From the NCBI RefSeq assembly GCF_019880225.1, contig NZ_CP082284.1:1984001-2048000 (forward strand): a DNA stretch of 64,000 nucleotides, read 5' to 3'. A model generated the notes under the pieces. It searched no databases. It worked only from the letters and a program-made list of their open reading frames with translations, and was not told the origin of the DNA. The DNA comes from Halobaculum rubrum. GTDB lineage: Archaea; Halobacteriota; Halobacteria; Halobacteriales; Haloferacaceae. The position numbers and the translations under genes are program-made. The first letter of the stretch is position 1, and every line of letters starts with the position of its first letter. Shown here piece after piece: positions 1 through 64,000 of this stretch.

Positions 1-1
1 C

Positions 2-2329
2 ACCGGCTCGACACAGCTCGTCCAGCGGGACCGGAACGTCCTCTCGAAGCCGGCGATGCTGCGAATGCTCGAGGCGCAGTATCGGCTGCAGGAGACGGAC
101 GGCTTACGCGTGGTCGGCGTGTCGTCCCCGGCGGCGACGGTCGCACGGACGATCGATCCGAACGCGACCACGACAGAGGCGCAGATCCGCGCGCTCGAAC
201 GGTCGACCCCCACGGAGATAGATCAGGCGGTCCGTGAGAACGCGGATAACCCGGCGTTCACCGGCGGCGTGTCCGACGACTTCAACGCCGAGTCGGCCTC
301 TGCGTCGGCCACGATCGGCGTCGTGACCCACGAGATACCGGGCGCCGGCGGCGGCGGTGCGGCGGCCGGGCAGAGCGGTTCCAGCCCGCTGACCGATATC
401 CAGCTCCGGAGCCAGCGCGTCGTCGACACCGTCGGCGGCGACATCACCGTCTTCGGGTCGGGGATCATCTCCGCGGAGTTCTCGTCGGTGATCACCGACT
501 CGCTGCTCATCGTCACGCCCGCGGCGGTCCTGTTGATCATCGGCTTCCTGATCGTCGCCTACCGCGACCTCATCGACCTCCTGTTGGGGTCGTTCACGCT
601 GCTGTTGGCGGTCGTGTGGACGTTCGGGTTCCTCGGGCTCGCCGGGATCCCGTTCAGCCAGATGATGATCTCGGTGCCGCCGCTGCTGCTGGCGGTCGGG
701 ATCGACTTCGGTATCCACGCGGTGAACCGCTACCGGGAGGACCGGGCGGAGGGCTACGGCGTCGAGGACGCGATGAACCTGGCAGTTCGGCAGCTTCTCG
801 TGGCGTTCTTCATCGTGACGGGGACGACCGTGATCGGGTTCCTCGCGAACCTCACGTCGGACCTCGCGCCGATCCGGGAGTTCGGGCTGGTCGCGGCCGC
901 GGGCATCCTGTTCACGTTCCTCCTGTTCGGCGTGTTCCTCCCGGCCGCGAAGGTGCTGATCGACCAACGTCGCGACGTCATTCCCATCCCGACGTTCTCC
1001 CAGGCGCCGCTCGGCGCCGAGGGGACCGGACTCGCGAGCGTGCTTCGGGTCGGCGTCTCGGTCGGCGACCGCGCGCCGCGGGTGTTCCTCGCGCTCGTGC
1101 TCGTTCTCACGGCGGTCTCGGGCGGCTACGCGGCGGGGATCTCCACGTCGTTCTCACAGGAGGACTTCCTCCCGCCCGAGGAGACGCCCGACTACCTGGA
1201 GGAACTCCCCGAGCCGTTCGCGCCCAGCGACTACACCGCCGTCGCGACGCTCAACTTCCTCGAGGAGAAGTTCACCGCGAGCCAGGGGGGATCGGTCACG
1301 GTCTACGTCGAGGGCGATATGGAGGACCCGACGAGACTCGAGGAGATCCATCGGATGGGGAAGGATCCGCCGAGCACGTTCGTCTCCGAGGACGGGCGCG
1401 CGGAGTCACGAAGTATCGTGACGGTCATCCGACAGCGCGCGGCGTCCGACCCCGAGTTCCGCCGGCTCGTGAACCGGAACGACCGGAACGCGAACGGCGT
1501 CCCCGACGACAACCTCGGGGAGATCTACGATTACCTGCTGTCGTCGTCCTCGCGCGAGCAGGCGCTGCAGTACCTCGCCGAGGACCGACGGAGCACACGG
1601 GTGGTCTACTCGACGGAAGCCGACGCCGACCAGTCGGCGGTGACGGCCGACGGACGCGCGGTCGCCGACCGCTACCGCGACACCAGCGGCGTCGCGGTCG
1701 CGACCGGCGGAACCGTGGTGTTCGCCGCCGTGTCTGACCTGATCTTCGTCTCGGCCGTCCAGAGCCTCGCCGTGGCGCTGTCGCTCACGGTTGTGTTCCT
1801 GGTCGTCATCTACGGCGTGATCGAGGGCTTGCCGTCGCTCGGCCTCGTCAACACCCTCCCGATCATCGCGTCGGTGGCGCTCGTGGCGGCGACGATGCGG
1901 CTCGCGGGCATCGCGTTTAACGCATTCACGGCGACGATCCTCTCGTTGACGATCGGCTTGGGGATCGATTACTCGGTTCACGTCGTCCACCGCTTCATCG
2001 ACGAGCGCGGCGACCACGACCTCTTCACCGCGCTGGAGCGGACCGTGCGCGGGACGGGGGGCGCGCTCCTCGGGAGCATGCTCACGACGACGACGGGGAT
2101 CGGCGTCCTCGTGTTCTCGGTGCTGAGCATCCTCGGGCAGTTCGGCACGCTCACCGCGCTGTCGATCCTCTACTCGTTTCTCACGTCGATGTTGGTGCTC
2201 CCGTCGGCGCTGGTGGTCTGGGACAGCCTCAAAGGTCACGACCCCGATCGGCCGGTCGAGGCGAAGCCGGGGCTGTCGATGCCGTTCTTCGGCGGCGGCG
2301 ACCGACCGGAGCCGACGAGCGCGGACTGA
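2..2329 (+). CDS. RND superfamily exporter (MMPL type), 5' truncated
   Basis: The reading frame is open from the left edge, so the start lies outside the window; about 775 residues are visible. Two hydrophobic blocks of several membrane helices (roughly 500-970 and 1740-2220) flank a large hydrophilic domain (about 980-1700), the usual half-repeat layout of RND permeases. Each block carries the acidic RND signature in a helix (GIDFGIH and GIDYSVH), where the Asp belongs to the proton relay. The protein should sit in the cytoplasmic membrane and export lipids or other hydrophobic substrates using the proton gradient; the substrate cannot be told. The family call is firm. The gene ends 6 bases before a dispersed repeat element. 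Confidence 0.9.
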   Translation, partial: TGSTQLVQRDRNVLSKPAMLRMLEAQYRLQETDGLRVVGVSSPAATVARTIDPNATTTEAQIRALERSTPTEIDQAVRENADNPAFTGGVSDDFNAESASASATIGVVTHEIPGAGGGGAAAGQSGSSPLTDIQLRSQRVVDTVGGDITVFGSGIISAEFSSVITDSLLIVTPAAVLLIIGFLIVAYRDLIDLLLGSFTLLLAVVWTFGFLGLAGIPFSQMMISVPPLLLAVGIDFGIHAVNRYREDRAEGYGVEDAMNLAVRQLLVAFFIVTGTTVIGFLANLTSDLAPIREFGLVAAAGILFTFLLFGVFLPAAKVLIDQRRDVIPIPTFSQAPLGAEGTGLASVLRVGVSVGDRAPRVFLALVLVLTAVSGGYAAGISTSFSQEDFLPPEETPDYLEELPEPFAPSDYTAVATLNFLEEKFTASQGGSVTVYVEGDMEDPTRLEEIHRMGKDPPSTFVSEDGRAESRSIVTVIRQRAASDPEFRRLVNRNDRNANGVPDDNLGEIYDYLLSSSSREQALQYLAEDRRSTRVVYSTEADADQSAVTADGRAVADRYRDTSGVAVATGGTVVFAAVSDLIFVSAVQSLAVALSLTVVFLVVIYGVIEGLPSLGLVNTLPIIASVALVAATMRLAGIAFNAFTATILSLTIGLGIDYSVHVVHRFIDERGDHDLFTALERTVRGTGGALLGSMLTTTTGIGVLVFSVLSILGQFGTLTALSILYSFLTSMLVLPSALVVWDSLKGHDPDRPVEAKPGLSMPFFGGGDRPEPTSAD

Positions 2330-2335
2330 CGGCGA

Positions 2336-2356
2336 ACGGCGAGCGGAGCGAGCCGT
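2336..2356. repeat. dispersed stem-loop with GAGCGGAGCGA core
   Basis: ACGGC (2336-2340) and GCCGT (2352-2356) are complementary and enclose the 11-nt core GAGCGGAGCGA. It is the reverse complement of the first stem-loop in the 77-bp tandem repeat at 11015-11510. It lies between the convergent exporter and acylphosphatase genes, where it could act in 3' end formation. Confidence 0.6.
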
Positions 2357-2388
2357 GAGCCAAAGTGACCCGCGAGACGGCGCGGCCG

Positions 2389-2697
2389 CTATCGCCGGAT
2401 CGTGAAGCCGCGTTCCCCCTCCGGGTCGTCGTACTCGACCGCGACGTCCTCGACGAGCGCGCTCGGACTCCCGGTGTGACACCACTCGACCAGTTCCTCG
2501 ACCGCCTCGCGCGGTCCCTCGAACACCGCCTCGACGCGCCCGTCGTCGAGGTTGCGAACCCAGCCGTCGAGGTCCAGTTCGCGCGCAGTATCGCGGGTGT
2601 TCGCCCGATAGAAGACACCCTGTACTCGCCCGGACACGAACACGTGTGCCCGGACGCGGTCCGTCGCGTCGCCGCTCGTTCCTGCGTCGTCGCTCAT
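2389..2697 (-). CDS. acyP: acylphosphatase
   Basis: Acylphosphatases hydrolyse carboxyl-phosphate bonds such as that of acetyl phosphate. The 102-residue protein has the family motif GRVQGVFYR with catalytic Arg31, and GWVRN with catalytic Asn49, followed by the DDGRVE strand. Length is close to the usual 90-100 residues; the short acidic N-terminal extension is common in haloarchaea. The ATG at 2697 gives the canonical product; upstream codons in the same open frame lack coding character. The gene converges with the RND exporter and is divergent from the EamA transporter. Confidence 0.93.
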   Translation of the reverse strand: MSDDAGTSGDATDRVRAHVFVSGRVQGVFYRANTRDTARELDLDGWVRNLDDGRVEAVFEGPREAVEELVEWCHTGSPSALVEDVAVEYDDPEGERGFTIRR

Positions 2698-2908
2698 ACC
2701 CGTCGCTGAGCGACCGAGGCTGGAAAAGCCGGCGAACGTCCGCAAGCCGGGACGCGAGCGGGACGGTGCCGGGCGGGTGGAGGTGCGTTCGCGACCCGCC
2801 GCCACGACGCGTCGGGATCGCGAACGATTCAAGCCCTCAGCGACACGCTCTCGACGAGATGCCCGTACGGATCCGACTTTCGACCGACCTCGTCTCCCCG
2901 GTCGGACC

Positions 2909-3814
2909 GTGACTGCCTCGGTCGGGAGCCGTCGGTACGTGGCCGCGCTCGCGCCGCTTGCCGCGGCGGCGATCTGGGGCGGGATGTACGTCGTGAGCAA
3001 GTGGGGGTTCGACCTGATCCCGCCGCTCACGCTCGGGTTCCTCCGCGTCGTCGTCGGCGCCGTCGCGCTGTACGCGGTCGTCCGCGCACGCGGCGTCGCG
3101 GTCGACCGGGCTGACTACCGTGGCTTCGCCGTCCTCGGCGGGTGGGTGGCCGTCACCATCGCCAGCCAGTTCCTCGGCACGGAGCTGACGAACGCCAGTC
3201 AGGGGTCGCTGTTGACAGTGTTGACACCCGTTTTCACGGTCGCCCTCGGCGCGGCGGTGCTCGACGAGGAGGTGACCCGCCGCTCGGCCGGCGGGATGGC
3301 GCTCGCGGCCGTCGGCACGCTGCTCGTGCTCGCTGGCCAGTACGACCTGACCCGTCTCGGCGGCGGAAGCGCCGCCGGTGTGGGCGCGCTCGTCCTCGCG
3401 AGCCTCGCGTGGGCCGGCTACACCGTCTGGGGCGTGCCGCTCGTTCGGAAGTACTCGGCGCTCACGGCGGCGACGTACTCCTGTCTCGCCGCTTTGCCCG
3501 TGCTTGCGGTGCTGTCGGCCGCGGAGCTGGCGGTCCGGGCGCCGCCGCTCGCGGCGATGCTGTCGCCGGGCGCGCTGCTCGCCGTCGCGTACCTCGGCCT
3601 CGGATCGACGGCGGCGGCGTGGTACCTCTGGTACAAGGGGCTGGAGACGGTGTCGGCGGGCACCGTCGCGGCGTTCTTCTTCGCCCAGCCGCTCGTCGGC
3701 GCGGCGCTCGGTGCCGCGCTGCTCGGGGAGGCGATCGGTCCCTGGTTCGTCGTCGGGGGGGCGACGATGGCCGCGGGGATCTGGCTGGTGAGCACTGCCG
3801 CCGACGGGATCTGA
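2909..3814 (+). CDS. EamA/DMT family transporter
   Basis: The 301-residue protein has about ten hydrophobic helices in two EamA repeats (roughly residues 10-140 and 150-295), the length and layout of drug/metabolite transporters. The early AAAAIWGGMYVVSKWG stretch and the late AAFFFAQPLVGAALGAALLGE stretch shortened here to PLVGAALGAALLGE are typical family signatures. The start is taken as GTG 2909 because it places the first helix near the N terminus; the open frame continues upstream without coding character. The substrate is unknown. It stands alone between acyP and glmM. Confidence 0.85.
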   Translation: MTASVGSRRYVAALAPLAAAAIWGGMYVVSKWGFDLIPPLTLGFLRVVVGAVALYAVVRARGVAVDRADYRGFAVLGGWVAVTIASQFLGTELTNASQGSLLTVLTPVFTVALGAAVLDEEVTRRSAGGMALAAVGTLLVLAGQYDLTRLGGGSAAGVGALVLASLAWAGYTVWGVPLVRKYSALTAATYSCLAALPVLAVLSAAELAVRAPPLAAMLSPGALLAVAYLGLGSTAAAWYLWYKGLETVSAGTVAAFFFAQPLVGAALGAALLGEAIGPWFVVGGATMAAGIWLVSTAADGI

Positions 3815-4063
3815 CCGGCGCCGACGGTCGACCCATCCCGACGCCGGCGGCTTGCCATGGGGCTGACAGGCGACGGCGTCGCCACGTGTCGGCTCCCCGG
3901 CGCGTGCCGTCGCACACCCGCTCCCGCGCCGGGGCCGCGGTCAGGGCATCGGGGAGTGTGGTCCCGGCATCGAACTTGAATCCTCGCCGGCGACTGCCGT
4001 TGCCTCCGTTCAGGGTCGGATCGGGACCGGGGAAGTCTTGGGCACCGCCACGGACGATGCGGT

Positions 4064-5425
4064 ATGGATCTGTTCGGAACCGCCGGCATCCGCGGCGACG
4101 TCACCGAGCGCGTCACGCCGGAGCTCGTCCTCGACGTGACCCGGGCGCTCGGCGACCACGCGCGAGAGGCCGGCGACCGGGAGTTCGTCGTCGGGCGGGA
4201 CGGCCGTGTCACCGGCTCAGCGCTGGCTGCCGCCGCCGAGGCGGGCCTCGCGTCCGCCGGGGCGGAGGTCCGCCGGATCGGTCAGGTGCCGACGCCGGCG
4301 TTGGCGTTCGCCTCGCGGGGGCGCCGCGGCGTCATGCTCACCGCGTCGCACAACCCGCCGACCGACAACGGCGTCAAGGCGTTTGTCGACGGCGTCGAGT
4401 ACGGCGAGGCCGCCGAGACGGCCGTCGAGAACCGCGTCGACGACGGGGCTGACCCGGCGGACTGGGACGAGTGGGGCGACGGCGTCGACGAGGACGTGCT
4501 CGACGCGTACCGCTCGGCGGTCGTCGAGTACGCCCGCGAGTTCGGCGCCGACTCCGAGGGCGTCCGCGTCGCCGTCGACTGCGGCAACGGGATGTCCGCG
4601 CTCGCGACCCCCCAAGTGCTCCGGGAGCTGGGAGCCGACGTCGTGACGCTGAACGCGACCGTCGACGGGCACTTCCCCGGTCGGGAGTCGAAGCCGACGC
4701 CGGAGTCGCTGTCCGACCTCCGGGAGTTCGTCGCCGACGGGGCCGCGGACTTCGGAATCGGCCACGACGGCGACGGCGACCGGATCGTCGTCGTCGACGC
4801 CGACGGCGAGGTCGTCCACGAGGACACGGTGCTGGCGATCCTCGCCGAGCGGTACGTCCGCGCGAGCGACGCCGCGGATCCGGTCGTCGTGACGACGCCG
4901 AACGCCTCGGGTCGTATCGACGAGCGCGTCGATGCCGCGGGCGGGCGCGTCGAGCGCGTCGCGCTGGGCTACCTCCACGACGGCATCGCCTCCGTCCGGG
5001 AATCCGGCGGCGACGTGGCCTTCGCGGCCGAGCCGTGGAAGCACGTCCACACCGCCTTCGGCGACTGGATCGACGCCGTCGCCAGCGCGGCGCTGATAAC
5101 CCGTCTCGTCGCCGACGACGGGGTGGCGGGGCTCCGTGAACCGGTCACCGAACGACCGTACCGCAAGGTCAGCGTCGAGTGCCCCGACGACGACAAGGCC
5201 GCCGCGATGGACCGGCTCGCGGAGACGCTGCCCGCGGCGTTCCCCGACGCCGAGGTGGACCCGGAGTACGGCGTCCGACTCACGTTCCCCGACGCCTCGT
5301 GGACGCTCGTTCGGCCGTCCGGCACCGAGCCGTACGTCCGCGTGTACGCGGAACACGACGACGTGGACCCGTTCGTCGAGGAGGTCGCCGGCGCCGTCGA
5401 GTCGGCGGTCGAAGCTGTCAGCTGA
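4064..5425 (+). CDS. glmM: phosphoglucosamine mutase / phosphohexomutase
   Basis: The 453-residue enzyme of the alpha-D-phosphohexomutase family moves phosphate between C6 and C1 of a hexose phosphate, probably glucosamine phosphate on the way to UDP-GlcNAc. The catalytic phosphoserine loop TASHNPP carries Ser95, the metal loop DGDGD is at residues 235-239, and the C-terminal phosphate-binding loop reads RPSGTEPYVRVYAE. Archaeal members may also act on phosphomannose or phosphoglucose, so the exact substrate is inferred. ATG 4064 gives the usual short N terminus MDLFGTAGIRG. Confidence 0.9.
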   Translation: MDLFGTAGIRGDVTERVTPELVLDVTRALGDHAREAGDREFVVGRDGRVTGSALAAAAEAGLASAGAEVRRIGQVPTPALAFASRGRRGVMLTASHNPPTDNGVKAFVDGVEYGEAAETAVENRVDDGADPADWDEWGDGVDEDVLDAYRSAVVEYAREFGADSEGVRVAVDCGNGMSALATPQVLRELGADVVTLNATVDGHFPGRESKPTPESLSDLREFVADGAADFGIGHDGDGDRIVVVDADGEVVHEDTVLAILAERYVRASDAADPVVVTTPNASGRIDERVDAAGGRVERVALGYLHDGIASVRESGGDVAFAAEPWKHVHTAFGDWIDAVASAALITRLVADDGVAGLREPVTERPYRKVSVECPDDDKAAAMDRLAETLPAAFPDAEVDPEYGVRLTFPDASWTLVRPSGTEPYVRVYAEHDDVDPFVEEVAGAVESAVEAVS

Positions 5426-5484
5426 GACGATACTCGGCGGGCGGATGCGACGATTTTAACCCCTCAACCGCCGCGATTGCGGGT

Positions 5485-6642
5485 ATGGACATGGACACTG
5501 ACCGGTTCGACAGGCGGAAGTTCGTGAAGGGCGTCGGCGCGGCGAGCCTCGTGGGGCTCGCGGGCTGTTCGGGCGGCCCGGAGTCGGGCGGCTCGGACGA
5601 CGGGGACACCGAGGCGTCGACGCCGGCGGCCGACGGCGAGGACACCGAGGCGTCCGAGACCGATGCGTCCGGCTCGGACACGACGAACATCGGGATGGTG
5701 TACGCGACCGGCGGGCTCGGCGACGGCTCGTTCAACGACCAGGCCCAGACGGGGATCCAGCAGGCCGCCGAGGAGTTCGACCTCTCGTACGACGAGTCCG
5801 AACCCGATTCGGTGTCGCAGTTCAGCACCTACCAGACGCAGTACGCGCAGTCGACCGACCCCGACTACGACCTCGTGTCGTGCATCGGCTTCTTGCAGGC
5901 GGACGCGCTCTCGGAGACGGCGCCCGACTACCCCGAGCAGGACTTCATGATCGTCGACAGCGTCGTCGACGCCGACAACGTCCGCTCGTACACGTTCAAA
6001 GAGCACGAGGGCTCGTACCTCGTCGGCCAGCTGGCCGGGCTGCTCACGAGCCAGTCGTTCTCCGCGGGCGACTCCTCGACGCAGGGCGACTCCACGAACG
6101 TCGGCTTCGTCGGCGGCGTCGAGTCGTCGCTCATCGCGAAGTTCGAGGCCGGCTTCACCGCCGGCGCCAAGGCCGCCAACGAGGACATCGACGTGCAGAC
6201 GACGTACACCGGCAGCTTCTCGGACCCCTCGGCCGGCCAGGAGGCCGCGCTGTCGATGTACAGTTCCGGCGCCGACATCGTCTACCACGCGGCGGGTAAC
6301 ACCGGGACCGGCGTCTTCCAGGCCGCCCGCGACGAGGGCAAGTTCGCAATCGGTGTCGACCGCGACCAGTCGGTGACCACCGACTACCAGGACGTCATCC
6401 TCGCGTCGATGGTCAAGCGCGTCGACACCGCGGTGTACAACGCCGCGGAGGCGACCGTGAACGGCAACTTCGAGGGCGGCACCGCGACCAGCCTCGGCCT
6501 GGCCGAGGACGGCGTCGACATCGTCTACGGCACCGGACTCGGCGACCAGATCCCCGACGAGGTGACCTCGGAGGTCCAGTCGTCGCGTGAGGCCATCGTC
6601 GACGGCGACATCTCGGTCCCGCAGAACCCCGACGACGTCTGA
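5485..6642 (+). CDS. BMP family substrate-binding lipoprotein of nucleoside ABC importer
   Basis: The protein binds solute outside the membrane for the ABC importer encoded by the next three genes. A twin-arginine signal (DRRKFVKG) ends in the lipobox LAGC, so it should be exported folded and anchored by lipid. An acidic Ser/Thr/Asp linker of about 40 residues follows, then the BMP/PnrA domain starting at NIGMVYATGGLGDGSFND, a hallmark of purine nucleoside binders. ATG 5485 is used; a second ATG at 5491 is possible. The following three genes complete the transporter. Nucleoside specificity is inferred from the family. Confidence 0.9.
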   Translation: MDMDTDRFDRRKFVKGVGAASLVGLAGCSGGPESGGSDDGDTEASTPAADGEDTEASETDASGSDTTNIGMVYATGGLGDGSFNDQAQTGIQQAAEEFDLSYDESEPDSVSQFSTYQTQYAQSTDPDYDLVSCIGFLQADALSETAPDYPEQDFMIVDSVVDADNVRSYTFKEHEGSYLVGQLAGLLTSQSFSAGDSSTQGDSTNVGFVGGVESSLIAKFEAGFTAGAKAANEDIDVQTTYTGSFSDPSAGQEAALSMYSSGADIVYHAAGNTGTGVFQAARDEGKFAIGVDRDQSVTTDYQDVILASMVKRVDTAVYNAAEATVNGNFEGGTATSLGLAEDGVDIVYGTGLGDQIPDEVTSEVQSSREAIVDGDISVPQNPDDV

Positions 6643-6643
6643 G

Positions 6644-6663
6644 CCGCGGAAGCGACTCCGCGG
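6644..6663 (+). terminator. stem-loop after BMP lipoprotein gene
   Basis: CCGCGGA and TCCGCGG pair as a 7-bp stem around a 6-nt loop, starting 2 bases after the stop codon. It may stabilise or end the lipoprotein transcript, giving more binding protein than ATPase and permease. No T-rich tail is obvious. Confidence 0.4.
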
Positions 6664-6809
6664 TAGGCGTCGGCGCCCCGTATCGATACTCGCTCGATCT
6701 CTCGCATCCGCCGATACCGTGTGGTATCCCGGCTGACAGTCCGGTTTCCTGAACGGTCGTTCCGGCGAAACGCGCCGTTTATCCCGTCCCCGCCGAAACG
6801 CCCGGTGAC

Positions 6810-8498
6810 ATGACGGAGGCCGTCCGCCTCGACTCGATTACGAAGCGCTTCCCCGGCGTCGTCGCCAACGACGACGTCACGCTCTCGGTCGAGCGGGGGA
6901 CGGTCCACGCCCTCCTCGGCGAGAACGGCGCGGGCAAGACCACCCTGATGAACGTCCTCTACGGGCTGTACGAGCCCACCGAGGGCGACGTGTACGTCGA
7001 CGGGGACGGCCTGACGTACGAGGAGGGCGACGAGGACCGCGGGGGCGACGACGGGCTCGCCGCGATCGCCGACGCGCCGCGGCGGTTCGACTCCCCCGGC
7101 GACGCGATCGACGCCGGGGTCGGGATGATCCACCAGCACTTCATGCTGGTCGACCCGATGACCGTCGCCGAGAACATCACGCTGGGCAACGAGCCGCGCA
7201 AGTGGGGCGGCCTCTCCGTGGATCGCGGGGCCGCCAGAGACGCCGTGCTGGAGCTGTCGGAACGGTACGGCTTCGACGTGGAACCGGGCGCGCGCATCGA
7301 GGACGTCGGTGTCGGCGTCCAACAGCGCGTCGAGATCCTGAAGGCGTTGTACCGCGGCGCGGAGGTACTCATCCTCGACGAGCCGACGGCCGTGCTCACC
7401 CCGCAGGAAGTCGATGACCTGTTCGAGGTGCTCGAGGAGCTGACCGACGCGGGGAAGACGGTCATCTTCATCACCCACAAGCTGGGCGAGGCGCTGGAGG
7501 CGGCCGACGAGGTGACGGTCCTGCGCGACGGCCGGAACGTGGGGAGCGTCGAGACGGCGGGGACGACCCGCGAGGAACTCGCGGAGCTGATGGTCGGCCG
7601 CGAGGTGGTGCTGGAGACGGAGATGTCCCCCGGAACCCCCGGCGAGACGGCGCTCTCGGTCGAGGACGTCACCGCCCTCGACGACCGCGACGTGGTCGCC
7701 GTCGACGACGTCTCCTTCGCCGTCCGCGAGGGGGAGGTGTTCGGTATCGCCGGCGTCGATGGCAACGGACAGTCGGAGCTCGTGGAGGTCGTCACCGGCC
7801 TCCACACCCCCGCCGAGGGACGCGTCGAGCTCGCGGGTCGCGACGTGACGGACGCCTCTCGCCGGGAGCGAACCCGCGCGGGCATGGCGTACATTCCCGA
7901 GGACCGGCAGGACCGCGGGCTCGTGATGGACTTCGACCTCACCGAGAACGGCGTGCTCGGCTCCCAGCACGACGCCCCGTTCGCCGAACGCGGCCGGCTC
8001 GACTGGGACCGTGCGGAGGGCCACGCGGACGCGATCATCGACGAGTTCGATGTCCGTCCCCCGGACGCCGGCGCCGAGGCGAAGTCGCTGTCGGGCGGCA
8101 ACCAACAGAAGTTCATCGTCGGCCGCGAGTTCGCGCGCGACCCGTCGTGTCTCGTCGCGTCGCACCCGACTCGCGGGGTCGACATCGGGTCGACGGAGTT
8201 CATCCACGACCGGCTCGTCGATCTGCGCGACGAGGGCCGGGCGGTCCTTCTGGTCTCCTCGAAGCTCGACGAGGTTCGCGGCCTCTCGGACCGCCTCGCG
8301 GTGATGTACCGCGGGCGGATCGTCGACGTGGTCGATCCCGACGAGGTGACCGAGGAGCAACTCGGACTCATGATGGCCGGCGAGCGTCCCGACGACGTCC
8401 CGCGCGCCGAGCGCGTCGCCGTCGGGGCCGGCGGGTCGACGGCTTCGACCGACAGCGGGGCCGCATCCGGCGACGACGCGGAGGTGACCGATGACTGA
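6810..8498 (+). CDS. nucleoside ABC transporter ATP-binding protein, two ABC domains
   Basis: This 562-residue protein fuses two ATPase domains, as in RbsA and YufO. Domain one has Walker A GENGAGKTT near residue 36 and Walker B VLILDEPTA. Domain two has the degenerate GVDGNGQSE loop and signature SGGNQQK, both normal for the second half in this family. A Gly/Ser/Thr/Asp tail follows. It energises uptake through the two permeases downstream. The gene overlaps the next start by 8 bases, implying coupled translation. A GTTTATC stretch about 30 nt before the ATG may be a TATA element. Confidence 0.92.
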   Translation: MTEAVRLDSITKRFPGVVANDDVTLSVERGTVHALLGENGAGKTTLMNVLYGLYEPTEGDVYVDGDGLTYEEGDEDRGGDDGLAAIADAPRRFDSPGDAIDAGVGMIHQHFMLVDPMTVAENITLGNEPRKWGGLSVDRGAARDAVLELSERYGFDVEPGARIEDVGVGVQQRVEILKALYRGAEVLILDEPTAVLTPQEVDDLFEVLEELTDAGKTVIFITHKLGEALEAADEVTVLRDGRNVGSVETAGTTREELAELMVGREVVLETEMSPGTPGETALSVEDVTALDDRDVVAVDDVSFAVREGEVFGIAGVDGNGQSELVEVVTGLHTPAEGRVELAGRDVTDASRRERTRAGMAYIPEDRQDRGLVMDFDLTENGVLGSQHDAPFAERGRLDWDRAEGHADAIIDEFDVRPPDAGAEAKSLSGGNQQKFIVGREFARDPSCLVASHPTRGVDIGSTEFIHDRLVDLRDEGRAVLLVSSKLDEVRGLSDRLAVMYRGRIVDVVDPDEVTEEQLGLMMAGERPDDVPRAERVAVGAGGSTASTDSGAASGDDAEVTDD

Positions 8499-9759
8499 CG
8501 CCGACGGGGGTGGATCGGACGGCCCGGACCACTCCCGACTCTCCCGTGCGGGGCTGTTCGACGCGCTCGATCGGCTCGTCGCCGCGAGCGCGACCGAGCG
8601 GCTGCTCATCTCGGGGTCGGCGCTGCTGTTGTCGGTAGCGATCGGCTTCCTCCTCATCCTCGCTGCGGGACGGATGACTACCTGTTCGTCGGCGGCGTAC
8701 TCGCTGTTGGGCGTCGGCTTCTGTTACGACCCGTTCGTCGTGTACGACAGCCTCTTTCTCGGCGCGTTCGGCGACTTCCTCGCGAACCCGCTCAACGGAC
8801 AGTTCGCCACGACGGTTTCGGAGACGACCGTGCTCGTGTTCACCGGGATCGCCGTCGCCGTGGCGTTCAAAGCCGGCGTGTTCAACATCGGCGGGCAGGG
8901 GCAGCTCGTGTTCGGTGCGCTCGCGAGCTCGCTCGTCGTGTACTCGCTCTCGGGCGCCGTGTCCGGCGTCGTGGGCACCCTCGTCCTCGTTCCGCTGGGG
9001 CTCGCGGTCGGCGCGTTCGTCGGCGGGATCTGGGGCGCCATCCCGGGCGCGCTGAAGGCGTACGCCGACGCCAACGAGGTGATCACGACGATCATGCTCA
9101 ACTTCGTCGCCACCTCCTTCGCGCTGTATCTCGCCTCGGGGCCGTTCAAGGCCCCCGACAGCTTCGCCAACCAGACGCGGACGCTCCCCGAGTACGCGCT
9201 GTTCCCGCAGCCGCTGTTCCCCGGGCGCACCGACGCCTCGCTGCTCGCGCTCGCGCTGGCGATCGTCGTGGCCATCGGGATCGCGTACCTGCTGCGCGGC
9301 ACGTCGTTCGGCTACGACGTGCGCACGAGCGGCATCCAGCCCGAGGCCGCAGAGTACGGCGGCGTCGACGCCGCGCGCACCGTCGTCACCTCGATGGCGC
9401 TGTCGGGCGCGCTCGCCGGCATCGGCGGCGCGGTGTACGTCCTGACGATCGCGGGCAACTTCCAGACCGGCGTGCCGGACTACGGCTTCGACGGCATCAC
9501 CGTCTCCATCCTCGCCGGCAACAACCCGGTCGGCGCGATCGCGGCGGCGCTGCTGTTCGGCGTGCTGAAGTCCGGCTCCATCGTCGTCGACGTGGGGACG
9601 GACGTGCCGCCGCAGCTGGTCGGGGTCCTCCGGGGACTCATCGTCCTGTTCGTGGCGATGCCGGAGTTCTTCCGGATGATCGGCCAGCGCGTCGACGTGC
9701 GCGACCGGTTCGGCGGGAGTCGCGACGCCGTCGCGACCGACGGGGGTGAGGAGGCGTGA
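8491..9759 (+). CDS. nucleoside ABC transporter permease (YufP type)
   Basis: The 422-residue permease has about ten membrane helices of the branched-chain-amino-acid/ribose permease superfamily. The segment GVFNIGGQGQLVFGA is the conserved NIG.EGQ-like motif of BMP-type permeases. It pairs with the smaller permease that follows and with the double ATPase that precedes it. Translation is coupled on both sides (8-base overlap before, GTGA overlap after). The N terminus has about 30 extra hydrophilic residues. Confidence 0.9.
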   Translation: MTDADGGGSDGPDHSRLSRAGLFDALDRLVAASATERLLISGSALLLSVAIGFLLILAAGRMTTCSSAAYSLLGVGFCYDPFVVYDSLFLGAFGDFLANPLNGQFATTVSETTVLVFTGIAVAVAFKAGVFNIGGQGQLVFGALASSLVVYSLSGAVSGVVGTLVLVPLGLAVGAFVGGIWGAIPGALKAYADANEVITTIMLNFVATSFALYLASGPFKAPDSFANQTRTLPEYALFPQPLFPGRTDASLLALALAIVVAIGIAYLLRGTSFGYDVRTSGIQPEAAEYGGVDAARTVVTSMALSGALAGIGGAVYVLTIAGNFQTGVPDYGFDGITVSILAGNNPVGAIAAALLFGVLKSGSIVVDVGTDVPPQLVGVLRGLIVLFVAMPEFFRMIGQRVDVRDRFGGSRDAVATDGGEEA

Positions 9760-10868
9760 GCGTCGCCGCCGCCGTCGACAGGCTCGGGACCCGTGCACGG
9801 ATCGCGGCGGCGACCGTGGTCGTCGGGGTGCTCGCGGCCGTCGGACTCGCGCTCGCCGGCCACGCCGACGTGTTGCTCGCCGTCCTCGGACTGCTGTTCC
9901 AGAAGTCGACGCTCGCGGCCGCCCTGCGGCTGTCGGTGCCCATCGCCTTCGCGGCGCTGGGGGGTATCTTCGCCGAGAAGTCCGGCGTCATCAACATCGG
10001 ACTGGAGGGGCTGCTCATCGTCTCGGCGTTCGGCGGGGTGTACGTCACCTCGACCACCGGCTCGGTGTGGCTCGGCCTCCTCGGGGGCGTGCTCGCCTCG
10101 TCGCTGTTGGCGCTGCTGTTCGCGATCGTCTGTATCGAGTTCCGCGCCGACCAGATCATCGCGGGACTGGCGATCTGGCTCATCGCGCTGGGGATCGCCC
10201 CGTTCGCCTCCACGGTCGTGTTCGGGTCGACGAACGCGAGCGCGGGCGCGACGTTCCCCGGGATCGATCAACTCCTCGCGAACAGCGGGATCCCGGTCGT
10301 CTCGACGACGGTCGTCGCGGGGCTGGAGGCGCTCGCGGGGATCCCCGTCGTCGGCGCGCTGTTCGAGGCGTCGCCGATGGTGTATCTGATGTTCCTCGCC
10401 GTCGGCGCGTCGTGGTGGACCCTCAACCGCACTTCCTTCGGGCGCTGGGTTCGCGCCTCCGGCGAGAACCCGCGGGCGCTCGACACGGCCGGCGTCGATG
10501 TGTCCCGGGTGCGCTACGCGGCGGTGATCCTCTCGGGCGTGCTCGCGGGCGTCGGCGGCGCGGCGCTGTCGCTGTCGCTCGGGCAGTTCGTCGGCAACGG
10601 CCCGACGATGGTCAACGGGAAGGGGTTCATCGCCATCGTGACGTACCTGCTGGGCAACTACAACCCGATCGGCGCGATGCTGTCGACGCTGCTGTTCGCG
10701 GGACTCGACGCGCTCCAGCTGTCACTGCAGGGACAGAACGTGCTCGCGATCCCGCGGCCGCTCGTGCGGACCATCCCGTACGTGTCGGTCATCGTCGTGC
10801 TCGCGCTGTTCGGCCGGACGCGGCTGCCGGAGGCGGCCGGGGAGCACTACGAGTCCGGCGAGGAGTAG
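9756..10868 (+). CDS. nucleoside ABC transporter permease (YufQ type)
   Basis: The 370-residue second permease starts at GTG 9756 inside the preceding stop (GTGA). It is hydrophobic throughout, with the family motif GVINIGLEGLLIVSAF near residue 75 and the ASGENPRALDTAGVDV loop (a variant of the GEN..AA...G permease loop). With the other permease it forms the membrane channel. It is the last gene of the importer operon; a stem-loop and a 77-bp repeat array follow. Confidence 0.9.
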   Translation: MSVAAAVDRLGTRARIAAATVVVGVLAAVGLALAGHADVLLAVLGLLFQKSTLAAALRLSVPIAFAALGGIFAEKSGVINIGLEGLLIVSAFGGVYVTSTTGSVWLGLLGGVLASSLLALLFAIVCIEFRADQIIAGLAIWLIALGIAPFASTVVFGSTNASAGATFPGIDQLLANSGIPVVSTTVVAGLEALAGIPVVGALFEASPMVYLMFLAVGASWWTLNRTSFGRWVRASGENPRALDTAGVDVSRVRYAAVILSGVLAGVGGAALSLSLGQFVGNGPTMVNGKGFIAIVTYLLGNYNPIGAMLSTLLFAGLDALQLSLQGQNVLAIPRPLVRTIPYVSVIVVLALFGRTRLPEAAGEHYESGEE

Positions 10869-10869
10869 C

Positions 10870-10919
10870 GTCGTCGGAGCGAGGCCGCGAACGAAGCAAG
10901 CGGCCGAGCGAGACGACGG
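10870..10919. terminator. long stem-loop after permease operon
   Basis: CGTCGTC (10870-10876) pairs with GACGACG (10913-10919) and GGCCGC (10884-10889) pairs with GCGGCC (10901-10906), leaving a small internal loop and an 11-nt apical loop. It starts one base after the permease stop codon, a position suited to mRNA 3' end formation or protection. Confidence 0.45.
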
Positions 10920-11014
10920 CCACCGGCGGCGAGGTCCGTGGGCCGAGCCGCACAGAACAGTAGCGAGCGAACGAGGTCTCGCGGGTCGTTCCTCCCCGCT
11001 CGCATCGAGGCCTC

Positions 11015-11510
11015 ACTCCTCACGGCTCGCTTCGCTCGCCGTTCACCGTCGCGGTCTCACGTTCGTTCGACCGCGCACCGTTCGGCCTCGCACTCCTCAC
11101 GGCTCGCTCCGCTCGCCGTTCACCGTCGCGGTCTCACGTTCGTTCGACCGCGCACCGCTCGGCCTCGCACTCCTCACGGCTCGCTCCGCTCGCCGTTCAC
11201 CGTCGCGGTCTCACGTTCGTTCGACCGCGCACCGCTCGGCCTCGCACTCCTCACGGCTCGCTCCGCTCGCCGTTCACCGTCGCGGTCTCACGTTCGTTCG
11301 ACCGCGCACCGCTCGGCCTCGCACTCCTCACGGCTCGCTCCGCTCGCCGTTCACCGTCGCGGTCTCACGTTCGTTCGACCGCGCACCGCTCGGCCTCGCA
11401 CTCCTCACGGCTCGCTCCGCTCGCCGTTCACCGTCGCGGTCTCACGTTCGTTCGACCGCGCACCGTTCGGCCTCGCACTCCTCACGGCTCGCTCCGCTCG
11501 CCGTTCGCTC
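11015..11510. repeat. 77-bp tandem repeat, six units plus a partial seventh
   Basis: Units start at 11015, 11092, 11169, 11246, 11323 and 11400, with a partial copy from 11477, exactly 77 bp apart. They are near identical; only a few positions vary, such as TCGCTTCGCTC for TCGCTCCGCTC in unit one and a T for C in the first and last unit. Each unit holds two stem-loops: ACGGC/GCCGT around the core TCGCTCCGCTC, and CGCGGTC/GACCGCG around a 12-nt loop. 77 is not a multiple of 3, and the open frame through the array has no coding character. It fills most of the 720-bp gap between the importer operon and the geranylgeranyl reductase gene. Confidence 0.95.
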
Positions 11511-11590
11511 CGGGACGCTCGGTCGCGTTGCTCCCTCCCGTCCCGCACGGACCGATCGGCTTTTTCACGGCCCGCCCGTGACTCCGTGTA

Positions 11591-12961
11591 ATGACCACCC
11601 ACGAGCCCGACATCGTCGTGGTCGGCGCGGGGACGGCGGGCTGTTACGCCGCCGCCACGGCCGCCGATGCGGGCCTCGACGTCGTCATCGTCGAGCGAAA
11701 AGACGAGGAGGAGGCGGGCCACATCGCCTGCGGCGACGCGCTCAAGGGCGCCGACGAGTTCCCCGAGTCCATCCCGAAGTCCGAGCTCGACTCGGCGTTC
11801 ACCAACACCGGCGTGGACCACGGGCGCTTCGAGATCCCGAGTCACGACACGGTGTTGGAGATCCCGATCCCCGGCGAACTCGCGGTCATCGACCGCTGGG
11901 AGTACGGCCGGAACGTCATCGCGGGCGCCGAGCGGCGCGGGGTCGAGTTCCACTACGACACCGTCGTTCAGGACGTAACCCAGACGGACGACGGCCGGGT
12001 GACGGGCGTCCGTGCGAAACGGAAGGGCGACGTCGTCGAGTACGACGCCGAGGTGACCATCGACGCCGCGGGCGCGCTGTCGATCCTCCAGGACAAGGCC
12101 GACCTCGCGGACGCGACGTTCGACACGAACGTCTCGTTCTCGCAGTTCTGCTCGGCGTACCGCGAGGTCGTCGAGGTGCCCGAGCCGGTCGACTACGACG
12201 ACGCGCTCGTGTTCAAGCCGACGAAGCGCGCGGCGGGGTACCTCTGGTACTTCCCGCGGACGGACACCGAGATCAACGCCGGCCTCGGCTTCCAGATGAA
12301 CGAGGAGCCGATGAAGCTCGTCGACGACCTGAAGCAGGACCTCCGGAACCGTCCGGAGTTCGAGGGCGCGGAGGTAACCGACAAACTCGGCGCGGCCCTG
12401 CCCACCCGCCGGCCGTACGACTCGGCGGTCGCGCCGGGCTTCATCGCCGCCGGCGACGCCGCGGGCCACGTCAACCCCACCACCGGCGGCGGCATCGCCG
12501 GCGCCGCGTACGCCGGGAAGTACGCCGCCGAGCAGGCGGTCGAGGCCATCGACGCCGGCGACGTGAGCGAGGAGGCGCTGTGGCACTACAACGAGCGCGT
12601 GATGGGCCACTTCGGCTCCCGCTACGCCGCCCTCGACGTGTACAACATCCTCTCGACGGCCGTCGACGTGGACGAGCTGATGGGCCTGCTCGCGTCGCTG
12701 CCGGGCGAGAGCCTCGCGGAGGCGCTGTACTCCGGCAGCGCGTCGGTGAAGCCGCGGCTCGTCGCCGAGGTGATCAAGGACAGCTACGGCCACTGGGGCC
12801 AGATCTGGGAGTTCTACAAGACGAAGCGCGTCGCCGACGACCTGATGGACCACTACGGCCGCTACCCGACGCGACCCTCGGCGTTCGAGCCGTGGCGCGA
12901 CGAGCGCGACCGGCTGATGGAGCAGGTGTACGACGTGACCGGCGCGGACCCGAAGTACTAA
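11591..12961 (+). CDS. geranylgeranyl reductase family flavoprotein
   Basis: The 456-residue FAD protein should reduce the isoprenoid chains of archaeal membrane lipids (digeranylgeranylglycerophospholipid reductase role). The dinucleotide-binding motif VVGAGTAGCYAA is at residues 10-21, and the ERKDEEEAGHIACGDALKG region matches the family Cys-containing loop. A second flavin motif, GFIAAGDAAGHVNPTTGGGI, lies near residue 285 and contacts FAD. Length fits the family. Other geranylgeranyl reductase paralogues act on quinones or chlorophyll precursors, so the lipid role is the most likely but not proven. ATG 11591 follows a T-rich tract. Confidence 0.88.
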   Translation: MTTHEPDIVVVGAGTAGCYAAATAADAGLDVVIVERKDEEEAGHIACGDALKGADEFPESIPKSELDSAFTNTGVDHGRFEIPSHDTVLEIPIPGELAVIDRWEYGRNVIAGAERRGVEFHYDTVVQDVTQTDDGRVTGVRAKRKGDVVEYDAEVTIDAAGALSILQDKADLADATFDTNVSFSQFCSAYREVVEVPEPVDYDDALVFKPTKRAAGYLWYFPRTDTEINAGLGFQMNEEPMKLVDDLKQDLRNRPEFEGAEVTDKLGAALPTRRPYDSAVAPGFIAAGDAAGHVNPTTGGGIAGAAYAGKYAAEQAVEAIDAGDVSEEALWHYNERVMGHFGSRYAALDVYNILSTAVDVDELMGLLASLPGESLAEALYSGSASVKPRLVAEVIKDSYGHWGQIWEFYKTKRVADDLMDHYGRYPTRPSAFEPWRDERDRLMEQVYDVTGADPKY

Positions 12962-13030
12962 CCGACCACTTTTCGCGGGGGCCTCGCGCGCCTTCGACGC
13001 GCTCGATCCCCGCCAAACCCCGTCGATGCT

Positions 13031-13180
13031 GCAGGAACGCGAAGCGTTCCTGCTGCTAACCAGACGCCTGCGGCGTCTGGTGATGCGGTCGGATTCAAAG
13101 AATCCGACTGCTAATCAGAATCGCAAAGCGATTCTGATGATGATCAAAAGGCCGCTCGCTCGGGTCGCCGAAGGCGACCC
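13031..13180 (+). repeat. hairpin array 1: five short perfect hairpins, four at 28-bp spacing
   Basis: Hairpins are at 13031-13053 (arms GCAGGAACGC, loop GAA), 13059-13081 (ACCAGACGCC, loop TGC), 13087-13109 (GGTCGGATTC, loop AAA, one G-T pair), 13114-13138 (ATCAGAATCGC, loop AAA) and 13162-13180 (GGGTCGCC, loop GAA). The first four loop centres (13042, 13070, 13098, 13126) are exactly 28 bp apart. Linkers alternate between a CTGCTAA type and a TGATG type. The array fills most of the 343-bp gap between the convergent reductase and amidohydrolase genes. Its linker orientation is that of the reductase transcript. Confidence 0.9.
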
Positions 13181-13304
13181 TCGCTCGCGGTGGACCGCGT
13201 AGTGACGACCGCCCGAACCGCGACTGGAGGCCGTTACTCGCTCAGGACGAACGTCGGGACCGCGACGGAATCCGTATCCGAGATCCCCGGCGTGAGGGAC
13301 CGCC

Positions 13305-14585
13305 TCAGGGCCGTCTATCGGCGATCTCCAATACCGCGGCCGTGAGGAAGTCGACGCCGATGTCGAGCGACTCTTCCTCCACGTCGAACGTGCTCGTGTG
13401 GTGACCGCCGGGGTGACTGGTGCCGATCCCGACGTACGTCGCGTAGCCGCCGTTGTCCTGTACGGTCTGCATCATGTACGTCGCGTCCTCGCTGCCCCCC
13501 AGTTCGTCGCGCTCGATCACGTTCGTCACGCCGTCGATATCGCCGGCGATCTCGGCGATCGGCGCCGCCAACTCCTCGTCGCTGGTCGCGGAGGGAGCGC
13601 GTCCGAGCGTCTCGACGTCCACGTCGACCTCGTGCATGTCGGCGGCCGACTCGATGACGCGGTGGGCCTTCCCGTCCATGTACTCCATCAGCTCGGTCGT
13701 GCCGCCGCGCACTTCGCCCTCGACGAAGCACTCCTCGGGGATGATGTTCGTCGCGGTGCCGCCGCCGACGATGCCGGCGTTCACCCGGGTCGGGCCGTCG
13801 GCGTGGCGGGGGATCCCGTAGAGGTTCTGGATGGCCGCGGCCGCGGCCTGCACCGTGTTTCGCCCCTGTTCGGGGTGGCCGCCGGCGTGGGACGGTTCGC
13901 CCTCGAACTCCGCGAGGAAGTGCGAGACGGCGAGGAAGCCGTCGATGCCGCAGATCACCTCGCCGGTCGGGTGGTCGAGGCCCACGTGGGCCGCCAGGAA
14001 GTACTCCACGTCGTCGATCAGATCGGACTCGGCCATCGGCTGTCCCCCGACGATCTGCTCTTCGCCGGGCTGGAAGAACACCTTCAGCGTGCCCGCGAAG
14101 TCCGAGGCGAGGATCTCGTCGATCAGCCCGAGCCCGAAGGTCGCGTGGGCGTCGTGGCCGCACGCGTGCATGTGCCCCTCGTTCTCCGAGCGGAATCCCT
14201 CCTCGGCGGGCACGTGACCGCCGTCCTCGGACTCGAGGATCGGGAGCGCGTCGATGTCGACGCGGACGCCGACGACCGGTCCCTCACCGCGTTCGAGCAC
14301 GGCGACGGCGCCGGTGTAGCCCCCCTCGATCTCGGCGAGCACGTCCTCGCGCGCGCCGGCCTCGCGAGCGCGCTCGAACCACTCGGCGAGCTCGTCGTCG
14401 TCGGGGACGTTCATCCGCTCGCCCCCGAGGATCTCGGGTCCGTAGTGGACCGCGGTGAGATCCCGGGACTCGAGTTCGTCGACGATCCGAGCGGTGGTGT
14501 AGAACTCGCACCACGCCGGCTCCGGGTGACGGTGGAGGTCGCGGCGGAACGCCGACAGGTCGTCGTGAGCGACTGTCTGGCTCAT
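13305..14585 (-). CDS. M20 family amidohydrolase, AbgA-like
   Basis: The 426-residue metallopeptidase-type amidohydrolase probably cleaves an N-acyl amino acid. The N-terminal RRDLHRHPEPAWCEFYT and the DVLAEIEGGYTGAVAVLERG stretch resemble subunit A of p-aminobenzoyl-glutamate hydrolase. Metal-site motifs are ACGHDAHATFG and FQPGEEQ; a dimerisation domain lies in the middle, and the C-terminal GIGTSHPGGHHTSTFDVEE holds the last metal His. It is predicted cytosolic. ATG 14585 gives the expected length. The physiological substrate is unknown. Confidence 0.88.
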   Translation of the reverse strand: MSQTVAHDDLSAFRRDLHRHPEPAWCEFYTTARIVDELESRDLTAVHYGPEILGGERMNVPDDDELAEWFERAREAGAREDVLAEIEGGYTGAVAVLERGEGPVVGVRVDIDALPILESEDGGHVPAEEGFRSENEGHMHACGHDAHATFGLGLIDEILASDFAGTLKVFFQPGEEQIVGGQPMAESDLIDDVEYFLAAHVGLDHPTGEVICGIDGFLAVSHFLAEFEGEPSHAGGHPEQGRNTVQAAAAAIQNLYGIPRHADGPTRVNAGIVGGGTATNIIPEECFVEGEVRGGTTELMEYMDGKAHRVIESAADMHEVDVDVETLGRAPSATSDEELAAPIAEIAGDIDGVTNVIERDELGGSEDATYMMQTVQDNGGYATYVGIGTSHPGGHHTSTFDVEEESLDIGVDFLTAAVLEIADRRP

Positions 14586-14694
14586 ACCCGGGTGTCTGGG
14601 GCGTTCGGCTTAAACCCGTGTCTCGCGGAACGGTCGTCCGGCTCGGCTTCCTGTCCCAGGGTCGAGGTCGACCCGTCCCGCCGTCGTCGAGCGG

Positions 14695-15141
14695 TCACTC
14701 CTCGTCGGCGTCGTCCGACTGCTGCCGGACCGTGAGTACGGGCTGGTTCGCCGAGCGAACGACGCGCTCGGTCACCGACCCGAGGAGGTAGCGGTCGAGC
14801 CCGCGGCGTCCGTGGGTACCCATCACGATCATGTCGATGTCGTTGTCGTCGGCGTACTCGAGGATCGAGCGGTAGGCCGTCCCCGAGGTCACCGACTCGA
14901 TCACGGGGAGCTCGGCGTCGTCGGCCGCCTCCGAGATCCGGGAGACCGCGTCCTCGCCCTCGGTTTCGAGCGCCTCGGCGACGATGTCGGTCCCGGCCTC
15001 GATTGCCGAGTACGCGGTCGCGTCGACGACGTACAGCGCGTGCAGCGTCGCGTCGAAGCGGTCGGCGAGCGTCACCGCGTGCTCGACGGCCGCGTCGGCC
15101 GCCGGGCTCCCGTCGGTCGGAACTAGGATGTCGTCGTACAT
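14695..15141 (-). CDS. universal stress protein UspA family, ATP-binding type
   Basis: The 148-residue single-domain Usp starts MYDDILVPTDGS and ends with GTHGRRGLDRYLLGSVTERV, the complete G-2x-G-9x-G-S motif of ATP-binding Usp proteins. Haloarchaea carry many paralogues used in stress response; the particular signal is unknown. It lies alone, 109 bp from the amidohydrolase start on the same strand. Confidence 0.9.
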   Translation of the reverse strand: MYDDILVPTDGSPAADAAVEHAVTLADRFDATLHALYVVDATAYSAIEAGTDIVAEALETEGEDAVSRISEAADDAELPVIESVTSGTAYRSILEYADDNDIDMIVMGTHGRRGLDRYLLGSVTERVVRSANQPVLTVRQQSDDADEE

Positions 15142-15242
15142 GCAGTCGGACCTACGGCCGCCAGTCGAAAAAGTCGGCGGCTGATTCCGGCGACTGAATC
15201 GGGCCGCCGAGGGCGCGCGGCGGCGTCACCACGGACCCACAG

Positions 15243-15569
15243 TTACTCGGTGTCGACCGATCCGTCCGAGCGGTTCGCGCGGACGGCATCCTCACACGCT
15301 CGGAGGGCGTCGTAGCGGTCCTCGTCGTCCTCGATGTCGATCGATTCGACGATCTCCCAGACGCCCTCGAGGAAGTCGATTCCCTTCACCCACGAGTCGG
15401 TCGCGACGAGCAGTCCCTCGGCGCCGGCGTCGGCCGCGTTGGCCTCGGCCGCCTCGGAGTCGGTGTCGCTCTCGACGGCGACGGCGAGTTCGATCGAGTC
15501 GGCGCGATTCAGCGAGGCGATCTCGCCGTCGGTCAGCGGGCGGCCCGGCAGGGATGCAACCAGCGACAT
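15243..15569 (-). CDS. hypothetical acidic protein
   Basis: The 108-residue protein is very acidic (pI clearly low by inspection), with a hydrophobic segment ELAVAVE and a GLLVATDSWVKGIDFLEGVWEIVESI core that looks like an alpha/beta fold. No catalytic motif is recognised. Codon usage fits the neighbours, so I take it as real. It is divergent from the Agl23-like gene with 161 bp between starts. Confidence 0.7.
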   Translation of the reverse strand: MSLVASLPGRPLTDGEIASLNRADSIELAVAVESDTDSEAAEANAADAGAEGLLVATDSWVKGIDFLEGVWEIVESIDIEDDEDRYDALRACEDAVRANRSDGSVDTE

Positions 15570-15730
15570 ACCCGTCGGTCGGCGACCGCGCGGAATGAGC
15601 GTGTCGTATCACAGTGCCGGCCGTTGCTCCCCGTCCACAGTTCGCTCGGATCCGACGCCCGCGTGTCGACTCGCGGTCTCGACCGGGAGAAACCCGAAGA
15701 CCTACTACCGCGGCGGGGGCACCGCCGGGT

Positions 15731-17392
15731 ATGTCCGACGGCGACGGCATCGACGCGACGCGGTCGAGCGGGCTCGATCGGACCGTTCTCGCGGTCGCGG
15801 CCGTCGTCGCGCTGGCGCTCGTCGCCCGCTTCGCGTTCCTCGGCGCCCGCCCGTTCCACTGGAGCGAGGGGCGCGTCGGCTACTGGACGCTCAGATACCT
15901 CGACACCGGGGTGTACTCGTACCGGCCGGCCGCCGGCGGTCCGGTCGTGTACCTCGGGACTCGCTGGGCGATCGAGCTCCTCGGCACCTCCGACGCCGCC
16001 GCTCGCTCGGCGGTCGCGCTCGTCGGAGGACTGCTTCCCGCGGCCGCGCTCCTGTTCCGTGGCTCGCTGCGGGACGACGAAACGATCGCGTTGTCGGCGC
16101 TGCTGGCCGGATCGCCGCTTTTGGTCTACTACTCGCGGTTCCTCCGCGGCGACGTGCTCGCGGCGGCGTTCGGCCTCGTCGTCGTCGGCGGGGTCGTCCG
16201 CCACCGAACGACCGGCGCTCGGTGGCCGGTTTATCTGTCCGCGGCGGCGCTCGCGCTCGCGCTCGGCTCCTCCGGGTTCGCGGCCGCGTACCTCCCGCTG
16301 TGGCTCGTCGCCGGCGCGCTCGTGCTCGACGAGGCGCGCGTCAAGGGCGTGCCGGCGGCGGCGCACGCGCGCCTCTCGGCCGGCGTCGCGTGGCTTCGTG
16401 CGGAATCGACGACGCTCGCGCGCGCGGCATTCGTGTTCTTCGGGGCCGCGCTGTTGGTGTTCGCCCCGCGCGGCGGCGCCGACCTCGGGCTTTGGAACCC
16501 CGCGACGCTACCTGCGGCGGTATCGTTCGCGTTCGTCGAGGCACCCGAACGGTTCGTCTCGCTGCGACTTACCGCGCGGCTGACGCCCCCTGCCGACGGC
16601 AACGCCTTTCTCCCGGCGGTCGTCGGCTACGCCCGGACGCTCGTCGCGACCGCGTGGCCGGCGCTGGCGTTCGGACTCGTCGGGTTCCTCCGCGACCGCT
16701 ACAGCGACGACGCGCGCGGCGTCGTCGCCTTCGGCGCGTACGCCGCCGGGTTCGGGCTGCTCGTGTTCCCGATCGCCTCGATGGGCGTGGAGCCGTGGAC
16801 GGCAGTCCACGTGGTCCCGCTGCTGGCGCTTCCCGGTGCAGTCGGCCTCGCGTGGCTCGCGCGCGTGCTCCGGTCGCGTGCCCGTGTGAGCGATCCCGCG
16901 TGGATCGTCGCAGTGCTACTCGTCGCCTCCGCGGGCTTCCTCGGCTACGGCGCGACGGCCGCGGGGGTGTACGCGACTCCCGAACCGGGCTCCGGATTCG
17001 GACAGTTCGCCCAGCCGTCCGACGACATCGAGCCGATGATCGCGGCCGCCGCCGCAGCGATCGCGGACGGCGACGGCTCGAACCGTGCGGACGTGGCGTA
17101 CGTCGGTGACCGGCTGTACACCGACAGTGAGTACGCGCTCCCCCCGGTCGACGCCGCCGACCGCGACGCGTGGGGGGCGCGGCTCCCGCTCCAGTGGTAC
17201 TTCGAGCGGATCGACGCCGAGACGACGAGCGTTCGCACGGTCGGGGAGTTCGGCGCCGACGTGCCACCCGTCGTGGTCACTACGCCCGACCGTCGCGTCA
17301 CGGTGAACGCGAACCTCGGCGACGGCTACCGGCAGTACGACGTCCGGCTGGGACTGTGGGACCGACAGATCGTCGTGTTCATCGAGGAGTGA
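15731..17392 (+). CDS. Agl23-like multi-pass membrane protein (flippase-associated family)
   Basis: The 553-residue protein has about ten to twelve hydrophobic helices and an early extracytoplasmic loop HWSEGRVGYWTLRYLDTGVYSY, the position of the acidic loop in GT-C-type glycosyltransferases and in the haloarchaeal Agl23 (TIGR03663) family linked to dolichol-oligosaccharide handling in N-glycosylation. The C-terminal 120 residues are soluble. If correct, it helps glycosylate surface proteins such as the S-layer protein encoded at 58749. ATG 15731 is chosen because the open frame upstream overlaps a divergent promoter region and lacks coding character. The exact role is inferred. Confidence 0.72.
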   Translation: MSDGDGIDATRSSGLDRTVLAVAAVVALALVARFAFLGARPFHWSEGRVGYWTLRYLDTGVYSYRPAAGGPVVYLGTRWAIELLGTSDAAARSAVALVGGLLPAAALLFRGSLRDDETIALSALLAGSPLLVYYSRFLRGDVLAAAFGLVVVGGVVRHRTTGARWPVYLSAAALALALGSSGFAAAYLPLWLVAGALVLDEARVKGVPAAAHARLSAGVAWLRAESTTLARAAFVFFGAALLVFAPRGGADLGLWNPATLPAAVSFAFVEAPERFVSLRLTARLTPPADGNAFLPAVVGYARTLVATAWPALAFGLVGFLRDRYSDDARGVVAFGAYAAGFGLLVFPIASMGVEPWTAVHVVPLLALPGAVGLAWLARVLRSRARVSDPAWIVAVLLVASAGFLGYGATAAGVYATPEPGSGFGQFAQPSDDIEPMIAAAAAAIADGDGSNRADVAYVGDRLYTDSEYALPPVDAADRDAWGARLPLQWYFERIDAETTSVRTVGEFGADVPPVVVTTPDRRVTVNANLGDGYRQYDVRLGLWDRQIVVFIEE

Positions 17393-17687
17393 GCGGCGGC
17401 TCGTCGGGGAACGAGGCGACGGAATCGACGATCCGGACGCTGGCGGCTCCGTCCGTCTCCGTGGACTACGTCTCAGGTAGTGGCTAACAGGCGGTCATGC
17501 GTCGCCGATAAGGCCGTGAATGCTGGCGCTCAACGGGGCGGCGCGCGACGGACGACCGCACACCCGCAAACCGTCGCGCGGCGATAGTCAAGTCACGGCG
17601 GAGCTGGTCCCGGTATCGTACAAGAAGGTTCGCGCTCGGCGTCGTCGGATCGATATCCGCCGCCGACGTGTCGGTTCTCGCCGTCGG

Positions 17688-18644
17688 TCAGCGGAAGCCC
17701 ATCGCTTCGATCTGTTCCTGATAGCGGTTGCGGATGGTGACCTCGGTGACCTGCGCCACGTCGGCGACTTCGCGCTGGGTCTTCTTCTCGTTACACAGCA
17801 GCGACGCGGCGTAGATCGCGGCGGCCGCGAAGCCGGTGGGCGACTTCCCCGACAACAGTCCCTGCTCGGCGGACACGTCGATGATCTCGGTCGCCTTCGC
17901 CTGCGTCTCCTCGCTGAGGCCGAGCGCGGAGGCGAAGCGCGGAACGAACTGCTTGGGGTCGACCGGCTTGAGCTCGAGGCCCAGTTCCTGGGAGATGTAA
18001 CGGTACGTCCGGCCGATCTCCTTCTGTTCCACTCGCGAAACCTCCGCGACCTCGTCGAGCGAGCGGGGGATGCCCTCCTGTCGGCAGGCGGCGTACAGGG
18101 CCGCCGTGGCGACGCCCTCGATGGAGCGGCCGCGGATGAGGTCCTCCTTGAGCGCGCGGCGGTAGATGACGGAGGCGACCTCCCGGACCGACCGGGGGAC
18201 GCCCAGCGCGGAGGCCATGCGGTCGATCTCCGAGAGCGCGAACTGGAGGTTGCGCTCGCCGGCGTCCTTGGTGCGAATGCGCTCCTGCCACTTCCGCAGC
18301 CGGTGCATCTGGGAGCGTTTTTCCGAGGAGAGGCTCCGACCGTAGGCGTCCTTGTCCTTCCAGTCGATGGTGGTCGTGAGACCCTTGTCGTGCATGGTCT
18401 CGGTCACGGGCGCGCCCACCCGCGACTTCGACTGCCGCTCGGAGTGGTTGAACGCCCGCCACTCCGGCCCCCGGTCGATCTGGCGCTCGTCCAACACCAG
18501 ACCGCAGTCGTCACAGACCAACTCCCCCTGGTCCGCGTCCATCACGACGTCGTCGCTGGAGCACTCGGGACAGGTGAGCTCCTCGTCCGACTGCGTTTCC
18601 GACTCGCCCGCCTCTCGCTGTCGCTGTCGGCTCGGACCTTCCAT
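17688..18644 (-). CDS. tfb: transcription initiation factor TFB
   Basis: TFB binds the TBP-TATA complex and recruits archaeal RNA polymerase. The 318-residue protein has an N-terminal zinc ribbon (Cys25, Cys28, Cys44, Cys47), a linker with the B-reader/B-finger sequence [11 protein letters not shown], and two cyclin-like repeats (about 120-210 and 215-310). Haloarchaea encode several TFBs; which paralogue this is cannot be told. A TATA box (TATTTAAC on the plus strand, 18669-18676) lies about 28 nt upstream of ATG 18644, so the mRNA is probably leaderless or nearly so. The 295-bp gap beyond its 3' end (17393-17687) holds nothing I recognise. Confidence 0.96.
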
Positions 18645-18668
18645 TAATAAGTCTTCTGTCGCGGCTCG

Positions 18669-18676
18669 TATTTAAC
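18669..18676 (-). promoter_or_regulatory. TATA box of tfb
   Basis: On the minus strand this reads GTTAAATA, centred about 28 nt before the tfb start codon, the standard haloarchaeal distance to a transcription start at or next to the ATG. Confidence 0.6.
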
Positions 18677-18906
18677 TCTTTTGACGATATCGATCGGCTG
18701 ATTCCTCCCGAAGAAGTACCGTATACGGGTGTATTGGCGGTTTCAGCGGTGTATGACGAATCGATAGGTATGTGACCCCCGGATCGGCGACAGTGGCTGT
18801 CGGGTCCATCGAACGTCGCGTCGTCGGCAAACCGTCCCGTCCGTGCCCGGAAAATAACCATTGAGCATTTACAAACGCTTTTGTATTACCGGACGTAGGT
18901 GAGTGT

Positions 18907-19329
18907 ATGAGCACACAGTCGTCAACGCACCTCAGGCAGGCGGTCGCGACCGCCGAGCCGGTCGACGCCGAGCCGGTCACCATCGACGCCGACGGCTTGC
19001 AGTCGACAGCCCCCGGCGATCTCCGCGACCTCCGCGCGGCACTGGCCGACGAGGGGTACGTCCCCGCGGGCCTCCGGGTCGAGGCGGAGTTCGGCGCCGA
19101 CTGCTCCATCGAGACGCAGCGCGAGGTCGACCGCCTTCGCTCGCTCCTGCGGGCCGCGAACCAACTCGGCGCCGGCGAACTCGTCGTCGAGCCCGGGGCG
19201 GTCGTCGACCCCGCGAAGGTTCGTCCGGCGCTGGACGCGCTGGCCGAGCGCGCCGACCGCGAGGGCGTCTCGCTGACCGTCGAGGGCGACGTGTCCGCCG
19301 GTCGAACCGACGGCGACGGCGGCGCCTGA
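18907..19329 (+). CDS. hypothetical protein next to METTL5-like gene
   Basis: The 140-residue acidic protein is not recognised. It has a soluble alpha/beta look, with an ETQREVDRLRSLLRAANQLGAGELVVEPGAVVDPAKVRPALDALAERA helical region abbreviated here as TQREVDRLRSLLRAANQ. It ends 3 bases before the start of the downstream methyltransferase-like gene, suggesting co-transcription. It may be a partner of that enzyme, but this is inference. Codon usage is typical of the core genome. Confidence 0.75.
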   Translation: MSTQSSTHLRQAVATAEPVDAEPVTIDADGLQSTAPGDLRDLRAALADEGYVPAGLRVEAEFGADCSIETQREVDRLRSLLRAANQLGAGELVVEPGAVVDPAKVRPALDALAERADREGVSLTVEGDVSAGRTDGDGGA

Positions 19330-19332
19330 GGC

Positions 19333-19986
19333 GTGGCAAGTCGCCGCGGGCTGGAGGGCGAACTGGCCGTCGTCGCCGGCTTCGCCGACCCGACCGCCAG
19401 CCTCGAACAGTACCCCACGCCAGCGGACGTGGCCGCCCACGTCGTCCACCTCGCGGACCTCCGCGGCGATGTCGCCGACAGAACAGTCATCGACCTCGGC
19501 GCCGGCACCGGGATGTTCGCGCTCGGGGCCGCCCTCCGCGGCGCCGCGAGCGTCGTCGGCGTCGAGCTCGACGGCGGCGCGCTCGCGGTTGCCCGCGAGA
19601 ACGAGCGCAGGGTCGGCGCCCGAAGCGAGGTCCACTGGGTGTGCGCGGACGCGACGCGGCCGCCGCTCGCGCGCGATCGGCTCTCCGCCGAGCGGCCGAT
19701 CACCGTGATCATGAACCCGCCGTTCGGCGCGCAGACCGGGAACGACCACGCCGACCGCGCGTTTCTGGAGACGGTGGCCGACCTCGCGGACGTCTCGTAC
19801 TCGGTTCACAACGCCGGCAGTCGCGAGTTCGTCGAGTCGTTCGCCGCCGACGCGGGCGGCGAGGTCACCGACGCCTTCGCCGCGACGCTCACGCTCGACC
19901 GGACGTTCGAGCATCAAACCAGCGAGTCCGCCGACGTGGACGCCGAGGTCTTCCGGATCGAGTGGGACCGCGCAGGCGACACCTGA
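19333..19986 (+). CDS. METTL5-like SAM-dependent methyltransferase
   Basis: The 217-residue Rossmann methyltransferase has SAM motif I VIDLGAGTGMFALGA, the acidic ribose-binding residue in VVGVELDGGA, and the N-methyltransferase motif NPPFG (MNPPFGAQTGNDHADR). This pattern with YPTPADVAAHVVH near the N terminus matches the METTL5 group, which methylates adenine in small-subunit rRNA in eukaryotes. GTG 19333 is the start, 3 bases after the upstream gene. The substrate is inferred. Confidence 0.85.
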   Translation: MASRRGLEGELAVVAGFADPTASLEQYPTPADVAAHVVHLADLRGDVADRTVIDLGAGTGMFALGAALRGAASVVGVELDGGALAVARENERRVGARSEVHWVCADATRPPLARDRLSAERPITVIMNPPFGAQTGNDHADRAFLETVADLADVSYSVHNAGSREFVESFAADAGGEVTDAFAATLTLDRTFEHQTSESADVDAEVFRIEWDRAGDT

Positions 19987-20016
19987 CGGGTGAGGTCGCC
20001 ACCCGTCGCGAGCGGA

Positions 20017-21744
20017 TCAGCCGTTCCGTCCGCCGTACCGTTCTCTCGTCGCCACCCGTACCCGCGTCGGCGCCGTCGCGTTGCCCCCGGAAGCGTTGCT
20101 CGTCACGTCGCCCGCGAGCGCGAACACCGTCCGGCCGTCGCGCACGAACGTCAGCCCGTTCGCCGTCGTGGTCTCGTTTTCGCCCGGAAGCGTGGTCCGC
20201 GTGCTCTCGTTCCCGCCCCGCACGAGCAGTTCGAAGCCGGACGCCGTCGGGACCACGGAGACGTTGCGTCCCGCGATTCGTGGCTCCGCGGTCGACGCGT
20301 TCGACAGGAACGCGAGCGTCGTCTCGTCGTCGTGGCTCAGCGTCACCCGGTAGGCCGGGCCGTCGCCGCCGACGGTCGTCCAGCCCCGTCGGGTGACGGT
20401 GACCGCCTCGCGCCAGCCGACGCCGCCGAGGACGACCCGCTGGCGCCCCGCGAACGCGAGCCGTCCCTTCGAGACGGCGGTCGTCCACACGCCGCGATCG
20501 GGGTTGCGGACGACGACGCCGGAGGTGGTGACGCCGGTCGTCTCGCCGAACGCATCCACGTCGATGGCCGACACCATCCCGTTTTCCACGTTTTCCGCGT
20601 AGGTGACGCTGTAGCCGCGCACCTCGACCGGGTCGCCGGGGAGCGGGTCGTCGCCGACGGCGACGAGGTTCACCGCCACGGCCGGCCCCGACAGGGCCGC
20701 GAGGACGACGAGCAGGACCGCGACCGAGCCGCGCCGCGGGGTGAGGTTCCGCAGCGCCCCGCGGACGGTGTCGGCCGCGGGGGCGTCCCGGTCCACCGCC
20801 AGCGCCGCCACGAGCACCGCGGCCAGCGCCACCGCGGCGAGGCCGATTCCACGGAACAGGACGAACGTCTCACCCCCGCGGTACCAGTACACCGCCCACA
20901 GCGACTGCTCGACGCCCACGAGCAACGCCCCCAGCGCGAGCCGTCGCGGCCGCGGGAGGTCGTCGCCGCGGGCGGCCGCGAGCCACGTCGCCGCGAGCAC
21001 GCCGACGAGCAGTCCCAGCGCGTGCCCCTGAATCGCGATGTCGGCCCACCACGGCGTGATGTACGCCGAGCGCCCGCTGGCCTCGACGACCGGCGAGGAC
21101 AGCGCGCGGTACGTCGTCGAGAGCAGCCCGGACGCCGACAGCGCGACGACCGTCCCCAGCGGGCGGTACACCAACGCGGCGCCGACGAACGCGAAGACGA
21201 CGCCCGAAAAGCCGATCACCGGGCCGAGCGCGAACGCGCCCGAGACGAGGCCGACGGCGACCGTCGCGGCGGGGAACAGGAGGAACGCCCGAACGTAGGG
21301 GGTGTCGCGGAGCGACCCGAACGAGGAGCTGCCGCGCCGGCGCGGGAAATGCCCGACGGCGTACTCGACGAGCGGCGCGACCGCGAGCGTTCCGAGGAGG
21401 TTGCCGAGGAGGTGACCGGGGCCGGCGTGGGCGAACCCGGCGACGGCGACGCCCAGCGGCGCGAGATACGACCACGCGCGAAACGGGATCACGACCGGGT
21501 TGTACCAGTGATCCCAGCCGCCCTGAACGAACAAGTACACCGCGAGCACCAGCGCCGCCACCGTGAGCGTCCCCCACGGCACGCCGAGGATCAGTCGGTG
21601 CCGGACGGGAGAACCGCGGTCGGCGTCCGCGAGGCGGTCCAGCGCGACCGTCGCGACGACCGCGAGGACCGCCGCGAGGACGACCGCCGCGCGGGAGCCG
21701 AGCGCGAGGTCGGGATTCACACCGGCAGTCCGGACCCACAACAC
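20017..21744 (-). CDS. rhomboid family intramembrane serine protease with large C-terminal domain
   Basis: The 575-residue membrane protease has a rhomboid core with HAGPGHLLGNLLG, catalytic Ser180 in GFSG and catalytic His241 in IQGHALGLLVG. Additional helices follow, to about residue 340. The last 230 residues form a predominantly beta, extracytoplasmic-looking domain rich in Thr and Asn with several possible N-glycosylation sites. The family cleaves membrane proteins within or next to the bilayer. The extra domain may select substrates or the outer-face target. Substrates are unknown. Confidence 0.87.
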   Translation of the reverse strand: MLWVRTAGVNPDLALGSRAAVVLAAVLAVVATVALDRLADADRGSPVRHRLILGVPWGTLTVAALVLAVYLFVQGGWDHWYNPVVIPFRAWSYLAPLGVAVAGFAHAGPGHLLGNLLGTLAVAPLVEYAVGHFPRRRGSSSFGSLRDTPYVRAFLLFPAATVAVGLVSGAFALGPVIGFSGVVFAFVGAALVYRPLGTVVALSASGLLSTTYRALSSPVVEASGRSAYITPWWADIAIQGHALGLLVGVLAATWLAAARGDDLPRPRRLALGALLVGVEQSLWAVYWYRGGETFVLFRGIGLAAVALAAVLVAALAVDRDAPAADTVRGALRNLTPRRGSVAVLLVVLAALSGPAVAVNLVAVGDDPLPGDPVEVRGYSVTYAENVENGMVSAIDVDAFGETTGVTTSGVVVRNPDRGVWTTAVSKGRLAFAGRQRVVLGGVGWREAVTVTRRGWTTVGGDGPAYRVTLSHDDETTLAFLSNASTAEPRIAGRNVSVVPTASGFELLVRGGNESTRTTLPGENETTTANGLTFVRDGRTVFALAGDVTSNASGGNATAPTRVRVATRERYGGRNG

Positions 21745-21798
21745 TTCACCGTGCCGCTCCGAGCGATCGGTCGGCGCCGACCGGGTCCCCCACCGCGC

Positions 21799-22977
21799 TC
21801 ACAGCGTCCGCAGTTCGGTCTGCGGCGGCACAACCCACTCGGTGCCCGTCTCGGTGACCCGAACCATCTCCTCTTGCCCGACGTACCCCCATTCGGTCGC
21901 GACGCCCAACTCCATCGTGTACACCTCGCCCGGGCGCACCTCGTGGCGCGGCGCCTCGCCGTATCGCTCCCACTCGGGGCCGAGCAGGGTGCCGCCGTCG
22001 TGGGCCGCGCGCCCGACCTGGTGGCCGAAGGCGTGCTCGAACGCCGGCCACCCCCGTGAGGTGAGTTCCTCGCGCGCGGCCGTGTCGACCTCGTGGCCGA
22101 CGGTGCCCGGTTCGAGCGCGTCGTGGCCGGCGTCGATTGCCGCGCGCACGTCACGGAACGCCTCGCGAAGGCCCTCGCTCGCCTCGCCGCGAACCCACAG
22201 GCGCTGGATGTCCGAGGCGTAGCCGTCGCGTCTGATCCCGAAGTCGATGTGCAGCAGTTCGCCCTCGCCGACGGTGTGGTCGGCGGGGAGCGTGTGGCCG
22301 ACCTCGCGATCGCCCATGTGGACCGTCGGGCAGTAGTCCCATGCCCACGCGGAGTCCAGTCCGCGCTCGGTCATCCGCTCGTGAAGGAACTCGGCGAACT
22401 CCGCCTCGGTCGTCTCCGGGGTCCACGTCGCCGTCGCGGTCTGAAGCAACTCCTCGGTTTCCAGGGCGGCCGTGCGGACACGCTCGTACTCGGTCTCGGA
22501 TTTCACCCCGCGCAGTCGCCGGATCAGGTCGCTCGCGCTCGTGAACTCGCGCTCGGGGAGGTACTCCCGAAGCTGGAGAAAGAGGCCGTGCGAGAGCCCG
22601 TCGGCGACCACGTCGTCGCGGTCGAAGTTGAGCGCGACGCGCTCGGCGCCCACGTCGTCCAGCACCTCCCGCAGCGGATCGGCGATCGACTCGTCGTACG
22701 CCCGGACCTCGTGTACTCCCAGATCGCGGGCGGTCGGCGCGTCGTGGCGGCCGAGCACGACCGCCGACGAGTCGGGGCCGACGACGACCGCCGTCGGCCA
22801 CACCACGTCGAAGCCGAGCAGATACGGGAAGCACGGCTCCGGGCTCACGTCCGTCTCGCGGCCGACCGAGAGCCACGCGTCCGCCTCGTCACTTGCGGCG
22901 ACCGCCTCCCGCGCGGCGGCCACCTTCTCCGCGACGACCGCCGCGTCGACTCCCTCGACCTCGCCTGCGTCGCTCAT
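21799..22977 (-). CDS. M24 family metallopeptidase, Xaa-Pro aminopeptidase-like
   Basis: The 392-residue protein has a creatinase-like N-terminal domain (about 1-160) and a pita-bread catalytic domain. Metal ligands are visible in HIDFGIRRDGY, in HAFGHQVG and in the MELGVATEW and EEMVRVTETG stretches. It should remove N-terminal residues before proline in the cytosol. Length is right for the family. It lies tail to head with the rhomboid gene on the same strand, 54 bp apart. Confidence 0.9.
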   Translation of the reverse strand: MSDAGEVEGVDAAVVAEKVAAAREAVAASDEADAWLSVGRETDVSPEPCFPYLLGFDVVWPTAVVVGPDSSAVVLGRHDAPTARDLGVHEVRAYDESIADPLREVLDDVGAERVALNFDRDDVVADGLSHGLFLQLREYLPEREFTSASDLIRRLRGVKSETEYERVRTAALETEELLQTATATWTPETTEAEFAEFLHERMTERGLDSAWAWDYCPTVHMGDREVGHTLPADHTVGEGELLHIDFGIRRDGYASDIQRLWVRGEASEGLREAFRDVRAAIDAGHDALEPGTVGHEVDTAAREELTSRGWPAFEHAFGHQVGRAAHDGGTLLGPEWERYGEAPRHEVRPGEVYTMELGVATEWGYVGQEEMVRVTETGTEWVVPPQTELRTL

Positions 22978-23072
22978 GCCGGCGGCTCGCGGCGACGGCT
23001 GTTAGTCGTTTGGTAGGCGGCGGCCGGCGCCGGAGGCGCTCACTTGCTCGGACCGCTCACCCGTCCCGTTCG

Positions 23073-23098
23073 ATCACGGGTCGCTTTGCTCACCGTTC
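23073..23098. repeat. GAGCAAAGCGA-core element at the 3' end of menF
   Basis: On the minus strand the sequence reads ACGGT, GAGCAAAGCGA, CCCGT, a variant of the 11-nt-core stem-loop family with partly complementary arms (ACGG/CCGT). It overlaps the stop codon of menF, so part of the repeat has become coding sequence. Confidence 0.5.
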
Positions 23099-24471
23099 GC
23101 GTCCGAGGTCTCCCCGCGATCGACGTCCCGCTCCAGTTCGTCCATGATCGGCCGCACCTTCGGCTGGAGCTCGTCCCACTCGTCGTCGGGGTCGGAATCG
23201 CCGACGATGCCGTTCCCCGCGAACAGCGTCGCTTCCCGGCCGCCGGCGACGCCCGATCGGATGCCGACCGCGAACTCGCCGTCGCCGGCGGCGTCGAACC
23301 AGCCGACGGGCGAGGCGTACCAGCCCCGATCCCACGTCTCCGTCTCGCGGATAGTCTCCAGCGCCGCATCGAGCGGCAGGCCGCCCACCGCGGGCGTCGG
23401 GTGCAGCGCCTCGACGAGTTCGAGCACGTGCGTGTCGCCGTCGAGGACGGCGGTGATCGGCGTCTGGAGGTGCTGGATGTTCGTGAGCTTGCGGACGCCC
23501 TGCTCGCCTTCCCCGACCGTGCCGAACGCGTCCAGCTGCTCGCAGATCGTGTCGACGACGAGGCGCTGCTCGTGTTGGAGCTTGTCCGACTCCAGCAGCG
23601 CCCGGGCGTGCTCGGCGTCCGCCTCGGGCGTGTCGCCGCGGGGCATCGACCCCGCCAGCGCCTCCGTCTCGACGACCTCGCCCTCGCGGCGGACGAGTCG
23701 CTCGGGCGGCGGCCCGAAGAAGCCCTTCCCGCCGGTCGGCTGGACGAGGAACCGGTAACACTCGGGGTAGGTACGCCGCAGGCGACCGAGCGTGTCGGGG
23801 ATGTCGACCTCCTCGCCCAGATCGACGCGCAGCGCCGTCGCAAGCACCGCCTTCCGGAGGTCGCCGGCGCGGATGCGGTCGATCACGTTCGCCACCTGTG
23901 CGGTCCACTCGTCGCGGTCGACGAGCCACTCGGTGCCGACGACGCCCGGCTTCTCGCTGCGGGCGCGCATCATCGGCAGGTCGGCGAGGCGGTCGCGGAC
24001 GGCCGCAAGCGCGTCAGACACTCCCTCGGCGTGCACGTCGGGCCCGTACCGCGTCACGGTGAGGTACGTCCCGTCGTCGACGCGGGTGAGCTGGACGGCC
24101 GGGAGGGTGAACGCGGCCGCGGGGAAGCCCTCCCAGACGCCTTCCGGGTCGTGGTCCGGGCCGAACGAGAGGCCGCCGAACACGCGCGGCCGCGTCGCGG
24201 CGGGGCCCTCGTGGTCGACCGCCGAGAACAGCGTTTCGGCGTCGCGTCGCAGCGACTCGAAGCGGCCGGGGCCGTCGGCCGTGAGGCGGGCGGCCGCGCC
24301 GCCGCCGACCACTTCGAGGCCGTCGGGCGCGGCCCAGTGGACCCGGTGGCGGTCCCCGGCCGCGAGGAACGACCCGAAGGAGACGTCCGACACCTCGCAG
24401 CTCCGGCTCACCAGCGCCGCGTCCGCGTCGGGCACGAGCGCGGCGCCGGCCTCGCCGTCCGGCGGGTTCAT
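23074..24471 (-). CDS. menF: isochorismate synthase
   Basis: The 465-residue chorismate-binding enzyme converts chorismate to isochorismate, first step of menaquinone synthesis. The conserved C-terminal domain holds FLVQPTGGKGFFGPPPERLV, TEALAGSMPRG, ESDKLQHEQRLVVD, the LHPTPAVGGLP motif typical of isochorismate synthases, and a C-terminal glycine-rich FAVGIRSGVAG. ATG 24471 is chosen; the frame stays open upstream without coding character. The last codons (NGEQSDP) lie within the 11-nt-core repeat family described elsewhere. The next men genes are not in the window. Confidence 0.92.
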   Translation of the reverse strand: MNPPDGEAGAALVPDADAALVSRSCEVSDVSFGSFLAAGDRHRVHWAAPDGLEVVGGGAAARLTADGPGRFESLRRDAETLFSAVDHEGPAATRPRVFGGLSFGPDHDPEGVWEGFPAAAFTLPAVQLTRVDDGTYLTVTRYGPDVHAEGVSDALAAVRDRLADLPMMRARSEKPGVVGTEWLVDRDEWTAQVANVIDRIRAGDLRKAVLATALRVDLGEEVDIPDTLGRLRRTYPECYRFLVQPTGGKGFFGPPPERLVRREGEVVETEALAGSMPRGDTPEADAEHARALLESDKLQHEQRLVVDTICEQLDAFGTVGEGEQGVRKLTNIQHLQTPITAVLDGDTHVLELVEALHPTPAVGGLPLDAALETIRETETWDRGWYASPVGWFDAAGDGEFAVGIRSGVAGGREATLFAGNGIVGDSDPDDEWDELQPKVRPIMDELERDVDRGETSDANGEQSDP

Positions 24472-24677
24472 TATCCGCGATAGGGGCGGGGCGCTCTTTA
24501 CGCCGTTGGTTTGTGAGGTCGTCGCCGGCGGCATCGACGGCGTCTTCTCGAGACGCTCGCTTCGCTCACGGCCCACTCCGTTCGCAACGAGGCACTCTCT
24601 TCGTTCGTGCCTCGCTCTCTGTGGGCGGTTCGCCCCTTCGGACGTCACCGCCGTTCGTCGAGGCCTCGTTCGTGGTT

Positions 24678-24782
24678 CGAGACGGCTTCGCCGTCTCGTC
24701 ATTACCAGACGCCGGAGGCGTCTGGTCAGCAGTCAGGTCCGTCGGACCTGACGGCATCACGAAAGGCGCTTCGCGCCTTTCG
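24678..24782 (-). repeat. hairpin array 2: four short perfect hairpins at 27-29-bp spacing
   Basis: Hairpins are 24678-24698 (arms CGAGACGGC, loop TTC), 24704-24726 (ACCAGACGCC, loop GGA), 24732-24752 (GTCAGGTCC, loop GTC) and 24760-24782 (CGAAAGGCGC, loop TTC). Centres are at 24688, 24715, 24742 and 24771. Read on the minus strand the linkers are TGATGCC and CTGCTGA, matching array 1, so the array points along the molybdoenzyme transcript that ends at 24809. The second hairpin has the same arms as one in array 1 with a different loop. The array lies in the 337-bp gap (24472-24808), whose other half is GC-rich with no gene seen. Confidence 0.9.
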
Positions 24783-24808
24783 AACGACTTCGCTCACTCG
24801 GCCTCGCT

Positions 24809-25411
24809 CTAGCTGTATCGCTCTTCGTCCCACGGGTTCGCGGTGTCGGAGTACCCCCGCTTCTCCCAGTACCCGCGCTCGGGCTCGGTGAGGAACTCCA
24901 CGCCGGTCACCCACTTGGCCCCCTTGTACGCGTACTTGTGGGGCGTGACGACTCGAAGCGGCCCGCCGTGGTCGTCGGGCAGCCGCTCGCCGTCGTAGTC
25001 GTAGGCGAACAGCACCTCCTCGCGGTCGCACTCCGCCAGCGGGAGGTCCGTCGTGTAGCCGTCGAGCGCGTGGAACATGACCCACTCCGCGTCGTCGCGG
25101 ACGCCCGCGAGCTCGGCCAACTGCGGGAAGGTGACGCCGACGAACTCGCAGTCGAACTTCGACCAGCCGGTGACGCAGTGGAAGTCCTGCCGCTGGGTCT
25201 CGGCGGGGAGATCGCGGAACTCGTCGTACGTGTACGTCAGCTGCTCGTCGACGGCGCCCCACACCTCGAAGCGCCAGTCGTCGCGGTGCCAGTCGGGCGT
25301 CCCCGACTTCGAGAGGACCGGGAACCGGTCGGTCTTCCGCTGGCCGGGCGGGAGCCGCTCGTCGGAGAACTCCTCGTAGAGGTCCGTGTAGTCGGTGGCC
25401 TCGCTGCTCAT
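24809..25411 (-). CDS. sulfite oxidase-like molybdopterin oxidoreductase
   Basis: The 200-residue protein is the molybdopterin-binding domain of the sulfite oxidase family without the dimerisation or haem domains, as in MsrP/YedY-type enzymes. The molybdenum-ligand Cys is in FHCVTGWS, and GGPLRVVTPHKYAYKGAKWV is the typical cofactor-binding stretch. There is no twin-arginine signal, so it is probably cytosolic. ATG 25411 is used; the open frame continues 24 nt upstream to another ATG. The electron acceptor and substrate are unknown. Confidence 0.88.
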   Translation of the reverse strand: MSSEATDYTDLYEEFSDERLPPGQRKTDRFPVLSKSGTPDWHRDDWRFEVWGAVDEQLTYTYDEFRDLPAETQRQDFHCVTGWSKFDCEFVGVTFPQLAELAGVRDDAEWVMFHALDGYTTDLPLAECDREEVLFAYDYDGERLPDDHGGPLRVVTPHKYAYKGAKWVTGVEFLTEPERGYWEKRGYSDTANPWDEERYS

Positions 25412-25538
25412 ACGCCGAAGAGCGGCCGCGCTCACGTGAGGCTGTCGCCTCCGGCCGATGCGGTGTGCTCGTGCCCGCGATCGGAACCCCGCGCCGTGAT
25501 ACCGCCTTCGGCCAAGGGATATTTCGCAATCGAAAACT

Positions 25539-25553
25539 AAAATATGATATTTT
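25539..25553. promoter_or_regulatory. AT-rich perfect palindrome between divergent genes
   Basis: AAAATAT and ATATTTT flank a single G in the 215-bp divergent promoter region between the molybdoenzyme and the ribbon-helix-helix gene. The AT-rich island contrasts with the GC-rich surroundings. It is a plausible operator, possibly for the adjacent DNA-binding protein. Confidence 0.4.
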
Positions 25554-25593
25554 CTAAATTTCGCTTTCTACAGACGCAAGTATCCCCCGCTGG

Positions 25594-25602
25594 TTTTAAA
25601 TA
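25594..25602 (+). promoter_or_regulatory. TATA box for ribbon-helix-helix gene
   Basis: TTTTAAATA is centred about 29 nt before ATG 25627, so the transcript probably starts at or just before the start codon (leaderless). Confidence 0.75.
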
Positions 25603-25626
25603 CTACGTCCGTCAAGCCCCGCGTAG

Positions 25627-25842
25627 ATGCCGAAAGTCGAGATCACGGTCCCGGAGCACATCGAGATGCAGATCGCCCAGATGGTCGAGCAGGGTGAGTT
25701 CGTCAATCGGGAGGAGGCGATCGAGGAGCTGATCTCAACCGGGATGAAGGCGTACAAGACGAGCGGTCCGCAGGACAACGAGACGGAACCGGGGTTCGAG
25801 GACGACGGGATGATGGGGCACGAAGACGAGTACGTGTTCTGA
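25627..25842 (+). CDS. ribbon-helix-helix (CopG-like) small DNA-binding protein
   Basis: The 71-residue protein begins MPKVEITVPEHIEMQIAQMVEQ, a beta strand followed by helices, and continues FVNREEAIEELISTGM, the usual ribbon-helix-helix layout. The tail is acidic. Such proteins dimerise and bind operator DNA as transcriptional regulators. It has its own TATA box at leaderless distance. The regulated genes are unknown; the divergent promoter palindrome is a candidate site. Confidence 0.85.
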   Translation: MPKVEITVPEHIEMQIAQMVEQGEFVNREEAIEELISTGMKAYKTSGPQDNETEPGFEDDGMMGHEDEYVF

Positions 25843-25980
25843 GCCGTTCCGCCGCCGTCACCGTGGCCGCGCGGAGGGAGGCGTTCCGTCTGCGTGTGCG
25901 CCGTCTGCCGCGTGCAGCGCCCATCGCGTGCGACTACCCCACGAACAACGCTTAACTCACACAGTAGCCAATCACTGCGC

Positions 25981-26259
25981 ATGCACAAGGACGAACTCCT
26001 CGAACTCCACGAACAGATGGTCGCCATCATGGAGCACTTCTCCGAGCGGGAGGAGGTCGACGAGACGCTGTTCGACCCGTACCACGAGCTGAGCGTCGAC
26101 CCCTCCCACGTCCACAAGTCCAAAAGCGAGCACAAACACGCCGTCTTCGTGCTCGGCAACGCGCTCGCGTCGGCGATGTCCGAGGACGAGTTCTCCAACG
26201 CCGGCCGCGTCGGCAAGCGCATGAAGGAGCTCGCGGACGACGCCGAGTCCAAGCTCTGA
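25981..26259 (+). CDS. UPF0058 family protein
   Basis: The 92-residue protein starts MHKDELLELHEQMVAIMEHF and is mostly helical, matching the archaeal UPF0058 family of unknown function. The HVHKSKSEHKHAVFVLGNAL stretch (HKSKSEHKHAVF) is the most conserved part of the family. ATG 25981 is chosen because the in-frame upstream codons lack coding character. The next gene starts inside its stop codon (TGATG), suggesting coupled translation. Confidence 0.9.
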   Translation: MHKDELLELHEQMVAIMEHFSEREEVDETLFDPYHELSVDPSHVHKSKSEHKHAVFVLGNALASAMSEDEFSNAGRVGKRMKELADDAESKL

Positions 26260-26681
26260 TGGCGCCCCTCGGCGTCGTCGGATCGGACGCCGGATCCGAC
26301 TCGCTTGCGGACCGTTCGGCCGAATCGCTGACGTCGACGCCCGGGGACGCCCGGCGACTCCGGCGGGCCAGACGCGTGGCACACCTCCTCGACGACGCGA
26401 TCCGGCTCCCCGTCGTCCGCTACCGCGTCGGCGTCGACGCGCTCGCGGGCGTCGTTCCCGTCCTCGGCGACACCCTGGCGGCGCTGCTCGCGCTCGTCGT
26501 CGTCTGGGAGGCGTTCCGGCTCGATGCCCGCAAACGAACGCTCGCCCGGATGCTGCTGTACGTCGGGCTCGACCTGCTCGTGGGCTCCGTTCCGATCGTC
26601 GGCGACGTCCTCGACGCGGTGGTGAAGCTCAACCGTCGCAACGTCCGACTCCTCGAACGGGACCTGGCACGGCGTGACTGA
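26259..26681 (+). CDS. DUF4112 membrane protein
   Basis: The 140-residue protein has two hydrophobic hairpins, GVDALAGVVPVLGDTLAALLALVVVWEA and GLDLLVGSVPIVGDVLDAVVKLNRRN (shortened: VPVLGD and VPIVGD), the paired motif that defines DUF4112. It is predicted to be a small inner membrane protein of unknown role. Start ATG 26259 overlaps the stop of the UPF0058 gene, so the two are probably one operon. Confidence 0.87.
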   Translation: MAPLGVVGSDAGSDSLADRSAESLTSTPGDARRLRRARRVAHLLDDAIRLPVVRYRVGVDALAGVVPVLGDTLAALLALVVVWEAFRLDARKRTLARMLLYVGLDLLVGSVPIVGDVLDAVVKLNRRNVRLLERDLARRD

Positions 26682-26690
26682 GTTGCCTCC

Positions 26691-27671
26691 TCAGCCCGTC
26701 CACTCCTCGAAACGCCGGTAGACGCCCTTCGAGAGGTAGCGCTCGCTGGAGTCACAGAACACCGTGACCACCGTGTCGTGAGGCGTGTCCACGTCGCCGT
26801 CACGGATCGCCTCGGCGACCTCGATCGCCGCCAGCGAGTTCGCGGCCGCGCTGGAGGCGACCAACTGCCCCTCCTCGCGGGCCAGCCGGGCCATCTCCTC
26901 GTGGACCGCGCGGTCGGAGATCGTCTTCAGGTCGTCGATCTTCTCGGGATCGACCAGGTCGTTGGTGCGCACGTCGTGGGTGCCGATCCCCTCGGTCTTG
27001 TACTCGCCCTCCTCGGCGTCCTCCCCGAACAGGTCGCCGTAGGTCGAGCCCTCCGGCTGGACGCCGACGATCCGCGCCGCAGAGCCCCGTTCGCGGGCGT
27101 ACTCGGCCATCCCCATCAGCGTCCCGCCGGTGCCCATCCCGGCGACGATCGCGCCGACCTCGCCGTCGAGCGCGTCGAACACCTCCGGGCCGGTCGTCGC
27201 GTAGTGAGCCTCGGCGTTGAGGGGGTTCGAGAACTGCTGGGGGACGACGGCGTCGTCGAGTTCCTCGGCAAGCTCGTGGGCGCGATCGATGGCGCCGCCC
27301 ATGCCGTCCTCCGATGGCGTGTTGACGACCTCCGCGCCGAGCGCGCGCATGAGCTGCTGCTTCTCGACGCTGAAGCGCTCGGGCACGACGAACACCGCGT
27401 TCACGTCCAGTTGGCCGGCGGCGACCGCGAATCCGATCCCCGTGTTGCCCGCCGTCGGCTCGATGACGGTACCGCCGGGCGAGATCGTCCCCTTCTCCAG
27501 CATCCGTTCGAGCATATGCACGCCGATCCGGTCTTTGATCGACGCACCGGGGTTGAACGACTCCAGCTTGGCGTACACCGGCACCTCGTCGGGCGCGGCG
27601 TGCACCCGCACGAGCGGCGTCTCCCCGACCGTCTCCAACACGGAGTCGAGGGGTTCGCGGTGGGTGGTCAT
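26691..27671 (-). CDS. cysK: PLP-dependent cysteine synthase family protein
   Basis: The 326-residue enzyme makes cysteine from O-acetylserine or O-phosphoserine and sulfide. The PLP Lys46 is in NPGASIKDRIG, the substrate loop is PTAGNTGIGFA, and the phosphate loop is GMGTGGTLMG. Close relatives act as cystathionine beta-synthase or cysteine synthase, so the exact substrate is inferred. ATG 27671 gives the canonical start MTTHREPLDSVLETVGETPL. It converges with the DUF4112 gene. Confidence 0.9.
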   Translation of the reverse strand: MTTHREPLDSVLETVGETPLVRVHAAPDEVPVYAKLESFNPGASIKDRIGVHMLERMLEKGTISPGGTVIEPTAGNTGIGFAVAAGQLDVNAVFVVPERFSVEKQQLMRALGAEVVNTPSEDGMGGAIDRAHELAEELDDAVVPQQFSNPLNAEAHYATTGPEVFDALDGEVGAIVAGMGTGGTLMGMAEYARERGSAARIVGVQPEGSTYGDLFGEDAEEGEYKTEGIGTHDVRTNDLVDPEKIDDLKTISDRAVHEEMARLAREEGQLVASSAAANSLAAIEVAEAIRDGDVDTPHDTVVTVFCDSSERYLSKGVYRRFEEWTG

Positions 27672-27740
27672 ACGCTGGCAACGATTGCCGAGGAACACGT
27701 ATCTTTCCATCGCGATCGCACGCCGGCTCGCCGGCTCCGA

Positions 27741-28103
27741 TCAGGCGCCTGCGCCGGGGGTGTCGTCGGTTCCGGAACTCTCGTCGGTCCCGGCGCTGGC
27801 GGTATTGTCCGTCCCCGACGTGTCCTCGGCGGTCCCCGCCTCGTCCGCTTCCTCGGCGTTCCTCTCGTCGGTGACCTCCGCGACCACCGCGTCGACGTCG
27901 ATGTCCTGTGCCTCCGCGATCGCCTCGACGATGGCGCGCTGCTGTGCGAGGTCACGCTCGAGCGTTTCGACTCGTTGTTCGGTGCTTTGTACCGCTCCCT
28001 GCATCGCCTCGACGCGCTCGCGGATCTCGTTGACCTTCGTGTACAACTTCTCGGCGAGGTCGGCGACCGTCTGGAGCTTCTTGGCCGTGCTTCCGAATCC
28101 CAT
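27741..28103 (-). CDS. DUF5798 family protein
   Basis: The 120-residue protein begins MGFGSTAKKLQTVADLAEKLY and forms a long coiled coil (about residues 10-75) that ends with a Thr/Asp/Glu-rich low-complexity tail. This matches the haloarchaeal family DUF5798 of unknown function. The start is ATG 28103. It is divergent from the lipoprotein gene at 28193. Confidence 0.82.
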   Translation of the reverse strand: MGFGSTAKKLQTVADLAEKLYTKVNEIRERVEAMQGAVQSTEQRVETLERDLAQQRAIVEAIAEAQDIDVDAVVAEVTDERNAEEADEAGTAEDTSGTDNTASAGTDESSGTDDTPGAGA

Positions 28104-28192
28104 ACCGGCGTGTGTCGCGCGGCGCCCCTGTGCGTTGCGGTCCGCGGGTCGGATCCACAGGCTATTCACGCAACTGGGTCCGTACCACGGGC

Positions 28193-28675
28193 GTGTACCG
28201 ACGAACGGTTCTCGCGGCCGCGACGGCGACGCTCGCCGGCTGCGGCCTCGCGCCCTCGCCGCCCTCCGCCGACGGCTATCCGGAAACGCCGCCGAACGCG
28301 TTCTTCGAGTTCGACTGGGACTCAGACGCGTCGGCGTACGTCGTCGCATTCGTCCGGGGAAACCACCTCACCGCCGACAACACCGGCGCGCTTCGGGTCC
28401 GCGTCGCCGACGCGACTCCCGACGGCGACGCCGTGACGACGCCGTGGGTCGGCGCGGTCGACGGCGTCGGAGCCGACGGCTCCGGCGGCGACGGCCTCGG
28501 GGATCCCCGCGCGGAGTTCCCGCTCTCTCCGGGGGCGACGCTCCGCGTACGGGTCGAGTCGCCCGGGCCGGTCCGCGTGGTCTGGGTCGCCCCCGACGGG
28601 GACCGTTCCCGGTCGGTCGGCCGCTGGCGTCGAGAGAGCCAGCCGACGGCGACGCCCGAGGGCGAGGGATCGTGA
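28193..28675 (+). CDS. twin-arginine lipoprotein, hypothetical
   Basis: The 160-residue protein starts at GTG with YRRTVLAAATATLAGCGL, a twin-arginine signal with lipobox LAGC. The mature part is a small beta-rich domain (GYPETPPNAFFEFDWDSD through VRVVWVAPDG). It is probably surface-anchored. Its stop overlaps the start of the next exported protein (GTGA), so the two are co-translated. The function is unknown. The in-frame upstream region to 28112 is not used because it would bury the signal. Confidence 0.75.
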   Translation: MYRRTVLAAATATLAGCGLAPSPPSADGYPETPPNAFFEFDWDSDASAYVVAFVRGNHLTADNTGALRVRVADATPDGDAVTTPWVGAVDGVGADGSGGDGLGDPRAEFPLSPGATLRVRVESPGPVRVVWVAPDGDRSRSVGRWRRESQPTATPEGEGS

Positions 28676-29661
28676 ACCGACGACGGTTCCTCGCGGGCGT
28701 CGGCGCGGCGGCCGCGACGGCGACGGGGTACGGCGCCGTCCGCGTCGGCGACGTCCGGCCGTACGATCCGGGCGTCCCGACCGACGATCTTCGCTCCGCT
28801 CCGACGCCGCGCGAGCGCGTCCTCGCGGCGGTCCGTCACCTGTTCGAGGCGGACCACCGGTCGGTCACTCGCGTGACCGTCGAGTCCGACTGGACGGGAG
28901 CGGCGCCGTACCGACTCACGCGCCACCGCGAACTGCACGAACACTCGCGTCGGCGACACACCCACGTGCTCACCACCTTCGGCAACGGGGTGGTTCGCCT
29001 CGACCGCGACCGGAACGGCGTCGACGCGCGGACGCTCTCACCCTACACGACGATCAACGCGTACATCCACTTCGTCGACGCGACCCTCGCGGACCCGGCG
29101 TCGCTGCCCGAGCGGTTCGTCTTCCACGTCGACGACGGTCGGATCGCGTACGACCGCGACGCGCCCGCACAGGCCGTCGGCGACCCCGTGACGGTCGACG
29201 GCGGCTACGCCGGGACGGCGCCGGTCGACGATTTCGAGCGCCCGCTGTTCGGCGAGCCCGTCCGCCCGCACCGGTCGCCGTGGACCGAACACGAGCGCGC
29301 GGACGCGACCGTCACGTACCGCCTGTCCGGCGCCGACGCGTACGCGCGAGCGGTGCCGCTCCCGTTCGTCGCCGTCGACGCGATCCACGACGACGCCGCG
29401 GTCCGGGCGACGCTCGACCGCGACACCGGCCGGCTCACACGGCTCGTCGACGATCGTCACCTCGACGTGGACGTCGGCGTCGACCGTCGCGACGTGCGCA
29501 CCGTCCGGATGCGCCTCGTCACCCAGATCGACCGCTACGGGGAGGCCGCCGCGTCCCGTCCGGACGGGGAGTACGGCGGCAGTCCGCGGGGCTCGTTCCT
29601 CGGCGGTCCCGCCCTCCGCGACCGACTCGCCGCGCTCGCGTTCGACCTGGGGACGTACTGA
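28672..29661 (+). CDS. twin-arginine exported protein, hypothetical
   Basis: The 329-residue protein starts at GTG with NRRRFLAGVGAAAATATG, a twin-arginine signal without a lipobox Cys, so it is probably released or anchored by the uncleaved helix. The rest is soluble, with a repeated pattern of charged beta strands; no enzyme motif is recognised. Its translation is coupled to the preceding lipoprotein, suggesting both act at the cell surface. Confidence 0.75.
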   Translation: MNRRRFLAGVGAAAATATGYGAVRVGDVRPYDPGVPTDDLRSAPTPRERVLAAVRHLFEADHRSVTRVTVESDWTGAAPYRLTRHRELHEHSRRRHTHVLTTFGNGVVRLDRDRNGVDARTLSPYTTINAYIHFVDATLADPASLPERFVFHVDDGRIAYDRDAPAQAVGDPVTVDGGYAGTAPVDDFERPLFGEPVRPHRSPWTEHERADATVTYRLSGADAYARAVPLPFVAVDAIHDDAAVRATLDRDTGRLTRLVDDRHLDVDVGVDRRDVRTVRMRLVTQIDRYGEAAASRPDGEYGGSPRGSFLGGPALRDRLAALAFDLGTY

Positions 29662-29736
29662 CGGCCGACGTGAGGCGATCGCCGTCCGGCCGGCCTGAGA
29701 AGAGGTTAAGTGACAGGCCGCGAAGGTCGGACCGTC

Positions 29737-30141
29737 ATGCCATCCGACACCACGCCGGTGACGGACCTCGCGAGCAAGGAGGTGTTCACCGCGGACGGCG
29801 CGCGCGTCGGCCGGGTGACCGACGTACTCGTCGATCTGGAGGCGGACGCGCCGGTCGCGCTCGCGCTGTCGGACGTCGTCGAGGGGACCGTCGGCGGGCT
29901 GCCCGCCGGCGCCGCCGGCGTGCGCGTTCCGTTCCGGCTCGTTCGGGGCGTCGGCGACGTGATCGTCCTCCGCAGCGCCGCGCACGAGGCCGCGCTCCCG
30001 CTTCCCGGCGGCCACGACGACGGACCGCAGGGTGGCGACGCCGCCGACCCACGGGACGGCGGGCGCGCGGGCAACCGGGCCGACACCGCCGACACCGCCG
30101 ACGACGGGGACGCGCCGGCCGGCGACGACCCGATCGTCTGA
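29737..30141 (+). CDS. PRC-barrel domain protein
   Basis: The 134-residue protein has a PRC-barrel (about residues 5-80): DLASKEVFTADGARVGRVTDVLVDLE, then VRVPFRLVRGVGDVIVLRS (parts quoted: GARVGRVTDVLVD, VPFRLVRGVGDV). A Gly/Asp-rich tail follows. PRC-barrels in archaea occur in cell division factors (CdpB-type) and RNA-processing proteins. The role of this one is not known. ATG 29737 fits the fold better than the upstream in-frame start. Confidence 0.82.
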   Translation: MPSDTTPVTDLASKEVFTADGARVGRVTDVLVDLEADAPVALALSDVVEGTVGGLPAGAAGVRVPFRLVRGVGDVIVLRSAAHEAALPLPGGHDDGPQGGDAADPRDGGRAGNRADTADTADDGDAPAGDDPIV

Positions 30142-30180
30142 GCCGGCGTACTTTTGCCGGCGCCGGCCGACCCGTCGACA

Positions 30181-31005
30181 ATGAGCGCCAGCGACGCCCC
30201 GCAGATCCTCTTAACGAACGACGACGGCATCGAGAGCCCCGGCTTTCGCGTCCTCTACGACGTCCTCTCGGAGATCGGCGAGGTCGTCGCGGTCGCCCCC
30301 GCGGACGACCAGTCGGCGGTCGGCCGGACGCTCTCGCGTCGCGTCGAGGTACACGAACACGAACTCGGCTACGCTGTCGCGGGCACGCCGGCCGACTGCA
30401 CGGTCGCGGGGCTCGAGTCGCTGTGTCCGGATGCCGACATGGTCGTCTCCGGCTGCAACAAGGGCGCCAACATCGGCGCGTACGTCCTCGGCCGCTCGGG
30501 CACCGTCTCGGCGGCCGTCGAGGCGGCGTTCTTCGGCGTACCCGCGGTGGCCGTCTCGCTGTACGTCCCCGGCGGCAGCGGCGACGACTGGCGGCGGAAG
30601 GCCTCCGACCCCGAGGACTACCGGGAGGCGGCCGCGGCCACGCGCTACCTCGTCGAGCGCGCCCCCGACGCGGGCGTGTTCGACGAGGCGGACTACCTGA
30701 ACGTGAACGCGCCGTGGGGCGCCGAGGGTCGCGCGACGCGGATGGAGGTCACGCGGCCGTCGACGCTGTACGACATGACCGCCGAGCGCGACGGCGACCA
30801 CGTGGACCTGATCGACCGAACGTGGGACCGGATGCAGACGGGCGACATCCCCGACCCGGTCGGCACCGACCGTCGCGCGGTCGTCGAGGGGCGGATCTCG
30901 GTGTCGCCGCTGACGGCGCCGCATACGACGCGCCACCACGAGGCGCTCGACGACCTCGCGGACGGCTACGACCCGGAGACGCTCGCGCACGCGAGCGACG
31001 ACTGA
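30181..31005 (+). CDS. surE: 5'/3'-nucleotidase SurE
   Basis: The 274-residue metal-dependent phosphatase removes phosphate from nucleoside monophosphates. The N-terminal LLTNDDGIESPG carries metal ligands Asp14 and Asp15, followed by VVAVAPADDQSAVGRTLS and VVSGCNKGANIG, all family signatures. Length fits. ATG 30181 follows closely after the PRC-barrel gene; the in-frame upstream codons are ignored. Confidence 0.95.
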   Translation: MSASDAPQILLTNDDGIESPGFRVLYDVLSEIGEVVAVAPADDQSAVGRTLSRRVEVHEHELGYAVAGTPADCTVAGLESLCPDADMVVSGCNKGANIGAYVLGRSGTVSAAVEAAFFGVPAVAVSLYVPGGSGDDWRRKASDPEDYREAAAATRYLVERAPDAGVFDEADYLNVNAPWGAEGRATRMEVTRPSTLYDMTAERDGDHVDLIDRTWDRMQTGDIPDPVGTDRRAVVEGRISVSPLTAPHTTRHHEALDDLADGYDPETLAHASDD

Positions 31006-31050
31006 GTTCCCCTCGTCGCCGCGCGTCCGTCGCTGCCCGGGATATACACG

Positions 31051-31056
31051 TTTATA
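31051..31056 (+). promoter_or_regulatory. TATA element for small membrane protein gene
   Basis: TTTATA is centred about 28 nt upstream of ATG 31081, the usual distance for a leaderless haloarchaeal transcript. Confidence 0.5.
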
Positions 31057-31080
31057 CCGCGCTCGGTCCCACTCCCGCGC

Positions 31081-31209
31081 ATGAATCCGCTGCCGCTCGC
31101 CGCCGAGTCCGGCTCCGAGGTCGCGCTCCCGACGACGCTCACCGCGTCGGTCGTCCTGGTCGTCAGTATCCTCGTCGTCGTCGTCTGGCTCGCGTACCTC
31201 TATCGCTGA
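31081..31209 (+). CDS. small single-pass membrane protein, 42 residues
   Basis: The short frame encodes a hydrophilic start (MNPLPLAAESGSE) followed by one hydrophobic segment (residues about 20-40: TASVVLVVSILVVVVWLAYL) ending in YR. It has a TATA element at leaderless distance and a stop codon straight after the helix, which argues for a real microprotein. No function is known. It lies between surE and the convergent CinA-like gene. Confidence 0.6.
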   Translation: MNPLPLAAESGSEVALPTTLTASVVLVVSILVVVVWLAYLYR

Positions 31210-31273
31210 GCGGGGCGCGGGCGACGCCGCGTTCCGCCGATCGGTCGGGCCGCCGTGCCGATCCGCGCCGCGC

Positions 31274-31984
31274 TCAGTCCTCGGCCGTCGGCGTCGACGC
31301 CGCCGACTCGACGTGCTCGCGGAACCAGTCGGCGGCGTCCGCGACGGCCGCCTCGTCGGTGCTCGTGAACTTCACGCGGACATCGTCGCCCGGGTACGAG
31401 CCGACGGCCACGTCGTAGCGCTCGCGGACCTCGGCGAGTCGGTCGAGCAGCCGCGACTCCGGCTCGGGCGTCTCGACGACCGCGGTGTGGGGCTCGTCGC
31501 CGGCGAACTCCTCGGCGACGGACTCGAACATCGCCCGCATCTCCGTCGGCACGCCCGGGAACACGTACACCGCGTCGATCTCACACCCGGGAGCGACGCC
31601 CACTTCGTTGTGGATCGGACGGGCGCCGACCGGGAGGTGCGTGGTCCCCTCGGTGAGGTCGTCGGCCGCGTAGTCGCCGTGTTCGGTGAGGAACGTCAAC
31701 ACGTCGTCGTCCGCCGCGAGGTCGACGCCGACCGCGGCGGCGACACCGTCCATCGTCACGTCGTCGTGGGTGGGGCCGACGCCGCCGGTGACGAGCACGG
31801 CGTCGTAGGCGTCGCGGTACTCGCGGACCACGCCCGCGATATCGTCGACGCGGTCGGGAACCGTGGTCACGCGCTCGACGGCGACGCCGCGGCCCGTCAA
31901 CTGCTCGGCGAGCCACGAGGCGTTGGTGTTCACCGTGTCGCCCGCGAGCAGTTCGTCGCCGACGGTTACGAGTGCGACCTTCAT
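31274..31984 (-). CDS. CinA-like molybdopterin-binding-fold protein
   Basis: The 236-residue protein has the MoaB/CinA fold: MKVALVTVGDELLAGDTVNTNASWLA, then VLVTGGVGPTHDDVTMDGVA, the conserved GGVGPT(H/Y)DD motif. It lacks the C-terminal deamidase domain of full-length bacterial CinA. Such archaeal proteins are annotated competence/damage-inducible or nucleotide pyrophosphatase; the function here is not certain. Confidence 0.87.
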   Translation of the reverse strand: MKVALVTVGDELLAGDTVNTNASWLAEQLTGRGVAVERVTTVPDRVDDIAGVVREYRDAYDAVLVTGGVGPTHDDVTMDGVAAAVGVDLAADDDVLTFLTEHGDYAADDLTEGTTHLPVGARPIHNEVGVAPGCEIDAVYVFPGVPTEMRAMFESVAEEFAGDEPHTAVVETPEPESRLLDRLAEVRERYDVAVGSYPGDDVRVKFTSTDEAAVADAADWFREHVESAASTPTAED

Positions 31985-32032
31985 CGACCAGTGGGAGGCG
32001 TCTCGCGGTAAAAAGTGCGGCGGCGGGACGGG

Positions 32033-33331
32033 CTACTCGACCCCGGTCACGTCGGCGTCGGCGGGCGAGCGCGCGTCGAACTCCGCCACCAGCCGATCGA
32101 GTCGCTCCGGGTCGCCGGCGGCGGCGAGCCGCTCCTCCGCAGTCCGGCAGTCCGCGTCGACGCCGAGCCGGTCACAGACCCGGTCGGCGACGGCCGCCGC
32201 CATCGCCCGATGGGTCGTCAGCTTCCCCCCGACGATCGAGTAGAACCCGGCGACGCCGTCGACCTCGTGATCCAGCAGGGTGAAGTCCCGAGAGATACCT
32301 CGGGCCTCACCCGTTCCCGTTCCTGTTCCGGTCTCCGTCGGCGTCCCCGTCTCTTCGGCCGCGACCGCGTCTCGGCGCGACTCAGCCGGGGCGTAGAGCG
32401 GTCGAACCCCCCAGTAGGTGTCGAGCACGGCGGCGTCGAGGAACCCCGGAACCATCTCCGCGCACTCGGCGACGACCCGTTCGACCGCCGCCTCGGACCG
32501 TTCGTACCCGTCGGGGTCGTCGACGGCGACGCTCGTCGTCCCGAGGACCGTCCGGCCCGCGTGCGGCACCGCGATGTCGCCGTCGGCCGGCGAGCGGGCG
32601 CGGTTGAGCACCGGCCCGACTCCGTCGTGGTCGACTCCGACCATGACGCCGGCCGTGGGACGCATGTCCACCTCGACGCCGGCGAGGGCCGCACACTCGC
32701 CGGCCCACGCGCCCGCGGCGTTCACGACCGCATCGACCGCGAGCTCCTCGCCCCCGACCGTCGCGCGCGTCACCGCGCCGTCCTCGACGGTCAGATCCGT
32801 GAGCGGCGCGTCGGTCTCGATCCGGGCGTCGCGCTCGCGCGCGTCCGCCGCGGTCGCGGCGACGAGTCTGGACGGGTAGACCACGCCGTCCGGAACCCGC
32901 ATGACGCGTTCGACGTCCTCGGCGAGGCCGGGCACGGCGTCGCGGGCGACTGCGGGGTCGATCTCCTCGGCGTCGATGCCGACCGCCCGACAGGCGTCGC
33001 GCTTCTCCGCGAAGTAGTCGGCGTCGTCGTCTGCCAGCGAGACGAACAGGCCGCCCGTGTCGGCGACGCAGGCGCCGGCGATCTCCCGAACGATCGCGTT
33101 CTCCTCGATGCACTCGCGCGCCCCGCCCCGGTCGGCCTCCGCGTAGCGCGCGCCCGAGTGGAGCACGCCGTGCGAGCGGCCGGTCGCGCCCGCCGAGAGC
33201 CCGCCGCGCTCGGCCAGCACGACCGAGACGCCCCGCATGGTCAGATCCCGCGCGACGCCGGTGCCGGTCGCGCCACCGCCGACGACCAGCACCGTCGGAT
33301 CCTCGTCGTGGCTCGTGTCCGTTGCTGTCAC
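32033..33331 (-). CDS. GlpA-like FAD-dependent glycerol-3-phosphate dehydrogenase family protein, short form
   Basis: The 432-residue flavoprotein has the FAD motif VVGGGATGTGVARDL near residue 14 and the family motifs SHGVLHSGARYAEAD, WGVRPLYAP and FYSIVGGKLTTHRAMA. It resembles the catalytic part of the GlpA at 37632 but ends before the C-terminal [2Fe-2S] BFD-like domain. A threonine/glycine low-complexity insert lies near residue 345. GTG 33331 is used as the start. It probably oxidises glycerol-3-phosphate or a related hydroxy substrate. It sits beside the glycerol genes. Confidence 0.8.
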   Translation of the reverse strand: MTATDTSHDEDPTVLVVGGGATGTGVARDLTMRGVSVVLAERGGLSAGATGRSHGVLHSGARYAEADRGGARECIEENAIVREIAGACVADTGGLFVSLADDDADYFAEKRDACRAVGIDAEEIDPAVARDAVPGLAEDVERVMRVPDGVVYPSRLVAATAADARERDARIETDAPLTDLTVEDGAVTRATVGGEELAVDAVVNAAGAWAGECAALAGVEVDMRPTAGVMVGVDHDGVGPVLNRARSPADGDIAVPHAGRTVLGTTSVAVDDPDGYERSEAAVERVVAECAEMVPGFLDAAVLDTYWGVRPLYAPAESRRDAVAAEETGTPTETGTGTGTGEARGISRDFTLLDHEVDGVAGFYSIVGGKLTTHRAMAAAVADRVCDRLGVDADCRTAEERLAAAGDPERLDRLVAEFDARSPADADVTGVE

Positions 33332-33533
33332 ACTTCCCCTTCGACCGAGCAGGGGTATCGTTGTCGCCGTTCCGTCCGCACCGGTGGGGTGACTCGGCCG
33401 TCCGTCGAACGGGTGACGGTACCGGACACCCGTTCTCGGACCTCGATCGGAAGAACGCGTCCGCGGGACGCCGCGTCCAGTCGTGTGCGTCCGCGCGGGC
33501 CTCGTTGCCGAACCGTGCGGTCGGCCGGGGACC

Positions 33534-34610
33534 TCAGAGGTACCCGGCGTTGGGGAGCACTCCGAGGAACGCCAGCACCGCGACCACCAGCATCGCGATG
33601 GCGATCGCCATCGCGGGCGGGTCGACGTGCGTGCCCGAGTGGGCGTACATGACCCGTTGGGCAGCCTCGCCCAGCAGGCCGCTGACGACGCCGAACGCGC
33701 CCGCGGCCAGCAGCGAGACGACACTTCCCACAACCGGGTCGACGACGACCGCGCCGACGGCGCCGATGAGCGTGATGTGGTGGGTGACGGGGATCTTCTC
33801 GACGCCGAGTTGGAGGAACAGCAGGCTGATCGCCGAGATGGCGTACCCGAGGAAGATGCTCCCGGTCTGCAGCCAGATGTAGCCGCCGAGGATCCCGCCG
33901 ACGAGCCCGATCGTCGCGACGCCCGTCCACCTGTACTGGTGGGGAAGCCACGGCTCCGTGGCGAGGCGACCGGCGTGTTCCCGGGGAACCTCGCCGCCGT
34001 CCGCGACCGCGCGGGGTTCCTCGCGCTCGAACGGCGTCATGTCGAGGATGCCCTTGCCGGCCGGGCGCCCGACGAGCGGGTAGCCGAAGGCGACGCGCGC
34101 GATCACCGCCGTGAGAACGACTGACAACGCGATCGTGTCGGTCGGCGTGCCGATCGCGGCCCCGACCTGATTGATGAACATTCCGAGGACGCCGAAGACG
34201 GCGCCGACCGCCAGGATATCCGGCTTCGTGCCGAACGCATACAGGATGTTCTTCCCGAAGTGGTAGTCCCACCCCTCGGGCTCCATCTCGGGGTACTTCT
34301 TGCCCGCGTACGCCGAGGCGGCGACCCCGCCGGCGAAGGCGATGTGCGGGCCGGTGACCGCGCCGAACCCGATCACGCCGGTGACGCTGGCGGCGAGTTC
34401 ACCGGCGTTGATCCCCGGGAGCGCCCCGATCTCGCGCTGAAGGATCGCCAGTCCTTCTCCGAGAAAGACGACGAACCCGGTGAAGACGAACGCCGGCAGC
34501 GCGCCGATGGCGGCGCCGAACGCGCCGCCCGCCAGCGCCGTGATCAGCAACAGCAGGAACGGCTCCCACTCCATCCCGAGCAGCGGAACCTGCAGCAGTA
34601 GGTCGTGCAT
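33534..34610 (-). CDS. polytopic membrane protein in the glycerol operon, possible glycerol facilitator
   Basis: The 358-residue protein has about nine to ten membrane helices and Gly-rich segments (AFVFTGFVVFLGEGLAIL, VIGFGAVTGPHIAFAGG). It is not an aquaporin: no NPA motif is seen. It lies 3 bases after glpK on the same strand, as does the putative glycerol facilitator named glpX in Haloferax volcanii, from which I infer a role in glycerol uptake. That glpX name must not be confused with the fructose-bisphosphatase GlpX. The 202-bp gap to the next gene holds nothing I recognise. Confidence 0.72.
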   Translation of the reverse strand: MHDLLLQVPLLGMEWEPFLLLLITALAGGAFGAAIGALPAFVFTGFVVFLGEGLAILQREIGALPGINAGELAASVTGVIGFGAVTGPHIAFAGGVAASAYAGKKYPEMEPEGWDYHFGKNILYAFGTKPDILAVGAVFGVLGMFINQVGAAIGTPTDTIALSVVLTAVIARVAFGYPLVGRPAGKGILDMTPFEREEPRAVADGGEVPREHAGRLATEPWLPHQYRWTGVATIGLVGGILGGYIWLQTGSIFLGYAISAISLLFLQLGVEKIPVTHHITLIGAVGAVVVDPVVGSVVSLLAAGAFGVVSGLLGEAAQRVMYAHSGTHVDPPAMAIAIAMLVVAVLAFLGVLPNAGYL

Positions 34611-34613
34611 GGC

Positions 34614-36146
34614 TCACTCCTCGGTGGCCCAGTTCAGCGACCGTTCGACCGCGTCGCCCCACCGGTCGTACATCGCGTCGGCGTCATCCTCGTCCATCTC
34701 GGGGGTGAACTCCCGGTCGACCTGCCAGTTCCGGCGCAGGTCGTCGACGGAGTCCCAGTAGCCGACGGCGAGGCCGGCGGCGTACGCCGAACCGAGGGCG
34801 GTGGTCTCGTCGACCTCCGGGCGAACGATCTCCGTCCGGATGATGTCCGACTGGAGCTGACACAGGAAGTTGTTCTTGACCGCGCCCCCGTCGACCCGCA
34901 GCGAGGTGGTCTCGACGCCGGAGTCGGCCTCCATCGCCTCCGCCACGTCGCGCGTCTGGTAGGCGATCGCCTCCAGCGTCGCCCGGACGATGTGTTCCTT
35001 CCGCGTCCCGCGGGTCATCCCGACGATGGTTCCGCGTGCGCGACCGTCCCAGTGCGGGGCGCCCAGCCCCGTGAACGCGGGAACCATGTACACGCCGTCG
35101 GTCGAGTCGACCGACCGTGCCAGCTCCGCGGTCTGGGCGGCGTTGTTGATGAGGTCGACGTCCTCCAGCCACTCGATGGCGGCGCCGGTGACGAAGATCG
35201 ACCCCTCCAGCGCGTACTGCACGGGCTCGCCCGACAGCTGGAAGCCGATCGTCGTGAGCAGGCCGTGGTCGGACTCGACGGCGTCGGTGCCGGTGTTCAT
35301 CAGGTAGAACGACCCCGTGCCGTAGGTGTTCTTCGCGTCGCCCTCGTCGAAGCAGGTCTGGCCGAACATCGCCGCCTGTTGGTCGCCCAGCGCGCCCGCG
35401 ACGGGCACCTCGGCGCCGAGGAACCCGTCGGGGTCGGTGTGCCCGTAGTACGACTCGTCGGACGACGGTCGTACCTCCGGCACCATCGACTCGGGAACGT
35501 CGAACTCCGCGAGCAGCTCGTCGTCCCACTCCAGCTCGCGGATGTCGTACAGCATCGTCCGCGAGGCGTTCGAGACGTCGGTGATGTGGTTCCCCGTCAG
35601 GTTGTAGATGAGCCAGCTGTCGATCGTCCCCATCAGCAGCTCCCCCGCCTCCGCGCGGTCGCGGAGCTCGTTCTCGCGGGTCGACTGCAGCTTCAGCGGC
35701 TCGGCGTTGTCGAGGATCCACTCGGTCTTCGTCGCCGAGAAGTACGCGTCCGCCTCGAGACCGGTCTTGCCGCGGATCCATTCGACCTTGTCCTCGGCCT
35801 GCAGCTCCTCGACGCGGTCGGTGGTGCGTCGGTCCTGCCAGACGAGCGCGTTGTGGACGGGGCGGCCGCTGTCGGCGTCCCACACGACGGTCGTCTCGCG
35901 TTGGTTCGTGATCCCGATCGCGGCCAGCTGGCTCGCCGCCAGCCCCGCGTCGGCGAGCGCCTCCGTGACGACCGACTTCGTGTTCTCCCAGATCTCCGTC
36001 GGATCGTGCTCCACCCAGCCCGGCTCCGGATAGATCTGCTCGTGTTTCTCGTACGCGTTGGCGACCACCTGCCCGGCGTGGTCGAACACCATGAACCGCG
36101 TTCCCGTCGTTCCCTGGTCGATCGCGCCGACGTATGTGTCTGCCAT
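34614..36146 (-). CDS. glpK: glycerol kinase
   Basis: The 510-residue FGGY-family kinase phosphorylates glycerol to sn-glycerol-3-phosphate, feeding the GlpABC dehydrogenase. The N terminus ADTYVGAIDQGTTGTRFMVFD is the ATP-binding phosphate-1 loop, NQRETTVVWDADSGRP is a glycerol-site region, and GLGAPHWDGRARGTIVG is the C-terminal FGGY signature. Length is typical. ATG 36146 follows 57 nt after a TATATATC element (minus strand, 36201-36208). It is divergent from the Orc1/Cdc6-like gene. Confidence 0.97.
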   Translation of the reverse strand: MADTYVGAIDQGTTGTRFMVFDHAGQVVANAYEKHEQIYPEPGWVEHDPTEIWENTKSVVTEALADAGLAASQLAAIGITNQRETTVVWDADSGRPVHNALVWQDRRTTDRVEELQAEDKVEWIRGKTGLEADAYFSATKTEWILDNAEPLKLQSTRENELRDRAEAGELLMGTIDSWLIYNLTGNHITDVSNASRTMLYDIRELEWDDELLAEFDVPESMVPEVRPSSDESYYGHTDPDGFLGAEVPVAGALGDQQAAMFGQTCFDEGDAKNTYGTGSFYLMNTGTDAVESDHGLLTTIGFQLSGEPVQYALEGSIFVTGAAIEWLEDVDLINNAAQTAELARSVDSTDGVYMVPAFTGLGAPHWDGRARGTIVGMTRGTRKEHIVRATLEAIAYQTRDVAEAMEADSGVETTSLRVDGGAVKNNFLCQLQSDIIRTEIVRPEVDETTALGSAYAAGLAVGYWDSVDDLRRNWQVDREFTPEMDEDDADAMYDRWGDAVERSLNWATEE

Positions 36147-36200
36147 CTGTGGTTGTCCTCCGTCCCGGGCTCCCGCTCCGAGGAGACCCCGATACCGATC

Positions 36201-36227
36201 GATATATAGTGAACGATTATAAACGTT
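36201..36227. promoter_or_regulatory. AT-rich divergent promoter of glpK and Orc-like gene
   Basis: The 216-bp intergenic region contains an AT-rich core with GATATATA (36201-36208) and AACGATTATAAACGTT (36212-36227), the latter an AACG/CGTT inverted repeat around ATTATAAA. On the minus strand this gives TATA boxes for glpK; the inverted repeat is a candidate operator for glycerol-responsive control. Confidence 0.45.
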
Positions 36228-36362
36228 ACTAGCATAGGGGCACCACCAGTAAACATATTGCATCGACACGGTCGTCCCGGAACCGGGTCGATTAGAACCC
36301 CGCCGGACGAACGCCCGGCACGAGCGCTCACGGGGCGCGCACCAGCCCCGACATCACGAGAT

Positions 36363-37538
36363 ATGGACATCGAGGACCGAATCGCACGCCGCCAGCGAAC
36401 CGGCGACCGCAACCGCCTCGTGCTCGACGAGGACCAGCTGAGTCCCGTTTGGCACCCCGAGGAACCGATCGGGCGGGGCCCGTTCATCGAACGGCTACTC
36501 GATCACTTCGACCCCGTCTTCGACGGGCGGGCACCCCCGAACGCCTACCTCCACGGCCCGGGCGGAGCGGGGAAATCAGCGGTCACGATCGCGCTCGTGG
36601 ACCAACTGGCGGCGTCGCTCTCGCCGCCGAACGACGCCGTGTTCACCACGACGCGGGGAGGAAGCGCGCCCGGCGTCTCGTTCGTCTACGTCGATCTCCG
36701 GGCGGCCGACTCCGCGTTCGAATTCTCCCATGGGGTGTTGAACGCGCTCGTCGCCGAGTCCGTCCCGCGTCGCGGCGTCGGCACCGAGGAGCTCCGTGAC
36801 CGACTGGAGCGGTGCGTCCGCGGGGCGGGTCCGGTCGTGGTCGTGGCCGACCACGTCGGGGAGGCGGAGACGGTCGACGTTCCGACCGTCGCCGACCGCC
36901 TCGACGGCATCGACGGCGCGTTCGCGTGGCTCGCGGTCGGTCGGTCGGACCCGGACGCGGTCGACGTACCGGAGTCGGCGGTCGATCTCGACGTGGAGCC
37001 GTACTCGCGGGCGGCGCTCACCGACATCCTCGCGGCGCGCGCGGACGCCGGGCTCGGGCAGGGGGCGCTCTCGCACTCGGTGATCCGCCGGGTGGCCGAG
37101 TGGGCCGAGGGGGACGCCGGTGTCGCGCTCTCGGCGCTGTTGGGTGCCGTCGAGACCGCCGGCGAAGACGACGGGAGCATTCGCCCGAACGACGTGGACG
37201 CGGGAATGAGCGCGGTCCCGTGGCCGTGCGTCCCGCTCGGGCGCGTGCTCGCGCTCCCGCGCAATCGAGTTCGAACGCTGGTCCGGCTGGTCGGGCTGGC
37301 GCCCGAGGACCGGGCACCCGTCGGCGAGTGCGCCGAGCGGATCGCCGAGCGGCTCGATCTCACGACCTCCACGGTCGAGCGGTTCCTCTACGAACTCGCC
37401 GAGGCGGGGATCGTCGAGCGCGTCCGCGTGAGCGACTCCGACGGCCCGGGACGCCCGCCGAGCCGCGTGGACCCGCGCTTCCCGACGCTCGCGTTCCGCC
37501 GGCTCGCGAGGCGTCGGATCGACGAGACGCCGGCCTGA
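36363..37538 (+). CDS. Orc1/Cdc6-like AAA+ ATPase with winged helix, in the glycerol locus
   Basis: The 391-residue protein has the Orc1/Cdc6 layout: an N-terminal RLVLDEDQLSPVWHPEEPIGR stretch, Walker A LHGPGGAGKSAVT near residue 64, a lid region, and a C-terminal winged helix (about 315-375: ERIAERLDLTTSTVERFLYELAEAGIVERV). The Walker B region reads VVVVADHVGE, not the usual hhDE, so ATP hydrolysis may be weak. It lies between the divergent glpK and the collinear glpABC, so a regulatory role over glycerol genes is more likely than replication initiation. That role is inference. Confidence 0.75.
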   Translation: MDIEDRIARRQRTGDRNRLVLDEDQLSPVWHPEEPIGRGPFIERLLDHFDPVFDGRAPPNAYLHGPGGAGKSAVTIALVDQLAASLSPPNDAVFTTTRGGSAPGVSFVYVDLRAADSAFEFSHGVLNALVAESVPRRGVGTEELRDRLERCVRGAGPVVVVADHVGEAETVDVPTVADRLDGIDGAFAWLAVGRSDPDAVDVPESAVDLDVEPYSRAALTDILAARADAGLGQGALSHSVIRRVAEWAEGDAGVALSALLGAVETAGEDDGSIRPNDVDAGMSAVPWPCVPLGRVLALPRNRVRTLVRLVGLAPEDRAPVGECAERIAERLDLTTSTVERFLYELAEAGIVERVRVSDSDGPGRPPSRVDPRFPTLAFRRLARRRIDETPA

Positions 37539-37631
37539 TCACGTCACGCATCTGATTTCTACTGTCGCTTCTGGGTGATCGATAACGTAATGTCCGACGG
37601 CGCCGTGGCATGTGGTATACGGAGTCATCCT

Positions 37632-39431
37632 ATGAGCGAACGGACGGAGGTGCTCGTGATCGGCGGCGGGTCGACCGGCTGCGGCGTGGCGCGCGATCTC
37701 GCCATCCGGGGGGTCGACGTGACGCTCGTCGAGCAGGGGAACCTCACGCACGGCACGACGGGGCGGATGCACGGCTTGCTCCACAGCGGCGGTCGATACG
37801 CCGTTTCAGACCGAGCCAGCGCCCGCGAGTGCATCGAGGAGAACCGGGTGTTGCGCGACATCGCGAGTCACTGCGTGGAGATGACGGGGGGCCTGTTCGT
37901 CAAACGGCCCGAGGACACCGAGGAGTACTTTCGGGAGAAGCTGGCGGGCTGTCGCGAGTGCGGCATCCCCGCGGAGGTGCTCACCGCCGAGGAGGCTCGC
38001 GAGGTCGAGCCGTTCCTCGCCGGCGACATCGACAAGGCGATCCGGGTGCCCGACGGCGCGATCGACCCCTTCCGCCTGTGTGTCGCGAACGCCGCCGACG
38101 CGGAGGCCCACGGCGCGCGCATCGAGACGCACTCGCCGGTCACCGACGTGCTGGTCGAGGACGGCGAGGTCGTCGGCTGCGAGGTGACACACGAGTCGGG
38201 GGCCGGCAAGCGCGTCCACGGCGTCGAGGGCGGCACCGAGGAGATCTACGCCGACCACGTCGTCAACGCGACGGGCGCGTGGGCGGGTCGTATCGGCGAC
38301 ATGGCCGGCGTCGACGTGGAGGTCCGCCCGAGCAAGGGCGTGATGACCGTGATGAACGTCCGCGAGGTCGACACGGTGATCAACCGCTGCAAGCCGAAGG
38401 GCGACGCCGACATCGTCGTCCCCCACGAGACGACCTGCATCCTCGGCACCACCGACGAGGAGGTCGAGGACCCCGAGGACTACCCGGAGGAGGCGTGGGA
38501 GGTCGACCTCATGATCGAGGAGCTGTCGAAGCTCGTGCCGATGCTCGACGACGCCCGAACCATCCGCTCGTACTGGGGCGTGCGCCCGCTGTACGAGCCG
38601 CCGGGCACCGGCACCGAGGACCCCACCGACATCACGCGGGACTTCTTTCTGCTCGACCACGACGAGCGCGACGACCTGCCGGGGATGACCTCCATCGTCG
38701 GCGGGAAGTTCACCACCTACCGGCTGATGGCCGAGCAGATATCCGATCACGTCTGCGATCTCCTCGGCGTCGACGCGGCGTGTACGACCGCCGAGGAACC
38801 ACTCCCCGGAAGCGAAGACTTCTCGCTCCTGCGCGACTACATGGACGAGTTCGGTCTTCGCTCGCCGATCGGTCGCCGGAGCGTCCAGCGGCTCGGCTCC
38901 CGCGCGGACGAGGTGCTGAAGACCGGCGAACCGAACCCCGTGGTCTGCCAGTGTGAGGCGGTCACCCGGGCGGAACTCCGCGATGCCATCGATCAGTCCG
39001 GATCGGATCTCAACGCCGTCCGCCTGCGCACCCGCGCCTCGATGGGGAACTGCCAGGGGGGCTTTTGCGCCCACCGAATGGCGAACGAACTCCACGCAGG
39101 CGGCGACTTCGACCGACCGACGGTCGACCTCGCCCTCGACGAACTGTGGCAGGAACGCTGGAAGGGACAGCGTCACGCGCTGTGGGGCGAACAGCTCTCG
39201 CAGGCGATGCTCAATCATCTCCTGCACGCGACGACGTTCAACCGCGACGGCGCCGCCCCCGAGGACTTCGCGGCGTTCGACGCCGGGGAGCGTGGCGAGG
39301 GGACGGAGGGAGCCGACGGCGACGGGGCGGGCGGCGCGGCCGACGGAACCGCCGCCGACGGCGGCATCCCCACGGACGACGGCGTCGCACCCGACCGAAC
39401 TCCCGACGGGGGTGACGCGGGTGGCGATTGA
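37632..39431 (+). CDS. glpA: anaerobic-type glycerol-3-phosphate dehydrogenase subunit A
   Basis: The 599-residue catalytic flavoprotein oxidises glycerol-3-phosphate to dihydroxyacetone phosphate. The FAD motif [15 protein letters not shown] is near residue 8; [15 protein letters not shown] and [11 protein letters not shown] are catalytic-domain signatures. The C-terminal BFD-like domain has a four-Cys [2Fe-2S] pattern, CQC then GNCQGGFC. The last 55 residues form an acidic Gly/Asp tail. ATG 37632 is chosen; the frame is open upstream. The glpB start overlaps its last 11 bases, so glpABC is translationally coupled. Confidence 0.95.
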
Positions 39432-40758
39432 GTCGGACGTGGTCGTGATCGGCGGCGGTCTCGCCGGCGCGACCGCCGCGCTGTCGGCCGCACGCGAGGG
39501 GGCGCACGTTCACCTGATCTCCGCCAACGAGAGCACCCTCCGGCAAGCGAGCGGCCTGATCGACGCGCGGGGGTACCCGGACCCGGACGCGGACCTCGAC
39601 GGCGACCGTAGAGTCTCCGCGCCGGGGCCGCTGGTTGACCCGTTCGCGGGGATCGAGGACCTGCCCGAGAACCACCCGTACCGCGTCGCCGGCGCGGACG
39701 CGCTCCGGGAGGGGTTGGCGCTGTTCGACGACGCCGTCGGCGACCTGTATCGTGGGGGTCACACCGACCGCAACGCGCTCGTCGCGACCACTTCCGGGCG
39801 CGCGAAACCGACCGCTCGGTACCCGCGGAGCATGGCGCCCGGCGTCGTCAGCGACGAGCGCCCCATGCTCCTCGTGGGGTTCGAGGCGGCGACCGATTTC
39901 GACGCGTCGCTCGCGGCCGAGCGGCTCTCGGCGGCGGGCGTCCCGTTCGACGTCGTGGGAACGACGATCGCGTTCCCCGGCGAATACCGCGCGGACGCGG
40001 CGGTGACGCGGCTGGCGCACGCACTCGAGCGAGACGAGTGCGTGGGCTCTGCCCACGGGGAAAACGAAGGACAGGGACGGACGACCCGACAGCGACTCGC
40101 CGACCGGATCCGTCCGCACCTCGGCGACGCCGAGCGCGTGGGGCTTCCGGCGATGCTGGGCGACGCACGCGTCGAGGAGGTGCGCGCGGACCTCTCCGAG
40201 CGCCTCGACGCGCCGGTGTTCGAGGTGCCGACGGGACCGCCGAGCCTCCCGGGGATCAGACTGGCGGACCGGCTGTTCGCGGCGCTCGACGAGGCGGGCG
40301 TCTCGATGACGACGGGGATGCCGGTCGTCGATTTCGAGTCGACCGGCGGCGCGGACGGCGATCGGATCGACCGCGTGATCATCGACCGCAACGGCGCGCA
40401 GATCCCGTACGCGGCCGAGCAGTTCGTGCTCGCCACGGGCGGGCTCGTCGGGAAGGGGCTCGACTCCGATCGCGAGCGCGCACGGGAGGCGGTGTTCGAC
40501 TGTTACGTCCCGCAGCCCGACGACCGGATGCAGTGGTCAAAGGCGGGCGCGTTCGCGGACCACGCGTTCGCGCGCTTCGGAGTCGAACCGGACGGGGCGA
40601 TGCGACCGCTCGATGCGGAGGGCGTCCCGGAGTTCGAGAATCTGCGCGCGGCCGGCGGCGTCGTCGGCGGCGCGGACGTGGCACGAGAGCAGTCGGCGAG
40701 CGGCGTCTCGCTCGCCACGGGGCTTGTCGCGGGCCGAACCGCGGCGGAGGAGGCATGA
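39421..40758 (+). CDS. glpB: anaerobic-type glycerol-3-phosphate dehydrogenase subunit B
   Basis: The 445-residue subunit has a flavin-binding motif [16 protein letters not shown] at the N terminus and a second C-terminal flavin site region ([19 protein letters not shown]). In the GlpABC complex it links the catalytic subunit to the iron-sulfur membrane subunit. GTG 39421 is the start, 11 bases inside glpA. Its stop overlaps the glpC ATG (ATGA). Confidence 0.93.
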
Positions 40759-42206
40759 GCGACACACACGACACGCACTCAGACTGTAGCTGCGATGGAA
40801 GCGACACGGCGGAACCACCCACAGGGGCAGACGGAGGAACGCCGGCGACTGACGGCGGTGCGGGGATCGCCGGAGACGCCGCCACCGACGGCGGGACCGC
40901 GGCCGAGTCGCCGGCGGGAGCCGAGGACGACTTCGAGCCGGTCGACGTGTTCGAGGGCACCGAGATGGACCTCCGGCCGGGCGCGGACTCCTGCTACAAG
41001 TGCACCTCCTGTGACACTTCCTGCCCCGTCGCGGAGGTGGACGACTCCTTCCCGGGACCGAAGTTCCAGGGCCCCGAGCAGTGGCGCCTCAAGCGCAAGG
41101 AGGACACCGAGATCGACGACTCGATCACCGGCTGTTCCAACTGCATGCGCTGCGACGGCGCCTGTCCCTCGGACGTGCCGCTGTCGCAGATGCACAACAC
41201 CGCCCGCGGGGAGTACGTCGAGAACCAGCAACCCAAGCTGTCTCGTGAGTACATCCGAAACCGGATCCTCGCGAACTACGGCACGCTCGCCGGACTCGGC
41301 TCGAAGGTCCCCCGGCTCACGAACGCGATCATGGGGAACTCGCTCGTGCAGAACGTCAACGAGAAGCTGCTGGGCATCACCGCCGAGCGCGACTTCCCGG
41401 AGTTCGCCGACCGGACGTTCCGCTCGTGGTGGAAGCAGCGCGGCGGCCCAATGGTCGAAAGCGAGGACAAGCGGATCGCGTACTTCCACGGCGACTACGC
41501 CAACTACAACACCGTCGAGGTCGCGAAGGCGCTCGTTCGGGTGTACGAAGCGTTCGGCTACGAGATCCTCGTCCCCGACCAGCGCTGTTCGGGCACGCCG
41601 ATGTTCGCCAACGGGATGCTCGACGACGCCCGCCGCTCGGCCGCCGTCAACGTCGAGAGCCTCGGCGACGCCATCGAACGGGGGTACGACGTGGTCGCCT
41701 CCTGCACGTCCTGCTCGATGGCGCTTCGGCAGGAGTATCCCGAGCTGTTCGACTTCGAGGGCACCGAGACGGTCGCGGCCAACACCTACGACGCGCTGGA
41801 GTACCTCCTGATCAACGAGAACGTGATCGACCCGCTGAGCGAGGTCGACGCCGACGACCACGACATCCCCGACTTCGCGTACCATGCGCCGTGTCACTCC
41901 CGCAACCAGGGGCTCGACCGACAGGCGGTGGAGCTGTTCCGCCACCTCGACGGCGTCGACGTGGCGGACGTGGGCGACTCCTGCTCGGGGATCTCGGGGA
42001 CGTACGGCTGGAAGGAGGAGAAGTACGAGTACTCCATGGAGATCGGCGAGGAGATGTTCGAGCACATGGAGCACGCGGAGGGCCAGACGGGGATGACCGA
42101 GTGCCCGACCTGCTCGATGCAGATGGAGCACGGCACCGGCTACGAGATCGACCACCCGCTCCAGGTGCTCGAGGCGGCGTTGGTCGACACCGACGTGGAG
42201 GTGTGA
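40755..42206 (+). CDS. glpC: anaerobic-type glycerol-3-phosphate dehydrogenase subunit C
   Basis: The 483-residue iron-sulfur subunit passes electrons to membrane quinones. Two 4Fe-4S ferredoxin motifs are visible, CYKCTSCDTSCP and CSNCMRCDGACP, followed by two heterodisulfide-reductase-type Cys domains (CTSCSMALRQE, CHSRNQG, CSGISGTYGW, CPTCSMQMEHG). A Thr/Gly/Asp-rich extension of about 60 residues precedes the first cluster, longer than in bacteria. It is the last gene of the operon; a thioesterase gene follows 51 bp later. Confidence 0.94.
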   Translation: MSDTHDTHSDCSCDGSDTAEPPTGADGGTPATDGGAGIAGDAATDGGTAAESPAGAEDDFEPVDVFEGTEMDLRPGADSCYKCTSCDTSCPVAEVDDSFPGPKFQGPEQWRLKRKEDTEIDDSITGCSNCMRCDGACPSDVPLSQMHNTARGEYVENQQPKLSREYIRNRILANYGTLAGLGSKVPRLTNAIMGNSLVQNVNEKLLGITAERDFPEFADRTFRSWWKQRGGPMVESEDKRIAYFHGDYANYNTVEVAKALVRVYEAFGYEILVPDQRCSGTPMFANGMLDDARRSAAVNVESLGDAIERGYDVVASCTSCSMALRQEYPELFDFEGTETVAANTYDALEYLLINENVIDPLSEVDADDHDIPDFAYHAPCHSRNQGLDRQAVELFRHLDGVDVADVGDSCSGISGTYGWKEEKYEYSMEIGEEMFEHMEHAEGQTGMTECPTCSMQMEHGTGYEIDHPLQVLEAALVDTDVEV

Positions 42207-42257
42207 GGTCCCGGCGACGGGGAACAGGCATACCCGTCTCGCTCGTGAGCCTCACGC

Positions 42258-42698
42258 ATGGCAACGGTCAGCGACACGTACATCGAGAACCGCGAGCGCG
42301 TTCAGCCCGACGACGTGAACAACTACGGCACCGCCCACGGGGGGAACGTCGCCAAGTGGATGGACGAGGTCGGCGCGATGTCGGCGATGCGCCACGCCGG
42401 CGAGACGTGCGTCACCGCGCGGATCAACCGGCTGGACTTCGATCGGCCCGTCCCCCGCGGGGACATCTGCGTCATCGAGTCGTACGCGTACGCGACCGGC
42501 CGCACCTCCGTTCGGGTACGCCTGCGCGCCTACCGCGAGGCGCCCCGGACGGGCGAGCGCGAACAGACGACGGAGTCGTACTTCGTGTTCGTCGCCGTCG
42601 ACGACGACATGCGCCCGACCGAGGTTCCGGAGCTCACCCTCGGGTCCGACCGCTGCCGCGAGCTACGCGACGAGGCGCTCGACGGCGAAAACGAGTGA
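42258..42698 (+). CDS. acyl-CoA thioesterase, hotdog fold
   Basis: The 146-residue single-domain protein hydrolyses acyl-CoA thioesters. The early NNYGTAHGGNVAKWMDEVGAMSA stretch (NYGTAHGGNV, MDEVGAM) holds the catalytic Asp region of the YciA/BFIT-type hotdog family, and ESYAYATGRTSVRVR follows. It could act on CoA esters of fatty or branched-chain acids. Co-transcription with glpABC is possible but not shown. Confidence 0.87.
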   Translation: MATVSDTYIENRERVQPDDVNNYGTAHGGNVAKWMDEVGAMSAMRHAGETCVTARINRLDFDRPVPRGDICVIESYAYATGRTSVRVRLRAYREAPRTGEREQTTESYFVFVAVDDDMRPTEVPELTLGSDRCRELRDEALDGENE

Positions 42699-42783
42699 CC
42701 GACTGCCGCGGGACCTGAGGAGCCGACGAACGGACCGCCGGCGTGGGACCGTCGACCGAACTACCGTCGTCCGCGTGACGGGC

Positions 42784-43950
42784 TCAGTCGTCGGTCGGCG
42801 ACTCGGTCGGGGTGGTTCCACGTCCGTCGTCGCGCCCGGCCCAGTCGAAGCGGCGCTGGAAGTACAGCGCGACGTTGACTAACGCGAGCAGCACGGGAAC
42901 CTCGATGAGCGGGCCGACGACGGTCGCGAACGCGACGCCCGAGCCGACGCCGAAGACCGCGACCGCGACGGCGATCGCGAGCTCGAAGTTGTTGGAGGCG
43001 GCGGTGAACCCGATGGCCGTCGTCGTCGAGTAGTCCGCGCCGATGCCGCGGCCCATCCCGAAGCTCACGAGGAACATCACGACGAAGTAGATCGTCAGCG
43101 GCACCGCGATCAGCAGTACGTCGACGGGGGAGGCGACGATCGCCCCGCCCTGGGTGGCGAACATCACGATCACCGTGAACAGCAGCGCGACGAGCGTCAG
43201 CGGGTCGATCCGCGGGACGAACTCGTTTTCGTACCACGGCTCGCTCTTGAGGCGGGTGCCGACGTAGCGGCTCAGGAACCCCGCGGCGAAGGGGATCCCC
43301 AGGAACACGACGATCGCCTCGAACACCTGCATCGGCGTGATGTCGAACGTCGTGATACCGGCGACGAGCGACTCCATCCCCAGCAGCGGCGGGAGGAACA
43401 GCGCGAAGAACCAGACGTACACCCCGTAGGTGACGATCTGGAACAGGCTGTTGAACGCGACCAGTCCGGTGACGTACTCGGTCGACCCCTCCGCGAGCTC
43501 GTTCCAGACGAGCACCATCGCGATACACCGGGCCATTCCGATGAACACGAGCCCCAGGAAGTACTCTGGACGCGCCGGCAGCCCGGGAACGAGCCCACTG
43601 AAGAAGACCACAGCGAGCCCGAACATCAGCGTCGGGCCGACGAGCCAATTTTGCACGAGACTCAGGCTGAGCACGCGCCAGTTGCTGAAGACGGTTCGCA
43701 GCCGCGAGTAGTCCGCCTTCGCCAGCGGCGGGTACATCATCGCGATCAATCCGATCTCGACGAGATGGAGGTCCTGTATCGGTTCCGTCACCGACGGCGC
43801 GACGAACCCGAGTCCGACGCCGATCGCCATGGCCCCGAAGATCCAGACGGTGAGATACTTGTCGAGGAAGTCCATCGAGCGCGGGTCGCCGCAGGCCTCA
43901 CAGCCGCAGCTCGGGCCGTGCTCGTGGGCTCCGACCGGGTCGCCGCTCAT
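42784..43950 (-). CDS. acr3: arsenite efflux transporter ACR3
   Basis: The 388-residue protein has ten membrane helices and the ACR3 motif GMARCIAMVLVWNELAEG, whose Cys is required for arsenite transport in the family. An unusual N-terminal extension of about 25 residues is rich in Cys and His (HEHGPSCGCEACGD), which might bind metal. It exports arsenite using the membrane potential. Its start overlaps the stop of the upstream arsC-like gene (ATGA), and the operon starts with arsR. Confidence 0.93.
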   Translation of the reverse strand: MSGDPVGAHEHGPSCGCEACGDPRSMDFLDKYLTVWIFGAMAIGVGLGFVAPSVTEPIQDLHLVEIGLIAMMYPPLAKADYSRLRTVFSNWRVLSLSLVQNWLVGPTLMFGLAVVFFSGLVPGLPARPEYFLGLVFIGMARCIAMVLVWNELAEGSTEYVTGLVAFNSLFQIVTYGVYVWFFALFLPPLLGMESLVAGITTFDITPMQVFEAIVVFLGIPFAAGFLSRYVGTRLKSEPWYENEFVPRIDPLTLVALLFTVIVMFATQGGAIVASPVDVLLIAVPLTIYFVVMFLVSFGMGRGIGADYSTTTAIGFTAASNNFELAIAVAVAVFGVGSGVAFATVVGPLIEVPVLLALVNVALYFQRRFDWAGRDDGRGTTPTESPTDD

Positions 43951-44429
43951 TGCCGATCCCCTCCGTCGGCGCCCGCCGAGTCGCCGGCGGCGTCACCGTC
44001 GCTCCCGTGCTCCCCGAACGCCTCGTCGAACAGCGCGACGACCTCGCTCTCGATCTCGTCGCGGACCGCCGCCACCGCCTCGGGCGACTTCCCGTCGGGG
44101 TCCGCGAGCGGCCAGTCGCGCGCCTCGACCGAGTCCGAAAGCGAGAGCGTCGAACAGCCCATTGTCGCGACGTAGTCGCACTCGTTCAGCTCCGCGTCCG
44201 TGACTTCCCGCGGCGTCCGCCCGGACACGTCGATCCCGACCGCGGCCATCGCGTCGACCACCTCCTCGTGGACGTGGTCCGCGGGGTGGGTGCCGCCGGT
44301 GAGGAGTTCGACGTGGCCGTCCAGCCCGCGGCGTTCGACCTCGCGCTCGGCGAACGCGTACGACATCTGCGAGCGACCGGCGTTTTGCACGCAGACGAAT
44401 CCGAGTTTGACGGGGTCGTCGTCGATCAT
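43947..44429 (-). CDS. arsC: arsenate reductase-like low molecular weight phosphatase
   Basis: The 160-residue protein has the CX5R active site in FVCVQNAGRSQMSYAF and the DWPLADPDG acid loop, matching the LMW tyrosine phosphatase/ArsC fold. In an arsenic operon it should reduce arsenate to arsenite for ACR3. A second Cys in MGCSTLSLSDS could take part in the redox cycle. The C-terminal 20 residues are an acidic Gly/Asp tail. ATG 44429 overlaps the arsR stop. Confidence 0.9.
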   Translation of the reverse strand: MIDDDPVKLGFVCVQNAGRSQMSYAFAEREVERRGLDGHVELLTGGTHPADHVHEEVVDAMAAVGIDVSGRTPREVTDAELNECDYVATMGCSTLSLSDSVEARDWPLADPDGKSPEAVAAVRDEIESEVVALFDEAFGEHGSDGDAAGDSAGADGGDRQ

Positions 44430-44830
44430 TCCTCTACCGCCCGAGTCGAGTCCAGCGCGGCCAACAGCGCCTCCGCGCGCTCGGTGGTGTCGTAGTACCG
44501 CCACTTGCCCTCCTTCCGGCGCGCGAGCAGACCCGCGTCCGTCAGCGTCGAGAGCGCGTGACTCACGGCCGACTCGCTCACGTCGACCAACGGCTCCAGT
44601 TCGCAGACGCACAACTCCCCGTCGGCGGCCGCGAGCAGGCGCGCAAGCCGGTAACGCGTGCCGCTCCCGAGCGCGGAGAGTGCGTCGAGGTCCGATCCCT
44701 CGTCCGCCTCGTCGACGCGGGCGCTCGCCGCCAACTCGCGGAGGCCCGCCAGCCTGTCGTTCACGTCGGCCGCACAGCACTCGCCCACCTCGTCGGCGAT
44801 GAGTCGTTCGAGCCGCTCCGTCGTTGCCAT
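44426..44830 (-). CDS. arsR: ArsR family metalloregulatory repressor
   Basis: The 134-residue winged-helix repressor should bind the operon promoter and release it when arsenite is present. The metal-binding CXC (Cys74, Cys76) lies in ELCVCELE, as in plasmid R773 ArsR, and an additional Cys18-Cys19 pair lies near the N terminus. The recognition helix is SESAVSHALSTLTDAGLL. ATG 44830 is at the head of the arsR-arsC-acr3 operon. The 44831-44870 stretch (ACCAACGATTGCAAAACT) holds its promoter. Confidence 0.94.
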   Translation of the reverse strand: MATTERLERLIADEVGECCAADVNDRLAGLRELAASARVDEADEGSDLDALSALGSGTRYRLARLLAAADGELCVCELEPLVDVSESAVSHALSTLTDAGLLARRKEGKWRYYDTTERAEALLAALDSTRAVEE

Positions 44831-44928
44831 ACCAACGATTGCAAAACTATTCAGATGAACGTGTCGGTCCCCGCGGCGCGGCGGGTTGGCCGACGGTGTT
44901 CCAGATCGCCGAGAACTGTCGGCGGCGT

Positions 44929-45090
44929 TCAGGTACGTGGACCGAGAAGTACGGACGCCGCCGCGGCGGGTGGTACCGCCAAGCGGCACGGGAGACAGTT
45001 CCGTTCCAGTTCGCTCTCGACGTGCGGCCCGGCGGTCACCGGGCCAGTGGGCCGGTGACCGCCTCCGCCCGTGCATGTCGCGTTCGTCAT
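44929..45090 (-). CDS. possible small protein with CXXC motif
   Basis: A 53-residue open frame starts at ATG 45090 and contains NCLPCRLAV. Third-position GC is high, as in real genes, but no promoter is obvious, and a strong hairpin (45031-45063) overlaps the frame. It lies in the 505-bp gap between arsR and ileS. It could be a real microprotein or a chance frame. Confidence 0.25.
   Translation of the reverse strand: MTNATCTGGGGHRPTGPVTAGPHVESELERNCLPCRLAVPPAAAASVLLGPRT
45031..45063. repeat. 12-bp perfect stem-loop between arsR and ileS
   Basis: GGCGGTCACCGG (45031-45042) and CCGGTGACCGCC (45052-45063) are perfectly complementary around the 9-nt loop GCCAGTGGG. It is the longest perfect hairpin in the core part and lies in the intergenic gap 44831-45336. 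Confidence 0.85.
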
Positions 45091-45182
45091 ACAGTGTGGT
45101 CGCTCCGCTCGCGTGTCGAGTTCGTCGTCCGAATCGTCGTGGACGAGTCCGAAACTCTGTGAGCGACACAGGACCGCTCCGT

Positions 45183-45334
45183 TCACGAGACCTGCGGTCT
45201 CGTGAGCGCACAAATCGCGCAGCGGTTTGTGAACGCCGTGGTCCGTCGTCTCGCTCCGCTCGACGACGCGCTCTTCTTGGGCGGAGCGGCGCGGGACCGC
45301 TCCGCCGACCGCCCGAGCCGACTCCGTCGGCTCG
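45183..45334 (-). repeat. hairpin array 3 downstream of ileS
   Basis: Hairpins are 45183-45205 (TCACGAGACC, loop TGC), 45209-45231 (CACAAATCGC, loop GCA, one wobble), 45244-45268 (CGTCGTC around the core TCGCTCCGCTC), 45280-45306 (GGCGGAGCGG, 7-nt loop) and 45314-45334 (CGAGCCGAC, loop TCC). The last ends 2 bases from the ileS stop codon, so the array forms the 3' untranslated region of ileS. It lacks the conserved linkers of arrays 1 and 2. Confidence 0.8.
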
Positions 45335-45336
45335 CG

Positions 45337-48300
45337 TCAGTCGTCGGCGGGCGTCTCCGCCTCGACACGTGCGACCCCGATGGTGACGGCGACCCCCTCG
45401 ACGCTCCACTCCTCGACGAGGTCGAAGTCGGCGTCCTCGTCGGCTCCGGCGGCTTCGCCGCCTTCGGGACGCGAAGCGCCCTCCACGAACGCGTCGGCGC
45501 GCGTCTCCTCGGCGACGTACTCGCGGTGGTCGTCGACGAAGCCGGCGACGCGGTCGTCGGCCACGTCCAGCGAGACGCGGATGCGCTCGTCGACGTCGAG
45601 GTCGAGTTCCTTGCGCATCTCCTGGATCCGACGGACCACGTCGCGGGCGTACCCCTCGGACTCGACGTCCTCGGTGAGTTCCGTGTCGACGTAGACGGTT
45701 CCGGCGTCGAACTCGGCGCTGACGACGCCCTCGGGCGCCTGCGAGTGGAAGGTGACCATGTCGTCGTCCAACTCGTACGTCTCGCCGTCGACCTCGACAG
45801 CGAGGCGACCGGTGGCCTCCAGGTCGGCGCGGGTCGCGCCTCGGATGGCGGCCATGACCTCCTGGGCGTCGCCGCCGAAGGCGGGACCCAGCTTCGACAT
45901 CTCGGGCTCGGCCACCTCGACGAGTTCGCCGTAGGAGTCGACCACCTCGACCGACCGGCTGTTGACACGGTCGGCGAGCAGGTCCCGGAGGTTCGACACC
46001 GACTCGCGGGCCGACTCGTCGTCGAGAGCGACGACGACGCGCGTGACGGGCCAGCGGAGCTTTCGCTCGGCGCGCTGGCGGGCGTTCGCGGCCGCCTCCT
46101 CCACACCGCGGAGGACGGACATGTCCGTCTCCAGCTGTTCGTCGCGGAGGTCGTCGTCGATTTCGGGGGACGCGAGCTGGTGGACCGTCGTCGCCTCGCC
46201 GTCGAGATGCTGGTACATCCGCTCGGTGAGGTACGGCGCGTACGGCGCCAGGAGTCGGGTGACCTCGCCGAGCACGGTCGCCATCGTGTCGTAGGCGGCG
46301 CGCTTGGAGGCGCTGTCCTCGTCCTCCCACATGCGCTCGCGGATCGCCTTCACGTAGAAGCGCGACACGTCCCGCGTCACGAACTCCAGCAGGGCGTTCA
46401 GCGCATCGTCGACTTCGTAGTCGTCCCACGCTGCGTCCATCTCGGCTTTGACCGTCTGCAGGCGCGAGAGCACCCACTCGTCGACGACCGTCAGATCCGC
46501 GCCGTGTACGTCGGGGTCGGCCGGGTCGTACCCGTCCAGCTCCATGTACGGGAGCGGGAAGCGGAACACGTTCCACAGGATGTTGAGCGTCGACTGCATC
46601 TCGTGGAGGCCGTCCCACTCGAACGCGAGGTTCTTCTCCTGTTGCTCGTGGCTCAGGAGGTAACAGCGGAGCGGGTCGCGGCCGGCGGCGTCGATCGCCT
46701 CCTCGGGCTCGACGATGTTGCCCTTGGACTTGGACATCTTCGAGCCGTCGCCCATCGTGGTGAAACCGTGCATCAGCACCTCGTCGTACGGCGACTCGCC
46801 GAGGGCCGCCGTGCCCATGCCCAGCTGCGACCAGAACCACCCCCGGGTCTGGTCGTGCGCCTCGATGATGAGGTCCGCGGGCCACAGCTCCTCGAAGTCC
46901 GCCTCGTCGCTCGGGTAGCCGATGGTGCCGAGGCTGGCGACCGAGGAGTCGAACCACACGTCGAACACGTCCGGCACGCGCTCGTAGGTGGTCCCGCCCT
47001 CGGTGATCGTCAGGTCGTCGACCGAGGGCCGGTGGAGGTCGATGGATTCGGGATCGATCTCCTGATCGACGCGCTCGGCGAGCTCCTCGCGCGTGGCGAC
47101 GACGATCAAGTCCTCGGCGTCGTACGTCTCGGCGTCCTCGGGCACCCAGATCGGGAGGGGGATCCCCCAGTAGCGCTGCCGGGAGACGTTCCAGTCGGGC
47201 GCCTCCTCGACGAAGTTGCGGAAGCGGCCCTCGCGGGCGGAGTGTGGGTGCCACTCGGCGTCGTCGATGTTGTCGAGGAGCTCGTCTTTGATCTCGGTGA
47301 TCCGGATGAACCACTGGTCGGTCGCGAGGAAGACGATGGGCGTGTCACACCGCCAGCAGTGACCGTAGCTGTGTTCGTGAGTTTCCGACGCAAGCAGCAG
47401 GCCATTCGCGTCGAGGTCCGCGATGATGTCGTCGTTGGCGTCGCGGACGAACTCCCCGGCGTACTTGCCGCCCGCCTCGGTGTAGACGCCGTCGCCGCCG
47501 ACGGGGCAGAACGACTCTAGGCCGAGTTCCTCGCCGCGCTCGAAGTCCTCCTGCCCGTGGCCGGGCGCGGAGTGGACCAGTCCGGTGCGGTCGGCCTCGA
47601 CGTAGTCGGCGGTGTACACCTCGCCGGAGCCCTCGAAGCTCGGATGCTCGGGCACCTCCTCGGCGAGCGGGTGGTCGTACGCCCAGCCGACCAGCTCCTC
47701 GCCCGAGTGCTCGGCGACGACCTCGTAGTCGTCGTAGCGACCGCGCGAGAGGGCGTCCTCGACGGTCGACTCCGCGAGGAACAGGGTCTCGGTCTCGCCG
47801 TCTCTGGTCGCCTCGACCTCCTGATAGGTCAGGTCGGCGCCGACGGCGATGAACGTGTTCGCGGGGATGGTCCACGGCGTCGTCGTCCAGATGACGAGGT
47901 GACCGTCGCGGTCGCGGAGGGGGAACTTCACGTAGATCGAGGGCGACTCGACCTCCTCGTACTCGACCTCGTTATTGGCGATGGCGGTCTCACACCGCGG
48001 ACACTGCGAGATGGAGCGCTTGCCCTGCTCGACGAGGCCGCGGTCGTGGACCCGCGAGAGCGCCCACCAGGCGGACTCCATGTACTCCGGCTGGATGGTC
48101 TGGTACGGATCGTCCCAGTCCATCCAGGCGCCGATGGACTGGAAGTCCTCGTCCATGTTCTCGCGGTTGCGGACGGCGAACTCCCGACACTCCTCGATGA
48201 AGTTCTCCATGCCGAACTCCTCGATGTCCCGCTTGGTGTCGAAGCCGAGTTCCTGCTCGACTTTCGTCTCGATGGGGAGCCCGTGCATGTCGTAGCCGGG

Positions 48301-48549
48301 GCGGTCGGTCACGTCGTGGCCGGTCATCCGCTTGTGGCGGATGACGGCGTCCTTGAGGGTCTTGTTCCAGGCCGTCCCCAGGTGCATCTGGCCGGTCGTG
48401 TACGGCGGGCCGTCGACGAAGAAGAACGAGGGGTCGTCGGCGTGTGCCTCCTTCGTCACCTCGTAGGCGTCCGTCTCGTCCCAGCGCTCGGAGACGGCGG
48501 CCTCCACCGCCTCCGGCGTGTACTGGTCCGAGATGTCGCTGTCGTCCAT
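45337..48549 (-). CDS. ileS: isoleucyl-tRNA synthetase
   Basis: The 1070-residue class Ia synthetase charges tRNA(Ile). The HIGH-type motif is in PPYTTGQMHLGTAWNK, the KMSKS motif reads MSKSKGNIVEPEEA, and an editing domain lies between them. The C-terminal anticodon-binding and zinc-lacking tail ends in the acidic haloarchaeal style. Length is right. The start ATG 48549 is taken at MDDSDISDQYTPEAVE; the open frame upstream has 19 more codons without coding character. Confidence 0.97.
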   Translation of the reverse strand: MDDSDISDQYTPEAVEAAVSERWDETDAYEVTKEAHADDPSFFFVDGPPYTTGQMHLGTAWNKTLKDAVIRHKRMTGHDVTDRPGYDMHGLPIETKVEQELGFDTKRDIEEFGMENFIEECREFAVRNRENMDEDFQSIGAWMDWDDPYQTIQPEYMESAWWALSRVHDRGLVEQGKRSISQCPRCETAIANNEVEYEEVESPSIYVKFPLRDRDGHLVIWTTTPWTIPANTFIAVGADLTYQEVEATRDGETETLFLAESTVEDALSRGRYDDYEVVAEHSGEELVGWAYDHPLAEEVPEHPSFEGSGEVYTADYVEADRTGLVHSAPGHGQEDFERGEELGLESFCPVGGDGVYTEAGGKYAGEFVRDANDDIIADLDANGLLLASETHEHSYGHCWRCDTPIVFLATDQWFIRITEIKDELLDNIDDAEWHPHSAREGRFRNFVEEAPDWNVSRQRYWGIPLPIWVPEDAETYDAEDLIVVATREELAERVDQEIDPESIDLHRPSVDDLTITEGGTTYERVPDVFDVWFDSSVASLGTIGYPSDEADFEELWPADLIIEAHDQTRGWFWSQLGMGTAALGESPYDEVLMHGFTTMGDGSKMSKSKGNIVEPEEAIDAAGRDPLRCYLLSHEQQEKNLAFEWDGLHEMQSTLNILWNVFRFPLPYMELDGYDPADPDVHGADLTVVDEWVLSRLQTVKAEMDAAWDDYEVDDALNALLEFVTRDVSRFYVKAIRERMWEDEDSASKRAAYDTMATVLGEVTRLLAPYAPYLTERMYQHLDGEATTVHQLASPEIDDDLRDEQLETDMSVLRGVEEAAANARQRAERKLRWPVTRVVVALDDESARESVSNLRDLLADRVNSRSVEVVDSYGELVEVAEPEMSKLGPAFGGDAQEVMAAIRGATRADLEATGRLAVEVDGETYELDDDMVTFHSQAPEGVVSAEFDAGTVYVDTELTEDVESEGYARDVVRRIQEMRKELDLDVDERIRVSLDVADDRVAGFVDDHREYVAEETRADAFVEGASRPEGGEAAGADEDADFDLVEEWSVEGVAVTIGVARVEAETPADD

Positions 48550-48711
48550 GCTCGGTGTGAACCGGCGGGAGGTTATCAACTCGGTGGTCCACCGTCGCGA
48601 GTTCACAGGGAGTCGCGCGGATCTGCTCGCGCCGGTCCGTTCGACGCGTCGCTCTCATCGCTGAGAACCGCGGCGGTGCGTTCATACGGTCGCCACGCAA
48701 ACCGCCGTCCT

Positions 48712-49338
48712 ATGAGCGACGCCGACGACGCGGAGGAACCCGACGAGGAGCGACCGGTTCGGGACGTCGTCCGCGTCGACGGGCCGGACTCGAGCGAGGA
48801 GGCCGAGGGCGACGGGGAGCCGCCCGTCGGTCGCGACGGCGTGATGGACCCCGACGAGCTCGATATCCGCGGTCACGACGGCGTCGACGAGACCGACGAC
48901 GGGCGATACGTCATCTCCACCGGCGGGGAGACCCACGGGAACCACGACGAGGCGGCCGACAGCGTCGCCGAGGACGCGACCGGTTCCTCGGGGACCGCCG
49001 ATTTCGTCGGCGACGGGGCCAGCACGGACGGGTGGGCCGACGCGGGTGACACCGCGCGTGACACGTCGGCCACGTCAGCCGCGTCCGCGAACCGCGACGC
49101 CGACGGCGACCCGCTGGACGCCGTCGCCGCGGAGTTGGACGCGATCTCGGCGTCGCACGGCTTCGCGCTCGCGGTCGCCGCGGGCGGGGAGACGGACTCC
49201 CTGCGCGTCGCCTCGGGCGAGCCGACGGACTCGCTGGCGACGGCGCTGCGGTGGTACGCCCGCCGCGTCAACCCCGACGTGCCGGCCGAGGAGACGATCC
49301 GCGAGCTGCTGGCTGCGTCGGACTTGGACCTCGGGTAG
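48712..49338 (+). CDS. acidic hypothetical protein with C-terminal conserved domain
   Basis: The 208-residue protein is Asp/Glu-rich for its first 140 residues (low complexity, likely disordered). It ends in a short folded domain of about 65 residues, from AAELDAISASHGFALAVAAGGE to AEETIRELLAASDLDLG. The family is not known to me by function. ATG 48712 follows the divergent ileS start by 162 bp. Confidence 0.75.
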   Translation: MSDADDAEEPDEERPVRDVVRVDGPDSSEEAEGDGEPPVGRDGVMDPDELDIRGHDGVDETDDGRYVISTGGETHGNHDEAADSVAEDATGSSGTADFVGDGASTDGWADAGDTARDTSATSAASANRDADGDPLDAVAAELDAISASHGFALAVAAGGETDSLRVASGEPTDSLATALRWYARRVNPDVPAEETIRELLAASDLDLG

Positions 49339-49484
49339 CTCGGTCCGTTGGGAGTCATCGTTGCCGAGTCGACGGGCTCGCGGTCGGCGAACGGCCGTGG
49401 GGTCTCCGCCGTCTCGTCACGCTCGTGGTCCGGTTCCGGTTCGACCCCCCCGACGTTTATGCGGACCCCGACCGTACTGAACGT

Positions 49485-49904
49485 ATGATCGAACGCGTCC
49501 TCGTTCCGATGGACGAATCCGAGACGGCCGAACGAGCGCTCCGACACGCGCTCGAGGCCCATCCGAGGGCGGAGATCATCGTCCTCCACGTCGTGGGCGA
49601 ACCGTCCGGGATGATGGGCGCGGCGGCGGGCCTGGCCCTGGAGGAGGACGCCGAGCAGGCGGGAGAGGAGGCCGCGGACGACCTCTTCTCGCGGGCCGAA
49701 GAGATCGCCGCGGAGTACGACGCGACGGTCGGGACCGAGGTGGGGTGGGGGAGCCCGGCCAAGGAGATCGTCAGGCTCGCCGAGGGGGTCGACCTGCTCG
49801 TGATCGGCGCTCACACGGGCGGCGTGGCCCAGCGGCTGTTCGTCGGCAACATCGCGAGGAGCATCGTCCAGAACTCGCCGGTCCCGGTAACGGTCGTACA
49901 CTAA
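49485..49904 (+). CDS. universal stress protein UspA family
   Basis: The 139-residue Usp starts MIERVLVPMDESETAERAL and ends with GAHTGGVAQRLFVGNIARSIV. The nucleotide motif is partly altered (GAHTGG, then GN in place of GS), so ATP binding is uncertain. A TTTAT element at 49456-49460 lies about 27 nt before ATG 49485, giving a leaderless transcript. Confidence 0.9.
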   Translation: MIERVLVPMDESETAERALRHALEAHPRAEIIVLHVVGEPSGMMGAAAGLALEEDAEQAGEEAADDLFSRAEEIAAEYDATVGTEVGWGSPAKEIVRLAEGVDLLVIGAHTGGVAQRLFVGNIARSIVQNSPVPVTVVH

Positions 49905-50029
49905 CGGGCCGTCCGGGGAGCCGACGGACACGCCGACGACCCGACTGCTCGGAGTGCGACCCGGCGGAGCGAACGCCCCAGAGGGCGGACGTGGAAAGCC
50001 GTAAGCCCCCGCCCTCCGAAGCCGGTGGC

Positions 50030-52342
50030 ATGAGCGACGACGAGGAGGTCGCGCTGACGGTCCGCGGCGCGGCCAAGCGCGACGCCGGGCGCGGCATTGC
50101 GCGCCTGTCCGACGCGACGATGAGCGAACTCGGGGTGCTCTCGGGCGAGACGGTCGTCATCGCCGGCGACCGCGAGACCGCCGCGAAGGTGTGGCCCGCC
50201 GGTACCGGCGCCGAGGACGGGGAGATCCTCGTCGACGGCGAGACGCGCGCCAACGCCGGCGCGAAGATCGGCGAGCGCGTCCGCGTGCACAAGGAGCGCG
50301 TCGGCGAGGCCGACGCCGTCACACTCATCGCGCCCGCCGCGCTCGACGGCGTCGACATCGACGGCGACACCCTCGCGCGCGCGGTGAAGCGTGACCTCGA
50401 CGGCCGTCCCGTCAGTGCCGGCGAGCAGGTTCGGATCCCGCACCTCGGCGGCAACGTGTTCGTCGTCGAGGCCACGACCCCCGACGGGCCCGTCCGGATC
50501 CACGACGGAACCCGCGTCGCCGTCGAGCGAGGCGAGACCGGCGGAGACGCAGCGGGTGCCGAGGACGGGAGCGACAGCGGAGGCGTGACCGCCTCCTCGT
50601 CCGGGACGGGCGCGTCCGTCGACCTGCCCACTCGCGATCGACGGGCGGGCGAGGGAAGCGGACGACCCGCCGAGCACGGATCCGACGGTGCTTCGCCGTC
50701 CGGTACCGCCGATACCGACGGTCCCGCGGCGTCGATGCCGCCCGCCGGCGGCGTCACCTACGAGGACATCGGCGGGCTCGACGAGGAACTCGACCTCGTG
50801 CGCGAGACGATCGAGCTCCCGCTGTCGGAGCCGGAGGTGTTCGCCCGCCTCGGCATCGACCCGCCGAAGGGCGTGCTCCTCCACGGCCCGCCGGGCACCG
50901 GCAAGACGCTGATCGCGAAGGCCGTCGCCAACGAGGTCGACGCTTGGTTCAAGACGGTCTCCGGCCCGGAGATCACGTCGAAGTACAAAGGCGAGAGCGA
51001 GGAGAAGCTCCGGGAGATCTTCGCGGAGGCGAACGAGTCGGCGCCCAGCATCGTCTTCTTCGACGAGATCGACTCCATCGCCGGGCAGCGCGACGACGGC
51101 GGCGACATGGAGAATCGGATCGTCGGCCAACTGCTCTCGCTGATGGACGGCCTCGACGCCCGCGAGGACGTGATCGTCATCGGCGCCACGAACCGTGTCG
51201 ACTCGCTCGATCCCGCGCTGCGCCGCGGCGGGCGCTTCGACCGCGAGATCGAGATCGGCGTCCCGGGCGAGGCCGGCCGCCGCGAGATCCTGGAGGTGCA
51301 CACCCGCCGGATGCCCCTCGCCGACGACGTAGATATCGACCGTCTCGCCGCCCGGACGTACGGCTTCGTCGGCGCAGACGTCGACTCGCTGACGACCGAG
51401 GCCGCGCTGACGGCGCTGCGTCGCGCGCGCCACGAGGACAGCGAGGTCGACCTCGCGACGGTGGAGGTGACCCGCGCGGACTTCGAGTCGGCGCTCGCGG
51501 CGGTCGAGCCGTCCGCGATGCGCGAGTACGTCGCCGAACAGCCCGACACCACCTTCGACGACGTGGGCGGGCTGACGGAGGCGAAGAAGACGCTCGAACG
51601 CGCGGTCACGTGGCCGCTCACCTACGCGCCGCTGTTCGACGCCGCCGGCGCCGACCCGCCGACCGGCGTGCTGCTGTACGGTCCGCCCGGAACCGGGAAG
51701 ACGCTGCTCGCCCGTGCCATCGCCGGCGAGTCGGAGGTGAACTTCATCGAGGTCGCCGGCCCGGAGCTGCTCGACCGCTACGTCGGCGAGTCCGAGAAGG
51801 CCGTTCGCGAGGTGTTCGAGCGCGCCCGCCAGGCGGCGCCCAGTATCGTCTTCTTCGACGAGATCGACGCCATCGCGACGGACCGCGACGGGATGGGCGA
51901 CTCCTCGGGCGTCGGCGAACGCGTCGTGTCGCAACTGCTCACCGAGTTGGACCGCGCCAGCGGCAACCCGAACCTCGCGGTGATCGCGGCGACGAACCGC
52001 CGGGAGGCGCTCGACGACGCGCTCGTGCGCCCCGGCCGGCTGGAGAGCCACGTCGAGGTGCCCCTGCCGGACGTGGCGGGGCGCCGGAAGATCCTCGCGG
52101 TTCACACCGAGCGCACGCCGCTGGCGGACGACGTGAATCTGGAGGACGTGGCCGACCACACCGAGGGGTACTCGGGGGCGGAACTCACCGCGGTCGTCCG
52201 GGAGGCGACGATGCGGGCGGTCGAGCGCGTCGCCGACGAGTTCGGCGAGGAGGCGAACGACCACGCCGACGCGCTGTCGGTGACGATGAGCGACTTCGAG
52301 GCGGCGATGGAGCGGGTCGCGCCGCCCGAGTCACAGGAGTGA
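50030..52342 (+). CDS. cdc48: CDC48 family AAA+ ATPase
   Basis: The 770-residue double AAA ATPase unfolds proteins for the proteasome or for disassembly. The N-terminal double-psi barrel and four-stranded domain span about 1-160; D1 and D2 each carry Walker A GPPGTGKT and Walker B IVFFDEID (FFDEID). Between the N domain and D1 lies a low-complexity linker of about 70 Gly/Ser/Asp-rich residues. The final GTGA overlaps the start of the PIN-like gene. Haloarchaea have several CDC48 paralogues; this length is slightly above the usual. Confidence 0.95.
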
Positions 52343-52695
52343 AAGCGGGAGATCCGTCGGGAGAGTTATTCGATGAGGACACCGAGAAGCAGTTCGCACG
52401 GCTCTGCGAGCGCGACGGTCACGATGTCGAGCGCGTCGTCGACGTGCCGGAGCTGGGCGACGGCGCGAAGGACCCCGATGTTCGTGCCTACGCCCGTCGC
52501 GAGAACCGGATCATCGTCTACCACGACGACGACCATACCCAAGTTCCGATCGACGAGCACGTCGGCGTGTTCCTCATCCCCGAGCAACTGCTCTCGTCGT
52601 TCGACCACTTTCGCATCCTCTCGGCAGTCTGTGAGTCGTATCCGAACCGTGGTAGTCTCCAGCCAGTCGCCTATCTGACTGAGAATTGGCTGTAG
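52339..52695 (+). CDS. PIN-like (DUF5615-type) putative nuclease protein
   Basis: The 118-residue protein reads ELFDEDTEKQFARLCERDGHDVERV near the N terminus and YARRENRIIVYHDDDHTQV in the middle. This acid pattern (DED, then HDDD) is that of the PIN-like DUF5615/Mut7-C superfamily, members of which act as RNase toxins. GTG 52339 overlaps the cdc48 stop, so it would be co-translated with cdc48. No antitoxin gene is adjacent. Function is inferred from the fold only; it may mark the edge of the accessory region. Confidence 0.65.
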   Translation: MKAGDPSGELFDEDTEKQFARLCERDGHDVERVVDVPELGDGAKDPDVRAYARRENRIIVYHDDDHTQVPIDEHVGVFLIPEQLLSSFDHFRILSAVCESYPNRGSLQPVAYLTENWL

Positions 52696-52708
52696 TAGGC
52701 CCTGTTCC

Positions 52709-52792
52709 CTACTGACCCGTCGCGATAAACTCCTCCCGCGACAGCCCCGGCGGCAGGGACACTATCGCGCCGGTCGGTACGTGGACGACCAC
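52709..52792 (-). pseudogene. possible remnant coding sequence at the element edge
   Basis: A minus-strand frame from GTG 52792 to stop 52709 encodes 27 residues (VHVPTGAIVSLPPGLSREEF) with protein-like composition and codon use. A TATAAAGA sequence about 45 nt upstream could be its promoter. It may be a truncated gene end or a tiny gene. The stretch 52696-52968 otherwise shows no tRNA or clear attachment site. Confidence 0.3.
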
Positions 52793-52968
52793 CGTCCCCC
52801 GATCGACTGAAAACGCGGTGAGGGGGCGGGGTGTTCTTTATACCGAACGTACCCCAGTCTCCGGGTTAGGGTGAAGTCGCACAGGAAGTGGGGTCGGAGG
52901 GCTAGGTCTATTCGACCGATTCGCGGTCCCGTGGACGGATCTGATGCTTTTGTACTCGTCAGGGAACA

Positions 52969-54057
52969 TCACTCGTTCACCTCCGCGTCGTCGTCGCTGT
53001 CGATGTCGAGATCTCGCGTGAACTCCTCGCGCCGACGCATCTGGCGCTCGCCGCTGGCCTTGTCGTAGAACCTCTCGATCACCTTCGAGGTCGCGTTCAC
53101 CCGCTCGGCGACGTGTTCAAGCGGGACCCCGCGGTTCAACTGCCACGTGATCGACCCTGACCGGATCTGGTGAGGCGACCGCGACGAGGGACACTTACTC
53201 GCGTGGTTTCGTTTGCGGTACTTGCACGTCTCGCGGTCTTCCCCGTGCGGACAGGACGTGTGTAAACACGGCTGAGTCGCGAAGTAACTCCAGACCCGCA
53301 ATGTCGAGTCACTCGGCCGGCCCTGCCGGCAGGACAACAACGGTTCCCGACCGTGGTCGTCACGTTTGTCGACGCGCTCGCGAGTCAAGTAGAAATCGAG
53401 CACATCGGCGACCGTCTCGGAGATCCGCACGACGCGCTCACCCTCGGTCTTGTTTTTCAGCGGCGTGTCCGACTGGGGCCGGTGGACGAACGACAGCGTC
53501 GCACCGTCGTCGAGCCGCTCGTAGTCGCGGAGATCGAGCCCACGGATACCACCCATCCGAGCACCCGTGTTCCAAGCGATCTCGAGGAACGTGTGCCAAT
53601 CCGTCCCGCGATATGCCGGCGAGTCGCGGAAAAACGATAGCGACGCCGTCGCGTCGGCCGGTGCGAGCAGCGTATCACTCGTTTCGTCGGCCCTGTCAAG
53701 GGATGGGATGTTGACCGATTCCGCCAGCTGTTCGTCGACAGCCTCGATTCCGACGAGGTACTCGACCAGTTGGTTGATCGCAACCATCAGTCCCTTCAGC
53801 GTCGTCGGGGCCACATCCTGTGCGCGCTGAGCGCGGGCGCGGTCGATCGCCAGCCCCGACAGGTCGTCGACGGTCTCGATCCCCTGTTCGTCACACCAAG
53901 CGATGAACCACCGCAACCGGTCACGGTAGTCGTACACCGTCTTCTCGCTCACATCGATAGCCTTCGCCTCGAGGAACAGCTCTGTCGCGTGAGCGACGCT
54001 GAGATCGGACGGGTCGTCCGGCATATCCCCGAATCCGCCGTCAGAAGGCGCTCGCAT
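52969..54057 (-). CDS. tyrosine recombinase/integrase
   Basis: The 362-residue integrase has a SAM-like core-binding domain (about 20-110) and a C-terminal catalytic domain with Arg in WNTGARMGGIRGL, HQIR as the HxxR box (PHQIRSGSI), and the nucleophile Tyr in IERFYDKAS. It carries a Cys-rich insertion (CLHTSCPHGEDRETCKYRKRN, parts CLHTSC and ETCKYR) before the HxxR motif, seen in haloarchaeal integrases. It should integrate the element at the left end of the 52.7-58.5-kb region. A second start at MPDDPSDL is possible. Its start overlaps the end of the upstream zinc-finger gene. Confidence 0.92.
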   Translation of the reverse strand: MRAPSDGGFGDMPDDPSDLSVAHATELFLEAKAIDVSEKTVYDYRDRLRWFIAWCDEQGIETVDDLSGLAIDRARAQRAQDVAPTTLKGLMVAINQLVEYLVGIEAVDEQLAESVNIPSLDRADETSDTLLAPADATASLSFFRDSPAYRGTDWHTFLEIAWNTGARMGGIRGLDLRDYERLDDGATLSFVHRPQSDTPLKNKTEGERVVRISETVADVLDFYLTRERVDKRDDHGREPLLSCRQGRPSDSTLRVWSYFATQPCLHTSCPHGEDRETCKYRKRNHASKCPSSRSPHQIRSGSITWQLNRGVPLEHVAERVNATSKVIERFYDKASGERQMRRREEFTRDLDIDSDDDAEVNE

Positions 54058-54344
54058 TACAACTCACCTCGCTCGTGCTGGCTGTCCGAGCCGGCAGTTC
54101 CGGGCGTCACACCCTCGTAGTTCGGGTCGACCGACTCGGGTCGGTGTGGACACCGGTCGTCGATCGGGGCACGCTGGCGACCGATGCGGAGGTGCCCGTA
54201 CTCCGTGCCGTCGTCCCCGACCGAGATCGGCTTGCGACAGATACGACAGCGGAGATTTCCCTTCCGAGCAGGAGGCATCGGTTCGGTCACCAAGTGATCC
54301 GGGATCGCGACGGGGTCCGTGAGGCGGCGTTGTGTCGTACTCAC
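54057..54344 (-). CDS. small zinc-finger protein of the element operon
   Basis: The 95-residue protein begins at GTG 54344 and has LRCRICRKPI followed later by DDRCPHRPE, a likely four-ligand Zn site. It overlaps its neighbours by GTGA and TAATG junctions, so it is translated together with the integrase. Similar small CXXC proteins are common in haloarchaeal viruses and plasmids. Function unknown. Confidence 0.7.
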   Translation of the reverse strand: MSTTQRRLTDPVAIPDHLVTEPMPPARKGNLRCRICRKPISVGDDGTEYGHLRIGRQRAPIDDRCPHRPESVDPNYEGVTPGTAGSDSQHERGEL

Positions 54345-54703
54345 CGCTGATCACCGTCCTCGTGGCGCGGCAGCACGTACGCGGAGTGTCCCGTCGTCTC
54401 GCGGTGGCTCTTCACCTTCGTCTCGGCGGCGGGTTCGCCGCGGAACCCACCGAGGCGACCGCACGCGTCGTCGCACCAGGCAACGTACTCGACTTCGTCC
54501 AGGTCGGGCTCGCCGCCGTCAGCGACGAGGCGCTCGCTTCTCGCACGACATCCCTTCACCGCCGCGATCTCGGCACTCACGTCGCGGAACCACTCCTCCG
54601 CGAACGCGACGTCGCCCGACGAGTCGATCTCGAGGGACAGCTCGAACGCACGCCGGGCGGCAGCGCGCTCCTCGCGGAGCTCCTCGAGGTCGCGTTCAAG
54701 CAC
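54341..54703 (-). CDS. hypothetical protein of the element operon
   Basis: The 120-residue protein starts at GTG 54703 and is helical and charged (LERDLEELREERAAARRAFE), with AWCDDACGRLGG as the only Cys motif. It overlaps the genes on both sides, pointing to coupled translation. Not recognised. Confidence 0.65.
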   Translation of the reverse strand: MLERDLEELREERAAARRAFELSLEIDSSGDVAFAEEWFRDVSAEIAAVKGCRARSERLVADGGEPDLDEVEYVAWCDDACGRLGGFRGEPAAETKVKSHRETTGHSAYVLPRHEDGDQR

Positions 54704-55103
54704 GCTCCGTCACCTCCTTCACGTCGAACTCGGCACCGCGAGCGGCGGCGAGGGTCGAGACAGCGTCGAGTGCTTCGTCGGCTCGGTTCTCGTGGATCAG
54801 CCCGAAAACGTTGTCGTCGGTCTTGACGATCGCGAGCTCACGGTTCGCGAGCGCCTCGATCTGCTCGTCGGTCAGCGTGACGACCGTCGCCCCCTTCCCG
54901 CCGTCAGTCGCGACACCCTCGCCGCGATCGGTATCGGCCTCGTCCGGCCCCTGGCAGTCGGGACACAGGTGCCGGATCTCCGGGTAGTACTCGTCCTCGC
55001 GAGACACATCGATCCGCTCGGTCTCACGCGTCAGGACGTACCGCCCGCAGCCGAGACAGACGACCTCCTCGGGCTCGTGGGGAAGCCGCTCGCCGAGCGT
55101 CAC
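54696..55103 (-). CDS. zinc-finger protein of the element operon
   Basis: The 135-residue protein starts at GTG 55103 with VVCLGCGRYVLTR and then RHLCPDCQG, a CXXC..CXXC zinc ribbon of about 30 residues. A soluble C-terminal part (TLTDEQIEALANRELAIVK) follows. It overlaps the next gene by 8 bases. Probably a nucleic-acid-binding accessory protein; unproven. Confidence 0.7.
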   Translation of the reverse strand: MTLGERLPHEPEEVVCLGCGRYVLTRETERIDVSREDEYYPEIRHLCPDCQGPDEADTDRGEGVATDGGKGATVVTLTDEQIEALANRELAIVKTDDNVFGLIHENRADEALDAVSTLAAARGAEFDVKEVTERA

Positions 55104-55432
55104 GCCGACTCACCTCCGTCTTCGTCGACGAACAGATCATCCAGCGTGCCGTCCTCGCCCTCGTCGGTCGGTTCGACACCGAGATCCGCGGTGTACGCCT
55201 CGATCTCCTCGACGAGCAGGTCAAGCACCTCGCGGACGGAGTCCTGCGAGCGGATCTGTCCGTGCTGGGAAGTGATCGACGAGACGAGATTCTGGAAGAT
55301 CGCGTCGTCCTCTTTCAGGACCTCGATGCCCTGTGCGAGCCGGCGGTACTTCGCGGCCTTCTGGAACGCCGCGGAGTTCAGCACCGCCTCGATCTCCTTG
55401 TCGGACAGCTCGTCGACCGAAAAATCGCTCAC
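55100..55432 (-). CDS. hypothetical acidic protein of the element operon
   Basis: The 110-residue protein starts at GTG 55432 and is helical (DELSDKEIEAVLNSAAFQKAAKYRRL), with an acidic tail. GTGA overlaps link it to both neighbours. Not recognised. Confidence 0.68.
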   Translation of the reverse strand: MSDFSVDELSDKEIEAVLNSAAFQKAAKYRRLAQGIEVLKEDDAIFQNLVSSITSQHGQIRSQDSVREVLDLLVEEIEAYTADLGVEPTDEGEDGTLDDLFVDEDGGESA

Positions 55433-55758
55433 GCCTCCTCACCTCCGTCGGCCGCGACCCGACGCGCGCCGGCGTCGAGAGCGAACGCGACCCCGCGCAG
55501 CTTCACGCCGGCAACGTCGAACCCGCACGGCGCGAGTCGCGTCCGGCACGGTCCGACCGTCGATAGGCCGTGATCCGCGAGCGCGCGGCCGCACTCGGGA
55601 CAGTCGTTTCTCAGGAAAAGCGGTACGTCCTCTCGTTCGGGGGATTCAAGCCCCGATGTGCTGTCGTCATACACGGCTTTCGTGCTCCACTCACGAAGGC
55701 CCGCGCGGACCGGCGTCCCAAGCGCCGGGTCCGCAAACTTCTGCGAGCAGGGACCCAT
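55429..55758 (-). CDS. zinc-finger protein, first gene of the leftward element operon
   Basis: The 109-residue protein starts at ATG 55758 and has CPECGRALADHG and GPCRTRLAPCGFD, a CPxCG-type zinc ribbon. The start is chosen because the operator/TATA palindrome at 55821-55837 places transcription start near 55795-55800, giving a short leader. It heads the five-gene operon that ends with the integrase (55758 to 52969), each gene overlapping the next. The longer open frame upstream crosses the promoter and is not used. Confidence 0.6.
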   Translation of the reverse strand: MGPCSQKFADPALGTPVRAGLREWSTKAVYDDSTSGLESPEREDVPLFLRNDCPECGRALADHGLSTVGPCRTRLAPCGFDVAGVKLRGVAFALDAGARRVAADGGEEA

Positions 55759-55820
55759 CGGGGAGCGACGGGTCCGCGAAGTGCCTTCGTACCAATCGGC
55801 TGAGAACGGACACGACTTGA

Positions 55821-55837
55821 ATATACCGATGGTATAT
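55821..55837 (-). promoter_or_regulatory. palindromic operator over the leftward promoter
   Basis: ATATACC, GAT, GGTATAT form a perfect 7-bp palindrome around GAT, and the same bases supply a TATA box. It lies about 25 bp before the likely transcription start of the leftward operon. The same palindrome recurs at 55883-55903. Confidence 0.65.
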
Positions 55838-55882
55838 GCTACTAGGTTATCTGATTCAGACATACCATCAGGATTGAGCACG

Positions 55883-55903
55883 CTATTTACCGATGGTATA
55901 TAG
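55883..55903 (+). promoter_or_regulatory. palindromic operator over the rightward repressor promoter
   Basis: CTATTTACC, GAT, GGTATATAG is the second copy of the operator, with one mismatch between arms. Its TATATAG half lies 24-30 nt before TTG 55927, so repressor binding would block its own promoter. Centres of the two operators are 64 bp apart. Confidence 0.65.
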
Positions 55904-55926
55904 ACATCTTGGGAGAGGGAATCAGA

Positions 55927-56217
55927 TTGAAACTCGTCCGTCCTACTGATTTCGATATTCTTGAGGCGTTTATGGAGCACGGACGGAACGTTGCGCCCAA
56001 CATTGCGGAACATCTGGACCGCGACAAAGGGTACATCAACACGCGACTGCCGCAACTCGCAGATTACGGGCTTCTCGCTCGTATCGGACCGAGTGAGAAC
56101 GCCGGCCTCTACGAGATCACAAAGCGCGGCCGCGTCGCACTGGAGCAGCGGGACGAGTACGAGGACGCGGACGACTTCGACGCCGTGATAGACGACTACC
56201 TCGACGACGAGGACTGA
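55927..56217 (+). CDS. winged-helix repressor of the element (phiH1 repressor-like)
   Basis: The 96-residue protein is a winged-helix DNA-binding protein of the haloarchaeal group that includes the phiH1 phage repressor: RPTDFDILEAFMEHGRNVAPNIAEHL then GYINTRLPQLADYGLLARIGPSE. An acidic tail follows. TTG 55927 is taken as start because it lies at leaderless distance from the TATA/operator palindrome; TTG 55909 is an alternative. It probably binds the two operators next to it and controls both the leftward operon and itself. Confidence 0.78.
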   Translation: MKLVRPTDFDILEAFMEHGRNVAPNIAEHLDRDKGYINTRLPQLADYGLLARIGPSENAGLYEITKRGRVALEQRDEYEDADDFDAVIDDYLDDED

Positions 56218-56254
56218 CCGAACGCTTTTCTCGGACGTTCTCGTATCGATTCGT

Positions 56255-56458
56255 ATGAGTACGGGACGCAAGATCAGCCTGATCGAGGAGGACGACGGCG
56301 GCTGGTCGGCGATCGACGAGGAGGTCGGCGTCGCCAGCCAAGGCGAGACGCGCGAGGAGGCACTCGCGAACCTCGACGAGGCGGTCGAACTCACGATCGA
56401 AGCCCGCGAGGACGACACGGAGGCTCCTGAAGCGGACGCGCCGTGGTTCGACGCGTGA
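56255..56458 (+). CDS. hicB: HicB family antitoxin
   Basis: The 67-residue protein KISLIEEDDGGWSAIDEEVGVASQGETREEALANLDEAVEL has the HicB partial RNase H-like fold (ISLIEEDDGGW, SQGETREEAL). It neutralises the toxin encoded by the overlapping next gene. It follows the repressor by 37 bp on the same strand. Confidence 0.86.
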   Translation: MSTGRKISLIEEDDGGWSAIDEEVGVASQGETREEALANLDEAVELTIEAREDDTEAPEADAPWFDA

Positions 56459-56706
56459 CAGGGCCGCCGCGCGATTTTTCCGGACACGATATCGTCAACG
56501 TCCTTCGGAAGTTCGACTACCGGAAGGACCGCCAGCGGGGGAGTCACGCGATCTTGAAGTACACGAATCCGGACACGGGCGAGGTCCGAACGGTGACGGT
56601 CCCGCTTCACGACCGGGTGAAGATCGGGACGCTCCAGAGTATCGCCGAACAGTGTGGTGCCGACGACTTCGGAGAGTGGTGCTACTGGATCGACGAACAC
56701 CGCTGA
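56455..56706 (+). CDS. hicA: HicA family mRNA interferase toxin
   Basis: The 83-residue protein has the HicA dsRNA-binding-like fold and the conserved catalytic His in RQRGSHAILKY. It cleaves mRNA when the antitoxin is lost, which can stabilise a mobile element in a population. GTG 56455 overlaps the hicB stop (GTGA). The order B then A is a known variant. Confidence 0.87.
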   Translation: MTGPPRDFSGHDIVNVLRKFDYRKDRQRGSHAILKYTNPDTGEVRTVTVPLHDRVKIGTLQSIAEQCGADDFGEWCYWIDEHR

Positions 56707-56741
56707 CTCGGCGGCGGCGGGAACTGTTTTGGACACGTGGA

Positions 56742-57065
56742 TCACTCCCCGAAGACGCGCGCCTCGGCACGATCGACGATCGTCTCGACCCACGCGGGGA
56801 GCTCGTCGAGATCGACGCCAACACCGCCACGGAACGCGCGCCGCGGTTCGATGTTCCTCAGCTTGACCCGCGCGTCGATCCGGTAGTCGTCGAACTGCTC
56901 GCCGGTCCGCGCCTCGACCTGTAGCGTTCCGTTCGCGTCGGTCGAGACGAGCACGTCGACGCGTCGGGGAACGCCGTCCCGGTCGTGACCGTGGGCGACG
57001 AGGTCGACGCTGATCTCGATCGTCTGTGCTCCGCTGCCATGGGCCGGCCGCTCGGACTGTGCCAT
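56742..57065 (-). CDS. hypothetical protein of the element
   Basis: The 107-residue protein has a beta-rich central part (EISVDLVAHGHDRDGVPRRVDVLVSTD) and an amphipathic C terminus (DLDELPAWVETIVDRAEARVFG). The start is taken as ATG 57065; ATG 57092 is possible. It converges with hicA and is followed upstream by the Orc1/Cdc6 gene on the same strand. Not recognised. Confidence 0.6.
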   Translation of the reverse strand: MAQSERPAHGSGAQTIEISVDLVAHGHDRDGVPRRVDVLVSTDANGTLQVEARTGEQFDDYRIDARVKLRNIEPRRAFRGGVGVDLDELPAWVETIVDRAEARVFGE

Positions 57066-57108
57066 ACCCGACGCTGTGACCGTCCCCTGCATAAGGCCGA
57101 GTCGGAGG

Positions 57109-57128
57109 TTCCACTCGCTTCCACTCGG
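57109..57128 (+). repeat. candidate Orc-binding repeat, copy A
   Basis: TTCCACTCG then C then TTCCACTCGG, a tandem of a TTCCAnTCG half site. Related copies are at 57174-57193 and 58239-58258, all in the same direction, around the cdc6 gene. Confidence 0.5.
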
Positions 57129-57167
57129 TCACAAACCGCCAGACAACGCCCGATCTCAGACTTCCAG

Positions 57168-58190
57168 TTACCCTTCCACTCGCTTCGAGTCGGTCAGCCG
57201 ATACAGCTTCCCATCCGCTCCCCGGGATACCGCGACGAGGTTGTAGTGTTCGAGCTTCGGGAGGTGCGTCCCGCGCATCGAGCGATAGCTGAGGGTGTCG
57301 TCGCCGTGCTCCTCCTGGTATCGTTCGTACAGATCCTTCTGGATGAGCGGCCCGTCGCGTTTGAGGATCTGATAGACGGTATGCTGGTGATCGTTCAACT
57401 TCGAGATCGACTTCTGGCGGATCTCTGCCTCGGCGTCGACGACGGACTCCTCGACGAGCCGCTCCGGGATCGACGAAAGGCCCTCACCGGCAGCCTTCTT
57501 CGCGGCGACCCGCAGCGCCGTGATAGCTTTCCGGGCATCGCCGTCGGTCGACTCGGCGATCCGACGGAGGACGTGGCGCTCGGCAGCACCGTCAACGAGC
57601 CCGGACTGAGCGCGTCGGCCGAGGATCTCCGTCACGATATCGGCGTTGTAGTGGTCGAACCGGACACGGTAGCCGACGCCGATGCGCGAGCGGACACGGT
57701 CTTCGAGCTTGGCGAATAGGTCCACCTCACGGTTCGCGATAGCGATCCACGAGAGCCCGCGGACGGTGTGAAGGTCGTACAGCAGTTTCGTGTCCCGGAG
57801 CTGGTCGACCTCGTCGAGGATGATCACGCTGGGTGAGTCGAGCTTCGACTGCAGCTCATCGAGGAGATCTCGAACGGGAGCGCCGCGACGGACCGAGGTG
57901 TTCGCGAGATCCTTGACGGCGCGTTCGAGGACGGCGCTGCGAGTGTAGTCCTTCCAGCAGTTCACGTAGCCGGTCGGCACGTCGAGCACCTCGCGCCGGA
58001 GCTCTCGAACGGAGGCGCGCGCAACTGTCGTCTTCCCCGAGCCGGAGGGACCGAACAGAAAACAGTTCTCGGCAGAAAAGCCGTCCTCGACGGGTGCAAG
58101 GGCGTCTGTGACCTCGTTCATGTGCTGATGCCGACCAACGATCTCTCGCGGAAGGTGATCGTCCTCGAACACTGTGCCGTCACGTAACAT
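57168..58190 (-). CDS. cdc6: Orc1/Cdc6 family replication initiator
   Basis: The 340-residue AAA+ protein has Walker A LFGPSGSGKTTVA near residue 52, intact Walker B SVIILDEVDQL, a sensor region, and a C-terminal winged helix (SYRSMRGTHLPKLEHYNLVAVS). Lengths below 400 are common for mobile-element Orc proteins. It probably recognises an origin on the excised element. On the minus strand CTTATC about 27 nt before ATG 58190 serves as TATA box. Repeats TTCCAnTyGCTTCCAnTCGG flank the gene. Confidence 0.9.
   Translation of the reverse strand: MLRDGTVFEDDHLPREIVGRHQHMNEVTDALAPVEDGFSAENCFLFGPSGSGKTTVARASVRELRREVLDVPTGYVNCWKDYTRSAVLERAVKDLANTSVRRGAPVRDLLDELQSKLDSPSVIILDEVDQLRDTKLLYDLHTVRGLSWIAIANREVDLFAKLEDRVRSRIGVGYRVRFDHYNADIVTEILGRRAQSGLVDGAAERHVLRRIAESTDGDARKAITALRVAAKKAAGEGLSSIPERLVEESVVDAEAEIRQKSISKLNDHQHTVYQILKRDGPLIQKDLYERYQEEHGDDTLSYRSMRGTHLPKLEHYNLVAVSRGADGKLYRLTDSKRVEG
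57174..57193 (+). repeat. candidate Orc-binding repeat, copy B
   Basis: TTCCACTCGCTTCGAGTCGG overlaps the 3' end of the cdc6 gene and resembles copies A and C, with one diverged half site. Confidence 0.45.
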
Positions 58191-58238
58191 CTACTCGAAT
58201 CGGTGTGCCCGGCGGGGTGATAAGTGGACACGCATACC

Positions 58239-58258
58239 TTCCAGTTGCTTCCAGTCGG
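58239..58258 (+). repeat. candidate Orc-binding repeat, copy C
   Basis: TTCCAGTTGCTTCCAGTCGG lies 49 bp upstream of the cdc6 start codon. Together with copies A and B it gives the consensus TTCCAnTnGCTTCCAnTCGG, a plausible origin or autoregulation site. Confidence 0.5.
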
Positions 58259-58359
58259 CTGCACAATCATGGGTTGTTGACGCCCGCGGGCGCCCGCGCT
58301 GTTCGCGAGCGGTATGGTTCGATGAGAGAGTGTGGGTCACTACTGCGTGAAGAAGTCAG

Positions 58360-58432
58360 GGGCAGGCGAATTCCCTACCCAAGGAACATGGCGCCTGCCC
58401 GCTGCGGGCCCGTATAGAATGAGAGCGTCTCA
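58360..58432. other. stem-loop cluster in the cdc6 to S-layer gap
   Basis: In the 558-bp gap 58191-58748 there is a 9-bp stem GGGCAGGCG/CGCCTGCCC (58360-58368 with 58392-58400), an overlapping GCCCG/CGGGC hairpin (58397-58409) and TGAGA/TCTCA (58420-58432). No ORF has coding character. It could be a terminator, a small RNA or a recombination site; I could not match it to SRP, RNase P or a tRNA. Confidence 0.4.
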
Positions 58433-58565
58433 CGTACTTATGGATTCGGGTCGACCGTCGACGATACCGTTCGACGGATGATCGAACCCGGGATTTTGAA
58501 TTCTGGCGTTTGAAGGCTTCTCCCTACTATGTGATGGGTTCTCACACCCATGTCGTTCACACAAA

Positions 58566-58591
58566 GTATTTACCGTGACTGCCATTTATTC
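58566..58591 (+). promoter_or_regulatory. candidate S-layer gene promoter
   Basis: GTATTTAC (58566-58573) and ATTTATT (58584-58590) are TATA-like. Transcription from here would give a leader of about 140-150 nt before ATG 58749. A long structured leader is known for haloarchaeal S-layer genes, so this is plausible. A CCGACA/TGTCGG hairpin near 58650 lies in the leader. Confidence 0.4.
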
Positions 58592-58748
58592 CTCACACCC
58601 CTACCCGAATGCGCTGGTAGCCACGCAGCCCCAGACCGAGTCCGGCTGTCCACCGACAACCGGTGTCGGGTGTGGCAGGCGGGCGTCTGCAGCAGGCTCG
58701 GGAGGACGCTGCCGGTGCGATGCAGTGCGGTGCGATTCAACACAAACC

Positions 58749-61670
58749 ATGACAGACAACAATAACAAGATCCGCGCGCTGTTCCTGACAGCGCTGATGG
58801 TGTTCAGCGTCTTCGCTGGGACTGTCGCGTTCGCAGGTACAGCTGCTGCGGCAACTTCCGGTCTCTCCGTGAGTCCGTCAGATGCAGCTCCTGGCGACAC
58901 AATAACGGTGAGTGCGACAGCCGCAACGGGCGGAAATGACGTAACGTATGCAATTGACGCAGACCAAGATGGAAGCATCCAATCGGATGAGCACATCGCT
59001 ACCAATACCTCGGACACCAATGGGAATTCTGAGGTAACATTCACGCCTTCAGATATCGCTGGCATTACAGCGGATTCTGACGGTACGTATACGGTGTACG
59101 CTGTCGAGGAAGGTAATGGCGATGGTACCGACGACACCACATACACCGTAAGTAGCCCGGGTAGCACCTACGACCAATCCACGACGCTCAACCTGAACTC
59201 CGACACAGACGCACCGTCTGTTTCTGGAGCAGTTGAGTTCTCGGACACTGATGGTGCCAACATCGCTGGCGGCACGACCGACAGTGAGAGCATCATTGAG
59301 GTCGGATTCTCCGAGGACGTTCTCCAGAACGACTCCTCGAGCGCACTCACGACGACCGACAACATCACCGTCTACGTCAACGATGAGGACGTCACGAGCG
59401 ACTACACGCTCGACTCGGCCGGTGACACGAACGGCCAGATCGTCCTCTCATCGTCGACAGCGCTCGACCCCGGCGACGAGGTCATTGTCAACATCAACGC
59501 CCTCTCCGACACGACTGGCGTTGACTCCGCCGAACCCGGTAACGTTTCGGTGACCGTGACCGGCACGACGCTCGCAGAGAGTGGCTCGGATCTCAGCACC
59601 TTCGAAGGAGCTACCGTTGCCTTCGTCACGGAGGACGGTTCCGAGGACCTGAATCAGGACCTCGAAATTGTCACGGACGGTGGCGAGTTCATCTTCAGTG
59701 GTAGCACTGGTCCCGGTAGTCAGGTCTACGTCTTCGATACGGCCGACCGAAACACCAGTGCGACCTACCAGTTCAGTACGGTCCTTGACAACGGTAACGC
59801 GGACGTTACTGACAGGTCGCTGGACATCCGCCAGCTCGGTCTGTCGGCTTCGGTCGACAACGAGAACATCACGACCGCGGAGGCCCTGACCGGCGAGGTC
59901 AGCGCCAACGCCGGTAACCGCGACATCACCGTCGAGGTTACCGACTCCGACGACGACGTTGTCCCCGGCGCCACCGCAACCGTCACGCTTGACGGCTCCG
60001 GTGAGGGCACGTTCGACGTCGGCACGCTCTCGGATACGGGCACCTACTCGGTCGAGCTCACTGACGTCAGCACTGGCGTCAGTACCACGACCAACGACGT
60101 GACCGTGAGCGAGACTGAAGAGGGCGAGTCCGCACTCGGCGCGGGCACGGTCTCGGTCACGCAGGGTGACAACGCCGAGTTCACGATCGAACTGAACAAC
60201 GACGCCACCGAGGCGACCGTCCTCATCGGCGACATCGCTGAGGACGGCTACCAAGCCAACGTCACTGTCACGGACGGCAATGACGACGGCGAGGTTACGT
60301 TCGACTTCAACACCTACACTGCCGGCACGACCGGCAGCACTATCGTCACGCTCGCTGGCGACAGCGAGGGCACTGACGACACAGTCGCGCTGGACAACCA
60401 GGGCGACGATGAGCAGACGCTCTCGGACATCCTCGACACTGGCGACTACATCGTCAGTACGAGCACGGGCGACGCGGCCGCGACGGCCGACAGCCCCGAC
60501 GAGGTCGGTACGCTCATCATCGAGGAGCGCTCGGTGCCGAGCCAGCAGCTCTGGCGGACGAGCGACGACACGCTCGAAGCGGTCGGTGACGCAATCGACG
60601 ATGAGGACGTCGACGAGGTGTCGGCAATCACCTCGGCTGTCGAGAACGGCCAGGTCACGCAGACTGACACGGTCGCTATCGACCCCGATGGTGGCATGGA
60701 CGACGTCCTTGTCCACCAGGTTTCCGCTGATGGTCTCGAGGGCGTCCTCGCGAACGTGAGTGCCAGCGACGACTCCACGACCACCGCCTTCTACAAGGCG
60801 ACGCAGACCAACAACACGTACGGCCAGCCCGTGCTGGAGGTTCTCTTCGAGGAGACCAACCCCGGCTCGAACGCTGACCCTGCGACGCTCAACCTGAGCG
60901 CGCTCGGCAGCGCGCCGGACGCACTGACGGTTGTGTACGACGACACGTCGTCGACGTACTACGTTTTCCTCGACACGGACACTCTGGAGAGCCAGGGCTT
61001 CGAGGACGGCGATAACGTCGAGACGGAGGTCAACGTGCAGGACGAGCACCTGCTCGACATCGACAGCGATGTCACCGCAGAGAACGCCGAGGACGAGTAC
61101 CAGACCGCCGCAGCGAACTTCAGTGTCGAGGAGGCAACGGGCAGCTTCGACACGAACGCTGACGACGAGGTTGAAGCAGCCGCCGGTGACGCGTCCATCA
61201 CGGGTACGACGAACGTCGCGCCCGGGACGGAGTTCACGGTTCGCGTCCAGTCCACCGACGAGACGCAGCCGCGCTTCATCGAGACGCAGACCGTGACTGT
61301 CGCTTCGGACGGCTCGTTCGAGGCAACGTTCAACCTGAGCAACAACGCTGCTGGCGACACGTTCACCGCGAGCGCCCGCCAGGCAGCCTTCTCCGCATCG
61401 GCTGACGGCGTGCTCGTCGAGAGCACGGCCACGCCGACCGCGACCGCGACGCCTGACGAGGGCACGGCAACCGCGACCGCGACGGCAACGGCAACCGCAA
61501 CCGCGACGGCGACCGCGACGGCCACCGAGGCTGACGACGGTACGCCGACCGCGACCGCGACGCCCGACGAGGAGACGACGACCTCGACGTCGACGCCCGG
61601 CTTCGGCGCGGTGCTGGCAGTCATCGCCCTGATGGGCGCCGCGCTGCTGGCCGCTCGTCGCAACAACTAA
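58749..61670 (+). CDS. csg: S-layer glycoprotein with PGF-CTERM
   Basis: The 973-residue precursor forms the outer protein lattice. The start MTDNNNKIRALFLTALMVFSVFAGTVAF is a Sec signal with cleavage after AGTAAAA. The mature protein has Ig-like beta domains with many NxS/T glycosylation sites and very high Asp/Thr content. The end is a Thr/Ala-Thr repeat (about 61425-61590), the archaeosortase motif TPGFG, one membrane helix and RRNN. ATG 58749 is used; the upstream in-frame extension lacks a signal. Codon usage changes near 59160 (see findings). Length exceeds that of the Haloferax volcanii homologue (827). Confidence 0.93.
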   Translation: MTDNNNKIRALFLTALMVFSVFAGTVAFAGTAAAATSGLSVSPSDAAPGDTITVSATAATGGNDVTYAIDADQDGSIQSDEHIATNTSDTNGNSEVTFTPSDIAGITADSDGTYTVYAVEEGNGDGTDDTTYTVSSPGSTYDQSTTLNLNSDTDAPSVSGAVEFSDTDGANIAGGTTDSESIIEVGFSEDVLQNDSSSALTTTDNITVYVNDEDVTSDYTLDSAGDTNGQIVLSSSTALDPGDEVIVNINALSDTTGVDSAEPGNVSVTVTGTTLAESGSDLSTFEGATVAFVTEDGSEDLNQDLEIVTDGGEFIFSGSTGPGSQVYVFDTADRNTSATYQFSTVLDNGNADVTDRSLDIRQLGLSASVDNENITTAEALTGEVSANAGNRDITVEVTDSDDDVVPGATATVTLDGSGEGTFDVGTLSDTGTYSVELTDVSTGVSTTTNDVTVSETEEGESALGAGTVSVTQGDNAEFTIELNNDATEATVLIGDIAEDGYQANVTVTDGNDDGEVTFDFNTYTAGTTGSTIVTLAGDSEGTDDTVALDNQGDDEQTLSDILDTGDYIVSTSTGDAAATADSPDEVGTLIIEERSVPSQQLWRTSDDTLEAVGDAIDDEDVDEVSAITSAVENGQVTQTDTVAIDPDGGMDDVLVHQVSADGLEGVLANVSASDDSTTTAFYKATQTNNTYGQPVLEVLFEETNPGSNADPATLNLSALGSAPDALTVVYDDTSSTYYVFLDTDTLESQGFEDGDNVETEVNVQDEHLLDIDSDVTAENAEDEYQTAAANFSVEEATGSFDTNADDEVEAAAGDASITGTTNVAPGTEFTVRVQSTDETQPRFIETQTVTVASDGSFEATFNLSNNAAGDTFTASARQAAFSASADGVLVESTATPTATATPDEGTATATATATATATATATATATEADDGTPTATATPDEETTTSTSTPGFGAVLAVIALMGAALLAARRNN

Positions 61671-61682
61671 CTAATCACGACT

Positions 61683-61730
61683 GACCGGCCGTACCCGGTC
61701 ACGTCCGCTTCACGCGGACCCATTCTTTCG
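61683..61730 (+). terminator. tandem hairpins after the S-layer gene
   Basis: GACCGG/CCGGTC (61683-61700) and GTCCGC/GCGGAC (61703-61719) are two consecutive stem-loops 12 bases after the stop, followed by the T-rich CATTCTTTCG. This fits a strong terminator for a highly expressed gene. Confidence 0.6.
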
Positions 61731-61820
61731 ACGCGCTCACACCGACCAGCGACGGCGGTCGCATTGGGATGCACCCCGACGGCCGGGAGATTCACGTCCC
61801 CCTGAGCAGTACTGTAGGAT

Positions 61821-62417
61821 ATGTCCGACGCAGAGCGCCTGCGTGACGGCCCCGCGACTGGGATCGACCTCGGCGCCCTCCCGCTCGAACTGCGAGCGAT
61901 GGCTCGCAAGATCGCGGTGAACGGAACGCCGGGACACTCGACGGAGAACTCTTCGGCACAGTTCACGAACGTCGTCTACCTCGATGGCGACCAGCAGGCG
62001 GCAGCTGAGCTGTTCGCCGAGGTGAATGCAGACAAGCTTGAGCAGATGGAGTTCTCAAAGCGGAACGTCCTGCAGACATCGATGGAGCGTCCACTGTATG
62101 ACCTCATTCTCGATGCGCACGGCGAGCGGAAACTCGAGTGGTGTGAGGACCTCATCGTCGAACGCCGGCGTGATGGGAGTACCTGGGTCTTCGAGAAAGA
62201 GGCGTACATCTCGCAACAGGGGCAACGCTACCGCGTCAACGACCGAAGTCACGGTGCCGCGCGGGTCGACCGCTCGCTGCAGGCGTTGTACGATGAGTTG
62301 AAGCCGACGATCACACCGTCGACGCTCCGGGAGGCCGGCGTCGAGGGCGACGTGGCGCCGGTGATCGCGTACTACCGTCAGAACTCTGAGTTTGACAACA
62401 CCACCCTTGCAGAATAA
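61821..62417 (+). CDS. hypothetical protein downstream of S-layer gene
   Basis: The 198-residue soluble protein has no recognised domain. It contains CEDLIVERRRDGSTWVFEKEAYIS and PLYDLILDAHGERKLEW, an alpha/beta pattern. Codon usage is mildly less GC-rich than the core genome. It may belong to the accessory region rather than to the S-layer locus. Confidence 0.65.
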   Translation: MSDAERLRDGPATGIDLGALPLELRAMARKIAVNGTPGHSTENSSAQFTNVVYLDGDQQAAAELFAEVNADKLEQMEFSKRNVLQTSMERPLYDLILDAHGERKLEWCEDLIVERRRDGSTWVFEKEAYISQQGQRYRVNDRSHGAARVDRSLQALYDELKPTITPSTLREAGVEGDVAPVIAYYRQNSEFDNTTLAE

Positions 62418-62476
62418 CACAACTCGGAGGCATCAATCGAAATCGTAAAATACGGAAATTCGTTGGTGGCACGACG

Positions 62477-62638
62477 GTGCAACCTGAGACGAGAGTGCTT
62501 GACGAGTTGCCCCGCGCAACTAACAAGCATGTTAAGATCTACGCCGTTGCACTCGTCGAAATTCTTGGACAAGCCATCGGTAACTACAATTACTGCCACG
62601 AACCGAGAGGAGGTCCGAGGATCGGAGTTCCGGCGTGA
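62477..62638 (+). CDS. possible small ORF in the 62.4-62.7-kb gap
   Basis: A 53-residue frame from GTG 62477 to stop 62636-62638 contains LDELPRATNKHVKIYAVALVEILGQAIGNY, protein-like and amphipathic. The same frame is open upstream to about 62405 without ATG or GTG. It may be a gene remnant. The rest of the gap 62418-62731 is AT-richer with nothing recognised. Confidence 0.3.
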   Translation: MQPETRVLDELPRATNKHVKIYAVALVEILGQAIGNYNYCHEPRGGPRIGVPA

Positions 62639-62731
62639 CCACTGACCGATCTGGTCGGAGACGACCCAATCCTGAGAACTGAACACTGAATCGGCCCGTC
62701 GCTGACGCACCGGTGTTCAGATCGGGGTGAT

Positions 62732-62932
62732 CTACTCCTCAAAGAGGACGTACGCGCCCTCGATCTCGGGGTGCTCCTCGACGGTACCCTCGACGAGCAG
62801 ATCGCCGAGAGCGTGCTTCACGTCCACCTCATCGAACTCGTCGGCGAGCGCGTCGACGAGTCGTTCCTTCGTTCGAGAACCCGGCTGTTCGAGGTTTTCG
62901 ACGATCGCGGCATGGACAGATCGGTCCTTCAT
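62732..62932 (-). CDS. small winged-helix-like protein next to recombinase
   Basis: The 66-residue acidic protein, with HAAIVENLEQPGSRTKERLVDALADEFDEVDVKHALGDLLVEG (shortened SRTKERLVDALADEF, VKHALGDLLVEG), has the helix pattern of a winged helix. It starts 9 bases after the recombinase stop on the same strand, suggesting one operon. It might act as an accessory or regulatory factor. Function is inferred. Confidence 0.62.
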   Translation of the reverse strand: MKDRSVHAAIVENLEQPGSRTKERLVDALADEFDEVDVKHALGDLLVEGTVEEHPEIEGAYVLFEE

Positions 62933-62941
62933 GTTCAGTTT

Positions 62942-63478
62942 TCACCAGAGTTCCTCGGCCTCGGCGTCGAGCTGCGTGCCGGCGTACTGCAGGTAGTCGT
63001 TTGCGCTCGACAAATCGGCGTGTCCCATCGTCTGGCGGATGTACTGTGGCGTCGCGCCTCGCGCCGCGATCAGTGTCCCGTAGGTGTGCCGGAGGACGTG
63101 GGGCGTGATCTTCTTCCGGAGGTCGGTCTCGGCCGCCACCCGCTTCACACGGTTCGTGACTGTCTGTCGGGTCGCGTCGTACGCCTCGTGATAGCTGAAG
63201 TAGTCACGGAGCCGCCGTACCGTCCCCGGATGCTTCAGCGGGATCGTCCGTGCGGAGTGCTCGGTTTTCGGCGACCACTCGCCTTCGGCGGGCGGCACCC
63301 GCAACCGCTCGGCCTGCCAGTCGATCCAGTCGTCACGGAGGTGCGCGAGCTCGTCGGCTCGCAGGCCCGTGTGGGCGAGCGCGTAGATCGTCACCTGGTG
63401 GTCGAGATCTCGTTCGTCGGCGGCCGCGAGCAACTCGTCAAGCTCGGATTCGGTAAGGGGTTCTCTTGTCCACGCCAT
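62942..63478 (-). CDS. tyrosine recombinase, catalytic domain only
   Basis: The 178-residue protein holds the full catalytic domain of a XerC/D-type recombinase: Arg in HTGLRADELAHL, Lys/His region, HVLRHT as HxxR, GHADLSSANDY with the final His, and the Tyr in LQYAGTQ or NDYLQY. There is no N-terminal core-binding domain, so it may be truncated or a natural short form as in some archaeal plasmids and viruses. The ATG is at 63478. Confidence 0.85.
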   Translation of the reverse strand: MAWTREPLTESELDELLAAADERDLDHQVTIYALAHTGLRADELAHLRDDWIDWQAERLRVPPAEGEWSPKTEHSARTIPLKHPGTVRRLRDYFSYHEAYDATRQTVTNRVKRVAAETDLRKKITPHVLRHTYGTLIAARGATPQYIRQTMGHADLSSANDYLQYAGTQLDAEAEELW

Positions 63479-63575
63479 GGCAGACAGTAAAACGAGTTTC
63501 CAGCGAGACGTAAATACGGCCCGTGCGGACCCCCGAACGCCGGCCGACTTTGACAGACGTATAGCTCTGTAAAAC

Positions 63576-63842
63576 TCAGTCCGCCGTCGGCGGCTGTCCG
63601 AACGCGTCTTGGTTCATGAGTCGCTGCGCGGCGAGCCGCTCGACGACCTCGGTGTCCTCAGCATCCGGAACGCGCGCGTCGTCGACGAGCCGAACCAAGT
63701 AGACGCGACGCCCGAGCCGGTCGACGACGACGGGCTGGTCGCCAGGGATCGAGCCGTCGTCACCGAGAACGCCGTCGCGACCGAGCCCGTCCTTCGGGAG
63801 TGCCACGAGCCCGCTACCGCCGTTTGCTTGCAGTTTGCGCAT
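63576..63842 (-). CDS. AbrB-like small protein of the second module
   Basis: The 88-residue protein starts MRKLQANGGSGLVALPKDGLGRDGVL, a swapped-hairpin AbrB/SpoVT-like beginning, and continues with VDRLGRRVYLVRLVDDARV. Such proteins bind DNA as regulators or antitoxins. It lies upstream of the recombinase on the same strand (97-bp gap), with inverted repeats in its own promoter region. Confidence 0.6.
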   Translation of the reverse strand: MRKLQANGGSGLVALPKDGLGRDGVLGDDGSIPGDQPVVVDRLGRRVYLVRLVDDARVPDAEDTEVVERLAAQRLMNQDAFGQPPTAD

Positions 63843-63847
63843 ACAGT

Positions 63848-63947
63848 GGCTGTCCTGACTATCCGGGATAAATGGCCCGTGCGGTGGTAGTCTCTGTACA
63901 GAGTCTCGTGTTTTCGCGGAGGTACTAGTACGGGGGTCAGGACAGCC
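63848..63947. repeat. 12-bp inverted repeat around a perfect palindrome at the right edge
   Basis: GGCTGTCCTGAC (63848-63859) and GTCAGGACAGCC (63936-63947) are exact reverse complements. Between them lies the perfect palindrome CTCTGTACAGAG (63892-63903). The group is within 105 bp upstream of the AbrB-like start and could be an operator set, an attachment site or an element end. Confidence 0.7.
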
Positions 63948-64000
63948 GGAGTATCGGCCGCCCTACCGGCCGAACGGAGCATGGAACCGGACACCCCGCC

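Follow-up and report, generated by a model that had tools for sequence, protein, structure and literature searches.

The four hairpins at 13031-13138 of the window (the whole 64,000-nucleotide stretch of Halobaculum rubrum DNA that we analysed) are probably part of a minute mobile DNA repeat shared by most haloarchaea. Comparison of its copies suggests that Halobacteria harbour a family of mobile DNA elements that are very small, non-autonomous and likely to act and to be renewed at the DNA level. The unit reads 5'-GTC-[hairpin 1]-TGCYA-[hairpin 2]-GAC-3' and spans 51-57 bp. In its modal form, each hairpin comprises 10+3+10 nt and the linker 5 nt, which accounts for the 28-bp period of the array. 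The initial annotation described this array alone and did not see mobility; the array has turned out to be one member of a family.

A hairpin scan of the 64-kb window placed the loop centres at 13042, 13070, 13098 and 13126, exactly 28 bp apart as originally reported, with perfect stems of 10, 10, 9 and 11 bp and loops GAA, TGC, AAA and AAA. All parts lie on the plus strand. Hairpin 1 (GCAGGAACGC gaa GCGTTCCTGC, 13031..13053) and hairpin 2 (ACCAGACGCC tgc GGCGTCTGGT, 13059..13081) are joined by the linker TGCTA (13054..13058), which appears family-wide as TGCTA, TGCCA or TGCTG. Hairpin 3 (GTCGGATTC aaa GAATCCGAC, 13088..13108) and hairpin 4 (ATCAGAATCGC aaa GCGATTCTGAT, 13114..13138) are likewise joined by TGCTA (13109..13113). 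The conserved linkers, CTGCTAA(C/T)CAGA and TCTG(G/A)TGATG, are present as first described. The proposed 56-bp double unit also proved real, and a covariance model built on it (R1; R2 is its refined version) matches across haloarchaea. Within the array, the model recovered GATGCT-[hp1]-TGCTA-[hp2]-GATG at 13021..13086 (R1 69.4 bits, E 2.3e-15; R2 73.4 bits, E 3.0e-21) and TGATGCG-[hp3]-TGCTA-[hp4]-GATGATC at 13080..13143 (R1 59.7 bits, E 1.0e-12). One point of the initial annotation did not hold: the arms are not unrelated. The motif xCCAGAxxxC underlies hairpins 2 and 4, and GxxxGAxxC hairpins 1 and 3, with differences that are mainly paired. The RNA fold of the array has z = -9.9, a value that none of 200 shuffles equalled. 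Across the window, 16 hairpins combine a 3-nt loop with at least 8 perfect pairs, versus 0.7 in shuffled sequence (about 24-fold), and four of the 16 are those of this array. Half of the perfect 3-nt-loop hairpins of the window sit in two arrays, at 13031-13138 and 24678-24782. Two other perfect 3-nt-loop hairpins, at 45183-45205 (TCACGAGACC tgc GGTCTCGTGA) and 45314-45334 (CGAGCCGAC tcc GTCGGCTCG), resemble arms of other subfamilies.

The array is enclosed by a convergent gene pair, geranylgeranyl-reductase-like (ending at 12961) and amidohydrolase-like (ending at 13305), both named from their translations. Its 5' flank (CCGACCACTTTTCGCGGGGG...CCCCGCCAAACCCCGTCGATGCT, 12962..13030, plus strand) forms part of a composite copy and begins at the nucleotide that follows the upstream gene's stop codon; this flank also adjoins arrays at other loci in the sister genomes G007 and G009, and it is present in G005 and absent in G002. 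The 3' flank (13144..13193, plus strand) carries a further hairpin, CAAAAGGCCGCTCGCTCGGGTCGCC gaa GGCGACCCTCGCTCGCGG, within an inverted repeat at 13152-13190, and its tail recurs at loci L008, L048 and L090. G005, with 98% identity in the upstream protein, has the array at the orthologous place. G002 has the orthologous gene pair with a short spacer and no array, and G007 carries a nearly identical array downstream of a different gene. Since the array is present in G005, absent in G002 and located elsewhere in G007, it behaves as a whole as a dispersed insertion. Separately, six and a half 77-bp tandem repeats of 99% identity, with many CTCGCTCCGCTCGCC motifs, lie just upstream of the reductase gene, at 11014-11506.

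The second four-hairpin array of the window, on the minus strand at 24678..24782, was identified by the hairpin scan, by its sequence and by the covariance model (92 bits, E 1.5e-21). It comprises TGATGCC-[GTCAGGTCC]-TGCTG-[ACCAGACGCC]-AATGA and two flanking hairpins, and on its own strand it reads [CGAAAGGCGC]TGATGCC[GTCAGGTCC]TGCTG[ACCAGACGCC]AATGA[CGAGACGGC]. The stem of hairpin 2 thus recurs here, with the loop TCC. BLAST searches found four further loci in the source genome, and about ten loci carry the element there overall. Scanning the same genome with the pattern TGCTAAN{14,30}TGATG returned nothing beyond the 13031-13138 array that exceeded a reversed-pattern control.

The initial annotation had called for a search for further loci in related genomes, and this search gave ample returns: R1 matched 31 of 60 relatives, and R2 matched 238 of 292 haloarchaeal genomes, representing 73 of 77 genera (E <= 1e-4), with at most about 18 copies counted in any one genome because of a cap. 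In a phylum-wide sample, 14 of the 19 class members listed gave a match, as did one genome outside the class (G318), whose match contained no double hairpin on inspection. When 84,980 species were scanned for the exact pattern, the matches listed with names all came from haloarchaea and from a small number of related archaea, halophilic or unclassified, among them Actinarchaeum halophilum. From the fetched loci we extracted 255 double hairpins, of which 186 have the linker TGCTA, TGCCA or TGCTG. The arms are highly diverse, with 59 different hairpin 1 arms and 39 different hairpin 2 arms among 179 elements. BLAST found no match to the element in plasmid and phage collections, and the only Rfam hit in the window was a sub-threshold symR (E 0.22), with no match at gathering level. 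At six loci (L043, L044, L050, L061, L063 and L064), which span several genera, arrays lie within a longer repeat, possibly a distinct MITE-like element, that starts with GAAAGCCC(C) and ends with (G)CCCCTTTCA.

Filled and empty sites could be compared directly within two conserved genes of Halolamina. In dapA, L255 is empty, reading GGCGCCGTC|GCCGAGGAC, and L253 and L254 are filled by an additional 57 bp, GTC-[23]-TGCCA-[23]-GAC. In rlmE, L284 and L285 are empty, and empty relatives read GAACTCGAC|GCCGAG or similar; L283 and L289 are filled by 51 bp in one species and by 108 bp, two tandem units, in H. salifodinae. No target duplication is evident at the filled versus the empty sites of either gene, and some of the empty sites could be deletions instead of unfilled targets. 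Orthology was verified for dapA, rlmE and the window locus. We also considered a model of target duplication, or of a first arm copied from the target, and rejected it, as the longest stretch shared between the left side and the right flank was no better than in shuffled sequence.

The filled genes keep their reading frames open, and Pfam recognises the DHDPS and FtsJ domains in their products. In the alignment to the closest solved homologue, 2yxg, a gap of 19 residues falls where the insert lies. In-frame copies were found in about nine other genes (GH3-like, S9 peptidase, AbrB-like, antiporter-subunit-like, glyoxalase-like, tnpB and two more), with names read from the translations where Pfam did not supply them. 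The insert has a sole stop-free frame, ...SANQ..SGD.., and the clearly placed in-frame copies share one strand and phase throughout, the tnpB copy L065 being the only exception. This shared orientation is explained by TGCTAA and TGGTGA, which bring stop codons into the remaining sense frames. Elsewhere, copies break tnpB or aldo/keto reductase genes by a stop or a frameshift. The aldo/keto reductase genes at L059, L134 and L212 represent three lineages; in each, the element lies at a similar place, before DTAN, and there is an in-frame stop. An AbrB-like protein at L144, L176, L199 and L219, from three genera, ends in a common in-frame insert, ..VDESRRLSSANQN..RSGDVD.., whose loop codons differ.

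Examining the base pairs and loops of the copies pointed to DNA as the level at which the hairpins are maintained. Among the 2148 pairs of 221 distinct hairpins, we counted 12 G.T or T.G and 17 A.C or C.A mismatches. The hairpin finder favours good hairpins; it tolerated no more than two mismatches and accepted only hairpins whose closing base was paired, which inflates the resulting figure of 98% Watson-Crick pairs but affects neither the comparison of G.T with A.C nor the choice of C-G. If a transcript were under selection, one of the two mismatch classes should be commoner, so their equal rarity argues against selection at the RNA level. The closing pair was C-G in all 338 three-nucleotide loops of the element. 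The loops were GNA in 124 cases and its complement TNC in 105, together 229 of 338 (68%), versus 106 of 425 (25%) for other 3-nt-loop hairpins in the same DNA. GNA loops closed by G-C pairs form ultra-stable, nuclease-resistant DNA mini-hairpins (PMC4686876), and the near-equal numbers of GNA and TNC imply that the stable cap can be on either strand. Homologous copies have identical stems with flipped loops (GAA/TTC and TCC/GGA). Hairpin 1 has the loop TTC in the homologous G007 array, and hairpin 2 carries TGC in G000 and the flipped GCA at the orthologous site in G005.

Conserved linkers combined with changing, complementary arms, as first described, are the rule of the family. In 71 disjoint copy pairs with similar flanks, 65 paired and 25 single stem changes were counted; a single swap of a module enters this tally as several paired changes, and some of the pairs may consist of dispersed, non-orthologous copies. 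Between L045 and L051, whole arms differ and the flanks are intact, which looks like module exchange. The comparison at the shortest distance, G000 versus G005, revealed three stem differences, each confined to a single arm, so that renewal of the arms is not immediate, and there are mismatched intermediates that disappear later. We infer that extruded hairpins undergo arm-to-arm copying or inversion, along with exchange between copies. The main rival is that selection for extrudable DNA hairpins could yield much the same pattern without re-templating, for instance if the cruciform were kept, through compensatory mutation, as a BIME-like protein-binding or topological site. The C-G-closed GNA loops, the near-perfect stems and the presence of C-G caps in every copy examined fit such selection; however, loop flips and wholesale module swaps between unchanged flanks point to a process of copying or inversion, and copies lie within genes at places without an evident site function. 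We therefore consider cruciform selection alone rather doubtful.

On the reading that we prefer, that of a mobile element renewed as DNA, the unit inserts without duplicating its target, chiefly into intergenic DNA and at times into genes, and tandem units give rise to the 28-bp hairpin ladder at 13031-13138. Its conserved features are the geometry, the linkers and a C-(GNA)-G cap carried by either strand. The hairpins, extruded in single-stranded or cruciform DNA, would have one arm re-templated from the other, inverted or swapped as a module, and, being nuclease-resistant, they would probably also serve as the recognition feature for insertion. Of the two origins offered by the initial annotation, RNA structure is disfavoured by the mismatch classes and the in-frame copies, and cruciforms or the copying of new palindromes fit best with the flips, the C-G-closed GNA loops and the paired arm changes. 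A bolder version, in which we place somewhat less than even confidence, is that of a selfish element that inherits its shape (spacing, linkers and C-(GNA)-G caps) instead of its stem sequence. Its hairpins would undergo re-templating, flipping and swapping as DNA in haloarchaeal cells, and it would have spread across the class, in frame in conserved genes too, through hairpin-forming single-stranded DNA without a dedicated transposase.

Several known systems resemble the element in part. The nearest kinds by behaviour are the Rickettsia palindromic elements (RPE), the double-hairpin elements (DHE) of Allomyces and the small mobile repeats SMR-A of Haloquadratum, none of which demonstrably includes the family on all defining points. 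RPE are small palindromic repeats found in frame in unrelated protein genes, with one translatable frame and no known transposase (PMC10969869). The element likewise lies in frame in unrelated genes (dapA, rlmE, GH3, S9 peptidase, AbrB, tnpB and others); however, RPE measure about 100-150 bp, fall into several sequence families and occur in Rickettsia, whereas the element is archaeal and 51-57 bp long, with two hairpins, C-(GNA)-G caps and variable arms. The DHE of Allomyces mitochondria and the hairpin elements of sponge mtDNA are mobile, lack flanking duplications and also occur in genes (PMC2800124); transposition through an RNA intermediate was proposed for them, and sponge stems are conserved while the loops vary (PMC2800124). 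The element shares with DHE two adjacent hairpins, mobility and the lack of flanking duplication, a resemblance in kind only: DHE and the sponge elements are mitochondrial, and in the haloarchaeal element stems and loops both vary while the geometry is fixed. REPs are marked by a conserved tetranucleotide tag, and their stems are conserved as well (PMC3733652). REPs and BIMEs are similar to the element as dispersed extragenic palindromes in mosaic arrays, but the element has neither a conserved stem nor a GTAG/CGTC-type tag with RAYT, and no Y1 association.

The SMR-A repeats of Haloquadratum walsbyi lack a transposase and target duplications, reach up to 54 copies and lie in near-terminal palindromes of PATE/IS605 (PMC3119063). 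The element is likewise haloarchaeal and transposase-free, and at dapA and rlmE it also lacks target duplication. A recurrent subset of copies, within L220-L252 (e.g., L227:4072-4122 and L228:186-236), splits a conserved palindrome, CCCCACCCTACT...GAGGGTG^GGGC, which is apparently an IS605/PATE end; many other copies lie elsewhere. Such interruptions, of CCCCACCCT...GAGGGTG^GGGC, and related double hairpins in or near tnpB in the H. walsbyi C23 genome (G014) favour membership in SMR-A. We nevertheless consider membership unlikely, as SMR-A, by their description, measure about 110 bp and have prominent terminal inverted repeats, as opposed to GTC/GAC in a unit of 51-57 bp. The closing-stem excess at these termini is slight (2.0 pairs versus 1.8 in shuffles). 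SMR-A are also described from one species, with no variable arms or in-frame insertions reported.

The element could alternatively be a minimal PATE, that is, fused left and right ends of IS200/IS605 moved by the Y1 (TnpA) transposase acting on single-stranded hairpins. Like PATE and IS605 ends, it has two subterminal hairpins, very small size and no target duplication, and the 52-bp terminal-only PATEs described in Haloquadratum (PMC3119063) also count in favour of this origin. However, the Y1 transposase does not track the element and was rejected as its mobiliser: across 20 genomes, its presence showed no association with copy number, with Y1_Tnp absent from the copy-rich G025 and G084 and present in G067, G173, G221 and G066, in which no copy was found. 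IS605 ends are sequence-specific, whereas the arms of the element vary freely, and many copies lie inside IS605/PATE-like ends and tnpB rather than forming those ends, making a PATE origin improbable. Least probable is a structured RNA (a 3'-UTR stabiliser, bidirectional terminator or non-coding RNA) kept by selection on RNA pairing. The array does lie between convergent genes and immediately past a stop codon; CTTTT occurs on the plus strand, and on the minus strand CCTTTT comes behind a GC hairpin. Its fold is very stable and several other intergenic copies likewise begin just past a stop codon, yet G.T is no commoner than A.C on either strand, strand-flipping loops are not expected of any RNA motif, copies lie within intact genes and no Rfam family matched.

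Our search of open-licence papers found no description of the element, and two of its properties, arm conservation in geometry only and flipping C-(GNA)-G caps, were not found described for small palindromic mobile repeats. It seems to be a mobile repeat that spans the class Halobacteria and has so far gone undescribed, and its in-frame insertions in conserved enzymes are comparable to those of RPE. With its hundreds of copies, the family offers a natural setting for counting paired stem changes and flipped loops. How palindromic repeats without a transposase move and stay palindromic is thereby directly testable in culturable archaea.
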